Below are positions 1 through 64,000 of a stretch of 64,000 nt of DNA, piece by piece. The DNA is taken from contig NZ_CP011393.1 in assembly GCF_001644665.1 (NCBI RefSeq), positions 496,001-560,000 on the forward strand. The letters are read 5' to 3'. Both the position numbers and the translations under genes were made by a program. Position 1 is the stretch's first letter, and each line of letters opens with the position of its first letter. The notes under the pieces are model-generated. The model was not told where the DNA came from. It saw only the letters and a list, made by a program, of their open reading frames with translations, and did not search any database. This stretch comes from Fervidobacterium pennivorans. GTDB lineage: Bacteria; Thermotogota; Thermotogae; Thermotogales; Fervidobacteriaceae.

Positions 1-86
1 ACTCTTACCGTATCTCCGGGTCTGAATTCTGGAACTTCTTTGAGTTGACTTTTCTCAATGATTCTCACAAGGTTGTCCATGCTCAT
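1..86 (-). CDS. rplS: 50S ribosomal protein L19, N-terminal fragment
   Basis: The first 28 codons of L19 are present; the rest lies beyond the window edge. The reading frame begins MSMDNLVRIIEKSQ and continues to PEFRPGDTVRV, which is the conserved L19 N-terminus (a basic segment and the start of the KOW-like fold). An AGGAGG ribosome binding site at 95-100 lies 8 nt before the ATG at 86; a second in-frame ATG at 80 is closer to the usual L19 length. It is the last visible gene of the ffh-rpsP-khpA-rimM-trmD operon and follows the SPOUT methyltransferase by 24 nt. L19 sits at the 30S-50S interface. Confidence 0.9.
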   Translation of the reverse strand, partial: MSMDNLVRIIEKSQLKEVPEFRPGDTVR

Positions 87-110
87 ATGTATAACCTCCT
101 TTTCAGATTC

Positions 111-1421
<1,311 letters not shown>

Positions 1422-1425
<4 letters not shown>

Positions 1426-1955
1426 TCTAACCACTCCGGCATCTTCACATGAATTTTCTTTGCTTCTTTATCTATTTTTGTAACATACCTTTCGATAACT
1501 GGTATGAGAACCTCTTCGTTACCCTTCTTTACTACTATTACATCGTTGTTCCCTGTTTCTATAACATCTTCTACAATACCTAAGGAGTTTCCGTTTTCAT
1601 CTATGACCTCGCAATCGAAGAGTTCGAAAAAGTAATATTCGCCGTCTTTGGATTTTGGGAAGAACGACTTATCAACATATAGGACGAAACCTTTGAGTTT
1701 TTCTGCCTCAGATATGGTGTTAACACCAGCTATGTGAACTATGTAATAGTCATGAGCTTTTCTACTCGTTTCAATTCGTATATAAGCAAATTTTTTCTGA
1801 GACTCGTTGTAAGCAACGACTTCTGTTAGTTTTGAAACAAGCTCAGGCATGTTTGTAAAAAGGTGTAGTTTTAAATCGCCTTTCAATCCATGGGTGTTAC
1901 TCAAAACACCAAGGGCTACCTTGTCTTTCAGTAACTCTTCAACTCGTTTCATCAT
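1422..1955 (-). CDS. rimM: 16S rRNA maturation factor RimM
   Basis: RimM binds the 30S head near protein S19 and helps late 16S rRNA processing. The 177-residue protein has the N-terminal RimM barrel (VALGVLSNTHGLKGDLKL, residues about 13-30) and a C-terminal PRC-barrel-like half ending in IPVIERYVTKIDKEAKKI, the hallmark of the family. The start ATG overlaps the stop codon of the KH-domain gene and has a GAAGGTGAT site upstream; its own stop overlaps trmD. The arrangement rpsP-KH-rimM-trmD-rplS is the classic bacterial order, so the assignment is firm. Confidence 0.95.
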
Positions 1956-2176
1956 CTTATCACCTTCAGGATGAAGTCAGAATCATCGGCCATAGCGGAC
2001 AACAAGATTTTGATTGATTTAATAGTTCTCCCATCCTTGCCGATAATCTGACCTACATCCTCTGGATGCACCGAAATATCAAAAACCTTTTTTCCGTCCT
2101 CTGTGTATTCGACAACTACTACATCATCTGGATGTTTAGCGATAGATTTGAGGACGTACTCAAGAAAATCCTTCAC
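1952..2176 (-). CDS. khpA: KH-domain RNA-binding protein KhpA
   Basis: This 74-residue protein is a single KH domain with the GxxG loop IGKDGR near residue 45 that clamps single-stranded RNA. In Gram-positive bacteria KhpA pairs with KhpB/EloR in RNA-based control of growth and division; no khpB is visible here. The start is GTG 2176 behind GGAGG, one base away from the rpsP stop, and the 3' end overlaps rimM by 4 nt, so it is part of a coupled translation unit. The length is typical of the family (about 75 residues). Confidence 0.9.
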   Translation of the reverse strand: MKDFLEYVLKSIAKHPDDVVVVEYTEDGKKVFDISVHPEDVGQIIGKDGRTIKSIKILLSAMADDSDFILKVIR

Positions 2177-2178
2177 AC

Positions 2179-2454
2179 TTATGCCTCCTTCTTGGCTTTG
2201 GCAGCTTCAAGTTTTTCGTAGAGGCCTAATTTACCAAGCAGTTTAGAAACAGTTTCGCTTGGTTGTGCGCCTTTGAGCATCCATTCAACAGCTCTGTCGA
2301 TATCAACCTTAACTTCGTAGGGTTCCTTAAGTGGGTTGTAGTAACCAAGACTTTCAATGTAAGCTCCGTCTCTCTTTTTTCTCTGGTCAACAACAACAAT
2401 TCTGTAGAATGGTTGTTTCTTCTTTCCCATGCGTGTAAGTCTAATCCTTACCAC
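2179..2454 (-). CDS. rpsP: 30S ribosomal protein S16
   Basis: S16 is a primary 30S assembly protein that binds the 5' domain of 16S rRNA. The family N-terminus [20 protein letters not shown] is present, and the chain continues to a lysine/alanine-rich tail. The start is best placed at GTG 2454, which gives the canonical MVRIRL start 8 nt after the AGGAGG at 2463-2468; the GTG at 2461-2463 overlaps that ribosome binding site and cannot be used. This gives 91 residues. It lies 52 nt after ffh and one base before khpA. Confidence 0.95.
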
Positions 2455-2506
2455 CAACAACACCTCCTAAGCTTTCTTTGTGATGAGATTTATTAAATTC
2501 TATTTC

Positions 2507-3811
2507 TTAAAACTTCAAACCTCGAAGACCAAATGGTAATTTTCCCTTCTTCATCATTTTCATTAACTTTTTCATTTCTTCGTACGACTTCAGTAGTTTG
2601 TTTATATCCTGAACAGTTGTTCCGCTTCCCAGTGCTATCCTTTTTTTCCTACTTGCGTTCAAAATAGCTGGATTGTTCCTTTCTTCTGGGGTCATTGAAT
2701 TGATTATCGCTTCAATCTTTTTTAATTCCTTTTCACTGGTGTTTAGGTCAATATCCGGGGTTCCAGGTAATGCTTCGAGAATTTTTTCGATCCCTAGCTT
2801 CTTTATCTCTTTTATCTGTTCTCTGAAGTCCTCAAGTGTGAACTCGGCTCTCATAAATTTTTCGCCCATTTTTTGCATCTTTTCTTGGTCAAGTTCACGC
2901 TCAACTTTTTCAATCAAAGAAAGCACGTCACCCAAACCTAGAATACGGTTCGCTATTCTGTCCGGATAAAATTCATCGAAATCGTCGATTTTTTCACCAA
3001 CGCCGACAAACTTGACAGGTTTACCTGTGATGTATCTGATAGTAAGTATTACACCACCACGAGAATCACCATCTAACTTTGTAATGACGAAGCCTGTTAT
3101 ATTTAGTCTTTCGTTGAAGACCTTGGCTGAGTTTACAGCATCTTGTCCAGCCATCGCATCAACAGTCAGGAGTATCTCGTCTGGGTTTACCATTGCCTTT
3201 ATCTTTTCGAGTTCTTCCATCATCTCATCATCTATGTGCAAACGTCCAGCTGTATCGAGTATGACTACATCATATCCGCTATCTTTGACAGTCTTCATAG
3301 CTTCTTCGACGATTTTCAATGCGTTTTTCCTGTCTCCGGTAATTACAGGGACACCTATCTTTTTTCCTAACGTTTCAAGCTGGTCAATTGCTGCCGGCCT
3401 ATAAGTATCTGCTGCCACTAAAATTGGGTGTTTACCTTGTTTTTTTAGGTAATTAGCAATCTTTGCAGCACTTGTTGTTTTTCCTGTACCTTGCAAACCT
3501 ACCATCATGACGTAGGAAGGATGGTGGATAAGTCTGAAAGGTTCTCTTTCGCCAAGTAGTTTTATTAATTCATCCCTGACAATCTTGATGAACATCTGGT
3601 CAGGTGTCAGTGATTTTAAAACTTCTTCGCCAAGTGTGCGCTTTTTTACATTTTCAACGAACTCTTTGACAACTCTGTAATTAACATCAGCAGCTAGAAG
3701 TGATGTTTTCACAATTTGTATCGCTTCTTCTATATTTTTTTCAGTAATTTTACCTTTCCCAGATAGCACCTTGAAAGCGTTCGATAGCTTGTCTCTCAAA
3801 CCTTCAAACAT
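2507..3811 (-). CDS. ffh: Signal recognition particle protein Ffh
   Basis: Ffh (SRP54) binds signal sequences on the ribosome and delivers them with 4.5S RNA to FtsY. Domains in order: N four-helix bundle (1-85), GTPase G domain with P-loop GLQGTGKTT (105-113), DTAGR (186-190) and TKLD (244-247), then the methionine-rich M domain (about 310-434) that ends in a basic KKGKLPFGLRGLKF tail. The length of 434 matches the family. It is the first gene of the ribosomal operon; its promoter lies at 3843-3870. The SRP RNA gene is not in this window. Confidence 0.97.
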   Translation of the reverse strand: MFEGLRDKLSNAFKVLSGKGKITEKNIEEAIQIVKTSLLAADVNYRVVKEFVENVKKRTLGEEVLKSLTPDQMFIKIVRDELIKLLGEREPFRLIHHPSYVMMVGLQGTGKTTSAAKIANYLKKQGKHPILVAADTYRPAAIDQLETLGKKIGVPVITGDRKNALKIVEEAMKTVKDSGYDVVILDTAGRLHIDDEMMEELEKIKAMVNPDEILLTVDAMAGQDAVNSAKVFNERLNITGFVITKLDGDSRGGVILTIRYITGKPVKFVGVGEKIDDFDEFYPDRIANRILGLGDVLSLIEKVERELDQEKMQKMGEKFMRAEFTLEDFREQIKEIKKLGIEKILEALPGTPDIDLNTSEKELKKIEAIINSMTPEERNNPAILNASRKKRIALGSGTTVQDINKLLKSYEEMKKLMKMMKKGKLPFGLRGLKF

Positions 3812-3842
3812 AAAATCACCTCACCAAAGTCTTACAGAAAAT

Positions 3843-3870
3843 ATAATACAGCCTCGTGAAAAAAAATCAA
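3843..3870 (-). promoter_or_regulatory. Promoter of the ffh-rplS operon
   Basis: On the minus strand TTGATT (3865-3870) is followed after 16 nt by TATTAT (3843-3848), a sigma-70-type promoter that would start transcription about 25 nt before ffh. The rest of the 3812-4124 gap is AT-rich spacer shared with the MFS gene on the other strand; nothing else was recognised in it. Confidence 0.6.
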
Positions 3871-4000
3871 TTAACTGGACAATACTAAAGTAACATAAAT
3901 GGAAATTTCATATGAATTTTGGGTATCAAACAATGTGTGTGTTTACTTAACGTACATAATTTTTGTTACAGAAAAGAAATATAAATTACTCGACCTAAAG

Positions 4001-4009
4001 TGATATAAT
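4001..4009 (+). promoter_or_regulatory. Extended -10 promoter of the MFS gene
   Basis: TGATATAAT is a TGn-TATAAT extended -10 element with no good -35 hexamer at the right distance. It lies 116 nt before the preferred TTG start of the MFS gene and is the only clear promoter signal on the plus strand in the 3812-4124 gap. Confidence 0.45.
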
Positions 4010-4124
4010 TTTTGATGTGTGCTATTCATGATAATATTGTATCTATTGAATGTTTTTGTATTCGTTAATAAATTTGAAGCATTTTCACGAGAGGTTCACA
4101 ATAACATTTTTCGGGGGGAGTCTT

Positions 4125-5447
4125 TTGATTTGGCTTGTTAACAGTTACACATTCCTTGTAGGTCTGTCTAGGGCATTTTACACTGCACTTTTTAACCTAT
4201 ACCTAAAGGAAAACCAAATTACTAACCAAGCCATTGGAACCGCAACGTTTTATTATTCTTGGGGGCTTGCCTTTGGCGGTTTCCTCTTTGCAAGTTTATC
4301 TGATAGAATTGGGAGAAAGAAGACTATTCTTTTTACGATGCCCATATATACTTTATTTGGGCTTTTGCGTCTTTTCAATGTTAGCGTAGCAGGATGGTTG
4401 TATGTCGTTTCGTTCCTTTTTGGTTTTTTTGATACTTCTGTTATCATGCCGACTATAACCGTTATAGAACATTCTGATGAAAAAAAGAGACTGAGAAATT
4501 CAAATATAAACTTTGCGATAGTTCTTGTAACGGGTGTTATTGGTTACTTTGGTGCTGGGGTGCTTGGAAAGTCGCTAGGAATTTTTCCCACACTTGTTTT
4601 ATCGATGATATTAGCTTTTGTCTCTGTTGTTCCAGTTTTTGCGTTTCCGGACGTTAAGGTCAGTAAAAAAAGAGTAAAAAAACAAAATCTTACAAAAACT
4701 CAAAAAACAATGCTTGTTTACTATTTGCTTTCTGGTGCTTTGGTAAGTCTTGCGGCGGGTGTCTTTATAAACTTTGGTAACGTGATATTTTACGATTTGT
4801 TCAAGTTCTCAACTTTAGCAATTACAACAGTTCTTGCTGTATCCCAGTTATCAACAGCAGCAACATCTTTGTTTTCACACAAACTAACGGCTAAATATGG
4901 GTACAAATTAACTTTATTCTTGATATATCTCAGTGTTACCTTGCTTATATTTACGATGCCATTATTTACGTTAAACTCCTTAGTTTTTAGCATTGCTTAC
5001 GTACTCAGGTATGTGCTAATAAACATTTCAACACCAATGTATATGGTTTTCTGTTTATCTTATCTTCCAAAAGCGAGTTTAGCAACATATTCAGGTCTTA
5101 GCTACTTTCTTAATAACGTCATGAGGGCTTCATCAGCACAACTTTTCGCAAGTCTTTCGAAAAACGGAGTAACAGACTATAACAAATTATTCCTTGTATC
5201 AGGTTTCTTCTACTTAGCTAACACGCTGATAACATTACTTGCATTTTATTTAATATACAAACTTTCCGAAAACGAGACTACATCCAGTAAGAAATTCACA
5301 AAAGAAGACCATATGGGAGAAGGTAAGGCGTATCAAAGAAAGAATTATTTCACCTACAGACCTTCTAAAAAGACCAAGAACACAAAAGTTAGTGTACATT
5401 TTCATAACGCACGATTTTCAAAAGGCAGGTTTAATTCAGAAAAGTAA
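4125..5447 (+). CDS. Major facilitator superfamily transporter
   Basis: This is a polytopic membrane protein with about 12 hydrophobic helices and the MFS loop signature FASLSDRIGRKK between helices 2 and 3 of the first half (a variant of G-x3-D-R-x-G-R-R). The substrate cannot be told; drug, sugar and metabolite exporters all look like this. The start is placed at TTG 4125 (MIWLVNS) after a GGGGAG site 4 nt away; the open frame continues back to ATG 4050, which has no convincing ribosome binding site. The C-terminus has an unusual basic, hydrophilic tail of about 60 residues rich in Lys, Arg, His and Asn, which is probably cytoplasmic. Confidence 0.75.
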   Translation: MIWLVNSYTFLVGLSRAFYTALFNLYLKENQITNQAIGTATFYYSWGLAFGGFLFASLSDRIGRKKTILFTMPIYTLFGLLRLFNVSVAGWLYVVSFLFGFFDTSVIMPTITVIEHSDEKKRLRNSNINFAIVLVTGVIGYFGAGVLGKSLGIFPTLVLSMILAFVSVVPVFAFPDVKVSKKRVKKQNLTKTQKTMLVYYLLSGALVSLAAGVFINFGNVIFYDLFKFSTLAITTVLAVSQLSTAATSLFSHKLTAKYGYKLTLFLIYLSVTLLIFTMPLFTLNSLVFSIAYVLRYVLINISTPMYMVFCLSYLPKASLATYSGLSYFLNNVMRASSAQLFASLSKNGVTDYNKLFLVSGFFYLANTLITLLAFYLIYKLSENETTSSKKFTKEDHMGEGKAYQRKNYFTYRPSKKTKNTKVSVHFHNARFSKGRFNSEK

Positions 5448-5580
5448 ATCAACAGAATGGCACGTATTTTTAACTTAGGAGCGCAATTTTATAGTTTGAC
5501 GGAAGAAGGCATAAGAAAAACGAATAAAAGCTTAAACTTCGACCATGACTTGGGTACGAATTTTTCTTTTTTTAATCTTG

Positions 5581-5589
5581 TGGTATAAT
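5581..5589 (+). promoter_or_regulatory. Extended -10 promoter of the FKBP gene
   Basis: TGGTATAAT is a TGn-TATAAT extended -10; the region 17 nt upstream is T-rich rather than a good -35. It lies 44 nt before the ATG. The rest of the 5448-5632 gap holds nothing recognisable. Confidence 0.55.
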
Positions 5590-5632
5590 GAATATAGGTT
5601 TTCTTAATTTTTTTAGAAGGATGTGATTATCC

Positions 5633-6052
5633 ATGGGTATTAAAAGTGGTGACAAGGTGAAGGTCCATTACACAGGTATGTTTGAAGACGGGCAGGTTTT
5701 CGACAGTTCTTATGGCAGGCAACCTCTTGAATTCGTTGTAGGTGCAGGACAAGTTATTCCAGGTTTCGAAGAGGAAATTTTGGGATTAGAAGTTGGAGAT
5801 AAGAAGAGATTTACAATACCTTATGAAAAAGCTTACGGACCCGCAAGAGATGATTTGAAATTCTCGGTTCAGAGAAACGTTTTACCTGAGGACGTTAATG
5901 TTGGAGATTTGCTTGAAGTTCATCAACCCGATGGTAATTTTTTTGTTGTCCGTGTCGATGAACTTGGTGATGAGGTTGCAATTCTTGATGCTAATCATCC
6001 ATTAGCTGGTAAAAACCTTGTCTTTGAGGTTGAAATCATAGAGATTTCTTAA
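5633..6052 (+). CDS. FKBP-type peptidyl-prolyl isomerase, SlyD-like
   Basis: Cytoplasmic prolyl cis-trans isomerase and folding chaperone. The FKBP fold is marked by VHYTGMFEDGQVFDSS (residues about 10-25) and VIPGFEEEILGLEVGDKK; an insert-in-flap segment follows YEKAYGP, as in the SlyD subfamily, and the fold closes with HPLAGKNLVFEVEI. At 139 residues it lacks the metal-binding His/Cys-rich tail of E. coli SlyD, which is also common in thermophile homologues. It stands alone, with its own promoter, 34 nt before the glycosyltransferase gene. Confidence 0.9.
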   Translation: MGIKSGDKVKVHYTGMFEDGQVFDSSYGRQPLEFVVGAGQVIPGFEEEILGLEVGDKKRFTIPYEKAYGPARDDLKFSVQRNVLPEDVNVGDLLEVHQPDGNFFVVRVDELGDEVAILDANHPLAGKNLVFEVEIIEIS

Positions 6053-6086
6053 CGTAGTCGCTTAAAACGTTATTATAGCTGACTTT

Positions 6087-7478
6087 ATGCGTGTATGTAT
6101 CTTAGTTGAAGGCACCTATCCGTACATAACCGGAGGAGTTTCCTCTTGGATACAGATGCTAATTGAAAATATGCCGGACATTGAATTTGACGTTGTCCAC
6201 TTGGCTCCATGGAGGTGGACACGTCTTTTTGGTTATAAACCACCAAAGAATCTGAAATATATATACGAATACCTTCTCTTTTCAAGCGACTACTCGAAAA
6301 CAAATATCGCTTTTGATGAAAGAGAATTGGTAAGATATGTCAGACAACTGATAGAACTAAAAGAGGAAAGAGCAAAGTATTTTGCGAACATTCTAAGGGC
6401 AACCGCAGGCAAGCACATTGATTACTTGTTACTTAGCCGAACTTTTTGGGACTTTTTGAACGACATATACGTCAGGTACTTTCAAGAAGAAGGTTTTCCT
6501 GGCTTTTACTGGACTGTCATTGGTTTCATAATTCCCATTCTTGGTGCAATCCAAGCCTTACCTCCAAAAGCGGATATTTACCATTCTACTACAACAGGTT
6601 ACGCTGTGCTAAGCGCTCTCACTGGAAAGTATTATCACGGTGGGAAATTGATAGTCACGGAACACGGTATATATCATAGAGAAAGGGAGATAGAAATTAC
6701 GAAATCAAAGAGTGTACCAGAAGTGTATAAAAAACCCTGGATAGAGATTTTTAAACTTATCAGTGAGACCGCTTACGCAGAGTGTGATGCCTTGACCACT
6801 CTTTTCGAGAAAAACCAAATCTTTCAATTTGAATTAGGCGCCGATTTTAGAAAGATGCATGTCATACCAAACGGTATAGACATAGAAAAATTCTCAACTA
6901 TAAAGAAAGTTGAACATGATACATTTAATGTAGCAATGGTTGGAAGGGTGGTTCCAATAAAGGATGTGGTAACTGGTATAAAAGCGTTTGATGCCTTAGT
7001 CAAGGAAGTTCCAAATTCACGACTATACGTTATAGGGCCAACAGATGAAGATGAAGAGTATTATCAAAGGTGCGTAAATCTTGTAGAACTATTAGGTTTA
7101 AGCGGAAAAGTTATCTTCACGGGAAAAGCCAATGTAATCGACTACTATGGAATGATGGACGTATTACTGATGAGCAGTATATCGGAAGGTCAACCGTTGG
7201 TCCAGCTTGAGGCTATGGCTGCGGGCTTACCAGTCGTTGTTACAAATGTCGGTAACTGCCCTGAGATTGCCCTTGATCCAGATGGGCAATCAGGTTTTGT
7301 GGTGGAACCGAAAGATTATGTTACTATGGCGGAAAAGTTAATTATTTTAGCTAAAGACAAAGGTCTTCGTGAAACTTTGGCTCAAAATGGCAGACGCGTG
7401 GTAAGTCAAAAGTACACGTTAGAGCGTATGATAAATTCTTACCGTCAACTTTACGAGGAGGTTTTAAGAAATGCTTAG
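6087..7478 (+). CDS. PelF-like GT4 glycosyltransferase
   Basis: A 463-residue cytoplasmic glycosyltransferase of the GT4 PelF type. The opening VCILVEGTYPYITGGVSSW is the PelF signature. The second Rossmann half has NVAMVGRVVPIKDV (donor-side phosphate contact) and SEGQPLVQLEAMAAGLPVV, the E-x7-E-type segment that binds the sugar nucleotide. In Pseudomonas, PelF uses UDP-GlcNAc/GalNAc for Pel exopolysaccharide. The 3' end overlaps the DUF2194 gene by 8 nt, so the two are co-translated. The polymerase partners PelD, PelE and PelG are not encoded nearby, so calling this a Pel system is inference. Confidence 0.82.
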   Translation: MRVCILVEGTYPYITGGVSSWIQMLIENMPDIEFDVVHLAPWRWTRLFGYKPPKNLKYIYEYLLFSSDYSKTNIAFDERELVRYVRQLIELKEERAKYFANILRATAGKHIDYLLLSRTFWDFLNDIYVRYFQEEGFPGFYWTVIGFIIPILGAIQALPPKADIYHSTTTGYAVLSALTGKYYHGGKLIVTEHGIYHREREIEITKSKSVPEVYKKPWIEIFKLISETAYAECDALTTLFEKNQIFQFELGADFRKMHVIPNGIDIEKFSTIKKVEHDTFNVAMVGRVVPIKDVVTGIKAFDALVKEVPNSRLYVIGPTDEDEEYYQRCVNLVELLGLSGKVIFTGKANVIDYYGMMDVLLMSSISEGQPLVQLEAMAAGLPVVVTNVGNCPEIALDPDGQSGFVVEPKDYVTMAEKLIILAKDKGLRETLAQNGRRVVSQKYTLERMINSYRQLYEEVLRNA

Positions 7479-9696
7479 GATCTTCAAAAAGTGGTTTTTT
7501 GCTTTCATCATTATCTTTCTGACTTTAATGGAGTTCTCAAGCATAGAGGCAAAGGTTTTGCTACTTTACAAAGGTTCTGAACAAGGCTATGGTTACAATA
7601 TTTTAGTGAAATACTTCGCACCAGTTTTGAAGGAACTAATAGAAAGCTACGATGTTATCGATGTAGAAGGCGTTGATTTTTCTAATATGGACCTCCAGCA
7701 GTACAATTTGATAATAACATGTTATTACAGTCCTCAGATGAGGGAGGCAAAAAAATATCTTGAAAAACTCACACATTTTTTGATAAATGGTGGGAAAATT
7801 CTAATTGTAAACAACTTAGGTGCAAGTATCGATACATCAGGTTCAAACCATCCCGGACTTGCTGAAATTAACTCGGTCTACAACCTTTTAGGCATTTCTT
7901 ACACTTTCAGTTGGAAAAAGGTAAAACCACTAAGCGTAAATATAGACAACGAATACTCAGCTGCTAAAAGTTTTAAATTCGAAAATTTACGCGACGTAGA
8001 GCAATTTAAAATGATAAGTCCATATGCAAAGAGTTTGATTAAAATAACGACAGAGGATGGTAACACTTACGACATGGCCATCCTGAGCAATCTTGGAGGG
8101 TTAATCAGCTACAGTTACCTTTTCGACGACGAAGGAAAAGTCACGCTCAATTTATACTTAATGATATCAAAACTTCTTTTCGGTGAGAATGATACTTTCA
8201 GTTTTTTAGTAGTCGGGCAGGATAACCCAGATTTAAGGAAAGCTTTGGATTATACTCTTTTAAGCTATGACTGGAAAAGTGCAGTGGTACCGGTTTTATC
8301 GGTTTACGATGCGGTAATTCTTGTCAACGGGGTTTTTCCTGTTTCAGACTCCAGATTATTGGAGTATATTACAAATGGTGGAACTGTGGTCGTAATTAGT
8401 AGTGGAGACGTTCAAAAATACATACCAGACTTGATAGTTGATAACAATGTTTTTCCAATGCCAAAAGATTACAAACTACCCTTTTCAAAATCTATTTCCA
8501 TAAAAATACCACCGAATGGGGCTATAAATCTTATAACTTCCTCGTCACGAGACAGCCTTGTGTGGAAAATTAAAGTCGGATTAGGGCAAGTTATATTCTA
8601 TCCACTCGACTTGCTTAAAAAAGAATATCGTGGACTACTAATACAAGTTATTTTGTCACAACTTCCAATATCGATTCAGCCAATAGTAAATAGTTGGTCA
8701 ATGTTCATTGACGATTTTCCATTACCAGCCTACAACAGAAAGTTGGATATAATCACTAGGGAGTTTGGTGATATAACGGACAACGAATTTTACTACAACG
8801 TATGGTGGCCATCGATGAAGCAATTGTCTAAAGAGTTTGACATAAAATACACGACATTCTTGGTTACCAATTACAACGCGTCTGTCACATGGCCATTCAG
8901 CTTCCAAGAATACACAAACACGCCTCAGCAACTGCTTGTGCTAAAAGAACTATTAAATAGTAATTTTGAACTAGGTATACATGGTTACAATCATATTCCG
9001 TTGACGGCTGACCGATGGTCAACAGAACAATTGGATTTGGTTTTATCTATTTTGAAGATATTCTTGAGAAACACGCTTGGTGAAAGTTACATTCCTTATA
9101 GTTATGTAGCACCTGACAACATAATAGACTTGTTTGGGGTTGAAAAGTTGTTAAAAGCATTCCCAAGTATAAAAGTCATAGGAACGACCTACAAAGGAGC
9201 AAATACGCTTTCTGAGTTTGAGATATTATTTGACAAGGTAGTTGTAATACCAAGAACTACTTATGGATATTATCCGGAAGACGGACTGATTGCCAATTCT
9301 GTATTAGCACTTATGTCACTTGGAACTTATCAGTATTTCTTACACCCAGATGACCTATTCTCAAAAGATAGGAATCCTGAGGACAAAACGTGGAAAGAGA
9401 TGTACGAGAGTCTGAGAAGCTTCCTTTCTACCATGAAGCAGTATTATCCTTTTCTTAGAAATCACTGGGCATCTGAAAGTGGGGATGTGATATACACTTT
9501 CTTTAAAGAACGCCCGATTATAAAAAAAGAATCAGACAACATCTCTGTTTTGCTACCTATTGGATATCATCTTCCAAGATACTATTATGTGCGAGTTTCA
9601 GGACCTTTTACACTTTACGGTGGAAAAATTGTGTATTCTTATGGAAACTTGATAATTGTTGAACAAACAGAAAATAAGATGGAAATACGAAAATAG
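7471..9696 (+). CDS. Exported DUF2194 protein with a deacetylase-like domain
   Basis: A 741-residue protein with an N-terminal signal peptide or membrane anchor (about residues 8-27) and a large extracytoplasmic part. The second half, beginning near residue 410, resembles DUF2194 and NodB/CE4-type polysaccharide deacetylases: MFIDDFPLP supplies a candidate Asp-Asp pair near 414-415, and GIHGYNHIPL near 501-510 a candidate H-x3-H metal site. The first half has a glutamine-amidotransferase-like or beta-helical look (repeated NGGxxxxVxN/S strands) but I cannot name it. Its overlap with the PelF-like gene suggests it modifies or trims the polysaccharide made by that enzyme, much as PelA does. Enzyme activity is not proven by the motifs. 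Confidence 0.65.
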   Translation: MLRIFKKWFFAFIIIFLTLMEFSSIEAKVLLLYKGSEQGYGYNILVKYFAPVLKELIESYDVIDVEGVDFSNMDLQQYNLIITCYYSPQMREAKKYLEKLTHFLINGGKILIVNNLGASIDTSGSNHPGLAEINSVYNLLGISYTFSWKKVKPLSVNIDNEYSAAKSFKFENLRDVEQFKMISPYAKSLIKITTEDGNTYDMAILSNLGGLISYSYLFDDEGKVTLNLYLMISKLLFGENDTFSFLVVGQDNPDLRKALDYTLLSYDWKSAVVPVLSVYDAVILVNGVFPVSDSRLLEYITNGGTVVVISSGDVQKYIPDLIVDNNVFPMPKDYKLPFSKSISIKIPPNGAINLITSSSRDSLVWKIKVGLGQVIFYPLDLLKKEYRGLLIQVILSQLPISIQPIVNSWSMFIDDFPLPAYNRKLDIITREFGDITDNEFYYNVWWPSMKQLSKEFDIKYTTFLVTNYNASVTWPFSFQEYTNTPQQLLVLKELLNSNFELGIHGYNHIPLTADRWSTEQLDLVLSILKIFLRNTLGESYIPYSYVAPDNIIDLFGVEKLLKAFPSIKVIGTTYKGANTLSEFEILFDKVVVIPRTTYGYYPEDGLIANSVLALMSLGTYQYFLHPDDLFSKDRNPEDKTWKEMYESLRSFLSTMKQYYPFLRNHWASESGDVIYTFFKERPIIKKESDNISVLLPIGYHLPRYYYVRVSGPFTLYGGKIVYSYGNLIIVEQTENKMEIRK

Positions 9697-9708
9697 GAGG
9701 TTTTATTA

Positions 9709-10485
9709 GTGCAGTACAGGTTTATAGCCTTAGACTTAGGTGATGACATTGACATTAAGAGATTGATGCAGGAAAAATCATCACATATTGAATACATAAG
9801 ATGGGAAGAACCTTTTAAATTCAAATATGCACAAGGCACTGTTTATGTTTACTCATTCGGAGCTGTAGTTGGATTAAATGTACCAAGCAATCAGTTTAAT
9901 AGCCTTGTCTCTGAACTCGATGAATATGTTATTGGTAACGTGAAGCACACAGCAACGGAAATACTCGAGGTGATAAACAAAGATAGCAAAGACAAGGAAA
10001 TCGAGATTTTTGAAGATAGAGTCTACTTACCAAGAATAGACGAGGGCGTGCTATCAACAGTTGCTTTCGTTTTGGCTCAAAGTGTCTCTTTACACAGGAT
10101 AGAGCAGAAAACAGGACTTTTAATAGATGAGATAGAGAAATTCCTCTCAGAAAAGGGCAAAGTGGCGAAAGGCAGAAAGGCTTTAGGACTTGCAATGAAA
10201 ATATTAAAAACAAGGCACGAGATACTCTCAGATGTCATGATACTTGACAAACCTGACATTGCCTGGGAAAACGAATTGTACGACCAGCTGTATCAGAAAC
10301 TTGCCAGGTATTACGAACTTTCAAGAAGATACAAGAACGTGACAACGAAATTGGATCATGCCTTCGAGGTTGCAAGTGTTCTTTTGGAAATTCATAGTGA
10401 AAGCAAAGCAAATTTCTTGGAATGGATGATTATACTGCTGTTTGTTTTAGAAATCGTTATAAGTCTTATCGAGAAGCTTTTTTAG
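9709..10485 (+). CDS. RMD1/DUF155 family protein
   Basis: A 258-residue protein that matches the RMD1/Sif2 (DUF155) family: an N-terminal alpha/beta domain with YVYSFGAVVGLN near residues 45-56, a helical part containing VAFVLAQSVSLHRIE, and a single C-terminal transmembrane helix (about 238-256) ending KLF. Yeast members act in mitochondrial translation or meiosis; the bacterial role is unknown. The start is GTG 9709 behind AGGAGG, 12 nt after the DUF2194 gene, so it belongs to the same plus-strand operon. Confidence 0.7.
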   Translation: MQYRFIALDLGDDIDIKRLMQEKSSHIEYIRWEEPFKFKYAQGTVYVYSFGAVVGLNVPSNQFNSLVSELDEYVIGNVKHTATEILEVINKDSKDKEIEIFEDRVYLPRIDEGVLSTVAFVLAQSVSLHRIEQKTGLLIDEIEKFLSEKGKVAKGRKALGLAMKILKTRHEILSDVMILDKPDIAWENELYDQLYQKLARYYELSRRYKNVTTKLDHAFEVASVLLEIHSESKANFLEWMIILLFVLEIVISLIEKLF

Positions 10486-10491
10486 AATGTT

Positions 10492-10519
10492 TTGTCTTAA
10501 CAAAATAAAGGTTTATAAT
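10492..10519 (+). promoter_or_regulatory. Promoter of the 5'-nucleotidase gene
   Basis: TTGTCT (10492-10497), 16 nt spacer, TATAAT (10514-10519); a GGAGGGA ribosome binding site follows before ATG 10553. The -35 is imperfect. Confidence 0.6.
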
Positions 10520-10552
10520 ATTAATCACACTACATATTAAGGAGGGATAGCT

Positions 10553-12079
10553 ATGAAGCGATATTTTGTTATACTTTTGTTGTTAGTGAGTTTACTTGTT
10601 CTCGCGGTAAGGATTACAGTGTTCCACATTAACGACACTCACGGACATGCTTGGCCATTTACAGACTCTGCAGGAAATATCATAGGTGGTTTTTCAACCG
10701 TTGCCACAATGATTGATGCAGAAAGAAAGGTCAATCCTCACGTTCTCTTCTTACATGCGGGAGATATAAACACAGGTGTTCCTGAATCGGACTTATTAAA
10801 TGCTCTACCCGACATATTTGTCCTGAATAGAATGAAACTCGATGCTGTTGCGGTTGGTAACCACGAATTTGACAAGCCAAGAGAAGTGCTTTTCAAACAA
10901 ATAAGCTGGGCGAAGTTCCCATTTTTAAGTGCAAACATTTACAAAGATGGAAAGCCATTCTTTACGCCTTACATAATTAAAAACATTGGCGGAGTAAGAG
11001 TGGCAATTGTAGGTTTCACAACCGAGCACACGAAGATACTTGAAGGTCCAAATTCCGAAGATTTGGAATTCAAGAACGTAATTGAAGTTGCAAAAACACT
11101 GATTCCGGAAATCAGGAAACAAGCAGATATTGTAATTGCATTAACACACCTTGGCGTTGGTCAAGGTTATTCGGAACTTTACACAACCGCTGACCAATTG
11201 GCTCAGCAAGTTTCTGGCATTGATTTAATAATCGATGGTCACAGTCACACAAATCTTACTCAACCTATAGTAGTTAACGGAGTTCCTATAGTTCAGGCAT
11301 TCGAATGGGCAAAGGTGTTGGGAAGAGCTGATATTTACTTCGAAGATGGGAAAGTTACGAAAATAGAATGGCAAGCAATACCCGTGGTTCAAGCAAAGGT
11401 TGTTGGAAAAGATGAAGCAGGCAAAAATGTATACCAGGTAATTACTCCTGAAGCGTCATATGTAAAAACAGCTCTCGATTATTTCAAAAAACTCGGTGGA
11501 GCAAAACTTGATACAGTAATTGGTTATACAGAAATCCTACTGAACGGGGAACGTGCAGATGTTAGGTCCAAGACAACAAACCTCGCTAATCTCATAACAG
11601 ATGCTATGCTTTGGAAAACGGGAGCAGATGTAGCACTTACAAATGGTGGAGGGATAAGAGCTTCTATTAAACCTGGTGAGATTAAGATAAGAGATGTCCT
11701 AACAGTGCTCCCATTTGGAAACACATTGTATGTGTTTGAAATGAAAGGCTCAGACCTTCTCAAAGTCTTTGAATATGCTGCATCAGTTCCAAACGGACAG
11801 GGTGCGTTCTTACAAGTCGCCGGTGCAACGTGGAAGGCAGAGGGAGGCAAACTTGTTGAAGTACTCATCAATGGGAAACCAATAGACCCAGAAAAAGTAT
11901 ATAAGGTAGTCACTAATAACTATATGGCAGCAGGTGGAGATGGATACGCAATGTTAAAAGGTCAGAAAGGATACGACACGTACTACGTCATGGCGGACGT
12001 TGTAGTAGAGTACATCCAAAAGGTCCTCGGCGGAAAGATTACAAGTTACGATGACAAACCAAGAGTTGAAAGAAAATAA
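10553..12079 (+). CDS. Exported 5'-nucleotidase / 2',3'-cyclic phosphodiesterase (UshA family)
   Basis: A 508-residue secreted phosphoesterase. A signal peptide (1-21) is followed by the metallophosphatase domain with HINDTHGH (about 25-32), DINTG, GNHEFD and GHSHT, which supply the two-metal ligands, and then the C-terminal 5'-nucleotidase domain (NGGGIRASI, substrate-stacking region, about 350-500). It would release nucleosides and phosphate from extracellular nucleotides. It is monocistronic: its own promoter lies upstream and a strong terminator follows at 12101. The next genes are NAD salvage genes, which may be chance or a scavenging theme. Confidence 0.9.
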   Translation: MKRYFVILLLLVSLLVLAVRITVFHINDTHGHAWPFTDSAGNIIGGFSTVATMIDAERKVNPHVLFLHAGDINTGVPESDLLNALPDIFVLNRMKLDAVAVGNHEFDKPREVLFKQISWAKFPFLSANIYKDGKPFFTPYIIKNIGGVRVAIVGFTTEHTKILEGPNSEDLEFKNVIEVAKTLIPEIRKQADIVIALTHLGVGQGYSELYTTADQLAQQVSGIDLIIDGHSHTNLTQPIVVNGVPIVQAFEWAKVLGRADIYFEDGKVTKIEWQAIPVVQAKVVGKDEAGKNVYQVITPEASYVKTALDYFKKLGGAKLDTVIGYTEILLNGERADVRSKTTNLANLITDAMLWKTGADVALTNGGGIRASIKPGEIKIRDVLTVLPFGNTLYVFEMKGSDLLKVFEYAASVPNGQGAFLQVAGATWKAEGGKLVEVLINGKPIDPEKVYKVVTNNYMAAGGDGYAMLKGQKGYDTYYVMADVVVEYIQKVLGGKITSYDDKPRVERK

Positions 12080-12100
12080 AACCAAAAAAACAAAATCTAC

Positions 12101-12129
12101 GGGCGGGGTTGCAACCCGCCCTTTTTATT
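12101..12129 (+). terminator. Intrinsic terminator after the 5'-nucleotidase
   Basis: GGGCGGG (12101-12107) pairs with CCCGCCC (12115-12121), closing a short loop, followed by TTTTTATTT. A textbook rho-independent terminator. Confidence 0.9.
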
Positions 12130-12161
12130 TCTTCTCACCTTCAGATAAGTTGTGGCTGATA

Positions 12162-12190
12162 TTAACTTTCTCTGTAAAATATTGTATAAT
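12162..12190 (+). promoter_or_regulatory. Promoter of niaR-pncA
   Basis: TTAACT (12162-12167), 17 nt, TATAAT (12185-12190). The start site would fall just before the ribosome binding site, giving a very short leader. Confidence 0.65.
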
Positions 12191-12208
12191 AGATTCGAGG
12201 TGATGCGT

Positions 12209-12733
12209 ATGGAAAGAAAGTATCAAATTTTGGAACTGCTCAAGAAAAGTAAGACGCCAGTCAAAGGCAAATACTTAGCAGAACTCTTTGATGTGAGTAG
12301 GCAGATTATAGTTTCTGACATTGCGCAGTTGAGAGAAGAGGGGCATAAGATAGTTGCCACGAGAGATGGTTACCTTTACGATGCAGGAAACAAGGTGCGA
12401 AGGGTTGTTGCTGTGAAGCACTCACCTAAGGACATACACGACGAACTTAGACGAATAGTCGAAAATGGTGGCAAAGTCTTGGACGTTATCGTTGAACATC
12501 CTGTGTATGGGGAAATTATTGGAAGGATAGATGTTTCAACTCTTGACGAAGTGGAGAAATTTGTTTCCCTCCTAGCTTCGAGCGGTACGAAACCGCTTTC
12601 TGAGATTTCAAACGGTGTACACCTTCATACCATAGAAGCCCCAGATGGGGAGACTATGGAAAAGATACTTAAAGCAATTAGTAAGTACAGACTTTCAAAA
12701 AGTGATGCAAAGAAGGATGAAAAAACAGAATGA
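12209..12733 (+). CDS. niaR: NiaR, niacin-responsive transcriptional repressor
   Basis: A 174-residue regulator with an N-terminal winged helix-turn-helix (VKGKYLAELFDVSRQIIVSD, residues 17-36) and a C-terminal 3H domain whose three conserved histidines can be seen in KHSPKD, VEHPVYG and NGVHLHTI; they bind Ni2+ in the Thermotoga homologue TM1602. NiaR represses NAD synthesis and niacin uptake genes when niacin or nicotinamide is abundant. The start is placed at ATG 12209, 8 nt after GAGG; the longer frame back to 12152 begins upstream of the promoter -10. pncA follows 27 nt later in the same transcript, tying the regulator to NAD salvage. Confidence 0.9.
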   Translation: MERKYQILELLKKSKTPVKGKYLAELFDVSRQIIVSDIAQLREEGHKIVATRDGYLYDAGNKVRRVVAVKHSPKDIHDELRRIVENGGKVLDVIVEHPVYGEIIGRIDVSTLDEVEKFVSLLASSGTKPLSEISNGVHLHTIEAPDGETMEKILKAISKYRLSKSDAKKDEKTE

Positions 12734-12760
12734 GTAATTCATCTGACGGGAGGTGCTAAG

Positions 12761-13285
12761 ATGGAGGCATTGTTGATAGTTGATTTGCAAAATGATTTTG
12801 CAAAACCAGGTGGTGCTCTTTATTTTCCAGGTGCCGAGAACGTTATCCCTCCGATTGTTGAGTTAGCAAAAGAATTCAAGAAAAGAGGCTTGTCAATTAT
12901 ATATACAAGAGATTGGCACGAGGACAACGACTACGAGTTTAGCATATGGGGTGTCCATTGCTTGCACGATACAAAAGGAAGTGAGATTGTGGATGAGCTA
13001 AAAGAAGTATTAGATGGGTATGAAAAAGCTTATGAAATAAAGAAAAGCAGGTACTCTGCGTTTTACGGAACTAATCTTGAGAACTTGCTCAGAGAATTGG
13101 ATATTAGAAAAGTCTACGTCGGCGGACTTGTAACTCATATATGCGTTCTGTTTACTGTTGAAGAATTGAGGAATCGAGGTATAGAAACAGTTGTATATTC
13201 TACATGCGTCGACAGTTTCGACAAAGAAATGCACAATTTTGCACTGCGCGAGATGGAGGAAGTTTTGCTTGCAAAGGTCATTTAG
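12761..13285 (+). CDS. pncA: Nicotinamidase
   Basis: PncA hydrolyses nicotinamide to nicotinate in NAD salvage. The 174-residue isochorismatase-fold protein shows the catalytic triad elements Asp (IVDLQNDF, residue 8), Lys (KKSRYSAF, near 93) and Cys (VTHICVL, near 127), and the metal site DWHEDND near 51. Co-transcription with niaR supports nicotinamidase over other cysteine hydrolases. GGGAGG precedes the ATG. Confidence 0.92.
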   Translation: MEALLIVDLQNDFAKPGGALYFPGAENVIPPIVELAKEFKKRGLSIIYTRDWHEDNDYEFSIWGVHCLHDTKGSEIVDELKEVLDGYEKAYEIKKSRYSAFYGTNLENLLRELDIRKVYVGGLVTHICVLFTVEELRNRGIETVVYSTCVDSFDKEMHNFALREMEEVLLAKVI

Positions 13286-13402
13286 GCAGTTCTTGAAAGC
13301 GTAATCAATCTTAATCCAATGTTAATTGTACTTATCTAAAAGTATGTTAAACTTACTTAGCATGTGCATACGAACATAAGATACGCACAGATATTTTTTC
13401 CG

Positions 13403-13508
13403 CTCCTTTCTCCTTGCGTGTGAGGTAATCCACCCAACTAACCTGACAAGTAAGACGGCAAGGTGAGGGGTGGAAATTTCTAAATCCCGCAGGGAAGAAA
13501 GGTAGGAG
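13403..13508 (+). promoter_or_regulatory. Structured 5' leader of the DEAD-box helicase gene
   Basis: The 228-nt gap before the helicase holds a G/C-richer block with interleaved complementary segments. CCTTGC (13412-13417) pairs with GCAAGG (13458-13463), and TCCACCC (13429-13435) pairs with GGGTGGA (13468-13474); the order is that of an H-type pseudoknot. CTCC+TTTC (13403-13410) can pair with GAAA (13497-13500) and GGAG (13505-13508), which would mask the ribosome binding site, and TCCC-GCA-GGGA (13485-13495) is a small hairpin. I do not recognise it as a known riboswitch. A cis-regulatory RNA controlling the helicase is inference. Confidence 0.5.
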
Positions 13509-13513
13509 TAGAT

Positions 13514-15160
13514 ATGAAGAACACAGATGTTACGAAAAGCGTTGAAAGAGGAAGTGGTTTCGAAGTTTTTAGCTTAAGTGAGGAAACACTCTTAGCTATT
13601 GAGAAGAAAGGTTATACTCAACCCACTGAAATTCAGAAGTTGGTGCTTCCTGTCGCTCTTGGGACTGATAAAGATATAATCGCTCAAGCTCAGACTGGAA
13701 CAGGAAAGACAGCGGCATTTGTGATACCAATACTTGAACGTATCGACTTTAAGGTAGATAAGAGTATCAAAGCGTTGATAGTCACACCTACAAGAGAATT
13801 AGCACTTCAGATATACGAGGAGATAAAAAGCCTGAGAGGGAATCGTAAGATTAAAGTGGCCACGGTTTATGGAGGACAATCGATGGAACGACAACTTAAA
13901 GACCTAGCAAAAGGTGTAGATATTGTTGTTGGAACACCTGGAAGATTGCTTGACCATATAAATCGCAAAACGCTCGATTTGTCCAATGTGAAGTACTTGG
14001 TATTAGATGAAGCTGACAGAATGCTTGACATGGGATTTTTGGATGATGTGCTTGAGATAATTAAACAAACACCTGAAACCAAGCGCACATTTCTCTTTTC
14101 AGCAACAATGCCGAAAGAAATAGTAAGCATTGCAAGAAAATTCATGAAGGATTATGAACATATATCCACTGTAAAAGAAGAACTCACAACAGAGAATGCA
14201 GAACAGCTTTACTTCGAAGTTGAAGAGGGCGATAAGTTACCACTCTTGTGTAGAATAATTGATATGAATCCTGAGTTCTATGGTATTGTCTTCTGCCAGA
14301 CAAAAGTCGAAGTCGATGAGATTGCTAAGAAACTGTCGGACCTGGGGTATAACGCAGATGGGTTGCACGGTGATTATTCACAATCTCAAAGGGAACGAGT
14401 GCTTGATAAATTTAGAAAAAAGCAGTTGAACATACTTGTTACTACGGATGTTGCGGCAAGGGGAATAGATATAGAAGGACTCACCCATGTCATCAATTAC
14501 TCTGTTCCAAGAGATCCGGAATACTATGTACACAGGATAGGTCGAACGGGAAGAGCAGGGAAGAAAGGACTTGCAATTACTTTCGTAACAAGGAGCGATT
14601 ACTATCATTTTACTAGAGTAAAGAGATTCGCAAAGGCAGAGATAGTAAAGGATAAAATCCCCTTGGTTGAAGATATACTTAACAGGCAATTAGAAAGTGT
14701 TATCAATAACATCAGGAAAGAATCATACGTTTCGAATGAACTCTTCAGACAAGTCGCTCAAAAATTGATTGAAGAGATAGGACCTACAGAAGCAGTTGAA
14801 ATGTTACTTCATACCCTTTTAAAAGAGAAGATAGATATTACACGTTATGGAAACATAAAAGTGAAGGATTTTTCAAAACACTCAGAGAATAACTCGACTG
14901 TGAGGTTATTTGTGGCACTTGGTTCTTCTAAAGGTTTGGATAAAAAGAGGCTTGTTGAATACATATCTGAAAAAACGGGTATTGAACCAAAAAACATAAA
15001 CAACGTGCGAGTCTTTGAGACATATTCTTTCATAGACGTTAACGAAGCCGATGCAGATATTATTATGAGGACTCTAAACAAGACCACAGGAAAGAGTGGA
15101 AAATATTCGAAATCCTCCAAACCTTTAGTTCAGAAGGCACGAGAAAAGAAATCGAATTGA
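13514..15160 (+). CDS. DEAD-box RNA helicase with a DbpA/CsdA-type RNA-binding domain
   Basis: A 548-residue ATP-dependent RNA helicase of the DeaD/CsdA type. Visible motifs: Q motif GYTQPTEIQ (33-41), Walker A AQTGTGKT (59-66), PTREL, TPGR, DEAD, SAT, then ARGID and HRIGRTGRAG in the second RecA domain (to about 370). A C-terminal DbpA/CsdA RRM-like domain (about 452-520) and a basic tail follow. Homologues help ribosome assembly and mRNA unwinding at low temperature. It has a long structured leader and its own terminator, so it is a single-gene unit, probably regulated in cis. Confidence 0.93.
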   Translation: MKNTDVTKSVERGSGFEVFSLSEETLLAIEKKGYTQPTEIQKLVLPVALGTDKDIIAQAQTGTGKTAAFVIPILERIDFKVDKSIKALIVTPTRELALQIYEEIKSLRGNRKIKVATVYGGQSMERQLKDLAKGVDIVVGTPGRLLDHINRKTLDLSNVKYLVLDEADRMLDMGFLDDVLEIIKQTPETKRTFLFSATMPKEIVSIARKFMKDYEHISTVKEELTTENAEQLYFEVEEGDKLPLLCRIIDMNPEFYGIVFCQTKVEVDEIAKKLSDLGYNADGLHGDYSQSQRERVLDKFRKKQLNILVTTDVAARGIDIEGLTHVINYSVPRDPEYYVHRIGRTGRAGKKGLAITFVTRSDYYHFTRVKRFAKAEIVKDKIPLVEDILNRQLESVINNIRKESYVSNELFRQVAQKLIEEIGPTEAVEMLLHTLLKEKIDITRYGNIKVKDFSKHSENNSTVRLFVALGSSKGLDKKRLVEYISEKTGIEPKNINNVRVFETYSFIDVNEADADIIMRTLNKTTGKSGKYSKSSKPLVQKAREKKSN

Positions 15161-15172
15161 CGATGTTTAATT

Positions 15173-15201
15173 AAAAAGGCTCGCACAAGCGAGCCTTTTT
15201 T
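15173..15201. terminator. Bidirectional intrinsic terminator
   Basis: AAAAAGGCTCGC and GCGAGCCTTTTTT form a near-perfect stem with ACAA loop, with A/T runs on both sides. It can end the helicase transcript on plus and the UPF0173 transcript on minus. Confidence 0.92.
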
Positions 15202-15210
15202 GATTATCAG

Positions 15211-15897
15211 TTACTGTTGACACTCGATTGTTTCACCCGGTTTCATAATAACACACTTGACTCCTATCTTTTCTGCTTCTGTTTTGAATTTTTCGGGATC
15301 TGCTTTGATGATGTCCCAAGTGTTGTAGTGTATTGGAACAACTACCTTTGGTTTTATCATTTCAACAGCTGTTATTGCGTCTTCTACGTCCATGACAAAA
15401 TTCCCACCAATTGGTAGGAACGCAAGATCTACACCTTTAATTAACTCCATCTCCTTTGTCAGTCCTGTGTCACCTGCATGGTATATGGTTTTGCCTTCTG
15501 CTTTTATCAAAAAGCCACAGGGATTACCTCCGTAAATAACCTTGTCTCCATCATGTATGCCGGAACCATGGATGGCAGGTGTCAGTTTCACTTTGCCAAA
15601 TTCAAAATAGTAAACCCCTCCAACGTGCATTGGATGAACTTTGCAGCCTTTTGACTGCAAATAGCTGCATAGCTCGAAATTTGCAATAACAGTGGCGCCG
15701 TACTTCTTTGCCAATTCAACAGTATCGCCTAAATGGTCACCATGACCGTGAGTCACAAGGATGTAGTCTAACTTTGGCAGTTCAAATTCCCTTGGATAAA
15801 CTGGGTTACCGCTGATAAATGGGTCGATAATTACGTTGTACTTTCCTTCGATTTCACTAATCAATACGGCTGCGTGTCCTAAGAACGTTACCTTCAT
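15211..15897 (-). CDS. Metal-dependent hydrolase, UPF0173 family (metallo-beta-lactamase fold)
   Basis: A 228-residue cytoplasmic MBL-fold hydrolase. It has [11 protein letters not shown] at the N-terminus, the zinc motif [10 protein letters not shown] (H-x-H-x-D-H, near residue 49), a later His in AIHGSG, the bridging Asp in YHAGDTG, and the final His in VVPIHYNTW. The substrate of UPF0173 proteins is unknown. Start ATG 15897 follows GGGGGTGAAAGG. A deleted IS copy begins only 24 nt upstream, so the original promoter has been displaced or replaced by IS sequence. Confidence 0.88.
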
Positions 15898-15920
15898 ACC
15901 TTTCACCCCCATCCAAGACT

Positions 15921-16310
15921 GATAATGTTAACTAAAAGTATTGAAACTTTCCAAAAACCGCATTATCCTTTAAAGAGGGGACACCCCCCCCAACCAACTT
16001 TTGACAAAGGAGGTATCCCGATATGAACAACTCAACACTCTCTTGTCCCAAATGCGGTTCTACCAGCTTGTACAAAAATGGTCATGACAAATACGGTAAC
16101 CAACAATTCCTTTGCAAACTCTGCCATCATTCCTTCAAACTTTCCCATTCTCACAAACGCAAAAACTTCTCTTTCCATTATCCCAAATGCACTTCTTGTG
16201 GTAGGTCTAAGGCTTTTGTGTAGTGCAGAATCTTTGGAAAACGCACAATGGTAATATCAATCTCATTCTTTCACAATTACACTCTTTCATCACTACAAGT
16301 TAACACTATC
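15921..16310 (+). mobile_element. Internally deleted IS copy (about 390 bp)
   Basis: This is a deletion derivative of the full element at 49139-50197. It keeps the left terminal inverted repeat GATAATGTTAACT, the leader with a GGGG/CCCC hairpin, the first part of the transposase and the right end AGTTAACACTATC. About 670 bp between the second CxxC of the zinc region and the transposase 3' end are missing. It is flanked by CAAGACT on both sides (15914-15920 and 16310-16316), a target-site duplication of about 7 bp. Without the catalytic core it could only move in trans. Confidence 0.92.
16023..16223 (+). pseudogene. Truncated transposase (zinc-finger part only)
   Basis: A 66-residue remnant. 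The first 60 residues are almost identical to the N-terminus of the complete transposase, including the C-x2-C pairs at 8/11, 31/34 and 56/59; then the deletion junction adds RSKAFV and a stop. All of the DDE catalytic region is gone. If translated, it would be a free DNA-binding domain that could compete with the full transposase at the inverted repeats; that is speculation. Confidence 0.85.
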
Positions 16311-16328
16311 AAGACTTTTTGGCATCTT

Positions 16329-16778
16329 TCATTCATACAAGACAGCTTTAATCATAGCAGGCTCTAACCTGAATTTTGACCCCTTACCTTGCAAAAAGTG
16401 GTGAGCAGCAAGCAAATGAATAGATAACTCACTGAACATAAGCTCTTTACCGTTATTCAAATTCTTTACTAACGCTACTCTTTTTCTAAAAATCCCATCT
16501 TGGAATGGACATGGTAAAAATCCCCTCGCCTCGTCTACTCGTATCTCCCATTTTTCATATTTTATAGGTTCTCCTAAACCTTTCAACCCCTCTTTCATGA
16601 GTTTTCTCATAAGCTTGGCTACTTCAACAAAATCTAAACCGAGGTATTGAAACTCTTCTTCGTCAGCAGTGATTATGTCTACAATATTTCTGTCGTCATC
16701 TCCCAAAAATCCATCTGCTGTAATCTTTCCTGGTTTCATGTTTTCTTGTGCTTTAATATACTTGGGAGTCATTTTCAT
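16329..16778 (-). CDS. Uncharacterised protein at the end of the nqr operon
   Basis: A 149-residue soluble protein I do not recognise. It has no signal peptide, membrane helix or cysteine cluster (one Cys in LPCPFQDG); notable segments are GFLGDDDRNIVDIITADEEEF, split by acidic residues, and HLLAAHHFLQGKG. It follows nqrF by 21 nt with its own GGGGGG site, so it is the last gene of the nqrBCDEF transcript. Possible roles include assembly or regulation of the complex. It is far too short, and wrong in sequence, to be NqrA. The deleted IS sits just downstream. Confidence 0.7.
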   Translation of the reverse strand: MKMTPKYIKAQENMKPGKITADGFLGDDDRNIVDIITADEEEFQYLGLDFVEVAKLMRKLMKEGLKGLGEPIKYEKWEIRVDEARGFLPCPFQDGIFRKRVALVKNLNNGKELMFSELSIHLLAAHHFLQGKGSKFRLEPAMIKAVLYE

Positions 16779-16799
16779 TTCGATCCCCCCTATCGTTAA

Positions 16800-17909
16800 T
16801 TATGCAAACTTGTCGTAGTAAACATCCTTTATGCCGTACTTATCAAAGACTTGAACACAAGCGTTTATCATCCCTGGACTGCCACACAAATACCCTTCTT
16901 TTGGTGTGTCTTGTGGTATAACTGTTGCCAAGTACTTGTCCAAAACGTTTGTTATGAGACCAGTTTCGCCTTGCCAGTCATCTTCTGGAAGAGGATCTGA
17001 GAGAGCAGGGATGAAATGAAACTTTGGCCACCTCTTTTCAAGTTCTTGGAACAACTCCACGTAATAAAGGTCTCGTTTGCTACGTGCACCAAAGAAATAC
17101 CACACATTTCTCTCTGTTATTCCGCGTTCCCACATGTCAAGTATAATAGATTTTATAGGTGCCATTCCGCTTCCACCGGCAACCATTATCATATCAGCGT
17201 TCGTTTCTCTCATATAGAATTCACCGAAAGGTCCAACTACTTCGACCACATCTCCTTCTTTCATATATTTATGCACGTAAGTCGTTGCAATTCCACCTGG
17301 AACTAATCTTATTAATAACTCAATATGGTTCTTGTCGCTGGGCGAGGAAGATATAGAATATGCCCTTTGTGTAGGTTCTTTAATGTTCTCATATGGCGGA
17401 ATAACTAATTGGACATACTGACCTGCCTTAAAGTTTATCTCGTTAGGTTCCACTAAACGGATTCTGAGTTCCTTGATATCGTAAGTTACATCTTTAATAC
17501 TCTCAACAATACCCCTAAACTTTTTGATGTTGAAAAGCTCTTCTGGCAAATATATTTTTATGTCTTTTTTCAATTTTATCTGACAAGCCAACCTTATATT
17601 TTCAGCCATTTCTTCTTTTGACATATAAGGTAGTTCGGTTGGTAGATGAGGACCAACGTCAGATAACACTTTCACTTTACAGGCACCACAACTACCTCTT
17701 CCACCACATGCAGAAGGAACGAATATCCCGGCTGAGCTAAGTGTATGGAGAAGAGGTGCTCCACCTTTCACTTTTAACTTCTTCTTTCCGTTATTAATAT
17801 CAATTTCTACTTCTCCGTAGTTGTTGACAACGCCATCAACAATGACTATCATCAAAGCCAAAGCAGAACTAATTATTGATACCACCAAAGGGGCAACGAT
17901 TATTTCCAT
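16800..17909 (-). CDS. nqrF: NQR-type NADH dehydrogenase subunit F (2Fe-2S/FAD)
   Basis: NqrF is the electron-input subunit of the Na+-translocating NADH:quinone reductase. Visible in order: one N-terminal membrane helix (5-28), a 2Fe-2S ferredoxin domain with Cys 68, 74, 77 and 109 (CGGRGSCGAC and RLACQ), an FAD domain with RAYSISSSP, and an NAD domain with MVAGGSGMAPIKS and the terminal YLCGSPGMINACV. At 369 residues it is shorter than the Vibrio protein (about 408). The start is ATG 17909 behind GGTGGTGAT, rather than GTG 17921 inside that site. It is preceded by nqrE, 27 nt away. Confidence 0.92.
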   Translation of the reverse strand: MEIIVAPLVVSIISSALALMIVIVDGVVNNYGEVEIDINNGKKKLKVKGGAPLLHTLSSAGIFVPSACGGRGSCGACKVKVLSDVGPHLPTELPYMSKEEMAENIRLACQIKLKKDIKIYLPEELFNIKKFRGIVESIKDVTYDIKELRIRLVEPNEINFKAGQYVQLVIPPYENIKEPTQRAYSISSSPSDKNHIELLIRLVPGGIATTYVHKYMKEGDVVEVVGPFGEFYMRETNADMIMVAGGSGMAPIKSIILDMWERGITERNVWYFFGARSKRDLYYVELFQELEKRWPKFHFIPALSDPLPEDDWQGETGLITNVLDKYLATVIPQDTPKEGYLCGSPGMINACVQVFDKYGIKDVYYDKFA

Positions 17910-17936
17910 ACTTATCACCACCCAACATCACTATAA

Positions 17937-18533
17937 TCACTGAACGTTTATCATACCGGCAAAGCCGATAAATGCCATTGCCATTATCCCAATGGTGATA
18001 AGCGTTATACCAACACCCTTAAGCGGAGCTGGAACTGGCGCATTTTCTGTCTTCTTTCTGATAGCTGCAAGAAGAACAATTGCAAGCCACCAGCCAATTC
18101 CACTACCGAGTCCAAAAAAGACAGATTGAATGAAGGAATAGTTTCTAAGTTGCATAAACAAAGCTACACCGAGAATCGCACAGTTAACTGTTATTAAGGG
18201 TAGAAAAATACCAAGGACCATGTAAAGATTGGGTGAAACTCTGTCTATTATCATCTCAAGAACTTGGACAACGGCTGCTATTACGATGATGTAGATTATG
18301 TATCTAAGATAACCTATATCTAGAGGGGTTATCACGTATCTTTCTAGAATCCAGTTAAGTCCAGTTGTTATTGTCATAACAAGCGTTACTGCAATGCCTA
18401 AGCCATTGGAAGATTTCAAATCCTTCGAAATGGAAATAAACGAACACATTCCTAGAAAGTTTGTGAGTAGTATGTTACTAGTAAAAATGGAAGCGAAAAA
18501 TAACACTAATGGATTAATGTTAGGATAAATCAT
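17937..18533 (-). CDS. nqrE: NQR subunit E
   Basis: A 198-residue six-helix membrane subunit, exactly the family length. It carries FLGMCSF in helix 1 and IFLPLITVNCAILG in helix 4, whose cysteines hold the membrane 2Fe-2S centre shared with NqrD. The FLGMC form and the GSGIGWWLAIVLLAAIR segment point to NqrE rather than the paralogous RnfA. The start codon overlaps the nqrD stop (ATGA), so translation is coupled. Confidence 0.92.
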   Translation of the reverse strand: MIYPNINPLVLFFASIFTSNILLTNFLGMCSFISISKDLKSSNGLGIAVTLVMTITTGLNWILERYVITPLDIGYLRYIIYIIVIAAVVQVLEMIIDRVSPNLYMVLGIFLPLITVNCAILGVALFMQLRNYSFIQSVFFGLGSGIGWWLAIVLLAAIRKKTENAPVPAPLKGVGITLITIGIMAMAFIGFAGMINVQ

Positions 18534-19156
18534 TTCTTTTCACCCCCTGTGGACTGGTTGACATCCTTTTTAATCTGCATACCTCTGACTATCCAAATGA
18601 AGGAGGCTAAAACGAAGAACGCACTTGGTGGCATAACCATTATCGTCCACTTTGGGAAGGAATTAGGAAGAACTTGGAAACCAAGGACTGTACCAAATCC
18701 CAGAAGTTCTCTAAAGAACGCAACAACAACCAAAACGAACATATATCCAAGCCCTGCTGTAAAACCATCCCAGAACGAAATCAACGGTTTGTTCCCCTGA
18801 GCAAAAGCTTCTGCACGTCCCATGATTATACAGTTCGTAATAATCAAACCAACGTACGGTCCGAGTGCTTTACTTACGTCAGGAGCGTAAGCTCTGAGGA
18901 CTATATCGACCATAATAACGTAGAATGATATGACAAGCACTTGTGTAATCATCCTGACCTTTCTTGGAATTAAGTTTCTCATCGCAGAAATTGTGAAGTT
19001 GGAAAGCGCGGTTACAAGTGTAACACCGATAGTCATTATGAGTGTATTTCTCAAATTGTTGGTAACGGCGAGTGTGGAACATATACCTAATATCTGCACA
19101 ATTACTGGGTTTTCGAGCCAAAAGTTATTTTTCAAAATCTTTTTGAAATCGGACAT
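18530..19156 (-). CDS. nqrD: NQR subunit D
   Basis: A 208-residue six-helix membrane subunit, inverted in topology relative to NqrE. It shows VQILGICSTLAVTNNLRNT and the second cysteine segment LIITNCIIMGRAEAFA; these cysteines complete the intramembrane Fe-S site. The sequence fits NqrD better than RnfE. Start ATG 19156 follows GGGGGTGA, one base after nqrC ends. Confidence 0.92.
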   Translation of the reverse strand: MSDFKKILKNNFWLENPVIVQILGICSTLAVTNNLRNTLIMTIGVTLVTALSNFTISAMRNLIPRKVRMITQVLVISFYVIMVDIVLRAYAPDVSKALGPYVGLIITNCIIMGRAEAFAQGNKPLISFWDGFTAGLGYMFVLVVVAFFRELLGFGTVLGFQVLPNSFPKWTIMVMPPSAFFVLASFIWIVRGMQIKKDVNQSTGGEKK

Positions 19157-19157
19157 A

Positions 19158-19766
19158 TCAGTTCACCCCCAGTAACGATTTAAGAATAGGGATATACGTT
19201 GCAATTATCTTTTCTATAGACTTAGATGTTAACGTAGCCCCAGTTATTGCGTCAACTTGTCCATCATCTTTGGAATCAGGAACCTTCGTTGTCGATACTA
19301 AAACCTTACCATTAACGATTGCTTCGTTTCTAAATTGTTCTTTGAACCAACTTTCCTCAATTCGGCCTCCAAGACCAGGTGTTTCACTTTGTGAGATAAA
19401 ATCTATTCCTACGATTCTTGAAACGTCACTATTAACAGCTAGTACACCAGAAATATTCCCCCACAAGCCACTTCCATTGAAAAGAATGGCATAAACTTTC
19501 TCACCATCTACTTCCGCAGAAAACAGATTGTATGAATCCTTCGTTTCCATAGTAACTTTTGATTTGAAAATATCGATGGCTTCATCATCGCTCGTATATG
19601 GAATTCCCATGGCATTAAGAACAGCCCGAATCATGAACAATTCTTGATTCTTTTTCACTTGCTGTGAAGTCATAACATTTAAACCAGAAAGGACAACAAG
19701 AAACGCAAATGATACTATGAATGTGAAAATAACAGTGTAAACTTTACTATCTCTATCGAATCTCAT
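19158..19766 (-). CDS. nqrC: NQR subunit C, covalent FMN carrier
   Basis: A 202-residue protein with one N-terminal membrane helix (9-30) and an extracytoplasmic FMN-binding domain. The flavinylation motif DAITGATLTS is at 172-181, with Thr178 as the expected phosphoester-linked residue. SETPGLGGRIEESWF is another family hallmark. It is shorter than Vibrio NqrC (257). The start overlaps the nqrB stop by 4 nt. Flavinylation would need ApbE, which is not in this window. Confidence 0.92.
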   Translation of the reverse strand: MRFDRDSKVYTVIFTFIVSFAFLVVLSGLNVMTSQQVKKNQELFMIRAVLNAMGIPYTSDDEAIDIFKSKVTMETKDSYNLFSAEVDGEKVYAILFNGSGLWGNISGVLAVNSDVSRIVGIDFISQSETPGLGGRIEESWFKEQFRNEAIVNGKVLVSTTKVPDSKDDGQVDAITGATLTSKSIEKIIATYIPILKSLLGVN

Positions 19767-20725
19767 GCTTCCACCTTCTTCTCAGAAGCATCATTGCTTA
19801 TGCTCTTTTTTGGCTTTTTAACTTTTTTGTCCTTAACAATCTCATCAAGAAGAGGAGCGAACATATTTCCAATCAGTATTGCAAAGCTCCATCCCTCGGA
19901 GAATAAAGAAAATGTTCTAATAACTACTCCAGATAAACCTATAATTATCCCATATATCCACATTGACTTGACTTTCTTAGGTGCCGTTATAGGTTCTGTT
20001 GCCATGAAAACAGTAATAAATAGCAAACTTCCAGACAACATCGCAGGAACCGTAGGTAAGGATTTTGGAACGTTGAAAAGATCCAGCAAAAAGGTGAGAA
20101 GCACGGCTGAACCATAGGTTGAAACCATCAATCTCCAGTTTGCAGTCTTTGTCCATATCAAATAAATTGCAGCCAATAATATGAGTAAAACAGGTGCCTC
20201 GCCAATGGCTCCAGCCCGCCAACCAAGTAACAAATTAAATAAATCCACATTCTGCCCATTTCGGAGAATTTGCAACGGCGTTGCAGAAGTCGTTGCGTCC
20301 AAGCCAAACAAAGATGGTTTAAGCCAACCAGATGTCATATAAAGTGGGAAGGTTATGTATATAAACAACCTGCCAACGATTGCAGGATTAAAGACATTTC
20401 TACCAAATCCGCCATATACCTCTTTTCCAAAAGCCACACCAAAGGCGATTCCTATTATCGCAACCCAAAATGGGACAGAAGGTGGTAAAGAAAGCAAAAA
20501 CAACATGGCTGTTACCAGAACTGCCTCGCTTACAGGCTTATTCTTACGTCTTTCAAAGAGATATTCGACAAAGATAGCAGTGAGAAAAACCCAGAATCCT
20601 AACAAAATAACGCGCAATCCATATGCAAAGATGGAGAACAACAAAATAGGTGTGAGTGCATAGAGCATCTTTCTCATCATGGGTTGTTTCTGGAACTTTA
20701 TAAGACCTGTGGAACCCATTCTCAC
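19763..20725 (-). CDS. nqrB: NQR subunit B, sodium channel and covalent FMN subunit
   Basis: A 320-residue polytopic protein with about ten helices. GKEVYGGFGRNVFNPAIVGR (101-119) and VFMATEPITAP are NqrB/RnfD hallmarks. The FMN attachment motif is DATTSATPL (143-151), Thr149 being the likely site; the flanking form is unusual compared with the SGAT of Vibrio. Relative to Vibrio NqrB (415 residues) it lacks most of the long N-terminal extension. It is the first gene of the operon: no nqrA precedes it. The start is GTG 20725 or ATG 20719, both after AGGGGG. A short basic tail rich in Lys ends the protein. Confidence 0.9.
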   Translation of the reverse strand: MRMGSTGLIKFQKQPMMRKMLYALTPILLFSIFAYGLRVILLGFWVFLTAIFVEYLFERRKNKPVSEAVLVTAMLFLLSLPPSVPFWVAIIGIAFGVAFGKEVYGGFGRNVFNPAIVGRLFIYITFPLYMTSGWLKPSLFGLDATTSATPLQILRNGQNVDLFNLLLGWRAGAIGEAPVLLILLAAIYLIWTKTANWRLMVSTYGSAVLLTFLLDLFNVPKSLPTVPAMLSGSLLFITVFMATEPITAPKKVKSMWIYGIIIGLSGVVIRTFSLFSEGWSFAILIGNMFAPLLDEIVKDKKVKKPKKSISNDASEKKVEA

Positions 20726-20807
20726 ATCGCCCCCTTTCTATGGAAGTTATGGCATAACTGAAGATAATAGCTTGATAACATCTGGATTCGTAATCAAAAC
20801 CACTAAA

Positions 20808-20816
20808 ATTATACCA
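20808..20816 (-). promoter_or_regulatory. Extended -10 promoter of the nqr operon
   Basis: On the minus strand TGGTATAAT occupies 20808-20816, about 83 nt before the nqrB start; TTAGAC about 16 nt upstream is a poor -35. The divergent cytochrome b5-like gene uses the same TGGTATAAT element 180 bp away. Confidence 0.55.
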
Positions 20817-20971
20817 TGGTTTTAACAATGTCTAACATTATCTATTTGAAACTTTGGGACAATGTTTTAAAAAGCAGAGTTTCTTGTCAATGGTATTTTA
20901 GAAATATTGAATTTTTTACATTTAAAGTAGTATTAGCTCTAATTAGCCTGTTCTAAGTGACTTAGTTATAT

Positions 20972-21000
20972 TTGGTATATTCCGTGCTGTATGGTATAAT
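20972..21000 (+). promoter_or_regulatory. Promoter of the cytochrome b5-like gene pair
   Basis: TTGGTA (20972-20977), 17 nt, TATAAT (20995-21000) with an extended TGG in front. Transcription from about 21007 gives a leader of roughly 140 nt that contains the 21-bp tandem repeat. The remainder of the 20726-21144 gap is AT-rich with no open frame of note. Confidence 0.65.
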
Positions 21001-21034
21001 ATATAACACGATGATAACTATGCTACTTTAAATT

Positions 21035-21076
21035 TAAGAAATTCAAAGTTTAACCTAAGAAATTCAAAGTTTAACC
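21035..21076 (+). repeat. Two tandem 21-bp repeats in the leader
   Basis: TAAGAAATTCAAAGTTTAAC plus a final C occurs at 21035-21055 and again, identically, at 21056-21076. It is followed by GGATTTCT, which can pair with AGAAAT in the repeat, and then TTTTTTT. The position, about 30-70 nt after the predicted transcription start, suits a regulator-binding site (two sites two helical turns apart) or a weak attenuator. Confidence 0.8.
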
Positions 21077-21144
21077 GGATTTCTAAGTCTTTTTTTGTTA
21101 GAATAAGTCCAAGGTTTATCAACATTCAACTAGGAGGTGGAAGT

Positions 21145-22026
21145 ATGAGTAAGTACAGACTGATTTTTGTGTTACTAAGCATAGCTATCTTTACAGGTTT
21201 TCTGTTTGCGGGGCATCTTGATAAGTTTTTTGACATTCAGAAGTTCAAAGGAGAATACAAAATAATTTCCTCTGAAACTTTGCAGAAGACTTCGGGATGG
21301 GTTTCTGTGGAAGGTGTTGTATATAACCTTGGAACTTCCGCACCAGCTAAAAAATTTGTCACGTTATCAGAGGTAGATTCAAAACTTCTTACAAATGATA
21401 AGATTGTTGGATTTCTTGGTGTTACGATTTCTGAACTTTCGAAGTACAATGGAAAAAACGCACCTATAATGGTTGCTGTTAACGGGATAGTTTACGATCT
21501 TTCTGCTTCAAAATCATGGGCAGGAGGAACACATAAAAATCAGCACGTTGCTGGTCAGGATTTGACTTACGACATCTTAAAACTCTCACCACATGGCATT
21601 TCTAAAATAAAATCGTTCCCATCCTACGGTGTTCTCGTTTTCACCCCAGATGAGCTGATTAAATACGACGGAAAGCAACAAAAGAAAATCTACGTTTCTG
21701 TTTACGGTATCATCTATGATGCCACCCAGTCCCGTAAATTTACAGGTGGTGAGCATTATGGTCATGATATGGGAGTAGATCTCACGAGTGAAATACTCTC
21801 GCTTCAAGGACACGTTAATTTGCTCAGCAAGTTGTATCCTATTGGACTGTATGTTTTCAACGAGAAAACCATCTCGAAATTCAATGGAAAAGAAGGTAAA
21901 CCTTTTGTCATTGTAGAAGACATTGTGTATGATGTGTCCAAAAATGCACAAGGAATAAAAGCAGGAACGATTTACGATGGTCAACATCGCAAAGAGTGGT
22001 TGCTTGTGGGATTTAGGCTGAACTGA
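21145..22026 (+). CDS. Exported protein with repeated cytochrome b5-like heme-binding modules
   Basis: A 293-residue protein with a signal peptide (about 1-22, no lipobox) and four related modules resembling the predicted heme/steroid-binding family COG4892: about 40-90 (degenerate), 92-166, 166-237 and 237-293 (short). Each has a YxGKxxxxxxVxVxGxVYD strand pair. Modules 2 and 3 carry the candidate axial histidines: H130, H134 and H150 (GGTHKNQHVAGQDLT, SPHG), and H204, H207 and H223 (GGEHYGHDMGVDLT, QGH). The others probably do not bind heme. It is transcribed divergently from nqrBCDEF and just before a diheme-b-like membrane protein; an extracytoplasmic electron carrier is the natural inference. 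AGGAGGTG precedes the ATG. Confidence 0.75.
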   Translation: MSKYRLIFVLLSIAIFTGFLFAGHLDKFFDIQKFKGEYKIISSETLQKTSGWVSVEGVVYNLGTSAPAKKFVTLSEVDSKLLTNDKIVGFLGVTISELSKYNGKNAPIMVAVNGIVYDLSASKSWAGGTHKNQHVAGQDLTYDILKLSPHGISKIKSFPSYGVLVFTPDELIKYDGKQQKKIYVSVYGIIYDATQSRKFTGGEHYGHDMGVDLTSEILSLQGHVNLLSKLYPIGLYVFNEKTISKFNGKEGKPFVIVEDIVYDVSKNAQGIKAGTIYDGQHRKEWLLVGFRLN

Positions 22027-22053
22027 AGATAACTTAAGCGGAGTTGGAAATAG

Positions 22054-22431
22054 ATGGTTTACAAAGTATTGGGAACAACAAGTGCTATACTTTTGTTTTT
22101 ACAAATATCTCTTTTTGTTATGAGAAGAGCTTACAAGTATCTTCCAAAGAAACCGAACTGGTTTCCACCAATTCTTAAGTTTCTAAAGAGTGCTCATATT
22201 TACACAGGTATTGCCTTATTAATTATCGGATTTATCCATGGTTACTTTGCTTTGGGAACGATAAAATTACACACGGGTCTTATTCTTTGGATGGGTATAC
22301 TTTTTGCATTTTTAGGTTTCTTGTTCAAAAACAAGTTTGGTAAAAAGTGGATAGTATACCACAGAACTTTAGGATTCATCTTGATTGGACTGTTTTTCTT
22401 GCATTATTTCTTCCCATGGCTCATAAAATAA
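22054..22431 (+). CDS. Small four-helix membrane protein, probable diheme cytochrome b
   Basis: A 125-residue integral membrane protein with four helices (about 5-24, 46-67, 70-91, 100-123). His48 and His62 in helix 2 and His103 and His117 in helix 4 are each spaced H-x13-H, the classical arrangement for two stacked b hemes bridging two helices, as in cytochrome b561, b6 and ferric reductases. His73 lies near the membrane face. It has no flavin or NAD domain. It sits 27 nt after the cytochrome b5-like gene and likely passes electrons across the membrane to it. The heme-binding call rests on the histidine geometry alone. Confidence 0.68.
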   Translation: MVYKVLGTTSAILLFLQISLFVMRRAYKYLPKKPNWFPPILKFLKSAHIYTGIALLIIGFIHGYFALGTIKLHTGLILWMGILFAFLGFLFKNKFGKKWIVYHRTLGFILIGLFFLHYFFPWLIK

Positions 22432-22547
22432 GATAAATAACAACCATAAATAAAGGCAACTCTGGAGGAATTCACTACAAAAATTTAACTTATGCTGGGC
22501 TTAGTTATTTAATTTTAACAGAAACTGATCTTTTTTTGGAGGTGAGT

Positions 22548-22886
22548 ATGATGAAATTTCAAGGAACGTGTGGGGAAATTGAGATAACTGAAAAAGCATT
22601 AAAGAAAATAGTCTACCATGCTTTAACCGAACTTTCAGATAGGTTGAGCGTTGCAGCAAAGAACTGGTTACAGAAGTTCCTAAACGTATTTTCGTCAGAA
22701 GAGTCCAACGTTGTTATTAACGAAAACGGAGAAGGTGTTACAGTAGACCTTTATGTTGCTATTGGTTATGGTATAAACATTCCAGAAACTTTTGCTATGG
22801 TGAAAGAAAAAATAATAGAATCATTTAGAAAACACCTTGCGTTGGAAAATGTAGAGGTCAACATGCACGTGACGGAAGTTAAGTGA
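22548..22886 (+). CDS. Asp23/Gls24 family protein
   Basis: A 112-residue cytoplasmic protein of the Asp23 (DUF322) family: GEIEITEKALKKIVYHAL at the start, a beta-rich middle with VTVDLYVAIGYGINIPE, and the amphipathic C-terminal VKEKIIESFRKHL followed by VEVNMHV. In Gram-positive bacteria these proteins associate with the membrane through AmaP and respond to alkaline or envelope stress. Start ATG 22548 follows GGAGGTGAGT. A second, shorter relative follows 28 nt later. Confidence 0.8.
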   Translation: MMKFQGTCGEIEITEKALKKIVYHALTELSDRLSVAAKNWLQKFLNVFSSEESNVVINENGEGVTVDLYVAIGYGINIPETFAMVKEKIIESFRKHLALENVEVNMHVTEVK

Positions 22887-22914
22887 TTTTTCCCTTGAAG
22901 AAGGAGGCATTTAT

Positions 22915-23244
22915 ATGGGAAGAATAGAGATTAATGCTAATGTTTATCAAGAGATAGTTTACAGAAGTGTCTGCGAGTTTTTTGGATTAGAAGATGCTGA
23001 AAAGGCAATTAGTTTCAAAAAGAGTAACGTCATTGTTGAAAAGCTTCAACTGTCGGAAGACGAAGAGAAAGAGAGAGTAAGGTTCACAATACAAGTGCCG
23101 GCAAAGTTTGGCTCGAATTTCCTGGAATTTTCTAACAATGTCGCGTGTCACGTGAAGTCAAAAGTAGAAGAAATAACTGGTATGATTGTAGAAAGTGTTA
23201 ATGTCAAGGTTGTTGATGTTATAACAGAAAACGAGAATGTTTGA
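22915..23244 (+). CDS. Asp23-like small protein
   Basis: A 109-residue protein with the same layout as its upstream neighbour: RIEINANVYQEIVYRSVCEFFG, a beta strand segment VRFTIQVPAKFGSN, and a C-terminal VKSKVEEITGMIVESVNVKVV. It is a diverged Asp23-family paralogue, so the two probably form a hetero-oligomer. GGAGG precedes ATG 22915 and a terminator follows at 23289. Confidence 0.7.
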   Translation: MGRIEINANVYQEIVYRSVCEFFGLEDAEKAISFKKSNVIVEKLQLSEDEEKERVRFTIQVPAKFGSNFLEFSNNVACHVKSKVEEITGMIVESVNVKVVDVITENENV

Positions 23245-23288
23245 GATTTTTACTTTTTGAATGTATAAAATCAGTGGCTATTCCAAAG

Positions 23289-23325
23289 GGCCATTGGGAT
23301 TATGGTTTTTCCAATGGCCTTGTTG
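23289..23325 (+). terminator. Intrinsic terminator after the Asp23 pair
   Basis: GGCCATTGG (23289-23297) and CCAATGGCC (23311-23319) form a perfect 9-bp stem with a 13-nt loop, followed by TTGTTGTTG. The T tract is weak, so termination may be partial. Confidence 0.75.
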
Positions 23326-23371
23326 TTGAGTTGCTAATAGTATATACAAATTCGAGTGCGGAGGTCACAAC

Positions 23372-24028
23372 ATGAAAGACAAAGATAATATTGAAAAGTA
23401 TTCTTTAGGGGAAGAGATAGCAAATTCTATAACGCACGGCATCGGAGCTTTGTTAAGCGTTGCGGGGACCACTGTTTTGATAGTGATTGCATCAGTTCAA
23501 GGTGGTGTTGCAAAGATAATTTCTGCTGTGATTTACGGACTTTCTTTGTTTTTGTTGTATATAAGTTCTATGTTCTACCACGCGCTTCAACACAAAACAG
23601 CCAAGCATGTTTTTGAAATTTTGGACCATTCAGCGATTTATGTACTTATAGCTGGTAGCTACACACCTTTTTTGTTACTTTCAATAAGGGAAACCCTAGG
23701 GAGGGTATTCCTTATCATTGTATGGCTTTTGACAGTTCTTGGTATCATATTCAAAGTGTTTTTTGTGAGAAAATTTGTTTTCCTATCTACAATATTTTAC
23801 ATATTAATGGGTTGGATGGTTGTTCTAATCTTTAAACCTTTGACTAGTCGTATTGATTCTGATGTCGTACTGCTATTGATATCTGGTGGTATAATGTATA
23901 CGTTTGGTACTGTATTCTACGTCTGGAGAAAATTCAAATTTCACCACATGATATGGCATATTTTTGTTCTATTTGGAAGCCTGTTTCATTATCTTGCTAT
24001 TTTAAAAACCATCGTAACCAAAGTTTGA
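23372..24028 (+). CDS. Hemolysin III / PAQR-family membrane protein
   Basis: A 218-residue seven-helix membrane protein of the HlyIII (PAQR) family. Signatures: EEIANSITHGIGALLS at the N-terminus, SSMFYHAL (conserved Ser and His), DHSAIYVLIAGSYTPF, and the His pair region FHHMIWHIFVLFGSLFHY near the end; these residues make the zinc site in PAQR proteins. Bacterial members are often called hemolysin III but their physiological role is uncertain (membrane lipid homeostasis is one idea). GCGGAGGT precedes the ATG. Confidence 0.88.
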   Translation: MKDKDNIEKYSLGEEIANSITHGIGALLSVAGTTVLIVIASVQGGVAKIISAVIYGLSLFLLYISSMFYHALQHKTAKHVFEILDHSAIYVLIAGSYTPFLLLSIRETLGRVFLIIVWLLTVLGIIFKVFFVRKFVFLSTIFYILMGWMVVLIFKPLTSRIDSDVVLLLISGGIMYTFGTVFYVWRKFKFHHMIWHIFVLFGSLFHYLAILKTIVTKV

Positions 24029-24062
24029 TGTCAAGTGAGGAAATTTGCAGAGAGGTGGAATT

Positions 24063-26516
24063 TTGAATAAACTGTTTTACTTTTTGACAATTGTTTTGTT
24101 ACCATCACTATTTAATGTCCTCACTTTTAGCCAAGAAAGTTTTACGCTCAATATCTCATTAAAATTCCCGATGGACTTTGAAAGTGATGCGCTGATAAAC
24201 AATTTGAAAATCGCCGGTGCTGAACTTTCTTATGTTTATGAAATTTCTATCTTTGGTGGGGATTATTCTGCAACAATTTCCTCAACTTCTACTGTTCTAA
24301 GTTTAGAAGTTTCACAGCAAGGACTATATGAAATTAGCGCATCCGTAATGGTTGGAAAAGATACTTATTTCAAAGGTGTGGCTACAGCTACAGTAGACTA
24401 CAGTTCTTTAACTCAGGACATAGAAATTCTTCTTAAACCTGTCATGTCGAAGATGCTTATTACACTAGACATTAACGATGTAGATGAGCTTAAAGGAAAA
24501 AGAATTTTGATTACTTCCAAGGATTCATCAAGAGTAGTATTTAATGAACTACTTGACGTTAGTATCTTTCCATTAATGATTGATATAACTCCAGGTAGTT
24601 ACAAAGTTGACATAGTAGCAGAGAACAACGTTACTTCTAATTCTACAAAAGCATTACTTTCTACTACGGAGCTAAAAATCCAACCTGGCCGATTTTACCC
24701 TTTGATGGTTTCCTTCAAAAAAGAAACTCTTACTTTATCAAAGAATTTAGCAAAAGTATCAAAATTAATAGCCTTTGATATTAACACACGCGAAGTTATT
24801 TTTGAGCGAGAAGGTAAATACAAGCTGTCAAAAAGTCTATCAATCAACGGAAAGAATAATTCAAGTTGGTCAAATGTACTATTTCCGGGAATTTGTGACT
24901 TGTATCTCGTGTTTGAGGATGGTGAAATAACGAGCATTAGCTACGAAGAAAACTTTCCTTCTAGAGTTCGTGTTCTATTGAGTTCAAAACAGACTTCTGT
25001 TGGTGGGTTGCTGTCGAGTGGTTTCGAGCAGGTTGCTGTGAAACCTCACCAGGATTATTTGCTTTTTGTTTTTGACAATACGTATTACCAAGTTATGAAA
25101 ATACAGTCTGGGTGCGTTGTCCGATTTCAAAATAGTTCTGAAGGACTCAGTGTTGAAACTGCAGACGGGATAATTGGACCTTTTCAAAAAAGCTCGCGTT
25201 TTTATATAAGACCGCTGTCTAAGGATTCATCAATAGAAATTGCTGAAAAGGGCAAAAATAAATACTCTGGAACCTTTGAAATAATCATAGACAATAATGG
25301 GAGGCTTAGCATAATCAATGATTTATCAATAGAAGAATATCTAAAAAGCGTTGTATCAAGTGAAATGCCGAGCACCTATCATCCTGAAGCATTAAAAGCT
25401 CAAGCAGTAGCATCTCGAACTTATACTTTGAGCAAAATTCTATCTGACAGAAGATATGCAAGACTTGGTGCGAATATTGATGATTCTACCAACTTTCAAG
25501 CTTACAACTTCCAGAAACCTAATGAGAAAGCTTCTAAAGCTGTTATGGAGACAGAAGGTGAAATCCTTGTGTATCGGGGCAAACCAGCGGAAACATTTTA
25601 TTTTGCAGTATCAGGTGGTTATCTCATGGATCCTGCGGACGTTTTTACATCAAAAATAATTTATTTGACACCAAAGATAATGTCTTTTGGAACTGAAATG
25701 CCACTTTCACTTGATGATGAAATGGCACTGCTTAATTTTCTAAAAAATTGGAATTTTTCGTTATTAAGAGATTTAGGTTTTCCAGAAGCTATCAACGGTT
25801 ATTTTCGTTGGAAGGTTGAGTACTCTCCCGAAGAACTGTTACGAATTCTCAAATCTCTTAAGGGTGTAACGACATTGAACCTTGCGAATGCTGAAATTTT
25901 AAAATCCAAATACAAACCTACTGAGTTATTAACTGACTTTGTTAACCTTATTTTAAAACCAAGACTTTCATCCGAGACAGCGAATACGAATATCACAAAA
26001 GTAGAAAACGATTTCTTTGAAATTATGAGTACTTTACCTGAGATACAAGTTCAAGTGAGCACAACACAACAATTTCAAGACATAAGTCAGGAAAGTATCC
26101 AACACTACGGAGATTTTTCAGATATACAACAAGAAAGAATTATTAACGTTTATGTCACTCGAAGAACCCCTGGAAAGTATGTCAAAGAGGTAATCGTGGA
26201 AACAAATAAAGGGCTGTATAAAATATCAGACGAGCAAGTACTGAAATTATTCTCACCGCAAGGAAAAAAGGTGGTATTACGCAACGGTATAGTCAGGTCT
26301 GATTTCTCTTCTCTTCCTAGTTCCTTCTTTACCGTAGATGTTGTTAAAAACGATTACGGTTATGCGGAAAAGGTAGTGCTCTACGGAGGGGGATTTGGTC
26401 ACGGAATAGGTATGAGCCAAGTGGCTGTAAACTTTCTTGCAAAGGATTATGGATGGGATTACATTACTATATTATCGTTCTTTTACCCAGGGACAGTTTT
26501 GTCTAAGGTTTACTAG
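24063..26516 (+). CDS. Exported SpoIID/LytB-domain protein
   Basis: An 817-residue secreted protein. TTG 24063 (MNKLFYFLT) follows GAGAGGTGG and starts a signal peptide of about 22 residues. The N-terminal 350 residues are beta-rich repeats of unknown function. The SpoIID/LytB domain spans about 330-520 and resumes at the C-terminus: SIEEYLKSVVSSEMPSTYHP carries the candidate catalytic Glu, followed by ALKAQAVASRTY, and the closing motif GGGFGHGIGMSQ near 780-791. A roughly 220-residue insert splits the domain. SpoIID is a lytic transglycosylase acting on denuded glycan in spore formers; here, in a non-sporulating lineage, it probably remodels peptidoglycan. Confidence 0.8.
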   Translation: MNKLFYFLTIVLLPSLFNVLTFSQESFTLNISLKFPMDFESDALINNLKIAGAELSYVYEISIFGGDYSATISSTSTVLSLEVSQQGLYEISASVMVGKDTYFKGVATATVDYSSLTQDIEILLKPVMSKMLITLDINDVDELKGKRILITSKDSSRVVFNELLDVSIFPLMIDITPGSYKVDIVAENNVTSNSTKALLSTTELKIQPGRFYPLMVSFKKETLTLSKNLAKVSKLIAFDINTREVIFEREGKYKLSKSLSINGKNNSSWSNVLFPGICDLYLVFEDGEITSISYEENFPSRVRVLLSSKQTSVGGLLSSGFEQVAVKPHQDYLLFVFDNTYYQVMKIQSGCVVRFQNSSEGLSVETADGIIGPFQKSSRFYIRPLSKDSSIEIAEKGKNKYSGTFEIIIDNNGRLSIINDLSIEEYLKSVVSSEMPSTYHPEALKAQAVASRTYTLSKILSDRRYARLGANIDDSTNFQAYNFQKPNEKASKAVMETEGEILVYRGKPAETFYFAVSGGYLMDPADVFTSKIIYLTPKIMSFGTEMPLSLDDEMALLNFLKNWNFSLLRDLGFPEAINGYFRWKVEYSPEELLRILKSLKGVTTLNLANAEILKSKYKPTELLTDFVNLILKPRLSSETANTNITKVENDFFEIMSTLPEIQVQVSTTQQFQDISQESIQHYGDFSDIQQERIINVYVTRRTPGKYVKEVIVETNKGLYKISDEQVLKLFSPQGKKVVLRNGIVRSDFSSLPSSFFTVDVVKNDYGYAEKVVLYGGGFGHGIGMSQVAVNFLAKDYGWDYITILSFFYPGTVLSKVY

Positions 26517-26550
26517 GGTCTATTAGTTTAGCCAGGAAAAAGAGCAACAG

Positions 26551-27405
26551 TTACAACTTCCTAATCATTTCGTATTGTGTCAACAATATTTTGAAACCAT
26601 TCTTTTCTAGTGCACTATGTAATAAATCATCTTCAGCTACGGCAACCACAGATATTATTGATGGCCTTGTATTCTTTGCTATATAATCGACGCAAACTTT
26701 TACAACCAAATCCCAATCCTCAGGTACTGGAGACCTTGGTGCACAGTCGACTATATAAGAAGAATTTTCATCTGTCTTGCCCCACACCAAGTATCCTTCG
26801 ATGTTTTTGTAGTGTAATCTAACTAAGTTGTATCTTCCGTCAGACAACATCAACGTTATTGGTTCGCGCTGCCAATTTACTTTTCTTGGTATATTTATCT
26901 CGTTACTAAGTGCGATTGAGTAAACCAATCTGTTGTCGGTCTGAAGGGCAGAGTAGTGGATATCATACTCTTGGGGATTCTCTAGAACAAAGGTGTCAAG
27001 ACTTCTCAACTTTCTGAATCCGTTTTTGTCATAGAATCTCACCGCTCGCTCGTCTGAAGCTGCAACTTCGAGTGTTACCTGTTCGATGTTTTTCATCTTC
27101 AAATGCCTAAATGTATGTTTCAGTATTCTATCTGCCAACCCTTTTCCACGTTCGTTTGGCACAACACCCATAGCGTCTATTCTTGCTCTATTTCCACGTA
27201 TTGCAACAAGAATAAAGCCAACAGGTTCGTTATCCTTGATGAATACAAAGGAATCACTGAAGGAAATAGAGTTTTCTCTAGCGTCCATTTTAAACGATAG
27301 GACGTTCCAGTTGATTGGAATCACATAATCGGAAAAGACCATGTTTACTAACTCAACGAAATCTATAAGTGGAAACTCCGCAAGAGTAACTATTCTCTCT
27401 TCCAT
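26551..27405 (-). CDS. GNAT-family N-acetyltransferase, double domain
   Basis: A 284-residue protein. The N-terminal GNAT domain has the acetyl-CoA loop VVPNERGKGLADRIL (near 80-95) and VAASDERAVRFYDKNGF, the typical motif B. The C-terminal half (from about 150) is a second, degenerate GNAT-like fold without a clear CoA loop, ending in ALEKNGFKIL. The acceptor is unknown. Start ATG 27405 follows AAGGGGG. It is convergent with the SpoIID gene and lies downstream of the L7Ae-like gene. Confidence 0.82.
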   Translation of the reverse strand: MEERIVTLAEFPLIDFVELVNMVFSDYVIPINWNVLSFKMDARENSISFSDSFVFIKDNEPVGFILVAIRGNRARIDAMGVVPNERGKGLADRILKHTFRHLKMKNIEQVTLEVAASDERAVRFYDKNGFRKLRSLDTFVLENPQEYDIHYSALQTDNRLVYSIALSNEINIPRKVNWQREPITLMLSDGRYNLVRLHYKNIEGYLVWGKTDENSSYIVDCAPRSPVPEDWDLVVKVCVDYIAKNTRPSIISVVAVAEDDLLHSALEKNGFKILLTQYEMIRKL

Positions 27406-27450
27406 AGTTTTTACCCCCTTGGAAGGCGGAAATCTCATTCTGAAGACATT

Positions 27451-27774
27451 TTACTCGGCTTGAACCACCTTAATAATTGCTTCCGCAAGATTTTCATCGA
27501 GAATTCCCACTGCTGACAAATTAGTTTTTCCAACAGCTTTTGCCAGCGTTTTTTTATCAGCGATTTCAATGTAAGGAACTTTGTTTATATCGCATCTTAT
27601 CCTCAAATCTTTCTTAACCCTTTCCCCCGCATCTTTCGCTACAACTAACACCTTTTTACTTATCCTTTTATCGCTTAGATATTCCTTTAACATATCCTTT
27701 CCAAAGGCAATCTTATTCGCTCTAGCTGCAAATCCCATATATGTTAGTATCTTGTTGATTTTTTGCTCATCCAT
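27451..27774 (-). CDS. L7Ae/YlxQ-like RNA-binding protein
   Basis: A 107-residue protein of the ribosomal L7Ae/L30e/YlxQ family, which binds kink-turn RNA. It shows ILTYMGFAARANKIAFGKD at the N-terminus and the core VLVVAKDAGERVKKDL and VPYIEIADKKTLAKAVGK. Bacterial members usually lie next to nusA-infB; this one does not. Start ATG 27774 has AAGGTGA upstream; the longer frame to 27822 overlaps the end of folE2 and has no such site. Confidence 0.82.
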   Translation of the reverse strand: MDEQKINKILTYMGFAARANKIAFGKDMLKEYLSDKRISKKVLVVAKDAGERVKKDLRIRCDINKVPYIEIADKKTLAKAVGKTNLSAVGILDENLAEAIIKVVQAE

Positions 27775-27802
27775 ATAATCACCTTCTTGTAAACGCTTGT
27801 CT

Positions 27803-28588
27803 TTATCCTTGCAGTTCATCACTTGTTACGCAGGCATAGGCATTGTGTGCATGTATCGATTCAAAGCTCTCTACTTCTACTCTGTACCATTTAATTTTAT
27901 CATACTTTTTCAACTCGAGTGCAACATCCCTTGCTACATCTTCTACGAATTTTGGATTGTCGTAGGCGAGCTCTGTTACATACTTCTCGTCGGGTCTTTT
28001 AAGTAAAGTGAATATAGGTGCACTTGCCGATTTTTCCACAATCTCTACGATGTCTTCTATCCATATCATTTCCTTACTTTCGTAAGATACTTTGCATATA
28101 GCCCTCTGGTTGTGAGCACCTCTCTCACTGATTTCTTTTGAGCATGGACATAGCGTGTGGATTGGAACTACAACCGAAGTTAGAAAATCAAACCTGCTAT
28201 CGAAGATTTCAGCTTCAAAAGTGCAGCTATATTCAAGATAACTTTCGCTCTTTGTTACAGGTGCCTGTTTTTTAATAAAGTAAGGGAATTCAACCTCTAT
28301 GACTGCTCTCTTAGCATTTAAAACGCTCTTAAGTTTGTATAAGATATCTTTCACACGTTTAGGATTTATCTCTAAGTGGTACTCGTTTAGAACTTCGATA
28401 AACCTACTCATGTGTGTGCCCCGATAGTTTTGTGGGAGGTCTACGTACATATTTATCGTTGCTATTGTTGATTGCGAGCCATTTGTCTTATCGAGAACCA
28501 CAATGGGATACCTGACACCCTTCACCCCTACTCTTTTTAGATATACGTTTCTTAAATCGTATTCGCTTTGAACATCTCTAAGAACCAT
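27803..28588 (-). CDS. folE2: GTP cyclohydrolase FolE2 (type IB)
   Basis: FolE2 converts GTP to dihydroneopterin triphosphate for folate (and, in organisms that make it, queuosine-type) synthesis, using Mn2+ or other metals instead of obligate zinc. The 261-residue protein has the type IB signature HTLCPCSKEISERGAHNQR (metal Cys and the GAHNQR segment, about 142-160) and the catalytic-tunnel Glu/His region near the C-terminus (ESIHAHNAYA). No other folate genes are in the window. It stands at the end of the TPR-like/HD-GYP gene row, 17 nt after it. Confidence 0.93.
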   Translation of the reverse strand: MVLRDVQSEYDLRNVYLKRVGVKGVRYPIVVLDKTNGSQSTIATINMYVDLPQNYRGTHMSRFIEVLNEYHLEINPKRVKDILYKLKSVLNAKRAVIEVEFPYFIKKQAPVTKSESYLEYSCTFEAEIFDSRFDFLTSVVVPIHTLCPCSKEISERGAHNQRAICKVSYESKEMIWIEDIVEIVEKSASAPIFTLLKRPDEKYVTELAYDNPKFVEDVARDVALELKKYDKIKWYRVEVESFESIHAHNAYACVTSDELQG

Positions 28589-28605
28589 TTTCTTTCCTCC
28601 GATTC

Positions 28606-29142
28606 TTATTCTTTGGATTTTTCCATTTTATTTAAAATTTCTTCGACTTTTTCCTTCAGGTCACCATCAGAAATTTTGTGTAGCATCACAAGTGCTTCCT
28701 TACGGTATATAGAATACTTAAAATTGTCCAAAAACGAAGATAAGTAAAATTTTGCACTCTCACTTTCCCCAATTTTGTACAGTGCGGAGCCCAGATAAAA
28801 GTATACCTCATCAAGCCAGGGGTTTTCAATATCCTTAATTTCCCTAAGTAAGTCAACAGTCTCAGCGTAATTGCCACTTCTGAACGCAAGCTTTGCCATG
28901 TCTATTTTGGTTCTCACTTGCGATTTTATCTGTTTTTCAACAAGGTAAGTCAGTTCCTTTAGGTTATTATCCTCAATGTATTTGGAAAAGTCTTTACTGT
29001 CAGACACGTATAATTCATAAGCTTTTGCTATCTTTTGGAGCCTTTGGAGTTGCTTAATGAGGTTTACGTTGTAAAGATAGGTGGTGACGAACAGAATGCA
29101 GAAGATAGTAGCGAGCAAAAGAGGCAACTTCTGAGATTTCAT
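28606..29142 (-). CDS. Membrane-anchored TPR-like protein
   Basis: A 178-residue protein with one N-terminal membrane helix (7-27), a short coiled-coil segment (IKQLQRLQKIAKAYELY) and about three TPR-like helical hairpins (KLAFRSGNYAETVDLL, VYFYLGSALYKIGESESAK). No catalytic residue is evident. The start overlaps the HD-GYP stop (ATGA), so it is co-translated with the c-di-GMP phosphodiesterase. A scaffold for that membrane protein is plausible but unproven. Confidence 0.7.
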   Translation of the reverse strand: MKSQKLPLLLATIFCILFVTTYLYNVNLIKQLQRLQKIAKAYELYVSDSKDFSKYIEDNNLKELTYLVEKQIKSQVRTKIDMAKLAFRSGNYAETVDLLREIKDIENPWLDEVYFYLGSALYKIGESESAKFYLSSFLDNFKYSIYRKEALVMLHKISDGDLKEKVEEILNKMEKSKE

Positions 29143-30629
29143 GCTGAATAACCACCCTCTGAATTTCTTATTTTCTCTGATTCGGTCACATCTTTAGAGA
29201 GACCGGGAAACTCCAAATGGTTCAAAACAACTTCTTTGAATTTTTCAAACAACTCTTCGTCAAATTTTGTTCCAACCATGCTTTTCATTAATTCAAGTGC
29301 TTCCAAAGGACTTAAAGCGTTTCTGTAAGGTCTATCTTCCGTCAATGCGGTGAAAACATCGACTAAAGCAACTATTTGTGCTCTGAGACTCAATGTACCT
29401 TTCGAAAGGCCGTCAGGATAGCCACTTCCATCGATATTCTCATGATGATGCCGGACAACATCTGCCACGAGTTCCCATCCTGGAATTTGCAGAACGACCC
29501 TTTCTCCTAATATGGTATGGGTTTTCATTATTTCAAACTCTTCCGCGCTAAGCTTCCCAGGTTTCAAAAGTATCTGGTCGGGTATACCGATTTTCCCTAC
29601 GTCATGAAGTATCGCCCCATATTTTATTGCGTTGAGTTCTTCTGGGTCTGTTATGTTGAGTTTTGTCGCTAATGCAAGTGCTAGCTGCATAACCTTTTTT
29701 GAATGTTCTCCGGTGCCTACGTCCTTGAGTTCAACAGTTTCAGCAAGTGTATTTATCAAAAGGAAATTTCTCTCTTCCAAAGCTGATTGCATTTCTTCTA
29801 TTTGTGCCATTGTATTTTCCAGTTCCTCGGTTGTTGATTTAAATCCAGCTATTGCTTCCGTATACCGTGAGAAAAGATTGTGGATAGCATTTTGAACTTT
29901 TAACAAAGGTTCGTGTTTTGTTTCAATTGGTTTGTACTCTACATATTCACCAGTTTCTACCCTAAGAATCATATCAGAAATTATACTCTGCAATGCCGAT
30001 GCAGATTTTTCAAGGTCTTCTTCCTTGCTTGAATAAATGTTGTTCAAAGTCACTAATGCTACCCAAGGGACCAACCCCCAAAGAAAACTGAACAAAATGC
30101 TTGAAATCAAAAACTCTGGATTTGGCGAAGTTCTTACGTTAAATTTGTATTTTGTTGTTTTGTATTTTGTTAGGAAGCTTGGAAGATTATTAAAACTACC
30201 ACTAGCTAAACTGCCAATCAATCCTTTTTCAGGTGAATAAACAACTCTACCATCTGCTTCAACAATGATTTTGAATTCACGTGTTGGGAACCTTATCAAT
30301 GAGATTGGTATTTCCAGTAAGAACAGGTTATCTTTCTCTTTATAAACGTACTTAAGTGAATAACCTTTGAAAAATATGCCTTTCAAATAAGAATTGGGAC
30401 CTATCTTCAGATGCTGAGAATAGTCCAAGCCGCCAATTATCAAATCTTTAGGTAATTTCACAACAACACCAATGTGATTTTCAATGTAACTGTCAAGCAT
30501 TTCGGAAAAATCGTTTAAATATATTGTACCTTCTTTATCAAGTCTGATAAAAAAAGTAGCTAAGAAGACAATAAAAACCACGGCGACTACTCCGTTGACA
30601 ATAGAGCCAAGCCTTCTTGTTTTATTCAC
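29139..30629 (-). CDS. Membrane HD-GYP cyclic-di-GMP phosphodiesterase
   Basis: A 497-residue receptor. Two membrane helices (about 8-29 and 172-194) flank an extracytoplasmic sensor of about 140 residues; a coiled-coil linker (200-292) leads to the HD-GYP domain with LHDVGKIG (341-348) and HHENIDGSGYPDGL (395-408), the complete HD and GYP signatures expected of an active c-di-GMP hydrolase. The start is GTG 30629, one base after the upstream gene's TGA and 9 nt behind AAGGAGG; the longer frame to 30713 runs inside the upstream gene. The sensor probably talks to the binding-protein-like product encoded just upstream. Confidence 0.88.
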   Translation of the reverse strand: MNKTRRLGSIVNGVVAVVFIVFLATFFIRLDKEGTIYLNDFSEMLDSYIENHIGVVVKLPKDLIIGGLDYSQHLKIGPNSYLKGIFFKGYSLKYVYKEKDNLFLLEIPISLIRFPTREFKIIVEADGRVVYSPEKGLIGSLASGSFNNLPSFLTKYKTTKYKFNVRTSPNPEFLISSILFSFLWGLVPWVALVTLNNIYSSKEEDLEKSASALQSIISDMILRVETGEYVEYKPIETKHEPLLKVQNAIHNLFSRYTEAIAGFKSTTEELENTMAQIEEMQSALEERNFLLINTLAETVELKDVGTGEHSKKVMQLALALATKLNITDPEELNAIKYGAILHDVGKIGIPDQILLKPGKLSAEEFEIMKTHTILGERVVLQIPGWELVADVVRHHHENIDGSGYPDGLSKGTLSLRAQIVALVDVFTALTEDRPYRNALSPLEALELMKSMVGTKFDEELFEKFKEVVLNHLEFPGLSKDVTESEKIRNSEGGYSA

Positions 30630-30630
30630 T

Positions 30631-31560
30631 TCACTGAACCTCCTTGAGTTCCCCATCTTGAACAACGTAGAGTATAATGTCTTTTTTGACCCCTTCTTTA
30701 GTGAAATAAACATAGCTATTGTCTACTTTGACGATATGTGTATTTATAAAACGACGGAATTGTTGAGTAGTTAAAAACCTGTGGTTTTGAATAAAGCCAA
30801 CCCAATTATCAATCATTGCCAATTCAACTCCTTCCGTTGAATACATTTTGGGAACTAGGAAATATACTCCTTGTAAAAAAATCCCTCCAAGTTTCAAAAA
30901 CTCCTTACTGAAAGAAGCTTCCGTGGCAAAAATTCTAATGTTCGTATTTTTTGTCCTCAAAAACTTTATTATTTCAAAGGAATCTTTTTCTACAGTTGTG
31001 AGAACAGCAGTGTCGTAATTTTCAACAGGCACATTTTTGATGGAAGATAACTCTTGGTAATAAACAAAATCTCCTGGGAAGTAACTTAAAAGGTCTTTAA
31101 ACTCGTCGCTATATTCTCTATTTGAATCGTCAAGCACTAACAAAAGGTTACTGCATCCAAACTTCTCCAAATATTCTCGAAATGCCTCAACAATAGATTT
31201 ATTTGACGGCGTAAGTGAGAAAATATAACCGGATTTCAGCAATTCTGTGGAACTGATTGTAGGGGAGAGTGCCAAAATGTCGTATTTTTTGAGATAAGGA
31301 AGGACTTTTTTACCATCAACTGACATAGAGGGACCTATGACGAATTTAGCACCTCGACTTGAGAGATATCCAAAAAATTTTTCTAAATCACTGTCGATAT
31401 TGGAGGCGATAAAATTTACTTTATGGTTCTTTAAGCTCAGAAACTCAGCAGCGTTTGTTGTGGGATTATAGACGAAACCCACCGTTGCCGAGGTGTAATT
31501 AAACCAAATGAATATGACTGCGAGCATACTTATTAAAAGCATTGTGAGTTTGTGCATCAC
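30631..31560 (-). CDS. Periplasmic type-1 substrate-binding-like protein
   Basis: A 309-residue exported protein with a signal peptide (about 1-25) and a fold resembling branched-chain amino-acid/type-1 periplasmic binding proteins: VGFVYNPTTNAAEFLSLK, KFVIGPSMSVDGKKVLPYL, ILALSPTISSTELLKSGYIF, which correspond to the first lobe and hinge. No ABC permease or ATPase genes are near. It is translationally coupled to the HD-GYP gene (TGA-A-GTG), so it is better read as a ligand sensor for c-di-GMP signalling than a transporter subunit; that is inference from context. Confidence 0.68.
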   Translation of the reverse strand: MMHKLTMLLISMLAVIFIWFNYTSATVGFVYNPTTNAAEFLSLKNHKVNFIASNIDSDLEKFFGYLSSRGAKFVIGPSMSVDGKKVLPYLKKYDILALSPTISSTELLKSGYIFSLTPSNKSIVEAFREYLEKFGCSNLLLVLDDSNREYSDEFKDLLSYFPGDFVYYQELSSIKNVPVENYDTAVLTTVEKDSFEIIKFLRTKNTNIRIFATEASFSKEFLKLGGIFLQGVYFLVPKMYSTEGVELAMIDNWVGFIQNHRFLTTQQFRRFINTHIVKVDNSYVYFTKEGVKKDIILYVVQDGELKEVQ

Positions 31561-31599
31561 GCAACCTCCTTAAGTGATTTTTCAAACGTTCGAATAAAC

Positions 31600-32286
31600 T
31601 TACAGGAAAATTCTCACATCATCTGTTATAATGTAATCCACATATTCAGAAATCCTTGCGATGTCATTTTTATCATTGACCGTCCACAGTACTATTTTGA
31701 TTTCTCTTCTCTTCAATTCCTTAATAATGTTTAGCAAGCGTTCAGGAAAGTAAAGCAAACCAACTACAGGTAAATGTGCACTGTAAGTATTTTTGTCAAA
31801 TAGCGCAAATATTTCCTCGTCACTCATACTTGTGTGTTGTTCGTCAAAAAGGTAGCCAAATTTTAAACCATTGTACTTTTCTTTCAATTCATTGATTAAG
31901 TGATGGTTGAAAGAGCTGAATATGATTTCCCCTTCGTAAAATTTCCTACAAATCAACACCGACAATTCACCCGCTTCGTATTCCTTGATTTCAATATTTA
32001 AACATTTGTTTCTAGGTGCGAATTTGAGAAATTCCTCAAGTGTCGGAACTGTTTCACCATCACTTTTGTATTCTCTTAACTCGGCAAGTGTTAAATCCCT
32101 AACCCTAACATCTGTGCCACAGAAATTAGTCAAGGTCTCGTCGTGGATTAAAACGGGGACACCATCTTTTGTCAATCTAACATCTGTTTCTATCCCATCA
32201 GCTCCAAACGAGAATGGTGCAAATAGCGATTGTAGTGTGTTTTCCTTGTACAGCACAGGTATCCCTCTATGACCAAGTATTTTCAA
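31600..32286 (-). CDS. Glycerophosphodiester phosphodiesterase
   Basis: A 228-residue GDPD-family TIM barrel that hydrolyses glycerophosphodiesters to glycerol-3-phosphate and an alcohol. The active-site motif GHRG (5-8) with ENTLQSLFAPFSFGADGIETDV supplies the catalytic His, Glu and metal Glu/Asp residues, and IHDETLTNFCG the second His. There is no signal peptide, so it acts in the cytoplasm. It lies 39 nt before the binding-protein-like gene and could share its transcript. Confidence 0.9.
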   Translation of the reverse strand: MKILGHRGIPVLYKENTLQSLFAPFSFGADGIETDVRLTKDGVPVLIHDETLTNFCGTDVRVRDLTLAELREYKSDGETVPTLEEFLKFAPRNKCLNIEIKEYEAGELSVLICRKFYEGEIIFSSFNHHLINELKEKYNGLKFGYLFDEQHTSMSDEEIFALFDKNTYSAHLPVVGLLYFPERLLNIIKELKRREIKIVLWTVNDKNDIARISEYVDYIITDDVRIFL

Positions 32287-32391
32287 TCGTTATCACTCTC
32301 CATGGTAGGTTACTCTATATACAGGCAATTCAATTATACCAGACAAAAAGAAGTTTCTATGCAAAATATTTTATGACTTTCCATAAAAGAA

Positions 32392-32425
32392 TTATAAAAA
32401 ACAAAGACCCTGAGCTACGCCAGGG
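32392..32425 (-). terminator. Intrinsic terminator after acpP
   Basis: On the minus strand CCCTG (32421-32425 complement) pairs with CAGGG (32408-32412 complement) around GCGTAGCT, followed by TCTTTGTTTTTTAT. The stem is short but the T tract is good. The 32287-32485 gap otherwise holds nothing recognisable. Confidence 0.65.
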
Positions 32426-32485
32426 CCTCGTAAAGCCATTACTATTTCTTATTAAAGCTTGTTAGTTCTGCTTTTGAATTTTGGA

Positions 32486-32716
32486 TTATGAACGAAGTCT
32501 TATTGCTTCCACAACATCCTTCACCGTTTTTATTTTCGACAAATCTTGATCGCTTATCTTCACACCAAACTCATCTTCAAAAGCCATAACTAAATCTACG
32601 ACATCGAGAGAATCAGCACCCAGGTCTTCCATTAAGTTCTTATCTGGTGTAACTTCCGAGATATCCAACCCAAGTTGTTCTGCTACGATTTCGCACACTC
32701 TCTTTTCCAAATCCAT
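32486..32716 (-). CDS. acpP: Acyl carrier protein
   Basis: AcpP carries growing acyl chains on a 4'-phosphopantetheine attached to the Ser of GADSLDVVDLVMAFE (Ser about 37). The 76-residue acidic protein is of normal length. ATG 32716 lies 7 nt after AAGGGGG; the ATG at 32722 is too close to it. It is transcribed away from the degV-fab operon from a strong promoter of its own, so ACP supply is set separately from the enzymes. Confidence 0.96.
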   Translation of the reverse strand: MDLEKRVCEIVAEQLGLDISEVTPDKNLMEDLGADSLDVVDLVMAFEDEFGVKISDQDLSKIKTVKDVVEAIRLRS

Positions 32717-32788
32717 AACCATTCCCCCTTTTGACTTGATAGTTTAACTGATACTAAGTAAAAAACACCTCCAAATTTGACACAAGTT

Positions 32789-32817
32789 AATATACCACAA
32801 TAATTGTTTTTTGTCAA
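32789..32817 (-). promoter_or_regulatory. Promoter of acpP
   Basis: On the minus strand TTGACA (32812-32817), exactly 17 nt, TATATT (32789-32794): a near-consensus sigma-70 promoter, among the best in the window, as expected for an abundant protein. Confidence 0.8.
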
Positions 32818-32850
32818 TAATAATGTTAGAAGCACTCAAAAAGTTTTATA

Positions 32851-32879
32851 TTGACTAATTTTGTTGTATGTAGTATAAT
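32851..32879 (+). promoter_or_regulatory. Promoter of the degV-fab operon
   Basis: TTGACT (32851-32856), 17 nt, TATAAT (32874-32879). The -35 boxes of this and the acpP promoter are 33 bp apart, back to back, so one regulator could bind between them. No inverted repeat was obvious in that interval. Confidence 0.8.
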
Positions 32880-32923
32880 TCTTCCTGAAGGAACTACCAC
32901 ATAAGCCAGAGAGGAGCGATACA

Positions 32924-33772
32924 ATGATTACTTTTGTAACAGATTCTGGATGTGATTTACCAGCAGATATGAATTTGCCTTTTGAATTGAAAATCCTGCC
33001 GCTCAGAGTGTATGTACGTAACGAAGAATATGAGGACAAAGTTACACTGAAACCCGAAGAGCTTTACCGAATGGAACTACAAGGTGAGGTTGCCACAACC
33101 TCTCTACCCAAACCCAACGTTGTGGAGAGAGTTCTAAAAGAAGCATCTGAACGTAGTGAGAAAGTATATGTTATAACGATTTCTTCAAAGCTAAGTAACA
33201 CTTATGACCTTGTTCAAAGTGTTGCCAATTCGCTCGGAACCAAAAATATTGTGGTTTTAGACTCAAAAACTGCTTCCATAAAGCAAGGATACATTATTTT
33301 GAAGGCAATGGAATTTTTGCGAAAAAATGGTAACCTAACCCAAAAGGATATTGACAAAGCAGTTGAGAACTCGCAGCTTGTTTTCTTCGTCCCAACGCTT
33401 GAATATCTATATAGAGGCGGTCGCATAGGAAAGGCAAAGGCTTTCTTTGGGAAACTACTTAACATAAAACCTATCCTTACAACAGACAACGAAGGTGAAG
33501 TTAATACCTTGGGAACAGTGAGGACGTTGGAATCTGGAGTCTCTTCTATGGTAAAGATAGCACAAGACTTTGTAAATCAAAAAGATATTGGAGGGCACTA
33601 CTCTATTATCGGTGGTTTTACTATCGAGAGTATGAAAAGCTATTTGGACAAATTGATTGCAAGTTTTGATGAAAAAGCTGTACTTGGAATTTCCAATATC
33701 GGTGCAGCAATCGCTGCCCATGTAGGACCAGAAGCTTTTGGAGTGGTGATTGGTGAAAAAGTAGAGATTTAG
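32924..33772 (+). CDS. DegV-family fatty-acid-binding protein
   Basis: A 282-residue DegV protein; the family binds a long-chain fatty acid between two alpha/beta domains and Firmicute members (FakB) present it to the fatty acid kinase FakA. Signatures: FVTDSGCDLPAD (3-14), TSLPKP, VITISSKLSNTY, and the C-terminal GPEAFGVVIG. Its place at the head of the fab operon supports a role in fatty acid handling. No fakA is in the window. A GAGAGGAG site precedes the ATG. Confidence 0.88.
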   Translation: MITFVTDSGCDLPADMNLPFELKILPLRVYVRNEEYEDKVTLKPEELYRMELQGEVATTSLPKPNVVERVLKEASERSEKVYVITISSKLSNTYDLVQSVANSLGTKNIVVLDSKTASIKQGYIILKAMEFLRKNGNLTQKDIDKAVENSQLVFFVPTLEYLYRGGRIGKAKAFFGKLLNIKPILTTDNEGEVNTLGTVRTLESGVSSMVKIAQDFVNQKDIGGHYSIIGGFTIESMKSYLDKLIASFDEKAVLGISNIGAAIAAHVGPEAFGVVIGEKVEI

Positions 33773-33800
33773 TCCTTCAAAAGAGGGTTATCAAACGAAA

Positions 33801-35051
33801 ATGGGGGTGGAGGTTTTGAAAAGAAGAGTTGTAGTTACCGGAATAGGTGTTGTTTCTCCAATTGGATGTTGTTTGGAAACATTTTCTCAAAATTTGAGAA
33901 AGATGAATATTGGTATTGACAAGATAACATCTTTTGATGCCTCGAACTTTCCAGTACAAATTGCTGCCGAAGTAAGGGATTTTAAACCTGAAGAATATAT
34001 GGACAGAAAACTTGCCAAGCGTCTTGATAGGTTCAGTCAGTTCGCCGTTGCAGCTGCGAGACAAGCAGTGACCATGAGTGGGTTAGATTTCAATGGGATT
34101 GAGGAAAGAGTTGCAGTGCTGGTTTCATCGGGTATGGGAGGATTCTTGACACTTGCAGAACAAAACGAAGTGATGAAAGAGAAAGGTCCGGATAGAGTTA
34201 GTCCGTTCTTGATTCCGATGATTCTTATAAACATGGCAAGTGGTGTTATAGCAATGGAATTTGGATTAAAAGGTCCAAACTTTGCTCCTGTAAGCGCTTG
34301 TGCAACATCTGTTCATTCAATAGCATTAGGTGCCATGCTAATTCGGCACGGCTATGCGGATGTTGCAATTGTAGGTGGTTCAGAAGCTACTATCGCACCA
34401 CTTCCCATCGCTGGATTTGCGTCTATGCGAGCACTTTCAACAAGAAACAACGAACCCAAAAAGGCATCTAGACCTTTTGATAAGGCAAGAGATGGATTTG
34501 TAATGGGTGAAGGAGCCGGAGTTTTAATATTGGAGAGCGAAGAGTTTGCTAGGGCACGTGGTGCAAAAATTATAGCCGAAATAAAGGGTTATGCGATGAA
34601 TGATGATGCATACCATTTTAGTGCTCCGGACCCTGAAGCAAGGGGGTCAACAAAAGTAATGAAAATGGCAGTTGAGGATGCGGGACTTTCGATTAACGAA
34701 ATTGACTTTGTGAGTTGCCATGCAACAAGTACTCCCGCAGGCGATGAAGTAGAGTTAAAAGCTATAGAAAATGTTTTTGGTGAAAGGGTCAAAGATATTT
34801 ATGTCAACTCAACAAAGACATTAACGGGACATTTATTAGGTGCTGCAGGTGTTGTCGAGACAATAGCTTCCATCATTCAAATGAACGAAGGATTTGTTCA
34901 CGGAATGCCGAATTTGGAAGAATTGGATGGACCTGATTATTTCAACATCCCACGAACTACTGTTGAAGGAGTAAAAATACGGAATTTCATTAAGAACTCT
35001 TTCGGTTTTGGTGGACACAATGCTTCGTTGGTGGTGGGAAGATATGAATGA
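33801..35051 (+). CDS. fabF: 3-oxoacyl-ACP synthase II
   Basis: FabF condenses malonyl-ACP with acyl-ACP. The Cys-His-His triad is visible: SACATSVHS (Cys near 170), CHATSTPAGD and TLTGHLLGAAG. The C-terminal SFGFGGHNAS loop is also conserved. The start is uncertain: ATG 33801 has only a distant GAGGG, while TTG 33816 would give the usual MKRRVVVTG start but lies 2 nt from GGAGG. The stop codon overlaps the fabZ start. Length (411-416) is normal. Confidence 0.95.
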   Translation: MGVEVLKRRVVVTGIGVVSPIGCCLETFSQNLRKMNIGIDKITSFDASNFPVQIAAEVRDFKPEEYMDRKLAKRLDRFSQFAVAAARQAVTMSGLDFNGIEERVAVLVSSGMGGFLTLAEQNEVMKEKGPDRVSPFLIPMILINMASGVIAMEFGLKGPNFAPVSACATSVHSIALGAMLIRHGYADVAIVGGSEATIAPLPIAGFASMRALSTRNNEPKKASRPFDKARDGFVMGEGAGVLILESEEFARARGAKIIAEIKGYAMNDDAYHFSAPDPEARGSTKVMKMAVEDAGLSINEIDFVSCHATSTPAGDEVELKAIENVFGERVKDIYVNSTKTLTGHLLGAAGVVETIASIIQMNEGFVHGMPNLEELDGPDYFNIPRTTVEGVKIRNFIKNSFGFGGHNASLVVGRYE

Positions 35052-35544
35052 AAAGAAAACGCTAAAAGGAAAAGAAGAAATTCTAAAAATCTTGCCACAC
35101 AGAGACCCTATACTTTTGGTTGACGAGGTGATTGAACAAGGAGAGGACTACATCATCGCAAAGAAAAACGTTAGCGAAGATGAACCTGTATTCAAAGGAC
35201 ACTTTCCAGGCTATCCAATATATCCGGGAGTTTACATTATCGAAGGTCTTGCTCAAACTGCTGGAGTTTTGTTATTGGAGAATGTGGAAAGAAATTCAAT
35301 TCCCATCTTCATTGGCATAGATGAAGCAAGGTTTAAGAAAGAAGTTAGACCTAACTGTGAGCTGATATACGAAGTTAGAGTGCTAGATAAGAAAGGACCT
35401 ATAGTAATTGTTGACGGGAAAGCCAAAGTCGATGGTCAACTGGTCGCAAAAGCAAAATTGATGGTGGGGGTAAAAAAAGGCGAAGGCAATGATTCATCGT
35501 CAGCCGTTGAGGATAAACTACAAAGCGAGGCGGATGGAAGATGA
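35044..35544 (+). CDS. fabZ: 3-hydroxyacyl-ACP dehydratase
   Basis: FabZ removes water from 3-hydroxyacyl-ACP. The hot-dog-fold protein has ILPHRDPILLVDEV (18-31), FKGHFPGYPIYPGV with the catalytic His, and EGLAQTAGVLL with the catalytic Glu one helix turn later. ATG 35044 overlaps the fabF stop (ATGAATGA). At 166 residues it is about 20 longer than most FabZ because of a hydrophilic C-terminal tail rich in Ser, Glu and Asp. Confidence 0.93.
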   Translation: MNEKKTLKGKEEILKILPHRDPILLVDEVIEQGEDYIIAKKNVSEDEPVFKGHFPGYPIYPGVYIIEGLAQTAGVLLLENVERNSIPIFIGIDEARFKKEVRPNCELIYEVRVLDKKGPIVIVDGKAKVDGQLVAKAKLMVGVKKGEGNDSSSAVEDKLQSEADGR

Positions 35545-36488
35545 ACTTCAAGGAAAACAATCGAATTTGTCAGTTGTTGAATATCGAATACCCAATTATC
35601 ATGGGAGGTATGTCGTGGGCTGGGACTCCAAAACTAGCGGCAGCGGTCTCAAATGCTGGGGGACTGGGAGTTATAGGTTCCGGTGCGATGAACAGAGCGC
35701 AGCTAAAAGAGGCTATTGAAACCATCCGTAATTTAACAGATAAACCTTTCGGAGTCAACATTATACTAGTATCACCTTATGCTGATGAGCTGGTCGATTT
35801 AGTTATAGAAGAAAAAGTACCTGTTGTGACATTTGGAGCTGGTAATCCTTCGAAGTATATGTCAAGATTGAAAGAAGCTAAGATAAAGGTCTTACCTGTT
35901 GTTGCTTCAGATAATATGGCAAGGATAATGGAACGTATAGGAGCAGATGCTGTTATCGCGGAAGGTATGGAATCCGGAGGCCATATCGGCGAGGTTACCA
36001 CGTTAGTACTGGTTAATGCAGTATGTAGGGCTGTGAAAATACCGGTAATCGCCGCCGGGGGAATAGCCGATGGAAAATCCATGGCTGCAATGTTTGCTCT
36101 AGGGGCTGAGGGAATCCAGATGGGAACAAGGTTCATCGCATCCACTGAAGCAGACACACATGAGAATTTCAAAAAGCTTATTCTAAAATCATCTATACGA
36201 GATACTGTAATCACAGGAGCTAGACTTGGGCATCCTGCTAGGGTAATTGAGACAAGGTTCGCGAAAAAAGTGAAAGAGTTAGAAACAAAGAATCTTCAGG
36301 AAGCTGAAGAAGTCTTGGTTGGAAGCTTAAGAAAGGCGGTGGTTGATGGTAATATTGAAGAAGGTTCGTTCATGGCAGGTCAATGTGTAGGGTTGATAAA
36401 CGAGATTAAGTCCGTGAAGGAAATAATTACAGACAGTGTTAATGAGTTCTATGCAACAATTCAAGGACTTTGTAAACTTTTAAAATAA
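35541..36488 (+). CDS. fabK: Enoyl-ACP reductase II, FMN-dependent
   Basis: FabK performs the last reduction step of the elongation cycle with FMN and NAD(P)H, in place of FabI. The 315-residue TIM barrel of the nitronate-monooxygenase family shows YPIIMGGMSWAGTPKLAAAV, the GMESGGHIGEVTT loop with the conserved His, AAGGIADGKSMAAMFALGA and GTRFIAS (phosphate-binding segments). It overlaps fabZ by 4 nt and lies inside a fab operon, so FabK is favoured over a true nitronate monooxygenase. Confidence 0.93.
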   Translation: MNFKENNRICQLLNIEYPIIMGGMSWAGTPKLAAAVSNAGGLGVIGSGAMNRAQLKEAIETIRNLTDKPFGVNIILVSPYADELVDLVIEEKVPVVTFGAGNPSKYMSRLKEAKIKVLPVVASDNMARIMERIGADAVIAEGMESGGHIGEVTTLVLVNAVCRAVKIPVIAAGGIADGKSMAAMFALGAEGIQMGTRFIASTEADTHENFKKLILKSSIRDTVITGARLGHPARVIETRFAKKVKELETKNLQEAEEVLVGSLRKAVVDGNIEEGSFMAGQCVGLINEIKSVKEIITDSVNEFYATIQGLCKLLK

Positions 36489-36550
36489 GGAATAAGGAAG
36501 CAAATAAGCAAAAACTTCTGGAAATCGAGTCTAAGTGGGGGTGATTTTTC

Positions 36551-37465
36551 ATGAAACTTGCTTACATTTTTCCGGGACAAGGTTCACAGTACAGCGGAAT
36601 GGCAAGTGACTTTTCCAAGTATGAGTCGTGGGATAACTATGCAAAAGTTGCAAATGATGTTTTAGGTTTTGACTTGATAGAAATCATGGATGGTGACGAG
36701 GAGGTTTTAAAACTTACCGAAAATGCTCAGCCAGCTATATACTTGGCAAGTTACGTGGCATTTACTGAGCTGAGAAAGTATTTTAGAGAACCTGACTTTG
36801 TCGCCGGTCACAGCTTAGGTGAGTACACAGCACTTGCTGTGGCGGGGGTCTATGACTTTGAAACTGGTATATATCTAGTAAGAAAAAGAGGAGAGTATAT
36901 ATCACAAGCAATGAAGCCTGGAGAAGGTAGCATGGCAGCGGTCATAGGTGTGTCAATAGAGGAAATAGAAGAACTCGTTCGCAAATTCGAAGGTCTTTAT
37001 GTAGCTAATTACAACTCCGAAGAACAAACGGTTGTAAGTGGAAAAAGTGAAAGTATAAAGAGTTTTGTAAAATATCTGACTGAAAATGGAAGGAGAGCAC
37101 TCGAACTAAAAGTATCTGGCCCGTTCCATACACCATTTTTGGAGAGTGCAAGAGAAAAAATGGCTGCAGAAGTTGAGCATATAAAATTTAAACAGCCAAA
37201 ATATCCAATTGTTATGAACAGTGTAGCCCGAGAAATAACGGACCCTGAGCAGATAAAACATTACGTTCTTGAGCAAATTAGTGGACCTGTATATTGGAAA
37301 CAATCAATTGATAGGATGATTACTCTTGGTGTTAACGAGTTTGTAGAAGTTGGACCAAAAAATGTATTGACTTCCATGTTGAAGAAGGCCAAACTCAATG
37401 CCAAACATTTTTCAACATTGATCGAAACCAGAAATCTGACGGAGGGAGTTACCGGTGGAAGGTAA
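36551..37465 (+). CDS. fabD: Malonyl-CoA:ACP transacylase
   Basis: FabD loads malonyl units onto ACP. The 304-residue protein has FPGQGSQYSGM (oxyanion hole, 7-17), GHSLGEYTAL with the nucleophilic Ser (near 91), GSMAAVIG, and GPFHTPFLESA with the catalytic His (near 196). GGGGGTGA precedes the ATG. Its end overlaps bioY by 11 nt. Confidence 0.96.
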   Translation: MKLAYIFPGQGSQYSGMASDFSKYESWDNYAKVANDVLGFDLIEIMDGDEEVLKLTENAQPAIYLASYVAFTELRKYFREPDFVAGHSLGEYTALAVAGVYDFETGIYLVRKRGEYISQAMKPGEGSMAAVIGVSIEEIEELVRKFEGLYVANYNSEEQTVVSGKSESIKSFVKYLTENGRRALELKVSGPFHTPFLESAREKMAAEVEHIKFKQPKYPIVMNSVAREITDPEQIKHYVLEQISGPVYWKQSIDRMITLGVNEFVEVGPKNVLTSMLKKAKLNAKHFSTLIETRNLTEGVTGGR

Positions 37466-38006
37466 GAACAATAAGGGTGCTAAGATTAACAAATTAAGGA
37501 AAATAGCTAATACTGCTTTGTTTGCAGCATTAACAGCAGTTGGAGCACAGATTGCGATTCCTGTTGGGAATGTACCTATAACATTGCAGATGTTTTTTGT
37601 TTTCCTTTCTGGTTTTCTGTTGAGTCCTTTTGAAGCTATGACCTCTATGCTGCTTTATTTGACACTTGGAGCATTAGGTCTTCCTGTATTCGCAAACTTT
37701 TCTGGTGGTATCGCTCATTTGGTAGGACCTACATCGGGTTATTTGTGGGCTTTTCCGATAAGTGCTTTTTTAATTGCGCAACTAAGAAGGAAATTCAATA
37801 CTGTTTTATCCGGAATTGTCGGTCTTGTCGTAGTTTACATCATCGGTTGGATTGTTTTAGGGCTGCATATAGGCAGTTATAGAAAAGCTTTTATAGTAGG
37901 AGTCATACCTTTTGTGTTAATTGACTTTGCCAAGTTGTTTTTGGCTAATCTCGTTGCTTTGAAAGTTGACAAGGTTATGAGGGGGAAAGAGTATGGGCAG
38001 ACTTGA
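37455..38006 (+). CDS. bioY: Biotin transporter S component
   Basis: BioY is the six-helix substrate-binding subunit of an ECF-type biotin importer. The family hallmarks are ALFAALTAVGAQIAIPVG near the N-terminus, VPITLQMFFVFLSG, and GLPVFANFSGGIAHLVGPTSGYL (about 75-97). GTG 37455 follows GGAGGGAG inside the fabD 3' end, and its end overlaps fabG by 14 nt. Biotin is the cofactor of acetyl-CoA carboxylase, so co-expression with fab genes makes sense. The ECF ATPase and T subunits are not here. Confidence 0.93.
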   Translation: MEGKNNKGAKINKLRKIANTALFAALTAVGAQIAIPVGNVPITLQMFFVFLSGFLLSPFEAMTSMLLYLTLGALGLPVFANFSGGIAHLVGPTSGYLWAFPISAFLIAQLRRKFNTVLSGIVGLVVVYIIGWIVLGLHIGSYRKAFIVGVIPFVLIDFAKLFLANLVALKVDKVMRGKEYGQT

Positions 38007-38709
38007 TGGAAAGGTTGCAATCATCACAGGCGCGTCAGGAGGGATTGGGAAAGCGATAACAAAAGAATTTATCGAAGAAGGATGTATTGTCGTTGGATTC
38101 AATTACACACCTTCAGCTGAGAATATTGATGCCCAACTTTATCACGAATACATCCTTGATATTACCGATAGAAGTGCTGTTGAAAGTGCAGTTAAAGATG
38201 CGGCGCAAAAGTTTGGGAGGATAGATATACTTGTCAACAACGCGGGAATAACGAAAGACAATTTAGTGTATCGAATGACTTATGAAGAATGGGACAGTGT
38301 GATAAACACAAACCTAACAGGTGCGTTCAATATGGTTAAAGCGACGATAAGAGAAATTGTGAGGAATGAAGGTGTTATAGTTAATATCTCCTCCGTCGTA
38401 GGATTAGAAGGTAACATTGGGCAGGCGAACTACGCTGCATCAAAAGCAGGATTGATAGGCTTAACAAAGTCCTTGGCAAAGGAATTTGGAAGAAAAAACG
38501 TTCGGGTAAATGCCATAGCACCAGGCTTTATTGAAACACCTATGACGGAAAAGTTGCCCGAAGAAGTTAAAAAAACAGCGCTCGAAAAAATCTCTATGAG
38601 ACGATTTGGAAAACCAGAGGAAGTAGCAAAGCTCGTAAAATTCTTGGTCCTGGATGGGACATACATAAATGGACAGGTGATAATTATCGACGGCGGGATG
38701 GAACTTTAA
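37993..38709 (+). CDS. fabG: 3-oxoacyl-ACP reductase
   Basis: FabG reduces 3-oxoacyl-ACP with NADPH. The 238-residue short-chain dehydrogenase has TGASGGIGKAI (12-22), NNAG, the catalytic Ser in VNISSVVG and YAASK (Tyr-x3-Lys), and the typical end INGQVIIIDGGMEL. It is the last gene of the operon and is followed by a strong terminator. fabH and acc genes are absent from this cluster. Confidence 0.95.
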   Translation: MGRLDGKVAIITGASGGIGKAITKEFIEEGCIVVGFNYTPSAENIDAQLYHEYILDITDRSAVESAVKDAAQKFGRIDILVNNAGITKDNLVYRMTYEEWDSVINTNLTGAFNMVKATIREIVRNEGVIVNISSVVGLEGNIGQANYAASKAGLIGLTKSLAKEFGRKNVRVNAIAPGFIETPMTEKLPEEVKKTALEKISMRRFGKPEEVAKLVKFLVLDGTYINGQVIIIDGGMEL

Positions 38710-38771
38710 TCACACTTGGAATTCCTCCTCTCTGGAATCTCTCATCTTTTTTGGTATCAAAAATACGTCGT

Positions 38772-38802
38772 GACCCCATACTGGTGGGGTCGCACTTTTT
38801 TC
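38772..38802 (+). terminator. Intrinsic terminator of the fab operon
   Basis: GACCCC (38772-38777) and GGGGTC (38786-38791) form the stem, followed by GCACTTTTTT. It directly abuts the end of the minus-strand hydrolase gene. Confidence 0.88.
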
Positions 38803-39773
38803 TATTCTCCTTTCAAAAACGCTTTTACTTTCTCTAATGCCAATTTATTTGCTAGGGGCATGTGACCTTCGTTTGGAATCAGTACAAATTGAGAATCCTT
38901 TATGTTCTGAGATAAGTATTTACCAATTGATGGAGGAGTTATGTTGTCCTTTTCGCCATAAATGATAAGTGTTTTTGCAACTATATTAGAAAGGTCAATG
39001 TTTACAGGTTTCTGGAAGGTTTTGTCTTTAGTGAATTTAATTAGCACTTCTGCCGGTAAAAAATAGTTTTGCGCAAAAATACATTCAAAATGCTTTGTGT
39101 TAAGAATGGTACCAGTTGAAAGAGATGTTAGGTAAAGGAATTTAACCAAAGGATATGTTTTTAGACCTATGTCCAAAAATATTTGGTAAAGTTTAGTCTG
39201 GTTCTCGTTTTCCAACTCAAAAGGAGGTTTAGAACCATTTAAAGTTTCGGAATTATTCATATACGCTGCATCGAACAAAATGAGTTTTTCCACTCTTGCT
39301 GGGAAAAGACTTGCTATTGCTAATGACAAATAGCCCCCCATAGAATGACCGACTAAAATGAAACGATTTATGCCAAGATGATTCAATGAGTTCATTATAA
39401 GCCTTACGATTGACTCGTCCGAGTAATCAAAATCTGGTGCCTTTTCAGACAAACCAAAGGGTGGTATATCGAATGCTATGCAGTAGTAAGAGTCAGAGAG
39501 TTCATCCATTATCTCCTTCCAGTCGTAAGATGACCCTCCGAATCCATGCAAAAATACCACAGCTTTCGAATAGCTTTGACCTAATTCTCTGTATGCAACC
39601 TGAACCGAATCGATGTTGATTTTTCTAACATCTGATGAAATCGTCTTGACAATACTCGAGGATGAAAGATAAGTTAACAAATAGAATGCGACAATTCCTA
39701 TCAACAAGGTTTTGAGAATATTTATCATTATACTTCTTTCCACAAGCTCCACCATCCTGTAATTCTCTATCAC
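38802..39773 (-). CDS. Membrane-anchored alpha/beta hydrolase
   Basis: A protein of 309-323 residues with an N-terminal membrane helix and an extracytoplasmic alpha/beta hydrolase domain. HGFGGSSYDW is the oxyanion region, GHSMGGYLSLA the nucleophile elbow (Ser), YGEKDNITPP the acidic residue region and NEGHMPLA the catalytic His. An insert with a tyrosine-rich lid precedes the acid. The substrate is unknown (esterase or lipase type). The start is ambiguous among GTG 39773, ATG 39755 and ATG 39728; the last gives a neat signal-anchor start MINILK. Confidence 0.82.
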   Translation of the reverse strand: MIENYRMVELVERSIMINILKTLLIGIVAFYLLTYLSSSSIVKTISSDVRKINIDSVQVAYRELGQSYSKAVVFLHGFGGSSYDWKEIMDELSDSYYCIAFDIPPFGLSEKAPDFDYSDESIVRLIMNSLNHLGINRFILVGHSMGGYLSLAIASLFPARVEKLILFDAAYMNNSETLNGSKPPFELENENQTKLYQIFLDIGLKTYPLVKFLYLTSLSTGTILNTKHFECIFAQNYFLPAEVLIKFTKDKTFQKPVNIDLSNIVAKTLIIYGEKDNITPPSIGKYLSQNIKDSQFVLIPNEGHMPLANKLALEKVKAFLKGE

Positions 39774-39920
39774 ACTATTCTAAGTAATTATACATCAATT
39801 TTCCGTTTAAATAAAAATTCGTGTGATGCTCACTGTTATAAAACAGAAGCTTTTTGAAGAAATTAACATAAAAGAAAAAAACAATTTATCACAGTGTGTA
39901 TACGACAAATAGGAAAAGTA

Positions 39921-39929
39921 TGGTACAAT
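39921..39929 (+). promoter_or_regulatory. Extended -10 promoter of ppdK
   Basis: TGGTACAAT, a TGn-extended -10, sits 44 nt before the start codon; no convincing -35 lies 17 nt upstream. The rest of the 39774-39972 gap is AT-rich and empty. Confidence 0.5.
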
Positions 39930-39972
39930 TATACAGGTACTTTTCTAAATTTTTCGATGTGGAGGTGTGAAA

Positions 39973-42618
39973 ATGGGTAAAAAGTGGGTCTACTTCTTTG
40001 CCAACGGGCAGGCTGAAGGTAACGCCCAGATGAAAGACATACTGGGTGGTAAAGGTGCAAACCTTGCTGAAATGACGAACGCCGGAGTTCCAGTCCCTCC
40101 AGGCTTTACTATTTCTGCAGAAGTTTGTAAATATTACTACGACAACAACAGAACGTATCCAGAGGATTTGAAAGAGCAAGTTGATGCAGCAATGAAAAGG
40201 TTAGAGGAAGTAACAGGAAAGGGGTTTGGAGATCCCAAAAAGCCACTTCTTGTTTCTGTTAGATCAGGTGCTGCTATTTCAATGCCTGGCATGATGGACA
40301 CAATCCTCAACCTTGGTCTTAATGACGAAACGGTTAATGGTCTTGTCGAAATGACAAACAACGAAAGATTCGCATACGACTCTTACAGAAGATTCCTTCA
40401 GATGTTCGGTGATACTGCTCTTGGGATTCCACATGCAGATTTCGAAAATGCACTTGCCGAAATGAAGGCACAAAAAGGTGTAAAGCTTGACACAGAGCTT
40501 GATGCAGAAGACCTCAAAAAACTTGTAGAAATCTACAAAGAAATTTACAAAAAACATGGAAAAGAGTTCCCACAGGATGTCTACAAACAATTGTGGGCAG
40601 CAATTGAAGCTGTTATTTGGTCATGGATGAGTGATAGGGCTATCAAATACAGAGAAATTCATGGCATCAAAGAAGGTCAGCTGCTTGGAACAGCTGTCAA
40701 CATCGTCGCTATGGTCTTTGGTAACATGGGTGACGACAGTGGTACGGGTGTTTGTTTCACAAGAGACCCGAACACTGGAGAAAAAGTATACTACGGAGAA
40801 TTCTTACCAAATGCACAAGGTGAAGACGTTGTTGCTGGTATAAGAACTCCATATCCTCTTGAAAAAATGAAAGAAATGATTCCGCAAGCTTACGAAGAAC
40901 TTATCCAAATAATGGACAGACTTGAAAGATACTTCAAAGATATGCAGGACATCGAATTCACTGTTGAAAAAGGAAAACTATACATACTCCAGACAAGAAG
41001 CGCAAAGAGAACGAGCCAGGCTGCGATAAAGATAGCTGTTGACATGGTTCACGAAGGGCTCATCGATAAGAAGACCGCTGTTTTGAGAGTCCAGCCATCC
41101 GATATTGAAAGAGTGCTCCATCCGAAATTTGATGAGAAAGAAAGAAAGAATGCAAAAGTAATTGCAAAAGGTCTTCCAGCATCTCCAGGTGCTGCAACAG
41201 GTAAAGTTTACTTCGATGCACATAAAGCGGAAGAAGCAGCAAAAACAGGAGAAAAAGTTCTCCTTGTTAGACCGGAGACAAGTCCAGAAGACGTTGGTGG
41301 TATGAATGCAGCCGAGGGTATACTAACAGCACGCGGTGGTATGACATCTCACGCTGCAGTTGTTGCAAGAGGTCTTGGTAAACCAGCAGTAGTTGGTGCG
41401 GAAAGCATTTACGTTAATGAAGAAGAAGGCTATCTCAAAGTTGGCGACGTAATTGTTAAAGAAGGCGAATGGTTGTCGATAGATGGAACCACTGGTGAAG
41501 TGTTCCTTGGAAAGATAACGACAGTCAAACCACAAGGGCTCGAAGGACCAGTTGCCGAACTACTCTCATGGGCAGACGAATTCAGAAAACTTGGCGTTAG
41601 GGCAAATGCTGACGTTCCAAGAGACGCAAAAGTTGCAAGAGAATTTGGAGCAGAAGGTATCGGACTCTGCAGAACTGAGCATATGTTCTTTGAAAAAGAC
41701 AGAATACCAAAGGTTAGAAGAATGATAGTCGCAAGAACAAAGGAAGAAAGAGAAGCAGCTCTTGCAGAACTTCTTCCACTCCAAAAAGAAGATTTCAAAG
41801 GTCTGTTCAGAGAAATGAAGGGTTACCCAGTTACAATAAGACTTATCGACCCACCACTACACGAATTCTTGCCACAAGAAGAAGAGCAGATGGCAGAAGT
41901 TGCTCAGCAAATAGGTATTACCGTTGAAGAGCTCAAGAAAGTTGTTGAACAACTCCACGAGCTTAACCCAATGCTCGGACACAGGGGCGTAAGGCTTGTC
42001 ATCACATACCCAGAAATTGCTGTAATGCAAACAAAAGCAATAATTCTTGCAGCCATTGAGCTTAAGAAAGAAGAAGGTATCGAAGTTGTTCCGGAAATAA
42101 TGATTCCTCTTGTAGGCCATGTCAACGAACTTAAATACATCAAACAAGTTGTTATGGAAACAGCAGACGCACTCATTAAAGAACACGGCGTTGACCTCAA
42201 GTACCTTGTTGGAACAATGATAGAGGTTCCAAGAGCAGCGGTTACAGCAGACCAGATTGCTCAGGAAGCTGACTTCTTTAGCTTTGGTACAAACGACCTC
42301 ACACAGATGACATTCGGATTCAGCAGAGATGACGTTGGAAAGTTCTTGCCAGAATACCTTGAAAAAGGCATACTTGAACACGACCCATTCAAACACATTG
42401 ATACACAAGGTGTTGGTCAGCTCGTCAAATTAGCTACGGAAAAAGGTAAGGAAGTAAAGCCAACGCTCAAATGTGGAGTCTGTGGTGAACACGGTGGAGA
42501 TCCAAAATCCATCGAATTCTTTGCCACAACAAAACTTGACTACGTCAGCGCATCACCATACAGAATCCCAGTTGCTAGACTTGCAGCTGCTCAGGCAAGT
42601 ATTAAATACAGAAGCTAA
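39973..42618 (+). CDS. ppdK: Pyruvate, phosphate dikinase
   Basis: PPDK interconverts pyruvate + ATP + phosphate and phosphoenolpyruvate + AMP + PPi; in anaerobic thermophiles it often works in the glycolytic, ATP-forming direction. The 881-residue protein has the ATP-grasp domain (1-340, LGGKGANLAEM, VRSGAAISMPGMMD), the swivelling domain with phospho-His in GGMTSHAAVVARGLGKP (near 450), and the PEP-binding TIM barrel with LCRTEHMFF, GTMIEVPRA, FGTNDLTQMTFG and the terminal CGVCGEHGGDP. The start is ATG 39973, 7 nt after GGAGG. Codon use is more biased than in its neighbours (many AAC, GAC, CTT/CTC), a sign of high expression. Confidence 0.97.
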   Translation: MGKKWVYFFANGQAEGNAQMKDILGGKGANLAEMTNAGVPVPPGFTISAEVCKYYYDNNRTYPEDLKEQVDAAMKRLEEVTGKGFGDPKKPLLVSVRSGAAISMPGMMDTILNLGLNDETVNGLVEMTNNERFAYDSYRRFLQMFGDTALGIPHADFENALAEMKAQKGVKLDTELDAEDLKKLVEIYKEIYKKHGKEFPQDVYKQLWAAIEAVIWSWMSDRAIKYREIHGIKEGQLLGTAVNIVAMVFGNMGDDSGTGVCFTRDPNTGEKVYYGEFLPNAQGEDVVAGIRTPYPLEKMKEMIPQAYEELIQIMDRLERYFKDMQDIEFTVEKGKLYILQTRSAKRTSQAAIKIAVDMVHEGLIDKKTAVLRVQPSDIERVLHPKFDEKERKNAKVIAKGLPASPGAATGKVYFDAHKAEEAAKTGEKVLLVRPETSPEDVGGMNAAEGILTARGGMTSHAAVVARGLGKPAVVGAESIYVNEEEGYLKVGDVIVKEGEWLSIDGTTGEVFLGKITTVKPQGLEGPVAELLSWADEFRKLGVRANADVPRDAKVAREFGAEGIGLCRTEHMFFEKDRIPKVRRMIVARTKEEREAALAELLPLQKEDFKGLFREMKGYPVTIRLIDPPLHEFLPQEEEQMAEVAQQIGITVEELKKVVEQLHELNPMLGHRGVRLVITYPEIAVMQTKAIILAAIELKKEEGIEVVPEIMIPLVGHVNELKYIKQVVMETADALIKEHGVDLKYLVGTMIEVPRAAVTADQIAQEADFFSFGTNDLTQMTFGFSRDDVGKFLPEYLEKGILEHDPFKHIDTQGVGQLVKLATEKGKEVKPTLKCGVCGEHGGDPKSIEFFATTKLDYVSASPYRIPVARLAAAQASIKYRS

Positions 42619-42634
42619 TAATCTTCAACTCTTA

Positions 42635-42660
42635 GGGGCGCTTTGCGCCCCTTATATTTC
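42635..42660 (+). terminator. Intrinsic terminator of ppdK
   Basis: GGGGCGC-TTT-GCGCCCC (42635-42651) forms a very stable hairpin; the following TTATATTTCTT is a moderate T tract. Confidence 0.88.
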
Positions 42661-42703
42661 TTAACATGTTACTTCTATCTTCTATCAGATGGAGTGATAT
42701 CCT

Positions 42704-43141
42704 ATGATGGCTTTGATACTTTCCATAGTAGCTTCTATAGCTTCGTTCTATTTAACAAGAAATCCCAGTTACTTTTCACTCATATTTGTAGGATTATACT
42801 TTTCGTTTAGAAAAAACGACCGCGCGGAGTCCTTAGCAGGGTTAAATCTTCTTCTGATTGGTGCGATAGCCATATTTGGCAAGTTTCGACCATATAGTTT
42901 AGATGGGCTGAATTTCGTTGTTTATGGAACGTTTTTTGCAATTTTCTATGACATACTCAAGACTTGGTATAGTCTCATTCCAATGATGTTGCTGACCGGA
43001 ATGGGTATAGGTGCGATAGGAGCCCATAAATTTGGCGTTAAAGGATACCTGCTCGGACTTATTCTCATTCCGGTTATTTTTAGAGAGTACTCCTTACAGA
43101 AAAATTCGAAGAATAACAGTGAAGAAATCAAAAATGATTAG
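42704..43141 (+). CDS. Small membrane protein of unknown function
   Basis: A 145-residue protein I do not recognise. It has about five hydrophobic segments (3-16, 24-35, 45-60, 70-85, 90-125), a short RKNDRAES loop and a hydrophilic C-terminal tail rich in Lys, Asn and Glu. The profile resembles the small MreD/ECF-S-like membrane proteins but no family motif is clear. It is 35 nt before glmU on the same strand, so it may join the glmU-prs transcript; no terminator separates them. Confidence 0.65.
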   Translation: MMALILSIVASIASFYLTRNPSYFSLIFVGLYFSFRKNDRAESLAGLNLLLIGAIAIFGKFRPYSLDGLNFVVYGTFFAIFYDILKTWYSLIPMMLLTGMGIGAIGAHKFGVKGYLLGLILIPVIFREYSLQKNSKNNSEEIKND

Positions 43142-43176
43142 ATGGATAATAAAAAACGATTTTGGAGGTTCAGAAT

Positions 43177-44535
43177 ATGAAGGTGCTCATTCTTGCAGCT
43201 GGATTGGGCAAAAGGATGAAGTCAAAATATCCAAAAGTAGTCCACAAGATACTTGGCAAGCCGATGATAAACTGGGTTGTGGACTTGGGAAGGAAATTTG
43301 GAGAAGTAGGTGTTGTGGTTGGCCACAAGGCGGAGGTTGTGAAGTCGTACCTCCCAGTAGATGTTAAAACATACCTTCAAGAGCCACAACTTGGAACAGG
43401 ACATGCGGTAATGTGCGCTAAAGAGTTTATATCACCAAGCGACGATGTGCTGATACTCTACGGTGACGTACCTCTTCTAAAGGAGGAAACAATTCAAAGA
43501 CTTTTAGAGACCCACACAAATGCCAGAGCAGATGTTACAGTTTTGACGTTCATTGCGGATGACCCTACCGGTTATGGAAGAATTGTTAGGGAAAATGGGA
43601 AGATTAGAATTGTCGAGCATAAGGATGCTAATGAAGAACAACTAAGGATAAAGGAAGTCAACAGTGGAATTTACGTATTTTCCGGAAAATTCTTGCTGGA
43701 TAATATAGATAAACTCTCCAACAACAATGCGCAGGGCGAGTATTACTTGACAGATTTAATTGGAATGGCAAATAATGTTGAAACAGTGTTGTTAAATGAC
43801 CCCGTACAAGTATTTGGTGTAAATGATAGAGTTCAGCTTTCTCAACTTGAGGCTGTTGCAAGGGATAGAATTTTAAAAGAGTTGATGCTCTCAGGAGTTA
43901 CGATAGTGGATCCAGCTTCAACTTTTATAGGACCGGATGTGAAAATCGGTATTGACACGGTAATTCACCCATTTACAATTTTAGAAGGAGAAATCACAAT
44001 TGGTGAAGACTGCGAGATAGGACCATATACCCGAATAAAGAATTCAATACTCGGTAACAATGTCAAAGTGGTACGTTCAGAAGTTGAAGGAGCAGTTATA
44101 GAAGATAACGTATCTGTGGGACCGTTCTCACGGTTGAGAGAAGGAACAATTTTGAGGGAGAATGTAAAAATTGGAAACTTCGTGGAAACGAAGAAATCTA
44201 CGATAGGAAAGAACTCAAAGGCACAGCACCTTACTTACCTGGGTGATGCAACAGTTGGTGAGGATGTTAACATTGGAGCTGGAACTATTACCTGCAACTA
44301 CGATGGTTACAAAAAGTATCAAACATTTATTGGCGATAACGCATTTATAGGTAGTAATTCTTCGCTCGTTGCTCCTGTTAAAATAGGTAAAGGAGCAATT
44401 GTAGGTGCAGGCTCAGTTATCACGGAAGACGTGCCTGATGATGCTTTGGCACTTGGGAGAGCGAGACAAGTTATTAAAGAAGACTGGGCAAAGCTGAAAA
44501 GGGAGGCCATGAAGAATGCAAATCACAAGGAATGA
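43177..44535 (+). CDS. glmU: Bifunctional UDP-GlcNAc pyrophosphorylase / GlcN-1-P acetyltransferase
   Basis: GlmU makes UDP-GlcNAc for peptidoglycan and other glycans. The N-terminal uridylyltransferase domain shows [17 protein letters not shown] (4-20) and [12 protein letters not shown]; the C-terminal left-handed beta-helix has hexapeptide repeats from about 250 ([31 protein letters not shown]), the last containing active-site residues of the acetyltransferase. ATG 43177 is 8 nt after GGAGG. The length of 452 is normal. It overlaps prs. Confidence 0.96.
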
Positions 44536-45463
44536 AATGAAGATTTTCACGGGTAATGCGAACAAGGTCTTGGCAGAAAAGGTTGCTAGCTACATTGGCA
44601 TGAGACTTGGAGACATTACAGTCGGAAGGTTTGCGGATGGTGAAATCAACGTTCGTATAGAGGAAACAGTCCGTGGTCACGATGTCTTTGTTATTCAGCC
44701 TACTTGCCCACCGGTTAACGAAAATCTAATGGAATTATTGGTTATGATAGATGCATTTAAACGGGCTTCTGCCAATAGCATTGCAGTTGTAATTCCTTAC
44801 TACGGTTATGCAAGGCAGGATAGAAAGGCAAAAGGTAGAGACCCAATTACAGCGAAGCTTGTTGCAAATTTGCTCACAGTCGCAGGAGCAACTCGTGTGA
44901 TGACTGTTGACTTACATGCCGAACAGGTCCAAGGATTCTTTGATATTCCTGTTGACAATCTTTGGAGCTTTCCTGTGTTTCTTGAGACATTAAGCAAAGA
45001 TGGAATACTGAACGACGATGCCGTTATCGTTTCACCAGATGTAGGTGGTGTCAAACGAGCAAGACAAATAGCAGAAAGGGTGGGCCTCCCTCTTGCAATA
45101 CTTGACAAAAGGCGTCCAAAAGACAATGTAGCTGAAATTCTTAACATAATCGGCGATGTTAAGGATAAGACAGCGATTATCGTAGATGATATAGTTGACA
45201 CTGCACGTTCCTTGGTTGAAGGTGCAAATGCTGTAAAGAACGCAGGTGCAAAGAGAGTTATTGCTTGTATAACACATCCGGTTCTCTCATCTGGTGCAGT
45301 CGAAAGAATTGAGAACTCGAGTATTGAAAAGATTTATATTAGTGATACAATATATCATCAGAGTCTACCTAACAAGTTCCATGTTGTTTCTGTGGCACCT
45401 TTGCTTGGGGAAGCGATAATTAGGGTTAGAAAGAATCTCTCTGTCAGTATACTCTTCAAATAA
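44516..45463 (+). CDS. prs: Ribose-phosphate pyrophosphokinase
   Basis: Prs makes PRPP from ribose-5-phosphate and ATP for nucleotide, His, Trp and NAD synthesis. Motifs: [16 protein letters not shown] (flexible loop region), [23 protein letters not shown], and the PRPP-binding signature [13 protein letters not shown]. The ATG at 44516 has GGAGG 9 nt upstream inside glmU; ATG 44537, just after the glmU stop, is an alternative giving the compact MKIFTGNAN start. Either way it is translationally linked to glmU, a conserved pairing in bacteria. Confidence 0.95.
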
Positions 45464-45535
45464 ATCTAACCCGGTTGAGGGAAAAAATAAAAAGATAATA
45501 TAAACCTTAAAAATAAAAAAGAAGGAGGAGTTGAC

Positions 45536-46195
45536 ATGGAGCACGTAGTTAACGCGCAGCTGAGGTCTATAGTTGGTAAAAAGCGCGCAGTTAGAAGATT
45601 GAGAGCACAAGGTGTTATACCCGCTATTGCGTACGGACCTGGAGTCGATAAACCAGTTAGCTTGGCTTTGGAAAAGAACAGCTTCTTAAAGTTGTTCAAA
45701 GAAGTCACGGAGTCGACACCACTAACACTTGTTGTGAAAGATGAAAACGGAAAAGAAGTTCTCAAACATATGGCGTTCATAAAAATGGTCCAATACGACA
45801 AAGTTACAGACGAAGTTAGGCATATTGACTTTTACATCCCAGAAGCTCACCACAAGATGAAGATTAACGTTCCACTACACATCGTCGGTAAGGCGATAGG
45901 TGTTGAAAAAGGTGGAATTTTAGAAGTTCTCCACCACGAAGTTGTAGTCGAAGCACTGCCTGATAGAATACCTGAGACGATAGAAATAGATGTGACAAAC
46001 TTAGACCTTGGGGATTCATTGAGGGTTAAAGACGTAAAGCTTCCTGAGGGCGTTAAAATTGATATGGAACCAGAAGATGTTTTGATAACAATAGTTGTGC
46101 CAAGGGGACTTGAAGTAGAAGAAACTACAACAGCCGAGACGTCTGAACCTGAAGTTCTTAAGAAAGGTAAGAAAGAAGAAGAGGAAGAAAAATAA
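45536..46195 (+). CDS. rplY: 50S ribosomal protein L25/general stress protein Ctc
   Basis: L25 binds 5S rRNA. This is the long Ctc/TL5 form (219 residues): an N-terminal 5S-binding domain (1-95, RSIVGKKRAVRRLRAQGVIPAIAYGPG) plus a C-terminal beta domain (to about 185, IEIDVTNLDLGDSLRVKDV) and a highly charged Glu/Lys tail. The order prs-rplY-pth is widely conserved. GGAGGAG precedes the ATG. Confidence 0.95.
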   Translation: MEHVVNAQLRSIVGKKRAVRRLRAQGVIPAIAYGPGVDKPVSLALEKNSFLKLFKEVTESTPLTLVVKDENGKEVLKHMAFIKMVQYDKVTDEVRHIDFYIPEAHHKMKINVPLHIVGKAIGVEKGGILEVLHHEVVVEALPDRIPETIEIDVTNLDLGDSLRVKDVKLPEGVKIDMEPEDVLITIVVPRGLEVEETTTAETSEPEVLKKGKKEEEEEK

Positions 46196-46216
46196 TTCAC
46201 TTTCAAAGTCCATTGT

Positions 46217-46243
46217 GAAAAGTCCCCCGCAGGGGGACTTTTC
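46217..46243 (+). terminator. Intrinsic terminator after rplY
   Basis: AAAAGTCCCCC (46218-46228) and GGGGGACTTTT (46232-46242) form a perfect 11-bp stem around GCA, ending in T residues. It separates prs-rplY from pth. Confidence 0.9.
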
Positions 46244-46299
46244 GTTAGTTTGGTGTTATACTCGGATATCCGGATTACAAAGTAAGGGAGGTACTAACG

Positions 46300-46833
46300 T
46301 TGATAATAATAGGGTTGGGAAACCCGGGTGAAAATTATGCAAATACTCGCCACAACGTTGGATTCATGGTTTTAGATAGATTAAGTAAGTCGTGGAAGTC
46401 TGGACCTAATTATCTTTATTCAGATATCAACATTTCTGGGCAGAAGGTAAGGTTGGTCAAACCTTTGACTTATATGAATTTGAGTGGAGAGGTATTTAAA
46501 TACTTACCACATGATGATATAATAGTAGTGTATGACGACCTCGATTTACCATTGGGAAGAATTAGAATCCGCAAAGATGGTAGTGCAGGCGGGCATAACG
46601 GGATTAAATCAATAATATCGTACATCGGTCAAAATTTTCCAAGAATAAGGATAGGCATTGGACCGAAACCAAAAGAAGTTGATGCTGCGGATTACGTTCT
46701 TTCAGATTTCTCGTCGGAAGAGTTTGAAAAGCTACGTAAGGTTATTGACTTAACACTGCAAGCAATAGAAACGATTGTTTCTGAAGGCATTGATAAAGCA
46801 ATGAACAAATACAATTCAGTCCAAGTCGACTAG
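46300..46833 (+). CDS. pth: Peptidyl-tRNA hydrolase
   Basis: Pth releases tRNA from peptidyl-tRNA dropped by the ribosome. The 177-residue protein has GLGNPGENYANTRHNVGF (5-22) with the catalytic His, the KPLTYMNLSGEVF segment with the substrate Asn, and VVYDDLDLPLGRIRIRKDGSAGGHNGIKSI. TTG 46300 follows GGGAGG and gives the standard start. It stands just after the rplY terminator. Confidence 0.95.
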   Translation: MIIIGLGNPGENYANTRHNVGFMVLDRLSKSWKSGPNYLYSDINISGQKVRLVKPLTYMNLSGEVFKYLPHDDIIVVYDDLDLPLGRIRIRKDGSAGGHNGIKSIISYIGQNFPRIRIGIGPKPKEVDAADYVLSDFSSEEFEKLRKVIDLTLQAIETIVSEGIDKAMNKYNSVQVD

Positions 46834-46890
46834 CGTGCAAGCGTCGAAAGATTATAAACAAATACTTGAAAAATTTGAGAAGGTGATAAA

Positions 46891-47337
46891 TTGGAAAACG
46901 AAAAGTGTATCAGATGTGGCAACAAGGCGGAAATACATCAAAATGTTTACGTTGATGGTACGATAAAGAAGATATCGTATTGTAAGACTTGTGTTAAAGA
47001 GTTACTAAAGTACGAAGTTGAGCGATATACACGTGCTGGCTTGCAAACCATATTGTCACACAAAAATCTTATGGAAGAATCTCCGGCGAAGAACAGGAAA
47101 TTTGTTTTTTCCCTGGAGTTTTTGTATTCAGAACAACCTAGCACCATTCAGTTAACGATGTTCCCAAAAGATTCAAACATTTACGGCAAGGTGGTCACCG
47201 ACATTCAAAAGCGACGGTTAACGTTACTTAATCATAAATTAAAAAAGGCTCTGAGAAGAGAAGATTACAAGGAAGCTAAAAAACTCAAAAAGATAATAGA
47301 TGAAATCGACAAAAGATTAAAACAACAGCCCTGGTGA
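46891..47337 (+). CDS. McsA-like protein with CxxC pairs and a UVR motif
   Basis: A 148-residue protein with two C-x2-C pairs (CIRCGNKA, residues 6-9; YCKTCVKE, about 31-34) likely to bind zinc, and a C-terminal UVR motif helix pair (LKKALRREDYKEAKKLKKIIDEI). This layout matches McsA, the activator of the McsB arginine kinase and a partner of ClpC in Gram-positives, though McsA usually has more CxxC pairs. No mcsB or clpC is adjacent. TTG 46891 follows AAGGTGA. Its stop codon lies within the terminator stem. Confidence 0.75.
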   Translation: MENEKCIRCGNKAEIHQNVYVDGTIKKISYCKTCVKELLKYEVERYTRAGLQTILSHKNLMEESPAKNRKFVFSLEFLYSEQPSTIQLTMFPKDSNIYGKVVTDIQKRRLTLLNHKLKKALRREDYKEAKKLKKIIDEIDKRLKQQPW

Positions 47338-47377
47338 GAATCAAACGTTTCATAGCTAAAACCAGGGCTGTTGTTTT
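47319..47377. terminator. Long bidirectional terminator between convergent genes
   Basis: A perfect 17-bp inverted repeat (AAAACAACAGCCCTGGT at 47319-47335 and its complement at 47361-47377) encloses a 25-nt loop. It serves the McsA-like gene on plus and the TSUP gene on minus. The left arm encodes the last residues KQQPW of the McsA-like protein. Confidence 0.9.
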
Positions 47378-47383
47378 AATACG

Positions 47384-48115
47384 TTAAGAAAAAATATAGT
47401 TCATGGCTGAAAATATCATCATTCCAGCTACAACATACCTTATAACCTTCTTATTTACCCGTGTGTTCAAATAAGAGCCGATGTATCCTCCAACAAACGA
47501 ACCGGCACCAAGAATTAACCCTGGCACAAATTCGACCTTGTTCCTAAAAGAAAACAAAGTCAGTGAGAAAACCGTAAAAATGAGTGTCAGGAATATCTTC
47601 ATTGCATTTGCCTTTCTCACATCGTAACCTTCCAAAAGTGTTAAGGCATAGATTAAGAAAAATCCAACCCCTGCTTGGATATATCCGCCGTAGATTCCTA
47701 TAAGGAAGAAAACCGCAAAACTGATGGTTCTGTTTGATTTCTTTCTCCTTCCCTCTTCCCACACCTTAGGTGTAAACAATACAAAGTAAGACATAATGAT
47801 AAATATAATTCCAACACTCAGCTTAACTAACTTCTCAGGAAGGCTCAGGACTATTGATGTACCCAATATAGCACCCATTATCGTTGGAATAGTTATAAAA
47901 ATAGCATTTTTCAGTTCCAATTCTCTTTTAGCCAGAAAGCGCCATGTTGCTGAGATGTTTTGTAAAAGTATACCTATCCTATTGGTTCCATTAGCTACGG
48001 TTGGACTTAGACCATACAAACCGAGTATTGGAAGCGTTAGAAAAGAACCACCACCCGCAAGAACATTGACTACTCCTGAAAAAATCCCTCCCAAAAACAA
48101 CAACAATTCAACCAC
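47384..48115 (-). CDS. TSUP-family permease (TauE/SafE)
   Basis: A 243-residue membrane protein with about eight helices of the TauE/SafE (TSUP) family, which export sulfite, sulfoacetate and other organosulfur anions or take up sulfur compounds. The inverted-repeat signature is GGIFSGVVNVLAGGGSFLTL (8-27) and the second-half IYGGYIQAGVGFFLIYAL. The substrate is unknown. GTG 48115 directly follows the M42 stop codon with GGAGGT in the M42 3' end, so the two genes are coupled. Confidence 0.88.
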   Translation of the reverse strand: MVELLLFLGGIFSGVVNVLAGGGSFLTLPILGLYGLSPTVANGTNRIGILLQNISATWRFLAKRELELKNAIFITIPTIMGAILGTSIVLSLPEKLVKLSVGIIFIIMSYFVLFTPKVWEEGRRKKSNRTISFAVFFLIGIYGGYIQAGVGFFLIYALTLLEGYDVRKANAMKIFLTLIFTVFSLTLFSFRNKVEFVPGLILGAGSFVGGYIGSYLNTRVNKKVIRYVVAGMMIFSAMNYIFS

Positions 48116-49114
48116 TCAGAACACCTCCAAGAATTTCGTGAGCAATTTGATAAGGTTTTCTAAATCATTCAAGTTAATCATTTCAACTTGTGAGTGTAAG
48201 TATCTCACGGGAACACTCAGAGCAACCATAGGCACACCTTTCTCAACGAAAACGCTCGCATCGTTGCCGCCACCAGTTACACCAATTTGTATTGGTATTC
48301 CTTCCTTATGCGCCAATGAGACAATGAATTTGGTAATCTCATAGCTGGATATGGAGCTATTATCGAAAGCCCTTACCACCGGTCCTTTCCCAAGTTCTAT
48401 GTGGGCATTTTGCTTGCTACAGCATGCAAAAGAATCTATCGCAATCGCTAAATCAGGAATATATTGATTCGCAAGAGCCTTTGCACCACGAAGCCCAACT
48501 TCCTCTTGTACTGTCCAGGCAAAGATAACTTTTGAACGTGGATTCAGATTACGTGAGACTTCAATAAGTGTAAAACAACCAAACCTGTCATCTAAGCTCC
48601 TCATTGCCAGATAATCATTGTTCAATAATGCATAAGTTTTCCTAAAGACTACATAATCCATAACATCAATTCCCAACTCTAAGATTTCATCCCTATTTTT
48701 AGCACCGACATCTACAACCTTTTCAAAAGAAACTCCGTCTGCTTTAAGATGAGGAGGAACTGCACCAATTACGCCGTCAATTACTCCAGTTTTTGTAAAC
48801 ACTTGAACGAAAGAACCAGGTAAAGTTTCTTCAATAATTCCTCCAACGTTCCTTACTTCCAATTTTCCATCTGCCCTAAGTGAGGAAACATAAAAACCTA
48901 TCTCGTCCATATGTGCCATTAAGAGTATCTCTTTTTCATTGGACAGACCTTTCTTCTCAAAGATTAAATTCCCAATCTTGTCAGTCCTCAGCTCAGATTT
49001 CTCTACACCTAACATAACAGAGATTTTCTCTCTTACACGTTCTTCCCTACCGGATATACCAGGGACTTCACATAACTCGATTAGTTCACTATGGTCAAAT
49101 AATCTACGTTTCAC
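48116..49114 (-). CDS. M42-family aminopeptidase
   Basis: A 332-residue cytoplasmic metallo-aminopeptidase (M42; endoglucanase M/FrvX relatives), usually a dodecameric tetrahedral particle that digests peptides from the proteasome or proteases. Metal and catalytic residues: MAHMDEIGF (His and base region, near 69), RSLDDRFGCF (bridging Asp), TVQEEVGLRGA (Glu pair), AIDSFA (Asp) and VRYLHSQVEM (His, near 308). GTG 49114 follows GGGGGG. The full IS begins only 25 nt upstream of it, so its promoter region was interrupted. Confidence 0.88.
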   Translation of the reverse strand: MKRRLFDHSELIELCEVPGISGREERVREKISVMLGVEKSELRTDKIGNLIFEKKGLSNEKEILLMAHMDEIGFYVSSLRADGKLEVRNVGGIIEETLPGSFVQVFTKTGVIDGVIGAVPPHLKADGVSFEKVVDVGAKNRDEILELGIDVMDYVVFRKTYALLNNDYLAMRSLDDRFGCFTLIEVSRNLNPRSKVIFAWTVQEEVGLRGAKALANQYIPDLAIAIDSFACCSKQNAHIELGKGPVVRAFDNSSISSYEITKFIVSLAHKEGIPIQIGVTGGGNDASVFVEKGVPMVALSVPVRYLHSQVEMINLNDLENLIKLLTKFLEVF

Positions 49115-49130
49115 GCGAATACCCCCCTAT

Positions 49131-49139
49131 CACGCTTCG
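49131..49139. repeat. Target direct repeat CACGCTTCG, left copy
   Basis: CACGCTTCG occurs at 49131-49139, 50198-50206 and 50444-50452, bracketing the full IS and the deleted IS. The last base overlaps the first base of the inverted repeat, so the real duplication is 8-9 bp. Confidence 0.85.
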
Positions 49140-50197
49140 ATAATGTTAACTAAAAGTATTGAAACTTTCCAAAAACCGCATTATCCTTATAAAGAGGGGA
49201 CACCCCCCAACCAACTCTCGACAAAGGAGGTATCCCGATATGAACAACTCAACGCTCTCTTGTCCAAAATGCGGTTCCACCAGCTTATACAAAAACGGTC
49301 ATGACAAATACGGTAACCAACAATTCCTTTGCAAACTCTGCCATCATTCTTTCAAACTTTCCCATTCTCACAAACGCAAAAACTTCTCTTTCCCTTATCC
49401 CAAATGCACTTCTTGTGGTAAAGCTATGCAAATTTACAAAGTCCGTCGCTCTTTCGTTGTCTTCCGTTGTAGAGCTTGTCGTACCAAAGATAGAGTACCT
49501 TTTAACCTCCCCGAACCAGTCACCCTTATTCCTGAGAAATTTAAATATTTCCGTTTTCCTCTATTTTTCATCTTAAAAGCTTTCGTTTTGTATATGAAAC
49601 ACAATATGTCTTATCGCTCTCTTGCTCATTCTCTTAATATCAAAGTATCTCATGTCACCATATATAAATGGGTTATTAAATTGTGTACTTTATTCTCTGT
49701 ACTTTTTCCAACATTTACCATCGAAAATGTTTTCTCAGTTCATGCTGATGAAACTGTTCTTGTGTTCAAAGAACAAAAGTACTATGTTTGGCTATTAGTT
49801 GATCACGAAACTAACTTAATTCTTTGTTGGCATGTCTCAAAGTATCGTGATATGGGACAAGTCAAAGTATTGCTCGAGAAGTTCTTTGGTAATTCAAAAC
49901 CTAGAAACATTGAACTTATTACTGATGGACTTGGTGCATATGAAAGTGCAGTAAAGCTGTTGTTCAGAAATATCAATCACGTAGTGGTACCGCTCGGTAA
50001 AAACAATCAATGTGAATCCAAGTTTTCATTGTTGAAAGACTTTTTCCGACTCAAGCGAGGGCTGAAGAATACGAAGAATTTAGCGAAATATATTCAAGGA
50101 TTTTGTGTAGTGAAGAATCTTTGGAAAACGCACAATGGTAATATCAATCTCATTCTTTCACACTTACACTCTTTCATCACTACAAGTTAACACTATC
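49139..50197 (+). mobile_element. Complete insertion sequence, 1059 bp, IS6-like
   Basis: The element starts GATAATGTTAACT and ends AGTTAACACTATC, imperfect terminal inverted repeats (12 of the first 13 bases match; about 18 of 24 overall). Between the left end and the transposase lies a leader of about 100 bp with a GGGG-ACA-CCCC hairpin and an AAAGGAGG ribosome binding site. It encodes one intact DDE transposase. The leader and ends are shared with the deleted copies at 15921 and 50206, so the family has been active in this genome. The IS6 assignment is from catalytic spacing and general layout, not from a search. Confidence 0.9.
49240..50190 (+). CDS. DDE transposase with N-terminal zinc region
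   Basis: A 316-residue transposase. Two zinc-binding units come first: Cys 8, 11, 31, 34 and Cys 56, 59, 77, 80. A helix-turn-helix-like part (MSYRSLAHSLNIKVSHVTIY, 123-142) precedes the catalytic domain, with Asp170 (HADETV), Asp229 (LITDGLG) and Glu259 (NQCESKF); the D-58-D-29-E spacing is near that of IS6/IS240 enzymes. The basic KFSLLKDFFRLKRGLKN that follows is also typical. The start is ATG 49240 after AAAGGAGG; the open frame upstream overlaps the inverted repeat and is not coding. It appears intact. Confidence 0.9.
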   Translation: MNNSTLSCPKCGSTSLYKNGHDKYGNQQFLCKLCHHSFKLSHSHKRKNFSFPYPKCTSCGKAMQIYKVRRSFVVFRCRACRTKDRVPFNLPEPVTLIPEKFKYFRFPLFFILKAFVLYMKHNMSYRSLAHSLNIKVSHVTIYKWVIKLCTLFSVLFPTFTIENVFSVHADETVLVFKEQKYYVWLLVDHETNLILCWHVSKYRDMGQVKVLLEKFFGNSKPRNIELITDGLGAYESAVKLLFRNINHVVVPLGKNNQCESKFSLLKDFFRLKRGLKNTKNLAKYIQGFCVVKNLWKTHNGNINLILSHLHSFITTS

Positions 50198-50205
50198 CAC
50201 GCTTC

Positions 50206-50444
50206 GATAATGTTAACTAAAAGTATTGAAACTTTCCAAAAACCGCATTATCCTTTAAAGAGGGGACACCACCCAACCATCTCTTGACAAAGGAGGTTCC
50301 CCAAAATGAATAACTCAATGCTTTCCTGCCCGAGTGGTATTACTTTGTAAAAACATGTGTGAATCTAAGTTTTCACTACTGAAAGACTTTTTCCGACGCA
50401 TTTTTCATAATTGCGCTATTTCATCACTACAAGTTAACACTATC
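50206..50444 (+). mobile_element. Second deleted IS copy in tandem (about 239 bp)
   Basis: This copy keeps the left end and leader, the first codons of the transposase (ATG 50306), a fragment around the catalytic Glu (TGTGAATCTAAG to TTCCGAC) and the right end. Two internal deletions removed the rest; the reading frame stops after about 14 codons. Only the 8 bp CACGCTTC separates it from the full copy, in the same orientation. Its sequence is more diverged than that of the other two copies, so it is probably older. Confidence 0.9.
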
Positions 50445-50528
50445 ACGCTTCGAGTGTGTGTATTTAAAATTATACCACAAATTCATTCGCTTTCCGAATT
50501 GTTTTTTCACACAAAATTATTTAACCTA

Positions 50529-50557
50529 TTGACAAAAATATTTGAAAGATATAAAAT
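50529..50557 (+). promoter_or_regulatory. Promoter of the second MFS gene
   Basis: TTGACA (50529-50534), 17 nt, TAAAAT (50552-50557), followed by GGGGGGTGA and ATG 50603. It lies outside the IS, so the gene keeps its own promoter. Confidence 0.7.
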
Positions 50558-50602
50558 ATTTTTGCCTGATGACAAAAAGTGTAAAAGAAGGGGGGTGAGT
50601 TT

Positions 50603-51865
50603 ATGGTAGAGGAGCTGTACAAGTATGAGAAACGGAATTTAGCGTTGATAATTAGTGGACGATTCGAATCTATTTTGGGAGCTGCGGCTTTACTTGTTGC
50701 TATGCCGTTGTATATTTTAGATAAAACCGGTTCGGGAACAATGATGGGAATATTCACTGTTCTTGGAATATTACCACGATTGTTTGCAACACCTATTGGA
50801 GGAGTAATCGGAGATAGGCTAAACAGAAAGACTATTATGGTCATTCTTGATGAACTGAGGGGATTCTTGTTATTTACTTTATGGCTTATTGCTACTAATA
50901 ACAAGATGAGTGTTGGGGTACTTCTTGTGTTTAGAGCGATCCTCTCGTTCTGTGACGGACTTTTTGATGGACCCACTGGTGCTATGTTTGGAGATGTTGT
51001 GAGGAAAGAAAATCTCAAAAGAGCAACATCGTTAAATGCCATGGCAAATAGTGTTGCAAACATAGTTGGACCAATAGTAGGCTCTATGTTATATGGTTAC
51101 TATGGATTGACTAATGTCCTTCTTATGACAGCAATATTGTACATATTATCAGGAGTTAGTGAAATGTTCATTATTTATAATCATCGTCCACGAGAAGGAA
51201 GAGTCAATTTTGTTGGTGAGCTCTCTGAGGGAATCAAATTTGTTGTTAAAAACCGAGGTTTAAAGTTTTTATTTACTTTCGCTATAGTTATAAACTTTCT
51301 TATGTCACCTGTTTTTAGTGTTGTATTCCCGTATATTCTTCGAACAATACTAAAATTTTCCGCAACACAATTTGGTACGTTACAAGTACTTGGAACAATA
51401 GGGGCGTTATTGGGAAACATAGCGATTATGTTCTTTCTTCATAAATTTAGCTCCAAATTTCTAATATCTAGGGGGCTATTACTTGAACAAACATTTGCGG
51501 TACTTTTTTCTATATTTATTATGCCCTATTTTGGACTTGGCAAGGGAACATTGTATATACTGTTCGCTACTGGTACAGTTGTTGTTAGCTTCTTCAATGT
51601 ATTGGTCAACATCCCTATTAACGCTAATCTTCAAATGTTAGTTCCATCTGAGCTGCGCTCAAGAGTTTTTTCCGTTTTGTCACTTTTGGCGATGGGAAGT
51701 GTTCCAATTTCATCTGCATTGTATGGGTATCTTCTTGACAAAATTGATGCTTTTTGGTTCTTCTTAGCAGTGAATATCATTTCTACAATTGTAATCATTG
51801 TTTTCCTAATCAAGGCACCGGATGAAGCTTATGACCCTAATCTTGCAGTGGAGCAAAACATTTGA
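50603..51865 (+). CDS. MFS transporter, MFS_3/enterobactin-exporter type
   Basis: A 420-residue twelve-helix transporter. ATPIGGVIGDRLNRKTIM (65-82) is the loop 2-3 signature, and DGLFDGPTGAMFGDVV and LNAMANSVANIVGPIVGSML are typical of the EntS/MFS_3 group, which includes macrolide and siderophore exporters. The substrate cannot be deduced. The C-terminus is short. It shares the strand with the ZIP gene that begins 25 nt later. Confidence 0.85.
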   Translation: MVEELYKYEKRNLALIISGRFESILGAAALLVAMPLYILDKTGSGTMMGIFTVLGILPRLFATPIGGVIGDRLNRKTIMVILDELRGFLLFTLWLIATNNKMSVGVLLVFRAILSFCDGLFDGPTGAMFGDVVRKENLKRATSLNAMANSVANIVGPIVGSMLYGYYGLTNVLLMTAILYILSGVSEMFIIYNHRPREGRVNFVGELSEGIKFVVKNRGLKFLFTFAIVINFLMSPVFSVVFPYILRTILKFSATQFGTLQVLGTIGALLGNIAIMFFLHKFSSKFLISRGLLLEQTFAVLFSIFIMPYFGLGKGTLYILFATGTVVVSFFNVLVNIPINANLQMLVPSELRSRVFSVLSLLAMGSVPISSALYGYLLDKIDAFWFFLAVNIISTIVIIVFLIKAPDEAYDPNLAVEQNI

Positions 51866-51890
51866 ATCGAGGTAAATATATTGTTTAATT

Positions 51891-52706
51891 TTGTACTTTG
51901 TGTTAGAATACTTAAAGGTTAAGCAATTAATAATACCAGAAGTTGGGGGTATCAGTATTATTGAAGCTCAAGAATTCTTAAAGGGGACAATTCTCAGTAC
52001 ACTAGCTGGGCTTTCAACTATGCTTGGTGCAATACCACTGTTGTTATTTCATAAACACCTTGGGGAAAAGGTTATAGATTCCTTAATGGGTATGGCTGCA
52101 GGCATAATGCTTGCAGCGAGTGCTTTTAGTTTAGCGGGGCCTTCGCTTGAAATCGGTGGAATTTTGCGCTTCGCCGTGGGTTTCTTGCTTGGTGCTGTTC
52201 TCGTAGACTTAATGGATAAATATTCACCACATGAACATTTTTTGAAGGGTCATGAAGGAGCAGATATTAAGAAACTATCAAAGATATGGCTCTTTGTGAT
52301 AGCTATAACAATTCATAACTTCCCGGAAGGTATGGCGGTTGGGATAAGTGGGTACACACCACAAGCCTTAAGTGTTGCTATAGCTATTGGGACACAGAAT
52401 ATTCCAGAAGGTGCTGCTACAATGGTTGCGTTAATGAACGCGGGATATTCAACTCCGTTTTCGTTATTGGTTACTTTGCTTACAGGAGCTGTTGAAGTTC
52501 TCGGTGGAATATTTGGTGCTGGATTGATATTAATTAGCAAGAAACTTTTGCCATATATGTTGGCATTTGCAGCAGGTGCTATGGTGTTTGTTGTGAGCGA
52601 TGAGGTGATACCTGAGACACATTTACGTGGAAATGAGCGGCTATCTACTTACTTTCTTATATTCGGTTTTCTAATCATGTCTGCTCTTGATGTTCTACTT
52701 GGCTGA
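51891..52706 (+). CDS. ZIP-family metal transporter
   Basis: A 271-residue eight-helix transporter for zinc or a similar divalent metal. The metal motifs of ZIP helices 4 and 5 are AITIHNFPEGMAVG (His, Asn, Glu, near 141-154) and GTQNIPEGAATMV (near 164-176). The loop DKYSPHEHFLKGHEG is histidine-rich and could bind metal in the cytoplasm. The start is uncertain: TTG 51891 has no close ribosome binding site, and an internal start near the GGGGGT at 51944 is possible. The 3' end overlaps the convergent GGDEF gene by 32 bp. Confidence 0.85.
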   Translation: MYFVLEYLKVKQLIIPEVGGISIIEAQEFLKGTILSTLAGLSTMLGAIPLLLFHKHLGEKVIDSLMGMAAGIMLAASAFSLAGPSLEIGGILRFAVGFLLGAVLVDLMDKYSPHEHFLKGHEGADIKKLSKIWLFVIAITIHNFPEGMAVGISGYTPQALSVAIAIGTQNIPEGAATMVALMNAGYSTPFSLLVTLLTGAVEVLGGIFGAGLILISKKLLPYMLAFAAGAMVFVVSDEVIPETHLRGNERLSTYFLIFGFLIMSALDVLLG

Positions 52707-54090
52707 CCAGAACGTTGTTTTTTGGAAGGAACATATAACTTGCTTTGTCTTTTCCAGTTTTTTTCGAAATATACAATAAGTCGTCCGCCGCTTTCAATAC
52801 CTCTGTCGGGGATTCATATCCTTCCGAACTCACAACACCACAAGAAACAGTGCATTTACCGTGCGGGAATTGAGTGTTTCTAACCCTATCTAATATCTTC
52901 TCAATTAGCTCAACGACTTCGTCGGTGTTTGACACTTTTGTTATGATAAGACAGAATTCTTCTCCACCATACCTCCCTGCTATACCTTTTCCTGTTGTTT
53001 CCTCTTTGAGAACCGTAGCGACACCCTTTAACACTTCGTCTCCTACTATATGTCCGTATGTATCGTTCACCTTCTTAAAGTTGTCGACATCGAACATTGC
53101 AACGTAATATATCGTTTTGTTTATTTTGGCCAGGTTATGCGTTTCTTCAAGGAATCTCAGTAACTCCTTCTTATTGAATAGTCCTGTCAAACCGTCAACG
53201 GTGGATGCCACCTTGAGTTCCCTGAAAATATTCATTGTATTAAAAAGAAGTGATATGCTTTCGTTAGCTTCATTTAGAACTTTGTTTAGACTCCACTTAT
53301 CTGATGGATTTGCGTATGCGATTAATCCTATCTCACTCTCTTGATATTTGATAACAACGGTTTCCAAACCGTCTACGTTGAATTCTGAACCGAAATTACC
53401 AAAGTAAGACCAATTGGAAGGCTCTAAGGGTTTTTCGAGCGAACTCAGAAGTTTTTCTTTACTCATCATCTTGCTTAACGGCAAGCCAAAATTGTAAATT
53501 CGTCCCTCAACTGGTGATAAAAGAAGGAAAGTCAGCCCAGTAAAACGAGAGAAGAATTCTAAAAGATTCTTGAGCTGCTGGATGACGTACAGTTCATCTC
53601 TAGCGAATTGAATGAGAGAAAGTATCTCTCTATTCAGTATTTCTTTTCGCATCTTTTGTTCAAGAACATCATAGATACTCGTTGCGTAAAACATCTCTTT
53701 TGATTTGGAGGAAGAGTAATCACCAGAAAGAAATCTTTGAAGTTCCTTTTCAAGTACTTCTTTCGAAAGCAGTTTCGAGATAAATTTGTCCGCACCGCTA
53801 TGCTCAGCCCAGAATTCATTTATCACATCGTCAGAACCAGTTAAAACAGCGATACCCGCGTTTTTAAACGCGGGTATCGACCTCAGATAAAGGCACATTT
53901 GAAGACCTGATATTCCGGGCATATTGTAGTCGGTAATGATTATATCAGGTAATTCTTTTAAGGCAATTTCTATACCTTTTGTTCCATCTTCAGCTACGAT
54001 TATTTGTTTTACTCCTAATTTCTCTAAGATGCTTTGAAGAACCATCCTCCAAAATTTACTGTCGTCAACTATAAGGACTTTCTTGTCCAT
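52675..54090 (-). CDS. Response regulator with GGDEF diguanylate cyclase domain
   Basis: A 471-residue protein. The receiver domain (1-120) has the acidic pair near 9-10, phospho-acceptor Asp54 (IITDYNMPG), the switch Thr (AVLTGSDD) and Lys (FISK). A middle region (130-300) is GAF-like or uncharacterised. The GGDEF domain (about 305-460) has VDGLTGLFNKKEL, FDVDNFKKVNDTYGHIVGDEVL and the active loop GRYGGEEFCLI, so it should make c-di-GMP. No RxxD inhibitory site precedes the loop. No sensor kinase is nearby. With the HD-GYP at 29139 it shows that c-di-GMP is both made and degraded by this organism. Confidence 0.92.
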   Translation of the reverse strand: MDKKVLIVDDSKFWRMVLQSILEKLGVKQIIVAEDGTKGIEIALKELPDIIITDYNMPGISGLQMCLYLRSIPAFKNAGIAVLTGSDDVINEFWAEHSGADKFISKLLSKEVLEKELQRFLSGDYSSSKSKEMFYATSIYDVLEQKMRKEILNREILSLIQFARDELYVIQQLKNLLEFFSRFTGLTFLLLSPVEGRIYNFGLPLSKMMSKEKLLSSLEKPLEPSNWSYFGNFGSEFNVDGLETVVIKYQESEIGLIAYANPSDKWSLNKVLNEANESISLLFNTMNIFRELKVASTVDGLTGLFNKKELLRFLEETHNLAKINKTIYYVAMFDVDNFKKVNDTYGHIVGDEVLKGVATVLKEETTGKGIAGRYGGEEFCLIITKVSNTDEVVELIEKILDRVRNTQFPHGKCTVSCGVVSSEGYESPTEVLKAADDLLYISKKTGKDKASYMFLPKNNVLVSQVEHQEQT

Positions 54091-54149
54091 TTCACTACCA
54101 GCGCCCCTCGAAACCAGAATGCTTTTCTTATTTTCTAATACTACTTAAA

Positions 54150-55301
54150 TTATACCACGTTTTTCTCTCTTTCCAAAACCTGCCCTTCGAATCTTTTTAT
54201 GTCAAGGTAGGAAATATCAGTGTGTAGTGTCTTCCCAAATACTATCAATTCTGCAAGCGCTTCACCAACGGCGGGTGCTACCATGAAACCATGGCCTGAA
54301 TAGCCTACCGCGTAATAATATCCTTTTACCTTTTCGCTTGCACCAATTATCGGCTGAGCATCAGGTGACATGTTGTACATCCCGCTCCAGTGTCGTATTA
54401 TCCTGACATTTTTTAGGAATGGAAAAATCTTAACCATTTTACTTGCTAGTTCTTTTTCAAATTTGTACGTGACATTGAAGTTGAGGCCTGGTTTTTCATC
54501 TTTATCACCTTGGCCCATTATGAATTGCCCATGGAGGGTTTGACGCATGTAAAAATTACCGGAAAAGCTTATCGCCATCATTGGGAAGAAGTTTTCTAGT
54601 GGCTCTGTCACCAAAATTTGATGTCTGTAACTCTCAGTCATAAGGTCAACGCCGACAAGTTTTGAAACCTCATTTGACCAAGGTCCAGAAGCATTGACAA
54701 CTATATCACAGGCAAAGTACCCAGCTGTCGTATCGATACCTATAACTTTCCCGTTTGCAACATCAATATTCTTTACTTCTGTGTAGGTATATATATGTCC
54801 ACCCATTCTTCTAATTGCTTGTGCATAACCAATAACGGCTTTGTGCGGGTTGGCATGACCATCCGTTTGACAAAACGTAGCCATAACCAAACCTTCGGTG
54901 TTTATGTACGGGTATCTTTCAGAGACCTGTTTAGGAGTGAGAATTTCTACGTTAAGTCCTTCTTCACGTTGCATTTTAACGTTCTTTTCAAATTGTTCAG
55001 CTTCCTCTTCGATGTATGAGAGCACCAAATATCCACCCTGTTTATATTCTATATCCATACCGACGTCTTCTTTGAATCTTTCGAATAATTTAACACTTCT
55101 CATTGCTAAACGCACATTTGGTCTGGTTGACCATTGTTGTCTAATTCCGCCCGCACATCTACCCGTTGACCCTGATGAAAGATACGATTTTTCGAATATT
55201 GCAACGGAAGTTTTTCCAAGTTTGCACAAGAAATACCCCAACGCAGTTCCCGTTATACCTCCACCTATTATGCATATATCATACTTTTTAACCTCACTCA
55301 T
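54150..55301 (-). CDS. DAO-family FAD oxidoreductase, catalytic subunit (HcnC/sarcosine oxidase beta-like)
   Basis: A 383-residue flavoprotein of the D-amino-acid oxidase/glycine oxidase superfamily. It has the dinucleotide motif ICIIGGGITGTALGYFL (8-24), the arginine-bearing SSGSTGRCAGGIRQQW, and the C-terminal AVGYSGHGFMVAPAVGEALAE. It would oxidise an amine, amino acid, imino acid or sarcosine-like substrate. ATG 55301 follows GGGGGTG and overlaps the upstream gene by 8 nt. Together with the two genes upstream it forms an HcnABC/proline-dehydrogenase-like heterotrimer. The substrate is not determined; no transporter gene is adjacent to help. Confidence 0.85.
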   Translation of the reverse strand: MSEVKKYDICIIGGGITGTALGYFLCKLGKTSVAIFEKSYLSSGSTGRCAGGIRQQWSTRPNVRLAMRSVKLFERFKEDVGMDIEYKQGGYLVLSYIEEEAEQFEKNVKMQREEGLNVEILTPKQVSERYPYINTEGLVMATFCQTDGHANPHKAVIGYAQAIRRMGGHIYTYTEVKNIDVANGKVIGIDTTAGYFACDIVVNASGPWSNEVSKLVGVDLMTESYRHQILVTEPLENFFPMMAISFSGNFYMRQTLHGQFIMGQGDKDEKPGLNFNVTYKFEKELASKMVKIFPFLKNVRIIRHWSGMYNMSPDAQPIIGASEKVKGYYYAVGYSGHGFMVAPAVGEALAELIVFGKTLHTDISYLDIKRFEGQVLEREKNVV

Positions 55302-57150
55302 CTTTGACACCCCCTGGTATGTTCTCAGAAACCTCACTGTTCTCAGTCAATACGGACTTAACCACAGCTTCAAATGGAGTTGGCATTGTTGGAGGGCGGT
55401 ACGCACCAAGTTCTATTTCAGAAACAGGTCTACCTGTCTTCTCTGAGAGAATTTGTAAAGTTAAAGTCCTACAGGTCTTTCCACCACACGGTCCCATACC
55501 TATTCTTAATACTCTCCTGAGCTCTTCGTAATCTGTAATGCCCATGTCGATAACTCTTTCGATATCTTCTTTTGTTATTTCCTCGCATCTACAGATAAAT
55601 TCCTCTGACTTAGCAAGTATTCGGAAGCTTCTAACTACATCTTCGAATCCTTTTGGTACCTTGAGAAAGACTATGTGTGTTTTTCCCTTGTTGTTTAGAG
55701 CCACGTGGTCTACTTCTCCATCTGTAACATCCTTACCTTCTCTGTCCAGAAGTTTCACCTTTGTTCCATTGCTGGGTATTGGGAGTAGCTCATATGGGAT
55801 ACCAACGAGAGAGTACTCATCCTTCTCCTGAATCATAAATATCGCAAGACCCGGGCATTTCATAACACAGACACCACAGCCGATGCACTTGGTATAATCT
55901 ATTTGAGGGATGCCATTAATATTACCACCGACATTTATGGCTCCTGTTGGACAAGACGTTTCACATGGATTGCAAGGTATAGCTTGCGGACACTCTATAA
56001 CTGCCCTTAATTTTCCCATGGGTCCTTTGTCAACTTGTTGTTCTTCCCTGTATCCACCTTCAGGAAACACAATTCCCATCTTTTTTAGTCCGTCTCTAAC
56101 CTTTTTGGAGAAAGGTCCTCTTCTAAATTCTTCGAGTTCTTTCTTCATTTTTTCAATCTTTTCTTTAAAAGATTTTCCTGTTAATTCCTGCGCAATATTG
56201 TAACCGGCAATGTAGCCTTCAATCATAGCAGTTGTTGCTTCTTCTATTCCAGCCAGGTCTCCAGCAACAAATACGTTGTGTACGGTTGTTCTCATATTCT
56301 CGTCACGCAAAGGCACATACCCTCCTAGTTCGGGTATGTAAACAAGCTTTGCGCCAGTTTGAGCAACAAGCTCAACATTTGGTTGCAAACCAACAGCCAA
56401 GCATATGGCATCAACAACAAATTCCTTTTCCGTTCCCGGTATAGGTTTAAATCTTTCATCGATTTCGGCTACAACTGCACCTCGGACTTTGTCTTTCCCT
56501 ATCGCCTCAAGAATCGTATGCCTAAGCAATATTGGTATCCCAAGTCTTTTGACCTTATTCGCGTGAACAGCGTATCCGCCAACACGTGATGAAGCTTCAA
56601 CAATAGCCTTCACTTCTGCACCTGCTTGGACTAACTGATATGCAACGATAAGTCCTATATTACCTGCACCGACTATAAGAAACGATTGACCTGGGAGAAC
56701 TTTGTATTGGTTCATAAGTGTTTGAACAGCGCCCGCTCCATAAACACCTGGTAGTGTATTATTCTTGAATGCTAGAAATTTTTCCGTTGCGCCCGTCGCG
56801 ATTAGCAGATAATCTGCTAAATACTCATTCACAATGTTGTTTACTCTATCATAAACGGTTATTACGTCTTCATATATACCTGTTACTGTTGCTTGCTGTA
56901 TTATTTCAACTCCAAGACTTTTAACCTTTTTGACAAGTAAGTTTCCAATTTCAAACCCCCTTACTGAGGCATAAAATCCTTCGTGACCAAAGAATTTGTG
57001 TGTTTGCTTTGGAAGTTGACCACCAGGTTCGATTCCTTCGTCTATAATTACCACATCTTTACCATCACCAACAGATTCTGCAATAGCTATTGCTCCGGTT
57101 AATCCAGCTGGTCCTGAACCGACAACAAGTGCTTTGACGTGTCTTACCAT
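55294..57150 (-). CDS. FAD/NAD-binding subunit with 4Fe-4S and BFD-like Fe-S domains
   Basis: A 618-residue electron-transfer subunit. Two dinucleotide motifs, VVGSGPAGLTGAIAI (9-23) and LIVGAGNIGLIVAY (near 158-171), give a pyridine nucleotide-disulfide reductase fold. A double ferredoxin insert has Cys 387, 393, 396, 400 and Cys 422, 425, 428, 432; a BFD-type [2Fe-2S] module follows (CRCEEITKED and GMGPCGGKTC, near 532-575). ATG 57150 overlaps the small Fe-S gene by 7 nt. Relative to HcnB of cyanide synthases, the 4Fe-4S insert is an addition, as in proline or octopine dehydrogenase alpha subunits of anaerobes. Confidence 0.85.
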   Translation of the reverse strand: MVRHVKALVVGSGPAGLTGAIAIAESVGDGKDVVIIDEGIEPGGQLPKQTHKFFGHEGFYASVRGFEIGNLLVKKVKSLGVEIIQQATVTGIYEDVITVYDRVNNIVNEYLADYLLIATGATEKFLAFKNNTLPGVYGAGAVQTLMNQYKVLPGQSFLIVGAGNIGLIVAYQLVQAGAEVKAIVEASSRVGGYAVHANKVKRLGIPILLRHTILEAIGKDKVRGAVVAEIDERFKPIPGTEKEFVVDAICLAVGLQPNVELVAQTGAKLVYIPELGGYVPLRDENMRTTVHNVFVAGDLAGIEEATTAMIEGYIAGYNIAQELTGKSFKEKIEKMKKELEEFRRGPFSKKVRDGLKKMGIVFPEGGYREEQQVDKGPMGKLRAVIECPQAIPCNPCETSCPTGAINVGGNINGIPQIDYTKCIGCGVCVMKCPGLAIFMIQEKDEYSLVGIPYELLPIPSNGTKVKLLDREGKDVTDGEVDHVALNNKGKTHIVFLKVPKGFEDVVRSFRILAKSEEFICRCEEITKEDIERVIDMGITDYEELRRVLRIGMGPCGGKTCRTLTLQILSEKTGRPVSEIELGAYRPPTMPTPFEAVVKSVLTENSEVSENIPGGVKDE

Positions 57151-57452
57151 TTCGGTTTCCCCCTTCCAACCTGCATTTTGACCTGCATACCTTCTCTTAC
57201 GGGAGTTATACAAGCACGAACGTTAGGAATCCCGTCAACTTCCACGAGGCAGGCTGAACACTTACCTATAGCACAGAAGAATCCTCGAGGATGCTTGTGC
57301 TCTGTGAACCCGAACACATCAAAGCCGTTTGCAATGAGAGCACTTGCAATCGTATCTTCAGAGGTTGCGTAAACAACTCGCCCTTCAAAGTAGAACGTTA
57401 AGTAAGTTTTCTCACTTGGAACACTAAGAATAGGATGTTCCTTTATCCGCAT
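57144..57452 (-). CDS. Small 2Fe-2S subunit (HcnA-like)
   Basis: A 102-residue ferredoxin-like subunit of the same dehydrogenase. It shows GFFCAIGKCSACLVEVDGIP (C-x4-C-x2-C) plus a later ACITPV Cys, the pattern of HcnA/SoxA-type [2Fe-2S] domains, and the N-terminal half FYFEGRVVYATSEDTIASAL. The first Cys-loop is one residue shorter than in plant ferredoxins. It begins the three-gene operon; ATG 57452 is preceded by a GGGGAAGGGG-rich segment. Confidence 0.85.
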   Translation of the reverse strand: MRIKEHPILSVPSEKTYLTFYFEGRVVYATSEDTIASALIANGFDVFGFTEHKHPRGFFCAIGKCSACLVEVDGIPNVRACITPVREGMQVKMQVGRGKPKW

Positions 57453-57656
57453 GTTGCAGCCACTCCCCTTCCCCAGAGTGTTGAGTTTTTTCCACGAAAA
57501 GTTTTATTCTAGGACATTTTTCAACAAAATTATAAGCCTCAGGACCCCACTGTAGAAAATCCCGAAATAGCTTGCTATAAGAATCTTATAACGTTTTATC
57601 GTTTAGACCATTTAATACCGAGAGTTTACTTAATTTTTTTCAAAATACTAACACGA

Positions 57657-57684
57657 TTGAGAAAAGTGAAATCTATGCTATAAT
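57657..57684 (+). promoter_or_regulatory. Promoter of the methyltransferase gene
   Basis: TTGAGA (57657-57662), 16 nt, TATAAT (57679-57684) with an extended TGC. On the opposite strand a TATAAT (57529-57534) may serve the dehydrogenase operon. The 57453-57732 gap holds nothing else that I can name. Confidence 0.65.
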
Positions 57685-57732
57685 TTAACCGTACGTGACG
57701 GTTATAAGACATGCTAAGAGGTGAATTAGGCG

Positions 57733-58926
57733 GTGGGTAACAGAAATGCGAAAGTTATTTTAAAGAAAGACATAAAGCGTCGTGTATTTAACGGACATCC
57801 GTGGGTCTACGATAACGAAATTGAAAAGATAGAGGGCAATTTTGAGGATGGAGATATAGTCCTTGTATACACTTTCGCAAACCAGTTTTTTGGGATTGGA
57901 TACATTAACACAAAATCCAAGATAACGGTTAGATTGCTCTCAAGAAAACCGGTGGATATTAACCGGGAATTTATAAAGAATAGAATCTTGCAAGCAATGA
58001 GAAATAGATACAGTATCACAAGAGAGAATGCCTACAGGGTTATCTTTGGTGAAGCTGACGGATTACCTGGACTCATTGTGGATAAGTTCAACGAATATCT
58101 CACAGTTCAATTTAATACACTTGGAATAAACAAGCTTAAAAACCTCATTTTGGATGTTCTCATTGAAATTTTCTCCCCGACAGGTATATTTGAAAGAACC
58201 GAGGGAAGTGCAGTTAGGAAAGAAGGTCTTGAAGAATTCTCAGGTTGGATCTACGGTTCTGGCCCAGAACTCATACCATTTGAGATAAACGGGATAAAGT
58301 TCTTGGCTGATACAAAGGGACAGAAGACAGGGGCATTCTTAGACCAGCGTGAGAATGCGAGGAAACTCAGAGAGTTTGCTCATGACAAGATTTGTCTCGA
58401 TTGCTTTTCGTATACCGGAAATTTTGGAATGCACTTACTTAGTGGTGGAGCGAAGCATGTGACTTTTGTGGATTATTCGGAGCGTGCGATTGACGTAGCA
58501 AAAGAGATTGCAAAATTAAACGGTTTTGATAAAGATAGAACGGACTTTGTCGTTGCAAATGCTTTTGATTACTTGAAATCCAGTTATGAAAAATCGAAAA
58601 AATACGATATAGTAGTTCTTGACCCTCCGTCTTTTGCTAAGAGTGCCTCAAGTCGTGATGCAGCATTTAAGGGGTATAAAGAAATTAACTATAGAAGCAT
58701 GAAACTACTGAAAAGTGAGGGTTTACTTGCAACAGCTTCCTGTACGCAGGTTGTATCCCAGGGTGAATTTGAGTCTATTTTGGTTGATGCTGCAATCGAC
58801 GCTAAAGTTCTTCTGAGGTTAATTTACAGAGGTGGCCAGCCTGTTGACCATCCTCAAGTTTACAATATTCTTGAAACGATGTATCTAAAGTTCTTGATTC
58901 TACAGGTTTCACCTATAAATAACTAA
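57733..58926 (+). CDS. RlmI-like class I rRNA methyltransferase with PUA domain
   Basis: A 397-residue SAM-dependent methyltransferase of the RlmI/YccW (COG1092) family, which makes 5-methylcytosine in 23S rRNA in E. coli. An N-terminal PUA domain (1-75, RRVFNGHPWVYDNEIEKIEG) is followed by the EADGLPGLIVDKF segment and the Rossmann methyltransferase domain: FLDQRENARKLREF, CLDCFSYTGNFGMHLL (SAM motif I), VVLDPPSFAKSASSRDAAF (motif IV DPPSF) and the catalytic Cys region TASCTQVV. GTG 57733 follows GAGGTGAATTAGGCG, a rather distant site. It is probably a single gene. Confidence 0.88.
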   Translation: MGNRNAKVILKKDIKRRVFNGHPWVYDNEIEKIEGNFEDGDIVLVYTFANQFFGIGYINTKSKITVRLLSRKPVDINREFIKNRILQAMRNRYSITRENAYRVIFGEADGLPGLIVDKFNEYLTVQFNTLGINKLKNLILDVLIEIFSPTGIFERTEGSAVRKEGLEEFSGWIYGSGPELIPFEINGIKFLADTKGQKTGAFLDQRENARKLREFAHDKICLDCFSYTGNFGMHLLSGGAKHVTFVDYSERAIDVAKEIAKLNGFDKDRTDFVVANAFDYLKSSYEKSKKYDIVVLDPPSFAKSASSRDAAFKGYKEINYRSMKLLKSEGLLATASCTQVVSQGEFESILVDAAIDAKVLLRLIYRGGQPVDHPQVYNILETMYLKFLILQVSPINN

Positions 58927-58974
58927 ACGAAATTTGCAGGCAGTATCATAGAGACTATCAGGGGGTATAACGCT

Positions 58975-60813
58975 GTGCGAAGGAATTTACTGGCAGTTAT
59001 TCCATTATCTTTTTTGTTTGCTACATTACTATTTTCCGGGGCTCTTATTGTTACAACTTCAGGTATTGTCGATGAAGCTGGTAATGTTCTTAGGAGTGTA
59101 TCAGCATTGGATGTGCTCTTCGATGGTACGCAGTATTACTATGTAACAACCGATGGTATTTACTCTCTTGATGGGAAGACTAAAATAGACATTAAAAATG
59201 CCCAGCGTGTAGGGATTAACTACGTATTATCAAACTCGAAAGTATACAAGATAGAAAAAGGTTCAGCAACAAGTATAGGAACAGTATCATCAAAGATGAA
59301 GAGCATTTACGTTGTATCAGATTACATAATTGGAATCGAAAGTAACCAAATAGTATGTTACTACGCTGGCAACGTTGTATGGTCCGTCCCAACAGATGCT
59401 GCTTTCTTTAAGATTTCCGAACAATACATGGCAGTTTTTGGCTCGCAAACGCAACTTTTTAATATTTCAAACGTTAGGTTTGTGAAGCTTGAGAGAGTCT
59501 ACCCGAAGTTTTCAGATTACGTTTACTTTGCAGGTTATCATGTTTTTAGTGACGGAAGTAAGATTTACCTCTACCGAGGTTCGGCAAGGTTGAGCACTAC
59601 TTTTCCATACAAAGGGGCACTTTTTACAGATGGAAGGTACCTGTATTCTGGAAATTTATTGATTACAGCAGACCTTGTACAAAAAGAGCTGAAATTTACT
59701 GTAAAATCTCTTGTTCCTGTTTACACTGATGAGAAAGAAGAGAATATAGTTCAAGACACAGTAACGGTCCAGCCTCCACTTCCGACGCAACAATCAACTA
59801 CACCTTCGACTTCGCAAAAGCAAGCTGATGAAGAACCACAAAAAAAAGAAGAAACGACTATTGTAAAGCCTTCGGAACCTCAACAGCAACCAAAAATTCC
59901 AAAGTTATACGAACTTGTATGGAAAGTAGTCTTAAATGATTCCATTTCTGGCAAACCTGCTGTAAAAGGGACTGTTTCATATGTGCCTACAACGAAGGGA
60001 ACGGTTATCGCAATTGATGGTGGAAAAATAGTGTGGTCATACCGAACCAACTTTGTAATAACTGGGCATATTACAGTTGGTAATCATATTTACGTTGGGT
60101 CTTGGGATGATACCATCTATGCATTGAAGGAAGATGGAACGCTTGCCTGGAAGCTTTCACTTGACAGTGATATTGCTTACGGCCCTGCTTGGGATGGATA
60201 TTTACTTTATGTGGTTACTGACAAAGGAACACTTTACATTATCAAAGACGAAGATAAGACAGGTGTTATAAGAAGCTCTTACAAAGTAGGGACCTATCCT
60301 TCAATACCGCCATCGGTTTCCCTTGCTGGGAAAGTTTATGTTGTCGATGGTGCTGGAAACCTTTGGAGGGATAAAAGCGTAGATAGTTTTGCAGGGAAAC
60401 CTAAAAACTTACCGATATACTCTGAAACACCTTACATCAGCAAACAGGTAGGGTTTTCGCTTATAGATGAATACGGTAATCCTTATGAATTCATACCTAT
60501 GAAAGACAGCACAGATATTTTTAAAGGGCGAACCAATTTCTTGACTATTTCGGCCGAAATTACCGACGCTGTTTTGGGAAAAGAAAGGCTCTACCTTATA
60601 GATTCAAACGGCAAATTTCAAGTTATTGATAAAAATACTAAGAAGGTTTTGTTCACGGATACTGTTCCAAATGGGAAATACATAAGTTTAAGCAATGGAT
60701 ATTTATTTGTTTTTGGTAAGGAAGTGAGATGCTATTATGTTAACGATACGCCGTCTGGATACTGGAACAGTCTTTACGGAAATCCGATGAACTGGAATTC
60801 TGCCGTTAAATAA
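58975..60813 (+). CDS. Exported PQQ-like beta-propeller protein
   Basis: A 612-residue secreted protein. A signal peptide (about 1-24) is followed by an irregular beta-propeller half (30-250), a low-complexity linker rich in Pro, Gln, Thr and Lys (about 270-320), and a PQQ-type propeller (325-600) with repeated GTVIAIDGGKIVWSYRT, YVGSWDDTIYALKEDGTLAWK and LYIIKDEDKT strands. There is no BamB-like context and no PQQ-dehydrogenase signature, so it is likely a binding or structural propeller at the cell envelope. GTG 58975 follows GGGGGT. Confidence 0.75.
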   Translation: MRRNLLAVIPLSFLFATLLFSGALIVTTSGIVDEAGNVLRSVSALDVLFDGTQYYYVTTDGIYSLDGKTKIDIKNAQRVGINYVLSNSKVYKIEKGSATSIGTVSSKMKSIYVVSDYIIGIESNQIVCYYAGNVVWSVPTDAAFFKISEQYMAVFGSQTQLFNISNVRFVKLERVYPKFSDYVYFAGYHVFSDGSKIYLYRGSARLSTTFPYKGALFTDGRYLYSGNLLITADLVQKELKFTVKSLVPVYTDEKEENIVQDTVTVQPPLPTQQSTTPSTSQKQADEEPQKKEETTIVKPSEPQQQPKIPKLYELVWKVVLNDSISGKPAVKGTVSYVPTTKGTVIAIDGGKIVWSYRTNFVITGHITVGNHIYVGSWDDTIYALKEDGTLAWKLSLDSDIAYGPAWDGYLLYVVTDKGTLYIIKDEDKTGVIRSSYKVGTYPSIPPSVSLAGKVYVVDGAGNLWRDKSVDSFAGKPKNLPIYSETPYISKQVGFSLIDEYGNPYEFIPMKDSTDIFKGRTNFLTISAEITDAVLGKERLYLIDSNGKFQVIDKNTKKVLFTDTVPNGKYISLSNGYLFVFGKEVRCYYVNDTPSGYWNSLYGNPMNWNSAVK

Positions 60814-60861
60814 ATCCACCAAAATTTTTAAGAACGATTTTCGAAAGGCAGAGGTGAGTTT

Positions 60862-61413
60862 TTGAAACGTTTCCTTGGTGAGTTCAATTACTATGCAGTA
60901 TGTGTTCCCGTGTATGAGCATAAAATTCTTTTTGAAGTTAGGTCAGAAAACATTCCACAGCCGTTAGAAGTGTCGTTTCCAGGTGGGCACATTGAAGAAA
61001 ATGAACAGCCATATGAAGCAGCCTTAAGGGAGCTTAAGGAAGAGATCGGGCTTCAGACTGTTCAGTTGCTTTTTGAAGTGGAACCGCTTATAACACCTTT
61101 CAATTCGGTCATATACCCTTTTGTTGTTTCTGTAGACCTACGTGAACTTTGTATAAACACAAGTGAGGTGAAGGAAACCTTTTTAGTCCCACTTGAACAC
61201 TTTGAAAAACCCTACTCCACTGGTTATGTTGATGTGGAGCTCAAACCGCATGAAGACTTTCCGTATCATCTCATACCTTTTGGAAGAGAATACAACTGGA
61301 AGCGAGGGGTTTATAAGGTCACCTTTTATAAGTACGAAAACTATGTTATTTGGGGGTTAACCGCAAGAATCGCTCAAAGGGTCTACGAGTTAATGAAGGA
61401 ACAAGGGGGATAG
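60862..61413 (+). CDS. Nudix hydrolase, CoA-pyrophosphatase-like
   Basis: A 183-residue Nudix enzyme. The Nudix box is complete: G-x5-E-x7-R-E-L-x-E-E-x-G in GHIEENEQPYEAALRELKEE (near 41-60), where the glutamates bind Mg2+. The preceding VSFPGG and the loop ending LIPFGREYNWKRGVYKVTFY, with a final IWGLTARIAQRVYEL, resemble the CoA pyrophosphatase (NudL/Nudt7) group, which cleaves CoA and acyl-CoA to phosphopantetheines. TTG 60862 follows GAGGTGAG. It is followed 4 nt later by the ComM-like gene. Confidence 0.85.
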   Translation: MKRFLGEFNYYAVCVPVYEHKILFEVRSENIPQPLEVSFPGGHIEENEQPYEAALRELKEEIGLQTVQLLFEVEPLITPFNSVIYPFVVSVDLRELCINTSEVKETFLVPLEHFEKPYSTGYVDVELKPHEDFPYHLIPFGREYNWKRGVYKVTFYKYENYVIWGLTARIAQRVYELMKEQGG

Positions 61414-61417
61414 GGAG

Positions 61418-62941
61418 ATGTTTTTCAGCACGAAGTCGGCAGTTATTGTGGGTATAACTCCGCTTTTGGTAAACGTGGAGGTGGACATAAATGCACGAAG
61501 TGTAAAAAGAGACATCAACATTGTTGGACTACCAGACACCGCAGTTAAAGAGAGCAAGCAAAGGATTCTCAGTGCTTTCAAAAATTCCAATGTTTCTATG
61601 CCTGATGGACTTATCACTGTTAACTTAGCACCTGGAGATGTTAAAAAAGAAGGCACCTTTTTAGATTTTGCAATAGCGTTAGCTATTTTAGGAGCTGCAA
61701 AACACATACCTCCATTCAACGCAATTGTTATTGGAGAGCTGGGTTTAGATGGAAGTGTCAAAAGAGTTAAAGGTGTCCTTCCTATATTGTTGGAATTTCA
61801 AAATCCTTTGATTACCTTTATCATCCCTTCGGATAATATCCCTGAAGCTGCAGCTACTAAAGCAAAATTCCTACCATTTAAGAATCTCTACGAGGCAGTC
61901 CAAGCAATAAAGACAGGAAATTTTCCCCAGGTCAAGTATGAAACACCAAGCTTTGATACTGAAAACCATGAAGTAGACTTTTCTGATATCCGTGGGCATT
62001 TAGTTCCAAAACGAGCTTTAGAAGTTGCAGCAAGTGGTGGGCATAATGTTTTGATGGTTGGACCACCGGGCACGGGAAAAACAATGTTTGCTCGAAGATT
62101 TCCAACGATACTGCCACCTATGAGTGAACAGGAAATCATCGAAACTTCAAAGATATATAGTGCCATTGGTTTGTTGGATTCAAAACTTATAACTAAAAGA
62201 CCCTTCAGAAGTCCTCACCATACTTCAAGTGCGGTGGCTATAATTGGCGGAGGTACCAATGTCAAACCTGGAGAGGTAACGCTTGCTCACAATGGCGTAT
62301 TGTTCTTGGATGAACTTCCCGAATTTCGGAGGGATGTTTTGGAAGCGCTCCGTGAACCTCTTGAAGACGGCGTGGTTACTGTTTCTCGCTCAAAGGCAAC
62401 GCATATCTTTCCTGCCAACTTTCAATTAATTGCGGCAATGAATCCGTGTCCATGTGGTTACTACGGAGACAAAGAAATAGCTTGCAAGTGTTCTCCTTAT
62501 GAAATCAGAAAATACTGGAAAAATATATCAGGTCCCATACTTGACAGAATAGATATCCAAATCCAGGTTCCTAGAGTGTCTTACGAAGAGATACGTGGAA
62601 AAACTTTACAAACGGACGGGGAATCAAGCGCGCAAATTCGTGAAAGGGTAATGAAAGCACGAGAAAAACAGCTGCATAGATACAAAGAAGAGAACATAAA
62701 GCTAAATGCAAAGTTGACTCACAAAATGGTTGAGAAATATATTAAACTAGACGACAAAGCAGAGGAAATTTTGAAACTTTTTGTCACAAAACACAGGCTT
62801 TCAGGAAGGGCTATAGATAAAATCTTGAAAGTTTCAAGAACCATCGCTGACCTCAACGGTGACGATATTGTCGATGCAAAAGCTGTTAGTGAAGCTTTGC
62901 ATTACAGATTGAGCAGCATTGATTTTGAATTTGTACTTTGA
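61418..62941 (+). CDS. YifB/ComM-family AAA+ ATPase (Mg-chelatase-like)
   Basis: A 507-residue ATPase of the ComM group, which in naturally competent bacteria is a bidirectional helicase promoting branch migration during DNA uptake. An N-terminal Lon-protease-like domain (1-180, TRSVKRDINIVGLPDTAVKES) precedes the AAA+ core with Walker A VGPPGTGKTM (near 212-221), Walker B VLFLDELPEF, and a zinc-like loop NPCPCGYYGDKEIACKC with four Cys. A C-terminal Mg_chelatase_C domain (LSGRAIDKILKVSRTIADL) ends it. It is widespread in Thermotogota. The ATG has GGGGGATAGGGAG upstream. Confidence 0.9.
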   Translation: MFFSTKSAVIVGITPLLVNVEVDINARSVKRDINIVGLPDTAVKESKQRILSAFKNSNVSMPDGLITVNLAPGDVKKEGTFLDFAIALAILGAAKHIPPFNAIVIGELGLDGSVKRVKGVLPILLEFQNPLITFIIPSDNIPEAAATKAKFLPFKNLYEAVQAIKTGNFPQVKYETPSFDTENHEVDFSDIRGHLVPKRALEVAASGGHNVLMVGPPGTGKTMFARRFPTILPPMSEQEIIETSKIYSAIGLLDSKLITKRPFRSPHHTSSAVAIIGGGTNVKPGEVTLAHNGVLFLDELPEFRRDVLEALREPLEDGVVTVSRSKATHIFPANFQLIAAMNPCPCGYYGDKEIACKCSPYEIRKYWKNISGPILDRIDIQIQVPRVSYEEIRGKTLQTDGESSAQIRERVMKAREKQLHRYKEENIKLNAKLTHKMVEKYIKLDDKAEEILKLFVTKHRLSGRAIDKILKVSRTIADLNGDDIVDAKAVSEALHYRLSSIDFEFVL

Positions 62942-62974
62942 TAACAGTTTTTGAAAAAGTTAGGGGGAGTTTGT

Positions 62975-64000
62975 ATGGAAGAGCTAAAGAATTACTACAG
63001 ACGTGTTGCAAAGTATTCCAGTGCAGCTTCTTTGCTTTACTGGGATATGCAGACTTACATGCCAAAAGATGCAGGTCCCTACAGGGCAGAGGTTTTATCC
63101 GAGATAGGTACTTATGCTTTCAAAGCCATGATTGATGATGCTCTTGGCACACTTTTAGAAAGAGCTCAACCCCAAAATGAAATAGAAGAAAAGATAGTTT
63201 CTGTGGGGAAGAAGGAGTATTACAAGTATAAAAAAGTACCTCCTGAACTCTTTCAGGGGATAATGATGACATCAACAATGCTTGAGCAAAAATGGGAAAT
63301 TGCAAAATCAAAAGGGGATTTTGAAGAAGTAAGACCCCTGCTTGAAAAACTTGTAGAACTATCTAGAAAGTATGCAGAAATTTTAGGTTACGAAGAAGAA
63401 CCATACAACGCTTTGCTAGACCTCTATGAACCTGGTATGAAAGCAAGCGACGTGGAACAGATATTTAGCAGTGTTAAGACCTTTATTCTCGAAGTTCTTA
63501 AGAAAATAGAGAGCCTACCAAAAGCAGAAGACCCGTTTGATAGAGAAATCAGTGCTGAAAAACAAAAGGAATTTAGTATTTGGTTATTGCATTACCTTAA
63601 GTACGACTTCAACAAGGGTAGGTTAGACGTATCAACCCATCCATTCACAAATCCCATAGGTCTAAACGATGTTCGTATAACAACAAGGTATATTGTGAAC
63701 GACATGAGGAACTCTATCTATTCAACCATTCACGAATTTGGGCATGCGTTGTATGCGCTCTCCATTCCGGCAGAATTTTACGGTTTACCAATAGGTAGCA
63801 GCGCTTCTTATGGTTTTGATGAAAGTCAATCCCGATTTTGGGAGAATATAGTGGGCAGGAGCCTGGCATTTTGGAAAGGAATATATCAAAAGTTTGTGGA
63901 AATTATTCCAGAAATGAAAGAGTATACGGTTGAAGAGCTTTGGAGAGCAGTAAACAGAGTCCAAAGGTCCTACATTAGAACGGAAGCTGATGAGGTAACG
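62975..64000 (+). CDS. M32 carboxypeptidase Taq-like (C-terminally truncated by the window)
   Basis: Metallo-carboxypeptidase of family M32 (thermostable carboxypeptidase 1). 342 residues are present; the rest of the roughly 500-residue protein lies beyond the window. Seen: the start MEELKNYYRRVAKYSSAASL, LLYWDMQTYMPKDAG, THPFTNPIGLNDVRITTRY, and the zinc motif IHEFGHALY (HExxH, near residue 253), with SRFWENIVGRS following, which carries the third metal ligand region (E-N-x2-G-R-S). ATG 62975 follows AGGGGGAG, 33 nt after the ComM-like gene. Cytoplasmic peptide degradation is the expected role. Confidence 0.93.
   Translation, partial: MEELKNYYRRVAKYSSAASLLYWDMQTYMPKDAGPYRAEVLSEIGTYAFKAMIDDALGTLLERAQPQNEIEEKIVSVGKKEYYKYKKVPPELFQGIMMTSTMLEQKWEIAKSKGDFEEVRPLLEKLVELSRKYAEILGYEEEPYNALLDLYEPGMKASDVEQIFSSVKTFILEVLKKIESLPKAEDPFDREISAEKQKEFSIWLLHYLKYDFNKGRLDVSTHPFTNPIGLNDVRITTRYIVNDMRNSIYSTIHEFGHALYALSIPAEFYGLPIGSSASYGFDESQSRFWENIVGRSLAFWKGIYQKFVEIIPEMKEYTVEELWRAVNRVQRSYIRTEADEVT

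Follow-up and report, generated by a model that had tools for sequence, protein, structure and literature searches.

The window, by which we mean the whole stretch of 64,000 nucleotides from Fervidobacterium pennivorans that was analysed, carries two neighbouring genes that we interpret, with a probability of about 0.7, as encoding a transmembrane diheme cytochrome b (P2) and an exported carrier of the cytb5M type (P1). The preliminary description had read two open reading frames of 293 and 125 residues at this position as a trans-membrane heme relay to an extracellular carrier. Both frames are confirmed, and a membrane-to-periplasm electron relay is, as a prediction, well supported by invariant histidine pairs, by structure prediction, by modules of the 6NZX/6VZ6 type and by the exchange of P1 for DOMON or FMN_bind partners among relatives of P2. 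Homology, the number of modules, histidine conservation, gene pairing and partner exchange are direct computational observations. The two genes are separated by 27 bp and are laid out as follows.

21145..22026, plus strand: P1, a 293-aa open reading frame, exported, with four cytochrome b5-type (cytb5M-like) modules
21256..21420, plus strand: P1 module 1, truncated, without the His loop (partial module-HMM match; AlphaFold strands at residues 40-94)
21421..21639, plus strand: P1 module 2, complete, residues 93-165 (module HMM), with candidate axial H130 and H150
21640..21858, plus strand: P1 module 3, complete, residues 166-238 (module HMM), with candidate axial H204 and H223
21859..22023, plus strand: P1 module 4, truncated, without the His loop (module HMM)
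22054..22431, plus strand: P2, a 125-aa open reading frame, a four-helix membrane protein and predicted diheme cytochrome b (H48/H103, H62/H117)

Closer inspection of P2 confirms the motifs H48-x13-H62 and H103-x13-H117 that had been pointed out in a four-helix protein, and an alignment of distinct relatives from Thermotogota and Bacillota has all four histidines invariant (59 of 59), a degree of conservation far beyond chance. The AlphaFold model, built from 14 sequences (pLDDT 93.4), has helices at residues 2-29, 37-67, 74-90 and 98-119, with H48 and H62 on helix 2 and H103 and H117 on helix 4, as in diheme b cytochromes; the arrangement is that of a b6-like diheme four-helix cytochrome b core, with H-x13-H on two parallel helices of the bundle. 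As the loops after helices 1 and 3 are positively charged, H48 and H103 probably lie at the cytoplasmic side. Structural neighbours of P2 in VIA-align, at Z 8-11, include FdnI and Dcytb as well as a group at Z 9.7-11.2 made up of cytochrome b6, STEAP proteins (STEAP2/4/1 in the full list), SpNOX, CybB, hydrogenase-1 cytochrome b and the designed diheme protein 4D2, but since four-helix bundles reach such Z values by default, these matches are consistent with a diheme cytochrome rather than proof of one. Foldseek returned no match to P2 in the PDB under E 0.001, and a profile search with 21 P2 sequences against PDB sequences gave nothing up to E 10.

None of the stand-alone P2 proteins tested scores above the cut-off of a Pfam model, and the only similarities detected for P2 and its relatives are sub-threshold ones to DUF4405, Ferric_reduct and Ni_hydr_CYTB. 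Against DUF4405 (PF14358; gathering cut-off 26.7) the window P2 scores 13.8 bits, the best stand-alone relative 22.4 and the best fusion 24.2, while the central conserved His set of that family is present throughout (59 of 59). The window P2 is not listed for either PF01292 (prokaryotic cytochrome b561) or PF01794 (ferric reductase), for which relatives reach at most 17.3 bits against a cut-off of 30.1 and at most 20.4 against 28, respectively. Taken together, the sub-threshold similarity and the histidine pattern place P2 near the DUF4405, Ferric_reduct and Ni_hydr_CYTB families, and inside none of them.

P1 belongs with cytb5M, the name given to prokaryotic relatives of MAPR proteins. Its N-terminus (residues 1-22) is a hydrophobic, signal-like segment that, judged by eye, ends LFA-GH, and Pfam Cyt-b5 (PF00173) matches the protein in three stretches at E 2e-22 (79.4 bits, cut-off 23.7). 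Searched against PDB sequences, P1 finds 6NZX (E 1.8e-13) and 6VZ6 (E 1.2e-8), both ranking above PGRMC1. With the AlphaFold model (pLDDT 76.5), Foldseek likewise finds the cytb5M fold nearest: 6nzx at E 2.1e-7 (50% identity, 1.5 Å rmsd, target TM 0.88) and 6vz6 at E 3.6e-6, against E 8e-4 for classical b5. The count of four related modules made in the preliminary description is borne out by a module HMM, which resolves them as two complete and two truncated copies. The number of complete modules varies, there being four in P1 relatives of family f10 (e.g. L017, L021); module 3 is degenerate in three Pseudothermotoga-like copies. A cytb5M module also occurs fused to a multi-helix membrane domain, with no P2 neighbour, in another Thermotogota family (L098:9775-10497, plus strand).

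The histidine triplets H130/H134/H150 and H204/H207/H223 put forward earlier are present in P1, but not all of their members make plausible ligands. With the module HMM run over 30 P1 proteins from Thermotogota, five proteins from Clostridia and the two PDB sequences, 76 module copies, those of 6NZX and 6VZ6 included, have His at the positions of both H130 and H150. Four more, in which the second position was scored as G, read PGH there, so that the histidine is present and the alignment is off by one; a few copies are degenerate. Many modules that are intact in other respects have Y, F, I or V in place of H134, and on these alignments we discarded H134 as an axial ligand. As H134 varies and GxH and PH are kept, the likely axial pairs, judged from the alignment, are H130 with H150 and H204 with H223, and with modules 2 and 3 complete and 1 and 4 truncated, two hemes are predicted for the window P1. 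Some 70 bp ahead of the start of P1, at 21035-21076 of the window, lie two exact head-to-tail copies of the 21-bp unit taagaaattcaaagtttaacc, possibly an operator.

The strongest argument that P2 serves transmembrane electron transfer is that one membrane protein is found beside, or fused to, three unrelated extracytoplasmic redox domains: cytochrome b5-type, DOMON and FMN_bind. Two Thermotogota genomes (G038, G046) carry P2 without a P1 match, and in both P2 is directly followed by the gene of a DOMON protein (E 1e-12 and 3e-14); these are the only DOMON matches among 103 Thermotogota genomes. A convergent DOMON gene stands beside P2 in four Halobacteroidaceae/Bacillota MAGs. At nine clostridial loci, five from a contig scan and four from a genome search, the gene just upstream of P2 codes for a cytb5 protein of one module that has a lipobox-like cysteine; they amount to about eight independent cases as L112 and L127 look like one locus. 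In a sample of one clostridial class (391 genomes, 21 with P2), nine open reading frames are fusions of P2 to a C-terminal FMN_bind domain with an SGAT-type motif (E 3e-16 to 5e-12 in the four scanned), and four of the nine lie behind rnfA- and rnfB-like genes (L139 being one checked case). Exchange of heme for flavin carriers is in itself a theme already described (PMC8238504).

A fifth histidine of P2, H73, follows these partners. The position is His in 47 of the 59 relatives, Asn in ten and Gly in two; all nine FMN_bind fusions (L139-L145, L147, L148) have Asn, and P2 proteins beside heme partners mostly have His. Two genomes that keep P2 without P1 (G071, G073) also have a residue other than His here. 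The residue at position 73 may be a marker of where P2 meets its outside carrier.

Relatives of P1 and of P2 are each present in 44 of 103 Thermotogota genomes. With one marginal P2 match left out, both occur in 36 genomes, P1 alone in eight, P2 alone in seven and neither in 52 (Fisher 4e-13, a value that ignores phylogeny). Where both genes are intact they lie, as a rule, next to each other on one strand, and the junction between them is short or an overlap (about -13 to +31 bp). With genus names taken from titled loci or inferred, P1 precedes P2 in the window's genus and in genomes of Pseudothermotoga type; Thermosipho and family f10 have P2 first. There are exceptions to adjacency: the two genes are 238 kb apart in G063, and they are also separated in a genus with large genomes (g27, probably Mesotoga). 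In Thermosipho the arrangement is korA-korB-P2-P1, with a gap of 15 bp behind the 2-oxoacid:ferredoxin oxidoreductase genes. NfnAB-like genes by the pair in three genomes were downgraded, the gap being 230-330 bp in two and an extra open reading frame intervening in the third. In the window itself, the pair is immediately followed by two tandem Asp23-family genes (22536-23244, plus strand).

The pair is not indispensable, given that the closest relative (G070) has a broken P2 and has kept P1. Its P2 (L067, near positions 963110-963357 of that record) is a pseudogene with about 145 bp deleted, a frameshift and H103 replaced by Asn; its P1 is intact, 91% identical to that of the window, with dN/dS near 0.2. 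The P2 of G065 also looks frameshifted. Such decay could indicate relic genes, or proteins that bind no heme and keep their histidines for another reason, be it metal or structure, and a phylum without heme synthesis (see below) would fit that view. We nevertheless regard it as the least probable of the readings considered, as exactly the four ligand positions are retained in 59 of 59 relatives and purifying selection is strong (pN 0.12, pS > 0.8), which we count in favour of the heme relay.

A candidate source of the electrons lies among the genes on the other side of P1.

16800..20725, minus strand: nqrB-nqrC-nqrD-nqrE-nqrF cluster, divergent from the pair and without nqrA; possible electron source
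16329..16778, minus strand: a 149-aa protein that falls in no known family, encoded behind nqrF; a homologue stands between nqrF and P2 in Clostridia

The window NqrF scores above its NCBIfam cut-off. Of the six subunits NqrA-F of Na+-NQR, only NqrB-F are present; among the 103 Thermotogota genomes no NqrA exceeds the cut-off and the matches to its model are RnfC-like, the one in the own genome being taken as RnfC on account of its position beside RnfD. The own genome also encodes ApbE. A survey from 2014 (PMC4014512) had reported that Thermotogae have no nqr operon. The 149-aa protein has no Pfam or NCBIfam match and is 39% identical to the product of L134:1012-1467 (E 1e-34); it represents an unnamed NQR-associated family, found behind nqrF in the window's genus too. 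In three other clostridial loci P2 follows a homologue of this protein with short gaps, and nqrF stands immediately before in two of these, the third being at a contig edge. Between a hydrolase gene and the nqr cluster of the window lies a short zinc-ribbon open reading frame (16023-16223, plus strand) that by eye resembles the N-terminal part of an IS transposase.

In a narrower form of the heme relay, the extracytoplasmic flavin (NqrC) of an NqrBCDEF complex that lacks NqrA would reduce the hemes of P1 and P2 instead of a quinone, thereby coupling Na+ pumping to an outside acceptor. In the window's genus nqrB is the divergent neighbour of the pair, directly or a few genes off, and the clostridial loci with nqrF, the 149-aa homologue and P2 in a row, the lack of NqrA in the phylum and the presence of ApbE all agree with this. 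The link to NQR had been suggested earlier, with a survey of co-occurrence as its check, and in the 103 genomes P2 and NQR are found together in 37, P2 alone in six, NQR alone in 16 and neither in 44 (13/1/5/19 by genus), a positive association in counts that carry no phylogenetic correction. The association is imperfect, however, and in the Thermotogota neighbourhoods read the pair adjoins nqrBCDEF in the window's genus only. At least four genomes with the pair have RNF only (G058, G060, G065, G094), which rules out strict dependence on NQR, and 16 have NQR without P2. We consider coupling to NQR less likely than not, and the odds are likewise somewhat against NQR being the main donor. A link to NADH or ferredoxin enzymes recurs around the pair, with the donor not fixed to one of them.

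What can be said of the heme itself? Ferrochelatase was detected in none of the 103 Thermotogota genomes (8 of 14 control genomes were positive), AhbD in none of the 103 above its cut-off, and ALAD, found in 11 controls, was not found in the own genome. Judged by gene content, the known routes of heme synthesis seem to be closed to these heat-loving fermenters. The preliminary description had held that absence of heme synthesis or import genes would count against it, and as regards synthesis the genes are indeed missing. This is the main weakness of the case for a heme relay, and also its main interest: with heme ligands conserved and synthesis genes lacking, scavenging of any heme is implied. 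One might then suppose that P1 is a hemophore, being exported and multi-modular as known hemophores are, and that P2 assists inward transfer of the heme it binds outside, which would suit a phylum that lacks heme synthesis. That would leave unexplained why P2 has flavin-domain partners and lies in RNF/NQR operons, and the four histidines of P2, within predicted membrane helices and arranged as bis-His pairs, look like those of an electron carrier; we consider heme acquisition very unlikely. Reduction of Fe(III) outside the cell for uptake as Fe(II), in the manner of plant and animal CYBDOM, Dcytb and STEAP, is a further alternative. STEAP and Dcytb are among the fold neighbours of P2, and the DOMON partner mirrors CYBDOM ferric reductases (PMC10784544). 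Genes resembling feoA-feoB stand close behind the pair in one Thermosipho genome, but a search of all neighbourhoods found them in that genome only, so we dropped them as a marker of an iron-uptake reductase; redox enzymes are the commoner neighbours. We consider an assimilatory ferric reductase unlikely.

Returning to the electron relay, we infer heme occupancy, the direction of electron flow, the donor and the acceptor as follows. P2 would be a minimal transmembrane cytochrome b of 125 aa and four helices, with two b hemes stacked between helices 2 and 4, which run parallel. A pair of histidines would hold each heme, H48 and H103 the one near the cytoplasm, H62 and H117 the one near the outside. 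Single electrons would pass outward across the membrane by this route to P1, the soluble extracytoplasmic partner, whose string of modules may store them or carry them to an outside acceptor; two modules here, and one to four in relatives, could each hold a bis-His heme, which would have to be scavenged. The P2 family behaves as a plug-in, with P2 retained and the outside carrier replaced, either by a DOMON protein or by an FMN-binding domain fused to P2. The likely role would be to rid the cell of surplus electrons that fermentation leaves on NADH or ferredoxin, by way of complexes of NQR or RNF type, and the pair is a possible electron exit for an NQR without NqrA.

Electron disposal outside the cell has long been observed in Thermotogota, and we know of no mechanism for it. 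Reduction of Fe(III) and sulfur has been reported for the phylum in a review that makes no mention of cytochrome, heme or quinone (PMC7795431), and the conserved pair of predicted b-type cytochrome genes offers a concrete candidate route. If this is correct, heme-dependent electron export is under selection in organisms that do not make heme, which would mean dependence on neighbours for it. One small membrane cytochrome family is moreover seen to pair with three unrelated outside carriers (cytb5, DOMON, FMN_bind) in two phyla. A bolder and rather doubtful extension is that fermenters unable to make heme scavenge it and assemble a b-type equivalent of the multiheme c cytochromes, non-covalent and made of several modules, which NqrA-less NQR or RNF would feed via a minimal four-helix diheme protein, to dump electrons on Fe(III), sulfur or shuttles outside.

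The preliminary description knew of no system with this composition. That stands for the exact pair, of which there is no description in the literature searched, a body of texts with subscription journals mostly outside its coverage; likewise undescribed there are a multi-module cytb5 partner, partner swapping and an apparent lack of heme synthesis. It does not stand for the general plan of a membrane cytochrome with an extracytosolic carrier, which is already known from DUF4405, MsrQ-like and CYBDOM proteins. DUF4405 cytochromes, for which heme B has been shown (PMC11334425), are small membrane proteins with conserved His pairs and a link to extracytosolic flavin carriers, and P2 relatives match their profile weakly (best E 1.8e-4 for a stand-alone protein, 4.9e-5 for an FMN_bind fusion); characterised members are described with six helices, whereas P2 has four and a cytb5 protein as its partner. 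The MsrQ-like/ferric reductase-like proteins (PF01794; PMC8238504) share a diheme transmembrane core and are in some cases joined to FMN-binding domains, as are the clostridial P2 fusions, but they have six helices and often an NAD-binding domain, and P2 falls under the PF01794 cut-off. Cytochrome b561 and CYBDOM (DOMON plus b561) proteins have two b hemes across the membrane, as predicted for P2, and CYBDOM has a DOMON partner, as has P2 at two Thermotogota and four Bacillota loci; CYB561 has more helices, the sequence match of P2 is below cut-off, and the usual partner of P2 is a set of cytb5 modules on a separate protein. Extracytosolic flavinylated systems (RNF/NQR-like, PepSY-like; PMC8238504) show a similar modular exchange of outside flavin and heme carriers, though surveys of them start from apbE/FMN_bind and have no cytochrome b5 or DOMON partners in the texts searched. 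For P1 the nearest comparison is with the archaeal cytb5M proteins 6NZX and 6VZ6 (MAPR-like cytochrome b5; the related cytb5MY proteins are discussed in PMC10093951). Over 74 columns a P1 module and 6NZX have about 50% identity, and the GxH...PH residues are the same in both; the archaeal proteins are single modules, whereas P1 is exported and has relatives with up to four complete modules.
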